NCBI GenBank assembly: GCA_002784795.1
Contig: PFLZ01000111.1
Location: forward strand, 1-22,513
Direction: 5' to 3'
Origin: Candidatus Magasanikbacteria bacterium CG_4_10_14_0_8_um_filter_42_12
GTDB taxonomy: Bacteria; Patescibacteriota; Patescibacteriia; Magasanikbacterales; UBA922
DNA: 22,513 bases
Positions 1 through 22,513 of this stretch are shown here, piece after piece. The position numbers were made by a program, and so were the translations under genes. The number at the start of each line of letters is the position of its first letter. The first letter of the stretch is position 1. Under the pieces are notes generated by a model. That model ran no database searches. It was not told the origin of the DNA and saw only the letters and a program-made list of their open reading frames with translations.

Positions 1-756
1 TTCCCAGATTGGCAGGCCGGTGGTCATGGTATCACCAATGTCAGCAGATCTATTGCTTGGTCAGTCAATACGTTTTATTACTATATCGGTGGAGGCTTTG
101 GGGATTTTGTCGGAATGGGCGTAGAAAAAATGATGGAATATCTGCGATATTTTGGGTTTGACCAAAAGCTCGGTATCGATATTCCTGGCGAAGTTGCAGG
201 ATTCCTCCCATCAAAAGAATGGAAAGAACAAACAAAAGGGGAGCGGTGGTATGTAGGGGACACATACAATGTGTCGATTGGTCAGGGAGATATTCTGGTG
301 ACGCCACTACAGATCACATCATACATCGCGACGATTGCAAATGGTGGTACGATATTCAAGCCGCACGTGGTAGAAAAAACAATAGACATAGTCACAGGTG
401 ACGAACATATTGTGGAGCCAGAAATACTCGATACGGTACCTATCTCGAGTGAAAACCTCAGCACGGTTCGTCTCGGTATGAAAGATTGCGTGGACTATGG
501 TGCATGTCGACGGTTATCACTCCTCCCTTTTGAAACTGCGGGGAAAACAGGAACCGCACAGTGGAGTAGTGTCAAAGAACCACATGCCTGGTTTACCTCA
601 TTTGCCCCGTACGACAATCCAGAAATTGTATTAACAATTTTGATCGAAGAAGGAAAGGGAGGAAGTGAAACGGCAACGCCTGCTTCATACGAATTTTACA
701 AATGGTGGTGGAAGTACAAAACAACTGGGGATAGTTCACTTGACGATACAAAGTAA
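1..756 (+). CDS. mrdA: Penicillin-binding protein 2-type transpeptidase, C-terminal part (5' end outside window)
   Basis: This is a D,D-transpeptidase that cross-links peptidoglycan outside the cytoplasmic membrane, probably in the elongation complex. The reading frame is open from the first base of the window, so the start, membrane anchor, dimerisation domain and the SxxK serine are missing. Two of the three penicillin-binding signatures are visible: the SxN motif as SVN (bases 61-69) followed by TFYYYIGG, and the KTG motif within GKTGTAQW (K at 544-546). The stretch GIDIPGEVAGFLPS and the block GQGDILVTPLQ are typical of class B PBPs of the PBP2 group. The end, WWWKYKTTGDSSLDDTK, is a short hydrophilic tail. 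greA follows after 141 bases. Family assignment is firm; choosing PBP2 over PBP3/FtsI rests on the GQG and LTPLQ-like block and is an inference. Confidence 0.9.
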   Translation, partial: FPDWQAGGHGITNVSRSIAWSVNTFYYYIGGGFGDFVGMGVEKMMEYLRYFGFDQKLGIDIPGEVAGFLPSKEWKEQTKGERWYVGDTYNVSIGQGDILVTPLQITSYIATIANGGTIFKPHVVEKTIDIVTGDEHIVEPEILDTVPISSENLSTVRLGMKDCVDYGACRRLSLLPFETAGKTGTAQWSSVKEPHAWFTSFAPYDNPEIVLTILIEEGKGGSETATPASYEFYKWWWKYKTTGDSSLDDTK

Positions 757-771
757 GCTCGGCTATACTCA

Positions 772-813
772 TTGTAACCGCCCTAAAAAGCGGATATTTA
801 TTTCTGTTAAAAT
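772..813 (+). promoter_or_regulatory. Possible greA promoter
   Basis: TTGTAA (772-777) stands 17 bases before TATTTA (795-800). An alternative extended -10, TGTTAAAAT, lies at 805-813 without a good -35. A short stem CCGC/GCGG (778-781 with 790-793) sits inside the spacer and might instead be a weak terminator of the PBP gene. Either promoter would place the start of transcription just before or within the structured greA leader. This is pattern matching only. Confidence 0.35.
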
Positions 814-821
814 CCGTTAGT

Positions 822-872
822 ATTCGTTGAATCTGCTGAAAAAAATAGCAGATGAAGCAGATTGAAACGAAT
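822..872 (+). promoter_or_regulatory. Structured greA leader with two competing hairpins
   Basis: The left arm ATCTGCT (831-837) can pair with either of two identical right arms AGCAGAT, at 847-853 or 856-862. The second choice is extended by ATTCGTT (822-828) pairing with AACGAAT (866-872), giving a two-part 14-bp stem with a small internal loop. The two folds exclude each other. The structure ends 26 bases before the greA ATG. No T-run follows, so it is not a simple terminator. A regulatory role is inference. Confidence 0.4.
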
Positions 873-897
873 TTGAACAAATACAAACACAGCTATT

Positions 898-1365
898 ATG
901 ACAGACACTACACAATATCTTTCACAAGAAAAAAAAAGTGAGCTCGAGCAAGAATTGGTACAACTCAAATCAACAAAAATTCCAGAGATTGCCCAGCGCA
1001 TAGATGAAGCAAAACAAATGGGAGATCTTTCTGAAAATGCCGAATACCATGATGCACGAGACCAAATGGCGTGGGCACAGAGTCGTGTCCTAGAGATTGA
1101 AGCTATTTTGCTCAATGCAAAGGTTATCACAGCAACAGGATCTAACGATGGTTTTGTTGACCTCGGAGCAACAGTGGTCGTGAAGGTCAATGGAAAAGAA
1201 AAAGAATATACTATCGTAGGAGCACAAGAGGCCGATCCACTTGCCGGAAAAATTTCAAATGAATCACCGCTTGGTGGAGCGTTTCTTGGAAAAAAGAAAG
1301 GCGATAAAGTAGAAGTAAAAGTGCCTGCTGGAATGCAGGAATATAAGATTCTTTCGGTGAAGTAA
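898..1365 (+). CDS. greA: Transcription elongation factor GreA
   Basis: GreA enters the secondary channel of RNA polymerase and stimulates cleavage of backtracked transcripts. The 155-residue product matches the usual family length. Residues 1 to about 78 form the N-terminal antiparallel coiled coil, with the acidic tip motif GDLSENAEYHDARD; D43 and E46 correspond to the conserved tip acids (D41 and E44 in E. coli). The C-terminal FKBP-like domain carries the typical block ADPLAGKISNESPLGGAFLG near residues 105-125. The ATG at 898 gives the standard N-terminus and has no Shine-Dalgarno sequence, like most genes here. The gene stands alone, with a structured leader upstream and a palindrome plus terminator downstream. 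Confidence 0.97.
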   Translation: MTDTTQYLSQEKKSELEQELVQLKSTKIPEIAQRIDEAKQMGDLSENAEYHDARDQMAWAQSRVLEIEAILLNAKVITATGSNDGFVDLGATVVVKVNGKEKEYTIVGAQEADPLAGKISNESPLGGAFLGKKKGDKVEVKVPAGMQEYKILSVK

Positions 1366-1371
1366 TGTAAC

Positions 1372-1389
1372 TCAGGTTTTTAAACCTGA
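1372..1389 (+). repeat. Solo REP-like palindrome, partly decayed
   Basis: The arms TCAGGTTT (1372-1379) and AAACCTGA (1382-1389) enclose a TT loop, just behind the greA stop codon. This matches the core of the palindromes flanking the transposase at 7.6-8.1 kb (TCAGGTCT, TT, AGACCTGA), differing by a C-to-T and a G-to-A change at paired positions, so base pairing is kept. The left flank TGTA.CTCAGGT also matches the 7558 copy, while the right outer arm is lost. Confidence 0.7.
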
Positions 1390-1401
1390 TGGATGCACAC
1401 G

Positions 1402-1431
1402 AAAGACACGTCAGGATAGGCGTGTTTTTTT
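1402..1431 (+). terminator. Intrinsic terminator behind greA
   Basis: The arms AAAGACACG (1402-1410) and CGTGTTTTT (1421-1429) pair around a 10-base loop with one G-U pair, and a run of seven T follows C-G-T-G (1425-1431). It lies 37 bases behind the greA stop and directly before the TTGACA of the next promoter. Confidence 0.7.
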
Positions 1432-1433
1432 CG

Positions 1434-1462
1434 TTGACAAAAAATAAAAAATAAGATACATA
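1434..1462 (+). promoter_or_regulatory. Promoter of the small-gene pair at 1491-1952
   Basis: A perfect -35 TTGACA (1434-1439) is followed after 17 bases by TACATA (1457-1462), a weak -10. Alternative registers in the TACATATAT stretch are possible. The start of transcription would fall near 1470, about 20 bases before the ATG at 1491. The -35 is convincing; the exact -10 is not. Confidence 0.6.
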
Positions 1463-1490
1463 TATGCTTACAGAAGCAACGGAGGGCACC

Positions 1491-1643
1491 ATGTCTTTTT
1501 TCGTACAGGTCGATGATGAGCGGGATGTCGAGATGGCGAAGGAGGTCATCCGGAGGGAGAACGCTGAGCAGGCTGCGAAGCTGCGAAGGGGGCAGAACGA
1601 CGAGAAGCCCGATAACAACGACCACGATCGAACCAGGAGGTAG
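1491..1643 (+). CDS. Small hydrophilic protein of unknown function (50 aa)
   Basis: I do not recognise this protein. It begins MSFFVQVDDERDVEMAKEVI and ends in a strongly charged tail rich in Asn, Asp and Arg (KPDNNDHDRTRR). The middle, about residues 10-35, could be one amphipathic helix. A GGAGG Shine-Dalgarno (1481-1485) stands 5 bases before the ATG, which is exceptional in this window. The next gene starts 3 bases after the stop, with its own AGGAGG inside the last codons, so the two are very likely translated together. Codons are GC-rich: 35 of the 60 bases at 1501-1560 are G or C, against 27 of 60 at 2701-2760 in lysS. A real gene is supported by promoter, ribosome site and coupling, not by homology. 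Confidence 0.6.
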   Translation: MSFFVQVDDERDVEMAKEVIRRENAEQAAKLRRGQNDEKPDNNDHDRTRR

Positions 1644-1646
1644 AAA

Positions 1647-1952
1647 ATGGTAATAAGAGTAGGCTACAGTCTCATCGACGTGAACATCGGCGGACACAGA
1701 GTCAAGACCCGCGAGTTTTGGCTTAACGTTTCGGCACCGCCTATGCCGGGGCATGATGTCATACTCCGCCTTCGCGACGAGGAGACGACCTGCGTCCACG
1801 GGCAAGTCTGTCATTCTACACAGGATCCCTGCCTCGACGTGTGGCACGTGGAAGTGAACGTGCTGCAGGATCCCGACGAGTCCGAGCGGCTTTGTGAGAT
1901 GGCCGAGCAGTTCGGTGTTCTGAACGAGACATGTCCACCGTCGAAGGGCTGA
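1647..1952 (+). CDS. Unrecognised GC-rich small protein (101 aa)
   Basis: I do not recognise the family. The product starts MVIRVGYSLIDVNIGGHRVK and looks like a small mixed alpha/beta soluble protein without signal peptide or membrane segment. It has four Cys, three of them in the central CVHGQVCHSTQDPCLDVWHVEV region, where the two His could join the Cys in a metal site, although the spacing fits no zinc ribbon I know. A perfect AGGAGG (1635-1640) stands 6 bases before the ATG. The gene is coupled to the 50-aa gene upstream (3-base gap). Base composition is clearly richer in GC than neighbours (38 of 60 bases at 1741-1800). A strong hairpin follows 21 bases after the stop. Composition and ribosome site suggest acquisition from elsewhere; function unknown. 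Confidence 0.65.
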   Translation: MVIRVGYSLIDVNIGGHRVKTREFWLNVSAPPMPGHDVILRLRDEETTCVHGQVCHSTQDPCLDVWHVEVNVLQDPDESERLCEMAEQFGVLNETCPPSKG

Positions 1953-1973
1953 GCTGACAGCAAGAGTGAGAGT

Positions 1974-2008
1974 GAGAGTGCCTGGCGTTTTACACGCCGG
2001 GCACTCTC
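1974..2008 (+). terminator. GC-rich 3' hairpin of the small-gene pair
   Basis: A 14-bp stem pairs 1974-1987 (GAGAGTGCCTGGCG) with 1995-2008 around the loop TTTTACA; its one non-Watson-Crick pair is U-G. It begins 21 bases after the stop at 1952. The following TGAATATTCTAAAA has no T-run, so on its own it looks more like a transcript-end stabiliser or part of a double terminator with the hairpin at 2033-2062. Confidence 0.55.
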
Positions 2009-2032
2009 TGAATATTCTAAAATTGCACAAAC

Positions 2033-2062
2033 AAAAAAACACGCTCAAATCGAGCGTGTTTT
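2033..2062. terminator. Bidirectional terminator between converging small genes
   Basis: AAAACACGCTC (2036-2046) and GAGCGTGTTTT (2052-2062) form a perfect 11-bp stem with loop AAATC. Seven A precede C2040 (2033-2039), so the minus-strand transcript ends in a U7 tract and the plus-strand transcript in U4. It can end both the 1491-1952 unit and the 2145-2474 gene. Confidence 0.8.
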
Positions 2063-2079
2063 GTAATATATGAAAGAAT

Positions 2080-2120
2080 GTGAATGCCCGCCCGTGTTGA
2101 CCGATCGGGCGGGCATTCAC
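2080..2120 (-). terminator. GC-rich 3' hairpin of the minus-strand small gene
   Basis: A perfect 15-bp stem pairs GTGAATGCCCGCCCG (2080-2094) with 2106-2120 around an 11-base loop. It lies 24 bases beyond the stop of the minus-strand gene at 2145. No T-run follows on the minus strand, so it mirrors the hairpin at 1974-2008 and probably works with the central terminator. Confidence 0.55.
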
Positions 2121-2144
2121 GTGCGGGACGGCGTGGACGTTGAG

Positions 2145-2474
2145 TTAGGACGTCCTGTCAGTGAGGTACTTCTCGAGCGACGGCTCGGAATCGGGCGACG
2201 TGAAGCGCCAGAAGTGCTTGACGCCGGGCTTGGACCGCATCTCATACGTGACCTTCAGCCCGGTCGCCACTTGGAGCAGCGGGAGGATGCACGCGAACAT
2301 CACATCAGGGCTTGTCATGATCTTGTCGTCGCGAGCCCCTGGGCCACTGAACCAAACCAATTGATCCCCCTCCGTTGGATGGTTGTAGGTGATGGTCATC
2401 TGACCGGACTCTAGTTCGAATGAGACTCTTGAGATCCTGCACAGATCCTCGAGGCTCATGTTATGAAAGAACAT
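2145..2474 (-). CDS. Unrecognised GC-rich small protein (109 aa)
   Basis: I do not recognise this protein. The start at 2474 is chosen because AAGGAG (plus-strand 2485-2490) stands 10 bases upstream. A longer in-frame start at 2528 would lie inside the -10 box of the promoter at 2527-2556, so it cannot be on that transcript. The product begins MFFHNMSLEDLCRISRVSFE; the middle contains TITYNHPTEGDQLVWFSGPG and a hydrophobic stretch MFACILPLLQVATGLKV (about residues 58-74) that could be a buried helix but is too polar around it for a clear membrane anchor. The tail is charged. Composition is GC-rich (35 of 60 bases at 2281-2340). Its own promoter, Shine-Dalgarno and 3' hairpin make a real, independently transcribed gene likely. 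Confidence 0.6.
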   Translation of the reverse strand: MFFHNMSLEDLCRISRVSFELESGQMTITYNHPTEGDQLVWFSGPGARDDKIMTSPDVMFACILPLLQVATGLKVTYEMRSKPGVKHFWRFTSPDSEPSLEKYLTDRTS

Positions 2475-2526
2475 AAAGTGGCGACTCCTTGTCCGCGTGT
2501 AGAGAAAATTGATAAACGGACAAGAC

Positions 2527-2556
2527 ATTATGGCTACATTTATATCATTTTGTCAA
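2527..2556 (-). promoter_or_regulatory. Promoter of the minus-strand small gene
   Basis: Read on the minus strand, TTGACA (plus-strand 2551-2556) is followed after 18 bases by CATAAT (plus-strand 2527-2532). This is a strong sigma-70 type match. Transcription would start near 2520, giving a leader of about 46 bases before the ATG at 2474. Confidence 0.75.
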
Positions 2557-2613
2557 GAGTTAAAGGTTAAAATTTATCTAAAATAAGCAAAAAAACATAA
2601 CAACTATCTGAAG

Positions 2614-2642
2614 TTGCCCTTTTTCTATATATTTGCTAAGAT
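2614..2642 (+). promoter_or_regulatory. Promoter of the lysS operon
   Basis: TTGCCC (2614-2619) is followed after 17 bases by TAAGAT (2637-2642), preceded by TG one base upstream (extended -10, TGCTAAGAT). Transcription would start near 2649, leaving a leader of under 20 bases and no Shine-Dalgarno before the ATG at 2667. It is back to back with the minus-strand promoter at 2527-2556. Confidence 0.7.
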
Positions 2643-2666
2643 AAATACCGAAAATAAGCGAAAAAT

Positions 2667-4757
2667 ATGCCAAAACTAGAAATAGATATTAATGACGAAA
2701 GAACAGTGAGATTAGCAAAACTTGCCACGTTGACAGAAGCAGGGAATTCTTCATTTCCTGCACATTCAGAAAAGCAACAAACTATCGCCGAAGCCGTCCT
2801 GAGTACAGAAGGAAGTACGGTAGTCACTGCAGGAAGAATCATGTCAAAACGAGAAATTGGCAAGCTGACATTTTGCAGACTTGAAGATGCTAGTGGGAGT
2901 ATTCAGCTCGTGCTCAAACAGGATGAACTTGATACTGAATTGTATAAACAGTTTGTAAGACAGGTCGACGCAGGCGATGTTGTCGATGTGACAGGAGAGA
3001 GATTTCAATCAAAGACAGGAGAGGATTCTATTTTGGTAAAAAAGTACTCAGTTTTGACAAAGGCACTGTTGCCACTGCCAGACAAATTTCACGGATTACA
3101 GAATGAAGAGCTCCGCATGCGAAAACGCTATCTCGATTTGCTCACGAATCCAGAACTCCGCGATATCTTTGTAAAGCGTGCACACTTTTGGGATGTCACC
3201 AGAACTTTTTTGAAAGATAATGGTTTTTTTGAAGTAGAAACACCCTATCTGGAAACAACCACCGGTGGCGCAGAGGCAACACCCTTTGCCACGCACCACA
3301 ATGATTTTGATATTGATGTGTATCTTCGCATTTCTGTCGGTGAACTTTGGCAAAAGCGTCTCATGGCCGCAGGCTTTGAAAAAACATTTGAAATCGGTCG
3401 TGTGTTTCGTAATGAAGGATCGAGTCCAGATCATTTGCAGGAATTCACCAACATGGAATTTTATTGGGCATACGCGGATTATAAAAAAGGCATGAAGCTT
3501 GTCCAAGAACTCTATCAAAAAATTGCGATCGATGTATTTGGCAAAACTGAGTTCACAACAAAAGGCATGAACTACGATCTTGCAGGAGAATGGCCAGAGA
3601 TAGATTATGTGAGTGAAGTAAAAAAACAAACAGGTGTTGATGTTCTGACAGCAACAGAAAATGATATGCGAAAAAAGCTGGATGAGCTAGGTGTCGTCTA
3701 TGAAGGAACAAATCGCGAACGACTCACAGACACGCTCTGGAAATTTTGTCGAAAGAATATTGCAGGGCCAGCATTCCTCGTGAATCATCCAAAACTCGTT
3801 TCACCACTCGCAAAAACACATCGCGAACATCCAGAACTTACGGAACGATTTCAGATTATCATTGCCGGCAGTGAGATCGGCAATGGCTATTCAGAATTGA
3901 ATGATCCAATAGAACAACGAGCACGATTTGAAAAACAACAAGAACTTATCGCAGCGGGGGATACCGAGGCTATGATGCCAGACTGGGAGTTTGTAGAAAT
4001 GCTCGAGCACGGGATGCCTCCTACGTGTGGATTTGGATTTGGTGAACGACTGTTTGCCTTTCTCGTCGATAGGCCACTTCGTGAAGTGACACTGTTTCCA
4101 CTAGTGAAGCCGATTGAAGAAAAAGGAAACACTGGCAGTGCAGGGTTCAAAACAAAAGACAGTGATTTTGCATCGCTTCCTCTGTCTAGAGAAGAAGCTT
4201 GGAAACTCGTACAAACACACAATACAGAACAAAATGAGTTCAATCATTATCTCGAAAGTGAAGCCGTGATGCGTGGACTTGCAAAGAAACTTGGTCGCGA
4301 TGAGGAGTATTGGGGTATGCTTGGATTACTCCACGATCTCGACTGGCACATGACAAAAGACCATGATATTGATCACATTACAAAATCACCAGACTTACTC
4401 CGCGAAGCTGGATTTGGGGAAGATTTCATCGACATTATTATTTCCCATGGCTTTGGTACGACATGTGGTGGGGGAGAACTGGAACAAAAAAAACGTACTC
4501 GCGATATAGAACATGCACTCTCTGCAGCAGAGACCGTGACAGGATTAATTCATGCGTATGCATTGATGAAAGGTGGACAAATTTCAACAGTCGAAGCAAA
4601 GTCAGTCAAGAAAAAATTCAAAGACAAAAAATTTGCAGCAAAAGTCAGACGTGATTTTATCGAAGAAGCAGAAAAATTGGGATTGACGCTGGATGAATTC
4701 TTTGAAATTGCTATCGATTCGATTCGTAGCATTGCAAAAGATGTTGAGCTTACATAA
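2667..4757 (+). CDS. lysS: Lysyl-tRNA synthetase (class II) fused to an HD-hydrolase domain
   Basis: Residues 1 to about 480 are a class II LysRS that charges tRNA-Lys in the cytoplasm. An N-terminal OB-fold anticodon-binding domain (about 50-140, with GRIMSKREIGKLTFCRLED) precedes the catalytic core. Motif 2 is FRNEGSSPDHLQEFTNMEF (R248 of FRNE) and motif 3 is GFGFGERLFAF (R461). After REVTLFPLVKP and a linker of about 30 residues comes an HD-superfamily domain, roughly 510-696, with H556-D557 in GLLHDLDWHM, later ISHGFG, and AAETVTGLIHAYAL, followed by SVKKKFKDKKFAAKVRR. That tail resembles the stand-alone predicted hydrolases of COG2316, in my recollection of that family, where the AAE position is usually AAD. 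Ordinary bacterial LysRS is about 500 residues, so the extra 190 are a genuine in-frame extension. The cytidylyltransferase follows after 2 bases. Confidence 0.93.
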   Translation: MPKLEIDINDERTVRLAKLATLTEAGNSSFPAHSEKQQTIAEAVLSTEGSTVVTAGRIMSKREIGKLTFCRLEDASGSIQLVLKQDELDTELYKQFVRQVDAGDVVDVTGERFQSKTGEDSILVKKYSVLTKALLPLPDKFHGLQNEELRMRKRYLDLLTNPELRDIFVKRAHFWDVTRTFLKDNGFFEVETPYLETTTGGAEATPFATHHNDFDIDVYLRISVGELWQKRLMAAGFEKTFEIGRVFRNEGSSPDHLQEFTNMEFYWAYADYKKGMKLVQELYQKIAIDVFGKTEFTTKGMNYDLAGEWPEIDYVSEVKKQTGVDVLTATENDMRKKLDELGVVYEGTNRERLTDTLWKFCRKNIAGPAFLVNHPKLVSPLAKTHREHPELTERFQIIIAGSEIGNGYSELNDPIEQRARFEKQQELIAAGDTEAMMPDWEFVEMLEHGMPPTCGFGFGERLFAFLVDRPLREVTLFPLVKPIEEKGNTGSAGFKTKDSDFASLPLSREEAWKLVQTHNTEQNEFNHYLESEAVMRGLAKKLGRDEEYWGMLGLLHDLDWHMTKDHDIDHITKSPDLLREAGFGEDFIDIIISHGFGTTCGGGELEQKKRTRDIEHALSAAETVTGLIHAYALMKGGQISTVEAKSVKKKFKDKKFAAKVRRDFIEEAEKLGLTLDEFFEIAIDSIRSIAKDVELT

Positions 4758-4759
4758 AT

Positions 4760-5176
4760 ATGAAAACAGTTTTATTGTTTGGCACATTTGATTTTCTCCA
4801 TAGTGGACATATCTTCACGTTCGAAGAAGCAAAGAAATTGGGTGACAAACTTGTCGTGTCAGTTGCGAGAGATAGTGCTGTTGAAAAAATAAAAGGCAAA
4901 AAACCACTGCATGCAGAAGAAGAACGATTAGCACTTGTCAAACATATTGATATTGTCAATGATGCATTTCTCGGCGACGAAGAGCAAAGTGTGTATTCCT
5001 TTTTTTCAGAATTTGTTCCAGACGTGATCGCACTTGGGTATGATCAGGATGCATTGAAAGTTGATATTGAAACATTTTTGAAGGAACACAACATCACTGC
5101 AACCTGTCTCACACTCCCGGCATACAAACCTGAGCAGATGAAATCAAGCAAGATAAAAGAATCATTTGGTATATGA
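4760..5176 (+). CDS. Cytidylyltransferase-like nucleotidyltransferase
   Basis: This 138-residue protein is a compact HxGH nucleotidyltransferase. The signature GTFDFLHSGH (residues 8-17, H14 and H17) opens the nucleotide-binding fold; VVSVARDSAVEKIKG and the C-terminal SSKIKES supply the second conserved block. Size and motifs fit the group of glycerol-3-phosphate cytidylyltransferases (TagD) and archaeal-type FAD synthases (RibL); the GYDQD segment near residue 93 is like the latter. The substrate cannot be fixed from sequence. The gene starts 2 bases after the lysS stop and overlaps the next start by 4 bases (ATGA), so it belongs to the lysS operon. No Shine-Dalgarno; translation is probably coupled. 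Confidence 0.85.
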   Translation: MKTVLLFGTFDFLHSGHIFTFEEAKKLGDKLVVSVARDSAVEKIKGKKPLHAEEERLALVKHIDIVNDAFLGDEEQSVYSFFSEFVPDVIALGYDQDALKVDIETFLKEHNITATCLTLPAYKPEQMKSSKIKESFGI

Positions 5177-6222
5177 AACGAAGAAAATTGTTAATTGCTA
5201 CAACAAACCCAGGAAAGATAAGTGAGATCACGCACTTTTTAAAGTCACTTCCATTCCATCTCGTACTGTTGAAAGACCTCGATATGCACATTGAGGAACC
5301 AAAAGAAACAGGTGAAACACTACAAGATAATGCAATTCTCAAAGCAATGTATTACGCCGAAAAGACAAACATGCTCACGCTTGCGGATGACGGAGGACTA
5401 TTTATCGATGCACTGGATGGTTGGCCAGGTGTGAAAAGTGCACGTTCATTTCATGGTACGAGCGTTCTCGAAGATGATGCAATGCTCAAGGCACTAGAAG
5501 AAGTTCCCGATGATAATCGAAGTGCTGAATTCCATCTTGTCACAGCTATTTATGATCCATCAGAAAAAACTGTCTTTACCGCATCAGGGATAGATACTGG
5601 AGAAGTATTGAAAAAACCTATGACTACAGGTAATGTCAAATGGGGCTACAACAACGTATTTTATTCCCAAGCACTTGGCAAAACCTACGGGGAAATGAGT
5701 ATCGCAGAAAAAAATGGCATCAGTCATAGAGGCAAATCCTTATCACAAATCAAATACTTCCTCCAAAATCAATACGGAGGAAAACACTTCGTCGTCCCAA
5801 TCGCAATTGTCGTGCGTGATGGAAAGATTCTGATGAATAAACGCAACGATCCTCACAATCCACAATTTCATGAAGTCTGGGAATTCCCAGGCGGATCAGT
5901 CGAAATAGGGGAGAGTGTAGAACAAAATGTTGTACGTGAATGCAAAGAAGAAACCGGGTATGATGTAGAAGTCATCGAACAACTCCCCTTTGTACGAGTA
6001 AAAACCCGACATATTGAAAAATTCAGCTATCAAATTTATCTCATCCCCGTTGTCTGTAAAATTACAGGAGGGGATGGCGTATTCAGTGATGACGAAGTGC
6101 TGGAAATGAGATGGTACTCTCCGGAAGAAATCCCATCGCTCAAACTTTTCCCAGACGACGGCAACATGGTCTCCGAATATCTAGAAATGATTAAAGATGC
6201 GATATCGAGAAACGATCTATAA
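5173..6222 (+). CDS. RdgB/HAM1-type XTP/dITP pyrophosphatase fused to a NUDIX hydrolase
   Basis: Two house-cleaning enzymes are joined in one 349-residue chain. Residues 1 to about 200 are a HAM1/RdgB domain that hydrolyses non-canonical purine triphosphates such as XTP, ITP and dITP. Visible are the N-terminal ATTNPGKISEI, the central ADDGGLFIDALDGWPGVKSARSFHG, and MSIAEKNGISHRGKSL near 175-190. Residues about 205-345 are a NUDIX domain with a complete box: G241, five residues, E247, seven residues, R255-E256, E259-E260, G262. The domain begins FVVPIAIVVRDGKILMNKR, typical of MutT-like proteins. The HAM1 motif DDGGL replaces the common DDSGL. The start overlaps the previous gene by 4 bases. 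Both domains look catalytically complete; the NUDIX substrate is unknown. Confidence 0.93.
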   Translation: MKRRKLLIATTNPGKISEITHFLKSLPFHLVLLKDLDMHIEEPKETGETLQDNAILKAMYYAEKTNMLTLADDGGLFIDALDGWPGVKSARSFHGTSVLEDDAMLKALEEVPDDNRSAEFHLVTAIYDPSEKTVFTASGIDTGEVLKKPMTTGNVKWGYNNVFYSQALGKTYGEMSIAEKNGISHRGKSLSQIKYFLQNQYGGKHFVVPIAIVVRDGKILMNKRNDPHNPQFHEVWEFPGGSVEIGESVEQNVVRECKEETGYDVEVIEQLPFVRVKTRHIEKFSYQIYLIPVVCKITGGDGVFSDDEVLEMRWYSPEEIPSLKLFPDDGNMVSEYLEMIKDAISRNDL

Positions 6223-6248
6223 AAATGTTAAATGTTTATTGTTAGTTG

Positions 6249-6290
6249 TCCCGCCAGTTTCACTGGAAGGGATCCCTGCCAAAGGCGGGA
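6249..6290 (+). repeat. Compound palindrome between rdgB-nudix and serS
   Basis: TCCCGCC (6249-6255) pairs with GGCGGGA (6284-6290). Inside are CCAGT-TTC-ACTGG (6254-6266), the 10-base palindrome AGGGATCCCT (6268-6277) and a second hairpin CCTGCC-AAA-GGCGGG (6275-6289, one G-U pair). Several folds are therefore mutually exclusive. It ends 13 bases before the serS ATG. It has no T-run and no sequence in common with the transposase palindromes. It could be a dispersed repeat or a leader structure. Confidence 0.5.
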
Positions 6291-6303
6291 TTAATTGACC
6301 AAT

Positions 6304-7554
6304 ATGTTAGACATCAAATTCATTCGTGACAATGTAGATCTCGTAAAAGAAAATTGCAAAAATAGAAATGTGTCTGTTGATATAGATAGACTTCTTTTCC
6401 TCGATGAAGAACGCCGAAATTTGCAACAACAGATCGATGACTTCAAGGCTGTTCGCAATGCAACATCAAAAGGAAAACCTAGTGAGGAAGGTATTGCTGC
6501 GATGAAAGAACTCGGTGAAAAAATAAAAAAACTTGAAGATGCCTATAAAAGTGTTGAACCAGAATACCTGGATCATTTGCTTGTCATCCCAAACCACACA
6601 CATCCAGATTCACCAATTGGCGGCGAGTCTGATTTTGACACAGTAGAAGAGCGAGGTAAGATCCCGTCATTTAGCTATGAACCAAAAGATCATGAAGCAA
6701 TCATGACTGATTTGAATTTGCTTGATTTTGAACGTGGCGCAAAAGTTGCTGGATCAAAATTTTACTTTGTAAAAAATGATGCTGTCCGACTAAACCAAGC
6801 ACTGCTGAGTTATGGCATGGATATTCTAGAAAAGCATGGGTATACACTCATCGAAACACCTGACCTCGCAAAGGATGAAATTTTGGATGCATCAGGGTTC
6901 AACCCACGTGGTGCAGAATCACAAACATACAAGATAGAAGGAACAGATTTGAATCTTATTGGAACTGCAGAGATTACCGTCCTTGGCTATCACGGTGATG
7001 AAGTATTGGACCTGTCAGATGGACCAAAGAAGTATGCCGCACTTTCACACTGCTACCGTCGTGAAGCTGGATCATATGGACGAGAAAGTAAAGGACTCTA
7101 TCGTGTTCATCAGTTTACAAAGCTCGAGATGTTCATATTCTGTAAACCAGAAGAAAGTGAAGCATTGCATGAGGAACTTCTCAATATTGAAAAAGAAATT
7201 TGTGATGGTCTTGGGCTCGCATACCGCGTCATCGATATCCCAACAGGAGATCTCGGTGGTCCGGCATACAGAAAATACGATCTCGAAGCGTGGATGACTA
7301 TGAAAGAGGGAGAAGAAAAATATGGAGAGATCACAAGTACCAGTAATTGTACTGATTATCAGGCACGCAGACTCAACATAAAGCATAAAGAAGAAGAGAG
7401 TAAGCCGGAATTTGTCCATACGCTCAATGGTACTGCAATTGTGTTATCTCGATTCCCGATTGCAATCATGGAACAGTATCAAAATGAAGATGGAACAGTG
7501 ACAGTACCAGAAGCATTGCGAACATATATGGGGAAAAATCGTATAGGCACATAA
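6304..7554 (+). CDS. serS: Seryl-tRNA synthetase
   Basis: SerRS charges tRNA-Ser (and tRNA-Sec where present). The ATG at 6304 gives the canonical N-terminus MLDIKFIRDNVDLVKENC; an in-frame TTG at 6295 adds three residues and is not needed. Residues about 30-100 form the long antiparallel coiled coil that binds the tRNA variable arm (RRNLQQQIDDFKAVRN to EDAYKSVEPEYL). Class II motif 2 is HCYRREAGSYGRESKGLYRV, followed by HQFTKLEMF. The ITSTSNCTDYQARRLNIKHK block and motif 3 (NGTAIVLSRFPIAIMEQYQ) follow. Length, 416 residues, is normal. The start lies 81 bases after the rdgB-nudix gene behind a compound palindrome, so it may be transcribed from lysS or separately. Confidence 0.96.
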   Translation: MLDIKFIRDNVDLVKENCKNRNVSVDIDRLLFLDEERRNLQQQIDDFKAVRNATSKGKPSEEGIAAMKELGEKIKKLEDAYKSVEPEYLDHLLVIPNHTHPDSPIGGESDFDTVEERGKIPSFSYEPKDHEAIMTDLNLLDFERGAKVAGSKFYFVKNDAVRLNQALLSYGMDILEKHGYTLIETPDLAKDEILDASGFNPRGAESQTYKIEGTDLNLIGTAEITVLGYHGDEVLDLSDGPKKYAALSHCYRREAGSYGRESKGLYRVHQFTKLEMFIFCKPEESEALHEELLNIEKEICDGLGLAYRVIDIPTGDLGGPAYRKYDLEAWMTMKEGEEKYGEITSTSNCTDYQARRLNIKHKEEESKPEFVHTLNGTAIVLSRFPIAIMEQYQNEDGTVTVPEALRTYMGKNRIGT

Positions 7555-7557
7555 CAC

Positions 7558-7589
7558 ATGTAGCTCAGGTCTTTAGACCTGAGCTACAT
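7558..7589 (+). repeat. REP-like palindrome, left of the transposase
   Basis: Perfect 15-base arms, ATGTAGCTCAGGTCT (7558-7572) and its complement (7575-7589), enclose a TT loop. It starts 4 bases after the serS stop. The lack of a T-run makes a terminator unlikely, although it would fold in the serS transcript. Confidence 0.85.
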
Positions 7590-7604
7590 CATTCATAAGC
7601 TCAT

Positions 7605-8129
7605 ATGCCTCTCAATCTCACAAAGCAATATCCTAAACGACCTCGCTTGCAGGATAAGAAAAGCTATATAGGTGTGCGAGGCTATTTTATAACTATCGGT
7701 ACATATAAAAGAATGTCATACTTCACGAAGGACAACGTAGTAAACTCATTAATTGCTTATTTACATGATGTGTCGACTGAGCATGTATTTGATGTTGTTG
7801 TATATTGTTTTATGCCTGACCACCTTCATCTTGTTTTAAAAGGAAAAAGTGAAGAAAGTAGTCTTTTAAAATTTGTGCACTCATTTAAACAAAAAACAGG
7901 ATATGCATTTCGTAAGGCTCATGAGAAACAACTCTGGGCAACGAGCTTTCATGACAGAGTACTGAGAAAGGTGGAAGATATTCGTGGAGTTGGACGCTAT
8001 ACCTTGGCGAATCCTGTGAAAGCAAATTTGGTTCGCTATCCTCTTGAGTATCCATATTCAGGATCGTTTGTGTATGATTTAAAGGAACTCATAGAAAGTG
8101 ATGCACCTGCATATTACGCTCAGGTCTGA
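7605..8129 (+). CDS. REP-associated tyrosine transposase (Y1/HUH, RAYT-like)
   Basis: This 174-residue single-strand endonuclease belongs to the IS200/IS605-like Y1 group. The HUH metal motif is in MPDHLHLVLKG (H73 and H75), and the likely catalytic tyrosine is Y132 in VGRYTLANPVKANLV, which matches the YI.NPV.A.LV pattern of RAYTs. The N-terminal RGYFITIGTYKRMSYF resembles the family's first strand (usually FVTIVT or similar). The ORF is intact, and its TGA stop (8127-8129) is embedded in the right palindrome. The gene is AT-rich like its neighbours, suggesting long residence. RAYTs are known to act on REP-type palindromes in other bacteria; action on these palindromes is inferred from proximity and matching copies. 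Confidence 0.9.
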   Translation: MPLNLTKQYPKRPRLQDKKSYIGVRGYFITIGTYKRMSYFTKDNVVNSLIAYLHDVSTEHVFDVVVYCFMPDHLHLVLKGKSEESSLLKFVHSFKQKTGYAFRKAHEKQLWATSFHDRVLRKVEDIRGVGRYTLANPVKANLVRYPLEYPYSGSFVYDLKELIESDAPAYYAQV

Positions 8130-8142
8130 AGACCTGAGCTAC
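8118..8142 (+). repeat. REP-like palindrome, right of the transposase
   Basis: Perfect 10-base arms GCTCAGGTCT (8118-8127) and AGACCTGAGC (8130-8139) enclose a GA loop and are followed by TAC as in the left copy. The left outer arm differs from the 7558 copy by one inserted C (TACGCTCAGG against TAGCTCAGG), which breaks the outer pairing. The transposase stop codon lies within it. Confidence 0.85.
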
Positions 8143-8154
8143 AAGTTCTGATCT

Positions 8155-8913
8155 ATGTCGATATTACATATGAATTCTGAATTCAAAAATCCAAAATCTA
8201 AAATTCTAGTAATTCTCCCAGGTTGGGGTGGCTCGCATGAAACATGGGCAGATTTTGTTGCATTTGCAAAACCGCATTTTCAGGATGTCGTTGTTATTGA
8301 CTTGCCTTGCTTTGGAGATGAACCGTGTCCGAAAGATGTGTGGGGAGTAGAGGAGTATGCAAACTTTGTGAAAGAAAAAATAAGCAAATATGCAAATATG
8401 CAAGTTGTTTTGCTTGGTCATAGCTTTGGCGGGGCAGTAGCAACCCAGCTTGTTGCAAACAATCCAGATATTGCATCAAAGCTTATCTTGAGTGGGGCAG
8501 CTGTTATTCGCCCAAAGAACTATGTAAAACGTTGTTTATTTGGGACCATGGCAAAGATTGGAAAAGGTTGTATTGCCATTCTGCCATCACAAAAGCTAAA
8601 AATTCTTGCAAAAAAAGTACTTTACCGCATATCAGATTCACCAGACTTTTCAAAAACGAGCGGCATCAAACGAGACATTTTTAAAAAGATTATTCGACAA
8701 GATCTCCGGCATCTTCTTTCGTCCATTGCTATTCCAACCTGCGTGATGCAAGGGGCAGACGACACCTATGTGCCATTCCGACATCGAAAAATGATTGCTG
8801 ATGGGATTCCATCTGCATCGTTCGTTGTGATAGAGCAGGGAACACATGGATTGCACCAGAAAAAGACCGCAGATGCGCTATTATCTGCCATACTAGAGTT
8901 TTGTAATTCGTAG
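8155..8913 (+). CDS. Alpha/beta-fold hydrolase
   Basis: This cytoplasmic serine hydrolase of about 250 residues has unknown substrate. The oxyanion-side segment VILPGWGGSHETW is followed by the nucleophile elbow GHSFGG with S90. The acid is D202 or D203 in GADDTYVP and the base is H231 in GTHGLH, so the triad is complete. A lid-like basic region lies between about residues 120 and 165. No signal peptide. Two starts are possible, 8155 and 8170; neither has a Shine-Dalgarno. It ends 3 bases before the Mur ligase gene and probably shares its transcript, but nothing in its own sequence ties it to wall synthesis. Esterase, thioesterase or peptidase activity are all possible. Confidence 0.88.
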   Translation: MSILHMNSEFKNPKSKILVILPGWGGSHETWADFVAFAKPHFQDVVVIDLPCFGDEPCPKDVWGVEEYANFVKEKISKYANMQVVLLGHSFGGAVATQLVANNPDIASKLILSGAAVIRPKNYVKRCLFGTMAKIGKGCIAILPSQKLKILAKKVLYRISDSPDFSKTSGIKRDIFKKIIRQDLRHLLSSIAIPTCVMQGADDTYVPFRHRKMIADGIPSASFVVIEQGTHGLHQKKTADALLSAILEFCNS

Positions 8914-8916
8914 CAT

Positions 8917-10512
8917 ATGGGCATTCATTATTTTGCATATATTATAGGAGGACTCTGGATGGTCACTGCCATATTTGATTATGCATATTTTACCTATTTT
9001 GCTCAGCTCAAAGAATATCGAATAGACCGGTTCAGAGATTTTTTGTCTACACAAGCAGGGAAAGATGAACTAATGGGATATCGCGTACTGTGGAGAGCCT
9101 TGCTAGTAATTGCATTATATACACTCCTCGCCGGAACCATTTCCAATATACTGTTGGTGACGGTCATCATCGGTATTGATATTCTCGCAAAGGTATACTG
9201 CATTTGGAGAAAGGCAATCCGCCGCCCTGTGATCACAGCAAAAGCCGTTCTTATCATCGGCATCCTCGTAGGATTTGAAGGCTTGATGCTTTTGTTCTTG
9301 CCATTTATAAACTTGCTCTTGTTGGTGCTTATTTTTCGTTGGTTTTTCACTGCATTGGTTGTATTTTTGCTTGCGATACCATCTACGCTCGCAAAAAAAA
9401 TATATATAATAGCAGCCACAAAAAAGATTGCACGGTATAAAGATCTCAAGGTCATTGGTATTACAGGGAGTTATGGAAAGAGTAGTACCAAAGAATTTCT
9501 GGCGCAGATTTTGGCAACAAAATACAATATCAAAAAAACGCCAAAAAATACCAATACAGAGATAGGAGTTGCCAAATTTATCTTGGAGACTGATTTCAAA
9601 GGAATCGATGTCTTTGTGGTAGAAATGGGAGCCTACCGAACAAAGGAAATTCAAAATATCTGTGACATCGTACATCCAACTATTGGCATTCTCACCGCTA
9701 TCGCACCGCAACACCTTGCGCTCTTTGGTTCAATGGAACATATTGCTGCCGCAAAAAAAGAACTTCTTACATCGCTCCCAAAAGAAGGCTGGGCAATCAC
9801 CAGTGTAGACAATCCGTACTGTCGAGAAGTCATCACTGATCTTTCTTGCCATATTCGTACATTTGGTTCTGATGAAGAATTTTCACCTGACATTTTGATA
9901 AGAAACATTGAACATACAAAAAATGGGATTACCTATCGAGTGTCCGACGACAACATGGACCATCATGTTGAGCTACACATTTTGGGAAAACACAATGTAT
10001 TCAATATTGTCCCAGCGGCAATTGCGGCACATAAAATTGGGATGAAAGATGAAGACATCGATACTGCAATTGAAACACTCAAACCTGGTCATGGATCTAT
10101 CACGGTATCACAATATGGTACTGCCACCATCATCAATGATAGTTACAATTCAAATCCAGAAGGATTCAAAGCAGCGCTTGATATATTGAATTCATTTTCT
10201 TCTGGGCGAAAAAGAATTGTTATTACCCGTGGGATGCGTGAACTTGGAGAACTGAGTGATGAACTTCATGAACAAATCGGTGGAGAAATTTCATTTGTAG
10301 CAGATGAATTGATTGTGACAGAAAAGGAAGTGGCAGCATCTCTTGCGAAGGGTGTGGTTTCAAAATATAAAACCAATGTTCAGCATATGTACGATCCTCA
10401 AGAGCTCCTTGCGTATGTACAATCATTGAAAAAAACAAACGCAGTGATTTTGGTAGAAAATAGGCTCCATGTCATGATCGCAAAAGAATTAGGTATTTCT
10501 CTTTCTGCATGA
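8917..10512 (+). CDS. MurF-like Mur ligase with an N-terminal membrane region
   Basis: The C-terminal two thirds (about 175-531) are a Mur ligase, which joins an amino acid or dipeptide to a peptidoglycan precursor with ATP. The P-loop is GITGSYGKSST (181-191, K188); KNTNTEIG, VVEMGA and APQHLALFGSMEHIAAAK follow, with the MurF-type INDSYNSNPEGFKAAL and GMRELGELSDELHEQIG near 408-450. These point to the D-Ala-D-Ala-adding enzyme. Residues 1 to about 165 hold several hydrophobic segments (around 5-25, 60-80, 80-95, 105-125, 125-155) instead of the usual soluble MurF N-terminal substrate domain, so the enzyme is probably anchored at the membrane with its catalytic part in the cytoplasm. The usual GDM before ELGE reads RGM. 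It overlaps the aminotransferase gene by 4 bases. Confidence 0.88.
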   Translation: MGIHYFAYIIGGLWMVTAIFDYAYFTYFAQLKEYRIDRFRDFLSTQAGKDELMGYRVLWRALLVIALYTLLAGTISNILLVTVIIGIDILAKVYCIWRKAIRRPVITAKAVLIIGILVGFEGLMLLFLPFINLLLLVLIFRWFFTALVVFLLAIPSTLAKKIYIIAATKKIARYKDLKVIGITGSYGKSSTKEFLAQILATKYNIKKTPKNTNTEIGVAKFILETDFKGIDVFVVEMGAYRTKEIQNICDIVHPTIGILTAIAPQHLALFGSMEHIAAAKKELLTSLPKEGWAITSVDNPYCREVITDLSCHIRTFGSDEEFSPDILIRNIEHTKNGITYRVSDDNMDHHVELHILGKHNVFNIVPAAIAAHKIGMKDEDIDTAIETLKPGHGSITVSQYGTATIINDSYNSNPEGFKAALDILNSFSSGRKRIVITRGMRELGELSDELHEQIGGEISFVADELIVTEKEVAASLAKGVVSKYKTNVQHMYDPQELLAYVQSLKKTNAVILVENRLHVMIAKELGISLSA

Positions 10513-11744
10513 AAAAAACTATCTTTACAGGATTTAGTCCAAATACACGCGCAAAGGATATGACCATTGCAACGTCTTTTTTGCTGTTTCCATGGAAGTT
10601 GTTTCAATGGAAACAAGGACCAAATCAACAGCGGGCTGTCGACCTCATAGAAAGCTACTTTGGTGATAGCACAAACGCTCTCACCTACGACAGTGGGCGT
10701 TCAGCGCTGTATCACGCACTCTTGGCACTTGATGTGGGAGAAGGGGATGAAGTCCTCGTGCAGGCATTTACGTGTATGGTGGTTATCAATGCGATTCGTT
10801 GGACAGGCGCAACACCGGTGTATGTTGATATAGAAAAAAATACGCTCAACATGGATCTTGCAAAAGCTGAATCTGCGTGTACGCCAAAGACCAAAGTCCT
10901 TATTATCCAACATACCTTTGGACTTCCTGCTGATATAGAGGGACTCATTGCCGTAGCAAAAAAGCATAATGTAAAAACGATAGAAGATTGTGCGCATTCA
11001 CTCGGCGCACGATACAAAGGACAGCTCACAGGATCATTTGCCGACATTGGCATGCTGAGTTTTGGGGGTGAAAAAGTTATTTCTTGCGTACGCGGCGGCG
11101 CACTTATTACAAAAGATACGACACTTTTTGACGCACTGCAAAAAAGACATGATACACTTTCACAATCAACACGTCGAGTGATTCGTCAGCATTTGTTGCA
11201 TGTCGTACTCTTTCCAATAGGAAAATCCCTGTATCATCTGGGTATTGGAAAAATATTTTTAAAATTATTGAAAGAACTGCATATAACAAACAAGATTATC
11301 TATCCAGAAGAAAAAAATGGCAAACAAGTTGCGTGGTATCCTAGTCAATTACCAAATGCACTGGCGGCTCTTTTGATACACCAATTCCCGCATATAGAAG
11401 CAATGAATGCACATAGAAAACATATTGCTACGTTGTACAAAAAACAATGCAAGGAAACAACAGACATACAAACAGAAACCGACGAGCATATTTATTTGCG
11501 CTTCACACTCTTTGTTGATAATCCAAAAAAGATACGCATGATAGCAAAGAAGCAGGGTGTTATGTTGGGTGATTGGTATTCCCTCGTTATCGGGCCAGGA
11601 GATGTAGATCTCGATGCAGCAAAGTATACAAAAGGAATGTGTCCGGTTGCAGAAGAACGTGCATCAAAAGCACTGAACTTGCCTACAGATATTCATATTC
11701 AAGACTCTGATGTCACTAGAATTCTTGCTGCATGCAATGAGTAA
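10509..11744 (+). CDS. DegT/DnrJ/EryC1-family PLP aminotransferase
   Basis: This fold-type I PLP enzyme normally aminates nucleotide-linked keto sugars. Seen in sequence: the cofactor-phosphate region YDSGRSALYHALLALD (about 60-75), the ring-stacking and acid region IEDCAHSLGARYKG (D160, H163) and the Schiff-base lysine K189 in LSFGGEKVIS. The order and spacing fit the DegT family, and 411 residues is normal. The N-terminus is longer than usual and mildly hydrophobic (MTIATSFLLFPWKLFQW, about 18-34). The family usually has SF...K with the sequence SFH/SFQ; here it is SFGGEK. The start overlaps the Mur ligase stop (ATGA). Between a Mur ligase and a FemX-like gene it may make an amino sugar for the envelope, but the substrate is unknown. 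Confidence 0.88.
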   Translation: MKKTIFTGFSPNTRAKDMTIATSFLLFPWKLFQWKQGPNQQRAVDLIESYFGDSTNALTYDSGRSALYHALLALDVGEGDEVLVQAFTCMVVINAIRWTGATPVYVDIEKNTLNMDLAKAESACTPKTKVLIIQHTFGLPADIEGLIAVAKKHNVKTIEDCAHSLGARYKGQLTGSFADIGMLSFGGEKVISCVRGGALITKDTTLFDALQKRHDTLSQSTRRVIRQHLLHVVLFPIGKSLYHLGIGKIFLKLLKELHITNKIIYPEEKNGKQVAWYPSQLPNALAALLIHQFPHIEAMNAHRKHIATLYKKQCKETTDIQTETDEHIYLRFTLFVDNPKKIRMIAKKQGVMLGDWYSLVIGPGDVDLDAAKYTKGMCPVAEERASKALNLPTDIHIQDSDVTRILAACNE

Positions 11745-11747
11745 TAT

Positions 11748-12770
11748 ATGTATTCAATAAAAAAACTCACAACAAAAGACGATTGGGATACATTTGTAAA
11801 AAAACAAACGTATAGCCCATTTGTGCAGTCCTACAAATATGGGGAATTTTATCGAGAATTAGGGGAGGCATATTGGATTGTTGGCGTGTATGATGGCGAT
11901 ACTCTTGTTGGGGGGAGTCTGGTTCTCACAGTCCATGCAAAACGTGGCAATTTTTTCTATCTTCCATACGGACCAATTCTTGACTACACCGACAAAACAA
12001 TGGTTTCAGAATTTTTTTCCTTTCTTTCAGACGGAGCAAAAAAAGAACACATGGACTTTATTCGTGTCAGTCCATTTCTTTCTGATACAGAAGAGGGGAG
12101 AGTGGTGCTCGAGGAGCAAGGATTCCGTCCAGCCCCAATGCACGTATTGGCAGAAAATAGTTGGCTCCTCGATCTTTCACAGACAGAAGAACAGTTGATG
12201 GCACACATGAAAAAAAATCATCGCAACCTGATTCGTCGTTGTGAGAGAGAAGGGGTTGTGGTCGAAACATCGGTAAAACCTGCGGCGCTAGGCATACTCC
12301 ATGCCATGCTCGATGAAACAGAAAAACGTCATAATTTCACGAGATTTTCTCGTTCGTACATTGATAGTGAATTTTCTCAATTTGCAAAAGAAGGAGAAAT
12401 CTTGGTGTATCTTAGTACATTGCCAAGTGGTGAGCCAGACGCTGCTGCTATTATTATGTTTTATGGTAATATGGCCGTCTATCGGCATAGTGCCTCACGA
12501 AATTTGGATAAAAAACTACCAACATCATACCTGATCCAATGGCGTGTGATACAAGAAGCAAAAAGAAGGGGAATGCGCTGGTACAATTTTTGGGGAGTTG
12601 AACCAAAAGACGCTGGACCATCACACCCTTTTGCGGGAATTGGCCACTTCAAGCGCGGCTTTGGTGGCTTTCAAGAAGATCTACTTCATTGCCAAGACTT
12701 GCCGATAACAAAAAAGTATTGGCTAAACTGGATTGTAGAAACAATTCGAAAGAAAAAAAGAGGGTTTTAG
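11748..12770 (+). CDS. FemA/FemB/FemX-type peptidyltransferase
   Basis: Fem ligases transfer an amino acid from aminoacyl-tRNA to the side chain of the peptidoglycan precursor, building the cross-bridge on the cytoplasmic face. The product is two GNAT-like halves. Visible family blocks are FVQSYKYGEFYRELG (about 25-39), FFYLPYGPILDY, MKKNHRNLIRRCEREGVVV (about 153-172), and the C-terminal YNFWGVEPKDAGPSHPFAGI followed by HFKRGFGG. Length (340) is within range, and the long helical arm of Staphylococcus FemA seems absent, as in FemX of Weissella. It starts 3 bases after the aminotransferase stop. Which amino acid and tRNA it uses cannot be read from the sequence; the seryl- and lysyl-tRNA synthetase genes nearby do not decide it. 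Confidence 0.93.
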   Translation: MYSIKKLTTKDDWDTFVKKQTYSPFVQSYKYGEFYRELGEAYWIVGVYDGDTLVGGSLVLTVHAKRGNFFYLPYGPILDYTDKTMVSEFFSFLSDGAKKEHMDFIRVSPFLSDTEEGRVVLEEQGFRPAPMHVLAENSWLLDLSQTEEQLMAHMKKNHRNLIRRCEREGVVVETSVKPAALGILHAMLDETEKRHNFTRFSRSYIDSEFSQFAKEGEILVYLSTLPSGEPDAAAIIMFYGNMAVYRHSASRNLDKKLPTSYLIQWRVIQEAKRRGMRWYNFWGVEPKDAGPSHPFAGIGHFKRGFGGFQEDLLHCQDLPITKKYWLNWIVETIRKKKRGF

Positions 12771-12779
12771 CATCGCAGA

Positions 12780-13808
12780 ATGAGTCTGTCCATCTCTATG
12801 AGCTACAAAAAAACAAACAAACGATCTTGTACCCGTGTCTACATGAAAAGTAGAAATGCTTTGTATACACGCAGTAAAGCAAAGGATTTTGCATGGCGAG
12901 GAAGAAAAAGAAATCCTATACAAAAAGTACAACCCCAAGGGAAAGCAACACGAACCAAAATATATATCGTGTTATTGTTTAGTTGTATTGTAGGGATGCT
13001 TGGTCTGTTTATCTACCAACCATTTTTTCATATTTCAAACGTGGATGTTGAAGGTATTGAAAGTATTACGCAACAAGAAATTGAACAAACTGTCTATGGA
13101 GCAATGGACTACCACAGGTGGTTTTTATTCCCCGTTAAAAGTTTTGTTTTTGTAAATACTGTTGAAATAGCAGACATACTCAATGAGAGATTTCCACTCA
13201 ATACCGTCACTGTCCAAAAACAATTTCCAAATACATTGCACATTCAGTTAGAGGAACGATTGTCTACCGTATTATATGATAATGGTGATGCCTACCATTT
13301 TATGGGGCTGACAGGAAAAATTGTAGAACCAATACGAAAAGTATCCTATGCAGAGTGGCGCTCCGAAACAGCTATGGTCACGAGTACAAATGAACTTGGT
13401 GAAGAGATCTCCGAAATAAAAGAAATAGCAAGATACCACACACCAGACATAACAGCTCTTGAGCATGATATTGGCGTGTATCCGTTGATTGTTGATACTG
13501 GACATGGCAATACAGGGACACTGGAAGTGAATACAGAAGTCATGCAAGAATCCTACATTGCTCAAATCCTTGATTGGTACAACGCACTTCAAAACACACT
13601 GGATATGGAGCCGGTATATGTAGACATGTCATCGCCATACCGAACGATTTTGTATATAAAAAATGGTCCGTCCATATACATTACATTACCAGAAGGGGAG
13701 AGTGGCCCACAAATAGAACGGTTGCGCACGGCTCTCAAAGAAATACCCTCTCTGGATGCAATTTCATATATTGATGTCAGATATGCTGGAAAAATTTATT
13801 GGCAATAA
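12780..13808 (+). CDS. ftsQ: Cell division protein FtsQ/DivIB
   Basis: FtsQ/DivIB is a bitopic divisome protein that links early and late division proteins. A basic cytoplasmic tail (residues 1-60, rich in Lys and Arg) precedes one membrane segment, IYIVLLFSCIVGMLGLFIY (61-79). The POTRA domain follows: FFHISNVDVEGIESITQQEIEQTVY, about 82-107, with continuation to LEERLSTVLYDNG near 160. The beta domain with WRSETAM and later repeats fills the rest. Length, 342, is slightly above average. In-frame starts at 12780, 12798 and 12843 are all possible without a Shine-Dalgarno; the first is 9 bases after the FemX stop and is kept. It is the last gene of the envelope run. Confidence 0.85.
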   Translation: MSLSISMSYKKTNKRSCTRVYMKSRNALYTRSKAKDFAWRGRKRNPIQKVQPQGKATRTKIYIVLLFSCIVGMLGLFIYQPFFHISNVDVEGIESITQQEIEQTVYGAMDYHRWFLFPVKSFVFVNTVEIADILNERFPLNTVTVQKQFPNTLHIQLEERLSTVLYDNGDAYHFMGLTGKIVEPIRKVSYAEWRSETAMVTSTNELGEEISEIKEIARYHTPDITALEHDIGVYPLIVDTGHGNTGTLEVNTEVMQESYIAQILDWYNALQNTLDMEPVYVDMSSPYRTILYIKNGPSIYITLPEGESGPQIERLRTALKEIPSLDAISYIDVRYAGKIYWQ

Positions 13809-13915
13809 ATAAGAAGCATTGTTTTGTATTTCGTGAATACAAGTATTGATGAAAGTGGAGGAGGAGAGAAGGAAACCCTACCACCGCATCGTTGTTCGAA
13901 GGAAAGAATATATAC

Positions 13916-14184
13916 AGTGTCGCACAATGTATATTATACGACGCAATGCAAGGCTTCTATACTGAGCAGATGGGTATTCTACCTACATCTATATTACAAA
14001 TAGCATAGACTTCTCCACATCCCATATAATTTTTACATATAAAATTTCACTTTTTTTATTTCTTTATTCATGCCTACGGAATTTCTACTACACAATTATC
14101 TTCTCATCCTATCCATCAGAGCACCGAACATATTGTCCTTTCACTCCCCTGACATATCACACAACTTCTATATTGTGCGACACT
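13916..14184. mobile_element. MITE-like segment bounded by 13-base inverted repeats
   Basis: AGTGTCGCACAAT (13916-13928) and its exact complement (14172-14184) bound 269 bases that encode no protein. Short direct repeats adjoin the ends: ACAG at 13914-13917 and again at 14185-14188. Part of this overlaps the inverted repeat, so the target duplication could be read as 2, 3 or 4 bases. The inside is AT-rich and shows no clear transposase remnant. A non-autonomous insertion sequence derivative is the simplest reading; a structured RNA closed by the end stem is the alternative. Confidence 0.5.
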
Positions 14185-14265
14185 ACAGATTTGCCGTTCA
14201 AAAACACAAGGCAAAGTGATACCACTGATGCCCTCAACTTTTCATTGTGAATGGTATAGATAGGC

Positions 14266-14300
14266 AAAAAAAGGACTGGCATCTAGTGACCAGTCTTTTT
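14266..14300. terminator. Bidirectional terminator for ftsQ and the M23 peptidase gene
   Basis: GACTGG (14274-14279) pairs with CCAGTC (14290-14295) and is extended by an A-tract (14266-14272) opposite a T5 run (14296-14300) through a G-U pair. The A-tract provides a U7 tail for the minus-strand transcript that ends at 14323. Confidence 0.8.
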
Positions 14301-14322
14301 AGTATTCTCGAATGGATATCTA

Positions 14323-15579
14323 TTAGTAATCAACAACCAAATAGCTCAATGGATTGACAGGAATACCATCTTTTCTGATTTCAAAATGAAGATGCGCTCC
14401 AGTAACAAATGGCCCTGCACCGACAGTACCAGGAGTTCCTCCAGAGTACCCTATAATGTCACCACGGGTGACAAATTGATCTGCACTCACTAAAATCTTA
14501 CTCATGTGGCCATATACGGTAGACAGTCCCCCTGAATGAACTATCATGATATATGAGTAGCAACTCGCTGTCTGACAGGTGCGTGCTCGTGCAACATATC
14601 CACTCGCAGCGGCGCGCAAAGCTGTTCCATGAGACGCACGGATATCAATCGCATTGTGTTCAAAAACATATCGGTATGGATATGATGGATCATGAAAATA
14701 TGCCGTCACATATCGGCTTGGTGTTGGCCATGAGAGCTGTCCATCGAACTGTACTTCTGACCCAGTTACTTTATCTTGCGATTCTAGTTTTGCACGAACT
14801 TGTTGCTCAATACTCGTGATATCGCTTTCTATTTCCTGATATTGTGATTTGAGACTGCCAACCAATGTTTTATATTTCAATTCAGATGATTGTGTTTGTG
14901 CAAGGAGCGTTTGTTTCGCTAGTGATTGTCCTTCTAGATCTTTTTTCTTGTTATCAAGCTCCTCTTTCAAGGCATTATACGCTTTTCGTCTCTCTTCCGT
15001 TGCTGTTTTTTTAGTCTGCAATTCTTCTTTTGCAATACGCAGTGCACGTGCATTTTTCCCCAGATCTTCTTCAATGGACTTTGCGTATTCCATTTTGTTA
15101 TAAAAATCAGAAAAATTGTCGTACGAAGCGAGTACTTCGAGCATCCCTTTGTTGCCTTGTTGGTGAAGTGTTCGAATGAATTCGGTAATAATTTCACGTT
15201 GTCGTGTGATCGTTTGCTCTTTGTCAGCAATACCAAGTTCAAACGCCTGAATTTCTAAATTGAGTGTCTCCAGTTTTTGTTCTGTCGCCTCGATATCTAG
15301 TTCTACCTGGACAATATGGTTATCCAGGATCGCCATTTGATTTGCGAGAGACGAAGATTCAAGACGGGTATTTTCAATCTTTTTTTTGTATGCTTCTATA
15401 CTTGCTTCCAGCTGTTTTACCTTATCTTTTTTGGCTGCTATTTGTTGATTGAGTTCATCAATCTCTTGTTTATTTCCACCAGTGCCATTTGTCTCTGAAA
15501 ATACAAAAGTTGGCAATGTTATCAAAGCCAATAGTGCAAGTGATGTCAGAAAAATATGTACTTTTTTTCTCCGAGACAT
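14323..15579 (-). CDS. Secreted M23-family peptidase with coiled coil (EnvC/NlpD-like)
   Basis: This is a zinc endopeptidase of the LytM type, or an amidase activator, acting on peptidoglycan. The start at 15579 gives a clean signal peptide: MSRRKK, a hydrophobic core to about residue 24, and possible cleavage after FVFS (28). A longer start at 15612 lies upstream of the promoter's -10 and is rejected. Residues about 35-265 are heptad-rich coiled coil (EIDELNQQIAAKKDKVKQLE and onward). The C-terminal M23 domain keeps all metal ligands: H308 and D312 in HNAID, H398 in HLHFEI (with H396), plus H358 in VYGHMS. Complete ligands suggest an active enzyme, unlike degenerate EnvC. It has its own promoter, separate from gltX. 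Likely used in daughter-cell separation. Confidence 0.93.
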   Translation of the reverse strand: MSRRKKVHIFLTSLALLALITLPTFVFSETNGTGGNKQEIDELNQQIAAKKDKVKQLEASIEAYKKKIENTRLESSSLANQMAILDNHIVQVELDIEATEQKLETLNLEIQAFELGIADKEQTITRQREIITEFIRTLHQQGNKGMLEVLASYDNFSDFYNKMEYAKSIEEDLGKNARALRIAKEELQTKKTATEERRKAYNALKEELDNKKKDLEGQSLAKQTLLAQTQSSELKYKTLVGSLKSQYQEIESDITSIEQQVRAKLESQDKVTGSEVQFDGQLSWPTPSRYVTAYFHDPSYPYRYVFEHNAIDIRASHGTALRAAASGYVARARTCQTASCYSYIMIVHSGGLSTVYGHMSKILVSADQFVTRGDIIGYSGGTPGTVGAGPFVTGAHLHFEIRKDGIPVNPLSYLVVDY

Positions 15580-15595
15580 AGGGAAATAGTTTCGG

Positions 15596-15609
15596 AGTAT
15601 AGTATAGCA
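15596..15609 (-). promoter_or_regulatory. Extended -10 promoter of the M23 peptidase gene
   Basis: On the minus strand the sequence reads TGCTATACT (plus-strand 15601-15609), an extended -10, directly followed by a second overlapping TATACT (15596-15601). No good -35 is at the right distance; TTGATT (15617-15622) is 15 bases from the second box. Transcription would start about 15 bases before the ATG at 15579. Confidence 0.6.
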
Positions 15610-15626
15610 CAAGTGAAATCAAGGTG

Positions 15627-17117
15627 CTATGTGGTAATTCGGGCGATCCCCTCCCCTATCCGTGCCAAACTTTTTTCTTTGCCGAGGACGGACATAATTT
15701 CAAATGGACCTGGAGAAAATTGCTGTCCAGAAAGTGCCACACGAGTTGGCCACAAAACGTCACCTACGCCATAGTCCTTATTCTTGATCCACGCGAGAAC
15801 TGAGTGCTCTACCCCCTCTTCTGACCACTCTCCATCAGACATTGTTGAGAGAAATTCGCTTATTTGAGTCAATTTTTCTTTTGCACTCTTCAAATCACTC
15901 TTTTTCCATTTTAAGAGTTCTGTTTCATATTCAAGCGTATCAGCAAACAAAAACTGAGTATTCGATACAATATCTTGTAACGTATTTGCACGCTCACGTC
16001 CCAAACGGACGACTCCTTCAAAGAACGTTTGATCTTCCAATCTCCCAGCATCTACACCACTATCAACAAAAAATGGTTTTACTCTTACGGCCAATTCTTC
16101 CACAGGCAATTTTTTCATCCATTCTTTATTGTACCAATCAAGCTTTTCATAATTGAACACAGCTGGTGATTTGTGTACATTCTTAAAATCAAAGGCAGCG
16201 ACCAATTCCTCAAGGGTAAATATTTCCTGATCTGTTCCAGGATTCCAACCAAGAAATGCGACAAAATTCACCATTGCTTCAGGGAGATATCCTTTTTTTG
16301 TAAAATCAAATACTGATACGTCACCATGACGCTTACTAAGTTTTTGTTTTTTCTCATTTACGAGTAGAGAAAGATGAGCATATTCTGGGATATCCCAACC
16401 AAACATATGGTACAGAACAATATGCTTTGGTGTAGAACTCAGCCATTCTTCTCCGCGAAAAATATGCGTAATATTCATCAAGTGATCATCCACAATAACA
16501 GCAAGATGATAGGTAGGAAATCCATCAGCTTTCATCAGCACTTGATCATCAATGAGCTTGTTTTCAAAAGAAACCTCGCCTCGCACCATGTCATTCCAGG
16601 TAGTCACACCTTCGTCAGGCATATTGAGTCGAACAACGTGGGAGGTGCCTGCATCACGTTTTTCTTTGACAACTTCTTTTGACAGTGTTTTGCACTGACC
16701 ATCATATCCTGTTGGTTGCTTATTGAGTTCTTGCATCTTTCTGAGATCGTCCAATCGTTCTTTTGTACAAAAACAATAATACGCATCTCCCTGTTCTAGG
16801 AGCTGTTCGCTGTATATTTTATAAATATCAAGCCGTTCTGATTGGATATATGGGCCAACATCACCCGATTGTACTATCTCATTCTTGTCACTCAGCATCA
16901 CACCCTCGTCTGGTGGAATGTGCGCCCAATAGAGTGACTCAACAATATTTTCAGTTGCTCCTGCTACCAGTCGCTCTCGATCAGTATCTTCGATTCGAAG
17001 CAAAAAATCTCCTCCTGTTTTTTTTGCAAAAAGGTAATCAAAAAGAGCGGTTCTGAGCGATCCAACATGGAACATGCCTGTTGGACTTGGGGGAATACGT
17101 GTTCGGACTTTTTTCAT
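15627..17117 (-). CDS. gltX: Glutamyl-tRNA synthetase
   Basis: GluRS charges tRNA-Glu; in bacteria lacking GlnRS it also charges tRNA-Gln for later amidation, which cannot be judged here. It is a class I synthetase: the N-terminal RIPPSPTGMFHVGSLRTALF carries the HIGH-type motif as HVGS (17-20), and KLSKR (259-263) in KKQKLSKRHGDVS is the KMSKS loop. Between them are FLLRIEDTDRERL and the catalytic segment FPTYHLAVIVDDHLMNITHI. The C-terminal anticodon-binding domain is helical (VRLGRERANTLQDIV). Length of 496 is normal. The ATG is 5 bases after the stop of the RNA methyltransferase, so the two are in one operon with wecG upstream. Confidence 0.96.
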   Translation of the reverse strand: MKKVRTRIPPSPTGMFHVGSLRTALFDYLFAKKTGGDFLLRIEDTDRERLVAGATENIVESLYWAHIPPDEGVMLSDKNEIVQSGDVGPYIQSERLDIYKIYSEQLLEQGDAYYCFCTKERLDDLRKMQELNKQPTGYDGQCKTLSKEVVKEKRDAGTSHVVRLNMPDEGVTTWNDMVRGEVSFENKLIDDQVLMKADGFPTYHLAVIVDDHLMNITHIFRGEEWLSSTPKHIVLYHMFGWDIPEYAHLSLLVNEKKQKLSKRHGDVSVFDFTKKGYLPEAMVNFVAFLGWNPGTDQEIFTLEELVAAFDFKNVHKSPAVFNYEKLDWYNKEWMKKLPVEELAVRVKPFFVDSGVDAGRLEDQTFFEGVVRLGRERANTLQDIVSNTQFLFADTLEYETELLKWKKSDLKSAKEKLTQISEFLSTMSDGEWSEEGVEHSVLAWIKNKDYGVGDVLWPTRVALSGQQFSPGPFEIMSVLGKEKSLARIGEGIARITT

Positions 17118-17122
17118 AGTAC

Positions 17123-17881
17123 TTATTGTGAATGTTGATAAAGAGTGATACCGACAGACATGGCTAGATTAAGTGACTCTGCATTTCCATTGCCTGAAAT
17201 CGTATACGACTCATCTGCCAACGCACGCAATGTATCTGAGATACCATGTGATTCAGAACCAAAGAGGAATGCTTGTTTGCCTTTCTTTGGGAGATCACGA
17301 ATATCTCTTCCTTCCATATCTAAGGTCACTATACTGTACCCATTTTTCTTGAGAAATTCAACGGTCTCGACTATATATTCCGATTGGTATATATGTGTCC
17401 GGAAAATGGATCCCATAGTGCTTCGTACCACTTTTTCATTGTATGGATCCACAGATTCTTCTGACAGAATAATATCATTGACACCAAACCAATCAGCTGT
17501 TCGGATGATCGTCCCAAGATTCCCAGGATCGTTGACTCTGTCCAAGAGAAGAATCGTATCAGCTTCCATCATATCATCTAGGGAGGTTTCATTCATACCC
17601 ACGACGGCCATAACGCCTGGAAAGGTTTCTGTTTGTTTGATACTGTCAGCTTCTTTCTTATTTGCTCGCTCTACGGGAATATTTGTTTTGTCTGCATAGC
17701 TAATAATAATACCCATATCACTATCAATAGCACTTTCTTCTACAATGATGAGCTCTACATCTGCATTATCAAGTGCTTCTTGGACGCCTTTTTTTCCTTC
17801 GACAATAAACAAGCCATATTCTTTTCGAAATTTTTTTTGACTGAGTTTTCTGAGAAGTGTACTCGCGCTATTTGATAACAT
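17123..17881 (-). CDS. TrmH/SpoU-family RNA 2'-O-methyltransferase
   Basis: This SPOUT-class enzyme methylates the ribose 2'-OH of tRNA or rRNA with S-adenosylmethionine. Residues 1-85 form an L30e-like substrate domain (KFRKEYGLFIVEGKKGVQEAL). The catalytic trefoil-knot domain has all three SpoU motifs: LDRVNDPGNLGTIIRTADWFG (about 113-133), FLFGSESHGIS (about 210-220) and AESLNLAMSVGITLY (about 235-249). Length of 252 matches the RlmB/TrmH-like group, and the exact target nucleotide is undetermined. Its start overlaps the end of the wecG gene by 14 bases, so translation is probably coupled. gltX follows after 5 bases. Confidence 0.93.
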   Translation of the reverse strand: MLSNSASTLLRKLSQKKFRKEYGLFIVEGKKGVQEALDNADVELIIVEESAIDSDMGIIISYADKTNIPVERANKKEADSIKQTETFPGVMAVVGMNETSLDDMMEADTILLLDRVNDPGNLGTIIRTADWFGVNDIILSEESVDPYNEKVVRSTMGSIFRTHIYQSEYIVETVEFLKKNGYSIVTLDMEGRDIRDLPKKGKQAFLFGSESHGISDTLRALADESYTISGNGNAESLNLAMSVGITLYQHSQ

Positions 17882-18626
17882 AGGATTTTAGAACAAGAAA
17901 AGGAAATACAATGACAGCGGTGAATATGCGTTTGAATCGGCGTGGTTGGATGAACAATCTCCATAGCCATTCTAGGCCGACTGCTCTGAACAACTTTGGT
18001 GCTCGAGGAATAGTACCTGCAAGAAAATCAAACGTACCCCCTACTCCCATCACAATCTTTACGCCGGGGAGCTCTGATATGAACGTATCAATCCACCATT
18101 CTTGCTTTAGATGACCAAACGCAACGAAGAGAATATCTGGTTTTGCCATCGCAATGTCTGCAAGCAATTCTTCATGGTCATCTGAGGTCACTCCGCAAAG
18201 TGGTGCTTGTCCAGACGTGCGTCTTTCTACACGTGGTCCAGCATGAACACCTTTTATACTCAGCGCTGGAAACTTATTCATCAAAAAGGTTTTGGCATTC
18301 TTTGCCACTCCATTTTCACCACCGAGAAGATAGATCGAGCCTCCTTGGCTTTCAGCAAGTTCACATATTGCCAACATCAAATCTGCACCAGGAAAACGAG
18401 TGTACACCCCCCCACTCATGAGTGCAATACCTGCTCCATCACAAACATTCATGTCGCCTCTATTTAAGATTTCTTTGAAGACATGATTGTGATGCGCCTC
18501 AACGAGCATCTCTGGATTTGGTGTATAGAGCGTGTGTGTGGTGTCTCCTGTTATCCAGGCTTTTACCTTTTCAAGAACCTCTTTTTTTGTGTATGTGTCA
18601 ATTCTGACATCGAGCATTTTCTGCAT
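17868..18626 (-). CDS. WecG/TagA/CpsF-family (GT26) glycosyltransferase
   Basis: GT26 enzymes add an N-acetylmannosamine or related sugar to a lipid-linked precursor of wall or capsule polymers at the inner face of the membrane. The 252-residue product has the family blocks HTLYTPNPEMLVEAH (about 30-45), NVCDGAGIAL followed by PGADLM, IYLLGGENGVAKNA, DILFVAFGHLKQEWW and GVGGTFDFLAGTIPRAPKLF followed by GLEWLWRLFIQPRR. The usual G.P.QE.W motif reads GHLKQEWW, with Leu for Pro. A hydrophobic, basic C-terminus (RIFTAVIVFPFLVLKSYV) suits membrane association. An alternative start at 18617 is equally good. Its promoter lies in the divergent region shared with clpB. Confidence 0.92.
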   Translation of the reverse strand: MQKMLDVRIDTYTKKEVLEKVKAWITGDTTHTLYTPNPEMLVEAHHNHVFKEILNRGDMNVCDGAGIALMSGGVYTRFPGADLMLAICELAESQGGSIYLLGGENGVAKNAKTFLMNKFPALSIKGVHAGPRVERRTSGQAPLCGVTSDDHEELLADIAMAKPDILFVAFGHLKQEWWIDTFISELPGVKIVMGVGGTFDFLAGTIPRAPKLFRAVGLEWLWRLFIQPRRFKRIFTAVIVFPFLVLKSYVIK

Positions 18627-18637
18627 AGGTTGGCAAA

Positions 18638-18667
18638 ATTATGCTATAATACTAGCACTCTTGACAA
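18638..18667 (-). promoter_or_regulatory. Promoter of the wecG operon
   Basis: On the minus strand TTGTCA (plus-strand 18662-18667) and CATAAT (18638-18643) are 18 bases apart. Transcription would start near 18631, a few bases before the ATG at 18626, giving a very short leader. A CIRCE-like half-site (18652-18660) lies in the spacer. Confidence 0.55.
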
Positions 18668-18688
18668 GAAAAATCAATGTGATATGCT
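18661..18688 (+). promoter_or_regulatory. Promoter of clpB
   Basis: A perfect TTGACA (18661-18666) is followed after 16 bases by TATGCT (18683-18688). The start of transcription would be near 18695, inside the CIRCE-like operator, leaving a leader of about 145 bases. The -35 overlaps the -35 of the divergent wecG promoter almost exactly. Confidence 0.6.
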
Positions 18689-18690
18689 AA

Positions 18691-18717
18691 TTATCACTCT
18701 CATGTATAGAGTGATAG
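18691..18717 (+). promoter_or_regulatory. CIRCE-like HrcA operator of clpB
   Basis: TTATCACTC (18691-18699), a 9-base spacer and GAGTGATAG (18709-18717) reproduce the CIRCE architecture TTAGCACTC-N9-GAGTGCTAA. There are three deviations in 18 positions, two of them symmetrical so that the arms still pair. It starts 2 bases behind the -10 box and covers the expected transcription start, the normal position for repression by HrcA. Two further half-sites flank it: CTAGCACTC (18652-18660) and AAGTGCTAA (18750-18758), each 8 of 9 to the consensus arms. Confidence 0.8.
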
Positions 18718-18840
18718 ATTTTCAGACGACCACAGAACCTGCATATCTGAAGTGCTAATTTGTTGAATAGTTTATTAGATTATTCGTTTTGGAAATTTCT
18801 TCACTCATTACCTAATAATCCAATACCCTAATTTCTACGT

Positions 18841-21474
18841 ATGATTCCACAAAATTTTACACAAAAATCTCAAGAAGCCTTGCAACATGCAGCTCAAATT
18901 GGTCAAAAAAATGGTCAGCCGCAAGTCGAGCCACCGCACCTTTTTCTGGCACTTCTGGAGCAAGAAGAGGGTGTTGTCTTGTCTGTACTCAAAAAATTGA
19001 ATGTCAACATAGAAGAACTTCGTCATGATACGCAAGGTCTCATTGATGCCCTACCAAAACAATTTGGTGCTATGGGTGGCGGTATGGGGCAGATCATGAT
19101 GGGACAGGCAATGATGTTTATCCTCCAAAATGCGCAGAATGAATCTCAAAAGATGGGTGATGAATATATTAGTGTCGAGCATATTTTGCTTTCATTTTTG
19201 ACCAATAAAAATCCTATTAGCGATGCCCTCGTCAAACAAGGCGTCCAGCATGCTGATGCGTTGAAAATTCTTGCGACGGTCCGTGGGTCTCAGCGCGTCG
19301 ATTCCCCTACTCCAGAAAGTACCTACCAAGCACTCGAAAAATATGGCATGAACTATACCGATCGTGCTCGCAAAGAAAAACTTGATCCTGTGATTGGGCG
19401 CGATGATGAGATACGACGTGTGATGCAAGTCCTTACCCGACGGACAAAAAATAATCCAGTCCTTATCGGTGAACCAGGTGTGGGGAAAACCGCCATTGTA
19501 GAAGGGCTCGCTCAACGTATTGTCAATGGCGATGTGCCAGAAAGCTTGAAAGACAAAGAGGTCATTGGTCTTGATGTAGGGTCTCTTGTTGCTGGAACAA
19601 AGTTCCGTGGAGAATTTGAAGAACGTCTCAAAGCGGTTCTAAAAGAAGTCACGGACTCACATGGAAAAATTGTATTATTTATCGATGAACTCCACACTAT
19701 CATGGGCGCAGGAAGCTCTGAGGGGGCTGTAGACGCGTCAAACATGCTGAAGCCGGCACTTGCTCGTGGAGAGCTTCGAACCATCGGTGCAACAACGATT
19801 AAAGAGTATCAACAACATATTGAAAAAGATGCAGCCTTTGAGCGACGTTTTCAGCCCGTGCTGGTAAAAGAGCCGAGCGAAGAAGATGCTATTGCTATCC
19901 TTCGTGGAATCAAAGAAAAATATGAAGTGCATCACGGGGTACGTATCACAGATCCCGCACTTGTAGCAGCGGTAAAGCTGTCTAGTCGCTACATCACAGA
20001 CAGATTTCTTCCTGACAAAGCAATCGACCTCATCGATGAAGCCACGAGTGCGATGCGTCTTGAAATAGAATCCATGCCAGACGACCTTGATAAAATGAAG
20101 CGCAAAATGATGAAGATTGAGATCGAACTCTCTGCGCTCAAAAAAGAAAAAGATGCTGAATCAAAAGAACGAGAAGCCAAGCTAAAGAAAGACCTTGCAA
20201 ATTTGAAAGAAGATATTGGTGAGATAGAACTTCACTGGAAACACGAAAAAGAAATTATCTCAAAGATTCGTGGATATAAAAAGGAAATAGATACACTAAA
20301 ACAGCAGGCAGAAATAGAAGAACGAAAAGGCAATCTGCAAAAAGTTGCAGAGATTCGCTATGGCAATATTCCAAGTACAGAAGAAGCTCTGAAAAAAGAT
20401 CAGCAAAAACTTGCGTCACTCCAAGAAAAGCGTGCCATTCTCAAAGAAGAAGTGACGGAGGAAGATATCGCAGCCGTCGTTGCTCGCTGGACCGGTATTC
20501 CTGTCGATAAGATGCTCCAAGATGATTTGAAGAAACTTGCAACAATGGAGCAGGAATTGTCCAAACGGGTTATTGGCCAATCTGAGGCAATCAAAGCCGT
20601 CTCAAACGCTATCAGACGTTCACGTGCAGGTGTCGCAGAAGAAAATAAACCTATCGGAAGTTTCATCTTCATGGGACCTACGGGAGTTGGAAAAACAGAA
20701 CTAGCCAGAGGGCTAGCAGAATTCTTGTTCAATGATGAAGATGCCCTAGTCCGCGTGGACATGAGTGAATACATGGAACGCCATGCTACGAGCAAGCTGA
20801 TCGGCTCCCCTCCTGGCTATGTCGGGTATGAAGAAGGTGGACAGCTCACAGAAATAATTCGTCGACGCCCATATTCTGTTCTTCTTTTTGATGAAATAGA
20901 AAAAGCACATCCTGATGTTTTTAACATCATGCTTCAGATTCTAGACGATGGTCATGTAAAGGATGCAAAGGGACGAAAAATCAACTTCAAAAATACGGTC
21001 ATCATCATGACGAGTAATATTGCAAGTGATGTGATCATGGCTATGGGGCAACGTGGAGAATTTGGCTTTCAAGAAAAAGGAAAAAAATCAAAAGAACAGG
21101 AAGAAGATCGCATGAAAGAAAAAGTTATGGAAGGCCTCAAAGAACACTTCAAACCAGAATTTCTCAACCGTATCGATGAAATCATTACCTTCCATCCACT
21201 TGATAAACAAGAAATCCGAAGTATCGTGGATCTGCAACTCGAGCGTGTAGGAAAAAGACTCACAGAGCAAAGGATCACACTCGATGTATCATCAAAAGCA
21301 AAGGACTGGCTCGCAAAGAAAGGCTATGATCCACAGATGGGTGCTCGACCACTCAAACGTCTCATCCAAACAGAATTGCTCGACAAACTTGCACTGGATA
21401 TTCTGGAAGGGAAAATTGAAGAAGGACAGACAGTGAAAGTCGATGTAGGAAAGAGTGGATTAGTACTCAAGTAA
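18841..21474 (+). CDS. clpB: ATP-dependent disaggregase ClpB
   Basis: ClpB is a hexameric AAA+ chaperone that pulls proteins out of aggregates together with DnaK. The 877 residues hold the N-terminal Clp repeat domain (about 1-150), AAA1 with Walker A GEPGVGKT (210-217) and Walker B FIDE (D282, E283), the long coiled-coil middle domain (about 410-540, rich in KK and EE heptads), and AAA2 with Walker A GPTGVGKT (612-619) and Walker B LFDE (D684, E685). The C-terminal D2-small domain ends with [20 protein letters not shown]. The middle domain distinguishes it from ClpA or ClpX; the sequence lacks a ClpP-binding IGF loop at the expected place. A Gly/Met-rich insert ([17 protein letters not shown], about 78-94) splits the two N-domain repeats. 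Control by the CIRCE-like site is inferred. Confidence 0.97.
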
Positions 21475-21487
21475 CATCTCTTTACGA

Positions 21488-21519
21488 AAAAAAGAACGGC
21501 TGTAGTGTCGTTCTTTTTT
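21488..21519. terminator. Bidirectional terminator between clpB and the ferredoxin gene
   Basis: AAAAAAGAACG (21488-21498) and CGTTCTTTTTT (21509-21519) form a perfect 11-bp stem around a 10-base loop, with U-rich tails on both strands. It is 13 bases behind the clpB stop and about 40 bases beyond the minus-strand ferredoxin stop. Confidence 0.85.
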
Positions 21520-21559
21520 CTTTATTCTGTATATGTGTTATATGTTGGGTGATGATAGA

Positions 21560-21883
21560 TTATTCCTCTGGAAAAATCTTTTTTCCATCTTTATCATAGA
21601 GATGAATAGCCAAGACAGGACAAGACTGTGCCCCAAGCAGAATGGTCTCTTCATCTGATGCTTCATGCCCTTCTGGAATATACGCGATATCTTCTTCATC
21701 CATCTGAAATACAAGCGGAGCAACAACAGAACACGACATAGCACCAATACATGCTTGTTTGTCGACGACAATGCGACGAATTTTCCCTTGTTTTCGTATG
21801 CCTTGATAGTATTCATCTGGCATATCGTCAGGCATTGAGATGTCTTCGTCGGAATCTGTATTGATGGGCGGGTTGTATTCCAT
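21560..21883 (-). CDS. Small ferredoxin with three cluster cysteines
   Basis: This is a single-cluster electron carrier of about 107 residues. The first cluster segment is C45-IGAMS-C51 in VVDKQACIGAMSCSVVAPLVF, and the last ligand is C88 in SCPVLAIHLYD. In a four-iron ferredoxin the pattern is CxxCxxC; here the middle position is A48, as in ferredoxins with a [3Fe-4S] cluster. The N-terminal 35 residues are acidic (TDSDEDISMPDDMPDEYY), an unusual extension. The start at 21883 is preferred because the longer ORF from 21940 overlaps the preceding gene. It follows a MIP18-like gene and sufC on the same strand, so it may accept a cluster from that machinery or supply electrons for it. Confidence 0.87.
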   Translation of the reverse strand: MEYNPPINTDSDEDISMPDDMPDEYYQGIRKQGKIRRIVVDKQACIGAMSCSVVAPLVFQMDEEDIAYIPEGHEASDEETILLGAQSCPVLAIHLYDKDGKKIFPEE

Positions 21884-21897
21884 AGTATCGATATATA

Positions 21898-22185
21898 TTA
21901 GAGACCAAGCATGACCTTCAATGCCTCGGGCATCTCCCATGGTGGGTCAAAGGTTACTGCTATTGTGACATGTTCGACACCGAGATTCAACAGTGCTTCA
22001 CGCATAGCATCCTGGATAGCAGGTCCAGCAGGACACATAGGCGTTGTATACGTCATTACGATGTGAATATGTTCATCGTCTGGAATGTCTATCTCTCGAA
22101 TGAGACCCATAGTAAAAATATCGAGTCCTACTTCTGGATCAATGACCATTTTGAGATGTTCTGTGACTTGTTCTTTCGTTATCAT
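21898..22185 (-). CDS. MIP18/DUF59-family Fe-S assembly protein (SufT/PaaD-like)
   Basis: Members of this 95-residue family help mature Fe-S proteins, often next to suf genes. The signature is [20 protein letters not shown] (about 13-32, DPE at 16-18), then [17 protein letters not shown] with the conserved C51, and a C-terminal [18 protein letters not shown]. These match the SufT/PaaD pattern closely. The start ATG overlaps the sufC stop by 4 bases. The ferredoxin gene begins 14 bases after its stop. Exact partner proteins cannot be deduced. Confidence 0.93.
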
Positions 22186-22513
22186 AGATTTTTCAGTGTA
22201 TCATATCCGATCTTTTCTATCTCAAGCGCTAGTTCGGCTCCCTCACTCTTTACAATCTTTCCGTCTATCATAATATGAATTTCATCGGGAGTAACGTATT
22301 CTAAAATACGATTGTAATGTGTAATGAGAAGCACACCGGTGTTTTCACTTCTAAAGCGATTGATGCCGTCGGACACAATGCGGAGTGCATCGACATCTAA
22401 ACCAGAATCTGTCTCGTCAAGAATAGCATAGGTTGGTTCGAGCACAGACATCTGCAAAATTTCGAGACGTTTTTTTTCTCCACCTGACATGCCAACATTC
22501 ACATAGCGAGTCA
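22182..22513 (-). CDS. sufC: Fe-S assembly ATPase SufC, C-terminal part (N-terminus outside window)
   Basis: SufC is the ABC-type ATPase of the SUF scaffold (SufBCD). The frame is open to the right end of the window, so the Walker A part is missing. Visible are [20 protein letters not shown] with the ABC signature SGGEKKR, Walker B with the catalytic acid in [11 protein letters not shown], and the H-loop in [10 protein letters not shown]. The MSGGEKKR and DETDSGLD versions are specific to SufC among ABC ATPases. The C-terminus ends [11 protein letters not shown]. Whether sufB lies to the right cannot be seen; to the left the operon continues with the DUF59 and ferredoxin genes. Confidence 0.95.

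Follow-up and report, generated by a model that had tools for sequence, protein, structure and literature searches.

The interval between greA and lysS at positions 1434-2556 of the window, the whole 22,513-nucleotide stretch analyzed here, contains three GC-rich open reading frames (ORFs) in two converging units. Comparison with related genomes suggests that this island probably consists of two self-sufficient accessory units belonging to a genus-level class of small genes of the moron or cassette type. Each unit comprises a TTGACA promoter, a strong Shine-Dalgarno (SD) site, GC-rich coding sequence (one ORF or two), and, at the 3' end, a strong hairpin. Composition, SD site, promoter word, and hairpins together form a signature by which an accessory class with fast turnover can be recognized without data other than sequence. 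The signature also yields exact unit boundaries, and sites such as greA-lysS allow the gain, loss, and replacement of units to be traced.

Layout and composition of the greA-lysS island

The source assembly comprises 1.04 Mb in 169 contigs. The best two matches of lysS among named genomes were Candidatus Magasanikbacteria (93 and 92% identity), and greA was present in 28 of the 29 lysS loci fetched from relatives. Homology between the window and the same-genus genome G002 starts just past the greA stop codon and runs to about position 1388. The features of the interval are listed in Table 1.

Table 1. Features of the greA-lysS interval, with positions in the window
Feature	Positions	Strand	Remarks
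greA	898..1365	+	core gene at the upstream flank, GC3 0.31
greA terminator-like hairpin with T run	1399..1434	+	upstream edge of the island; fold 1380-1436 z -2.3
-35 TTGACA(AAAA) of the plus unit	1434..1439	+	-10 weak, absent from the list of the promoter scan
SD GGAGG of ORF1	1481..1485	+	5 nt upstream of ATG 1491
ORF1, 50 aa	1491..1643	+	charged
SD AGGAGG of ORF2	1635..1640	+	6 nt upstream of ATG 1647
ORF2, 101 aa	1647..1952	+	
3' hairpin of the plus unit	1975..2007	+	fold 1949-2020 z -5.9
Terminator between the converging units	2036..2062	.	12-bp stem, T tract on the minus side, z -4.5
Minus-unit 3' hairpin, GC-rich	2080..2120	-	15-bp stem; kept in G003 despite a different ORF
ORF3, 109 aa	2145..2474	-	
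SD AAGGAG of ORF3	2485..2490	-	10 nt upstream of ATG 2474
ORF3 promoter TTGACA-18-CATAAT	2527..2556	-	promoter scan 11/12, 18-nt spacer
lysS	2667..4757	+	flanking core gene, GC3 0.35

Both units terminate in strong hairpins. The two final ORF1 codons (AGG AGG) double as the SD site of ORF2, which suggests translational coupling of ORF1 and ORF2; a gap of 3 nt separates the two ORFs. The SD site of ORF3 is partly paired within a predicted 5' leader stem (leader fold z -2.0). A search of Rfam at gathering thresholds returned no match anywhere in the window.

The GC3 values of ORF1, ORF2, and ORF3 were 0.76, 0.69, and 0.77, respectively, against 0.31-0.35 for greA and lysS. In all three ORFs codon position 2 was the lowest in GC, which is the pattern of GC-rich coding DNA. 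Measured in 500-base windows, GC was 0.54-0.58 over positions 1501-2500 and about 0.36-0.47 elsewhere in the window. The single-line counts given in the first-pass annotation held inside the island (58.3, 63.3, and 58.3%), whereas its comparison line in lysS has 43.3% GC instead of the 45% reported. The same annotation had described a strong SD site before each of the three ORFs, at spacings of 5, 6, and 10 bases, and a TTGACA -35 element in both units; the sequences and spacings of the SD sites were confirmed, and the -35 elements were located at 1434-1439 on the plus strand and 2556-2551 on the minus strand. It had further stated that such SD sites are lacking elsewhere in the window. Consistently, none of 17 other starts, which include 12 of the 13 genes it had named (all except the DUF59 gene), had GGAGG, AGGAG, or AAGGAG in the preceding 20 bases.

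Three further observations concern the genes around the island. The lysS gene (2667-4757) encodes a C-terminal HD domain (PF01966, residues 525-597); because the lysS frame has 492-493 amino acids in three same-genus genomes, that of the window is fused or extended. Ham1/RdgB and NUDIX domains share one 349-amino-acid frame at 5173-6222. An IS200-like Y1 transposase gene (PF01797, 40.9 bits) is located at 7605-8129, 5 kb from the island; transposases of this type act on hairpins, so that a link with the GC-rich hairpins is conceivable, but nothing ties this one to the units.

States of the junction and relatives of the ORFs

Four same-genus genomes exhibited four states of the greA-lysS junction: empty, with an ORF1 relative, with a 124-amino-acid ORF, and with the three ORFs of the window. 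The junction of G002 is a 155-base AT-rich gap with no ORFs. That of G001 (locus L011) holds a single plus-strand ORF of 43 amino acids, which is identical to ORF1 at 15 of 43 aligned residues and likewise GC-rich (GC3 0.66); ORF2 is absent. The hairpin that follows this ORF pairs position by position with 1975-2007 of the window, with 13 pairs, two of them showing two-sided compensatory changes and one a one-sided change. G003 carries only the minus-strand unit, and the 124-amino-acid ORF stands in the place of ORF3. From the last codons of this ORF through the terminator hairpins, G003 and the window are 82% identical over 142 columns, and CTTGACAAAAT was found at the matching promoter place in G003 and in the window, where it belongs to the ORF3 promoter. 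The 124-amino-acid family gave no profile match to the ORF3 family (hhalign probability 0.1; the test is weak, with two sequences in each family). It was present in 2 of 95 genomes, and its other member, with 33% identity, lies on another contig of the window's own genome (L165).

The simplest reading of these alignments is replacement of the ORF at one kept terminator, together with gain or loss of ORF2 ahead of another. On this comparison, the parts of the island turn over separately, in a moron- or cassette-like manner, and not as one three-gene system. The proposal of the first-pass annotation that the block may encode one self-contained system conflicts with the separate variation of the units in G001, G003, and G002. 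The annotation had also named, as an outcome that would refute it, the presence of the same genes with matching codon use at this junction in all relatives; this outcome was not observed, and the one ORF1 relative at the junction is itself GC-rich.

At a second locus (L108), the ORF and its counterpart in G002 are about 30% identical (144 residues), whereas the flanks are 92-93% identical. The flanks of L108 and L245 contain repeat-like palindromic DNA beside the class ORF (GTAAGCAGAGTAAG words together with an inverted element resembling CATTCTGAATTTATTTCAG). L108 is the weaker case of replacement because its flanks hold such repeat-like DNA. Replacement of an ORF is suggested by one clean case, and the second could be fast divergence.

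Relatives of the three ORFs were rare. Among 94 other related genomes, ORF1 had a strong match only in G001, and three short matches at E 0.08-0.41 were discounted; ORF2 had no match, and ORF3 had no convincing one (a hit in G051 at E 0.007, with an internal stop, was discounted). A search of 5.8 billion proteins, in which detection requires shared short words, returned only ORF2 itself for ORF2, itself and P0003 for ORF3, and itself and the 43-amino-acid protein for the ORF1 profile. P0003 is a 109-amino-acid relative of ORF3 with 73% identity, and its start at the same place supports the ORF3 start at 2474. Viral contigs contained no relative of the ORF1 family, ORF2, the ORF3 family, or the G003 ORF family, and no match was obtained in phage records with ORF3 as the query or in plasmids with ORF2 as the query.

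The description of the three genes as unrecognized was borne out, in that no product had a family match above threshold. None of the ORFs exceeded the cut-off in Pfam or matched PADLOC (defense families) or NCBIfam, and the only match in PHROGs (E 0.07) was not a toxin. The PDB sequence search returned nothing for ORF2, and the ORF3 profile retrieved a single match (E 0.7). The AlphaFold2 models of ORF2 (single sequence, pLDDT 43) and ORF3 (two sequences, pLDDT 52) were too poor for a fold search. Residues 9-77 of ORF2 have a weak resemblance to PilZ (PF07238, E 0.044), which at 14.6 bits falls below the Pfam gathering cut-off of 22.5.

These results bear on the origin of the island. The first-pass annotation had held that the block was acquired from a different genome or from a phage or plasmid. 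The part of this claim that the data favor is acquisition from elsewhere, with which the foreign-looking composition, the empty junction in G002, and the near absence of relatives agree; a single acquired block is not supported, and a phage or plasmid source found no backing among viral contigs, phages, or plasmids for the queries run. Gain (or repeated loss) of the three genes is likely, and acquisition of the island is plausible. We regard it as quite improbable that the three genes arrived together, as one system, on a phage or plasmid that had a different host. The composition, the absence from G002, and the lack of convincing relatives of ORF2 and ORF3 in the 94 other related genomes would fit such a one-off event, whereas within the genus each unit varies independently of the other, G001 shares ORF1 and its hairpin with the window, genes of the same class occur genome-wide, and the viral contigs, the phages (ORF3), and the plasmids (ORF2) returned no match. 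An assembly artefact or contamination of the metagenome bin could be suspected from the 169 contigs and the abrupt change in composition; because the greA-lysS junctions of G001 and G003 also contain related elements, this explanation is scarcely credible.

Toxin-antitoxin pairs typically have sizes like those of ORF1 (50 amino acids) and ORF2 (101 amino acids). The tandem arrangement of these small ORFs, with the 3-nt gap and the SD site of ORF2 inside ORF1, would suit a coupled antitoxin and toxin, with ORF3 as another small toxin or defense protein. However, the ORF1 relative stands alone in G001, which indicates that the pair is not kept together, and Pfam, PADLOC, PHROGs, and NCBIfam assigned no toxin or antitoxin family to the three ORFs. 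Within the class described below, the two PADLOC toxin hits (PsyrT and ShosT, E 0.003-0.004) are a PRPP synthetase (L105). A toxin-antitoxin system is accordingly very unlikely.

A genome-wide class of GC-rich, SD-led genes

We sampled 81 pieces of the genome (588,669 bases including 27,100 N, a bit over half of the genome), namely contigs C1-C62 in order, with the window as C3, and 19 pieces picked for AGGAGG hits. The island, which the first-pass annotation had treated as singular, turned out not to be unique: the sampled genome and its genus contain dozens of such islands. The class densities per Mb were roughly 77 in the window's own genome, 141 in G002, 62 in G003, and 17 in G030, values that are upper-biased because the 19 pieces were chosen by AGGAGG; the SD fraction is possibly biased as well.

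Eighty ORFs were selected solely by GC3 and codon-position pattern and compared with 305 long AT-rich genes. An SD site at a start within the first 30 codons was found in 29 of 78 testable GC-rich ORFs, against 3-7 (mean 5.7) in ten shifted controls, whereas by the same criterion only 7 of 293 long AT-rich genes had one (shifted controls 7-17, mean 11.2). When only the first start was considered, the counts were 14 of 74 GC-rich ORFs (shifted controls 0-3, mean 1.3) and 2 of 286 long AT-rich genes (shifted controls 3-7, mean 4.7). SD sites are thus not enriched in the core genes, and they are not clearly depleted either. Thirty of the 80 GC-rich ORFs were SD-led; L194 and L177 were dropped as likely spurious, which left a class of 28 (the membrane and folding-energy counts use 30).

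The class genes share further signals. The promoter word TTGACAAAA occurred in the upstream regions of 9 of the 28 genes, with 0.15 expected. The 3' regions folded more strongly in the class (mean z -3.7, n = 27) than in the core (-1.1, n = 90; p 7e-6), and the mean folding energy of the start region was -11.0 kcal/mol (n = 30) compared with -6.9 kcal/mol in the core (n = 305). A stabilizing 5' hairpin, visible by eye in many units, was rejected as a class feature (class-wide p 0.18).

The class products are short and mostly unrelated to one another. At E 0.001, six Pfam families were matched, each in one of the 28 proteins (at most 6 of 28); three of the six are phosphoribosyl families, which we assigned to the PRPP synthetase L105, leaving about four proteins with a match. 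For contrast, 30 random core genes matched 78 families. Membrane or signal segments were predicted for 10 of 30 class proteins and 120 of 305 core proteins; the class is not richer in such segments, which gives no pointer to the cell surface. In the titles and abstracts that our literature search found, no such class was described.

Individual members deserve mention. Two tandem GC-rich genes for small membrane-protein-like products, 57% identical, lie at L186:164-756, a unit duplicating in place. L163:9940-11595 is a GC-rich, SD-led gene for a 551-amino-acid, lipoprotein-like, Cys-rich protein with relatives among the class genes of G002 and G003. The PRPP synthetase gene (L105:100-1173) has a class-type promoter, SD site, and composition, and places a metabolic enzyme inside an accessory class.

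Conservation of synteny was assessed with a G002 sample of 456,991 bases, restricted to genes whose surroundings fall inside it. Syntenic homologs existed for 5 of the 16 class genes, at a median identity of 58%, and for 99 of the 127 core genes, at a median of 84%; the identities differed (p 0.005). The presence of several syntenic homologs favors the view that these are old resident genes under vertical descent, whose proteins evolve fast and whose GC-rich codons and SD sites are kept for high expression. The same view draws on a comparison of eight class pairs, in which only 0.20-0.48 of the four-fold sites were identical and yet GC3 was 0.62-0.93. We considered this turnover at high GC3 as proof of GC maintenance and rejected it on the basis of a decay calculation whose clock came from 104 core-gene pairs (15,217 four-fold sites, identity 0.478). 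The class side of the model comprised four pairs with 176 four-fold sites, a fifth pair being below the E cut-off, and these four pairs require an ancestral GC4 of 0.78 (95% range 0.68-0.88). Such a value is quite possible, so maintenance of GC by selection is not required. Moreover, GC3 tended to be higher in class genes without a syntenic homolog (0.75, n = 11) than in those with one (0.67, n = 5; p 0.06), and presence is patchy. Vertical descent with selected composition is therefore an unlikely, although not negligible, account of the class. A reading by recent HGT only is neither required nor excluded by the synonymous turnover.

Proposed mechanism and likeness to known systems

The sequence data presented here demonstrate the two units with their signals, four states of the junction, and the class. 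In our preferred account, that of self-sufficient accessory units, transcription would be carried out by the housekeeping sigma factor and translation would depend on SD pairing; a leader that is GC-rich and more structured may need such pairing more than an AT-rich leader does. Because a unit carries its own signals, it would be expected to be expressed wherever it is inserted. Over evolution, the content would shift through gain and loss of whole units, through exchange of the ORF while the promoter site and terminator on either side of it are kept (ORF3 and the 124-amino-acid ORF), and through gain or loss of an ORF ahead of a kept hairpin (ORF2). Gain may involve foreign GC-rich DNA that is taken up and then recombines at the kept flanks. 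A count of repeated 9-mers in the regions flanking the 28 class genes tied no shared recombination site, target-site duplication, or mobility gene to the units.

The self-supplied signals matter here because the core genes have no SD enrichment while the 16S rRNA of the same-genus G002 keeps a normal anti-SD tail (CCTCC); the 16S-tail pattern was not found in the window's own assembly, which holds no 16S. The protein bS21 was detected in none of four genomes (G000-G003), whereas the same search was positive in 6 of 14 control genomes, and a Bacteroidia-like sequestration by bS21 is disfavored on this ground. It is conceivable, but doubtful, that two initiation regimes exist side by side, core mRNAs without SD sites and mobile GC-rich cassettes with strong ones, and that the cassettes are tunable as a class via ribosome changes or pre-adapted to SD-using exchange partners. 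The findings raise the testable question of why a cell whose core genes hardly use this ribosome signal has accessory genes that employ it.

Small genomes and numerous genes of unknown function are typical of CPR bacteria. For the products of the class, our guess is accessory proteins for biotic conflict with phage, host, or competitor; this role would agree with their rapid turnover, their small size, and the autonomy of the units, but the three ORFs of the window matched no defense family, and it is a weak favorite that we hold tentatively.

Phage morons are autonomous accessory genes in prophages. The units resemble them in having their own promoter and terminator (although the plus-strand -10 is weak), a deviant base composition, small ORFans, and a patchy distribution among close relatives. 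They differ in that the island occupies the greA-lysS interval of a CPR bacterium, with the same two genes flanking the site in relatives, and in that ORF3 had no match in phage records and four queries had no relatives in viral contigs. Integron gene cassettes likewise combine an ORF with a 3' palindrome, exchange ORFs, and consist mostly of ORFans; the class units, in contrast, are scattered instead of forming one array and have promoters of their own. Among the words common to the 28 class 3' regions, only the 9-mer CGGGCGGGC (3 of 28) stands out besides T-rich ones. A study of the lgr genes of Protochlamydia reportedly singled out large G+C-rich genes in an obligate intracellular bacterium. 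Those genes also stand out in their genome by GC content, but they are said to be long and to encode leucine-rich repeats, whereas those of the class described here are short, and few of them are related.

Bacteroidia are reported to have SD-blind ribosomes and an SD-led rpsU, with bS21 as the sequestering protein (PMC9976891). The likeness lies in an intact anti-SD (here in G002), a core without SD enrichment, and a subset of genes with strong SD sites; the difference is that the SD-led set here consists of dozens of accessory ORFs and that bS21 was not found in the four genomes. Although the island is not located as a moron is, the class behaves like morons or cassettes.
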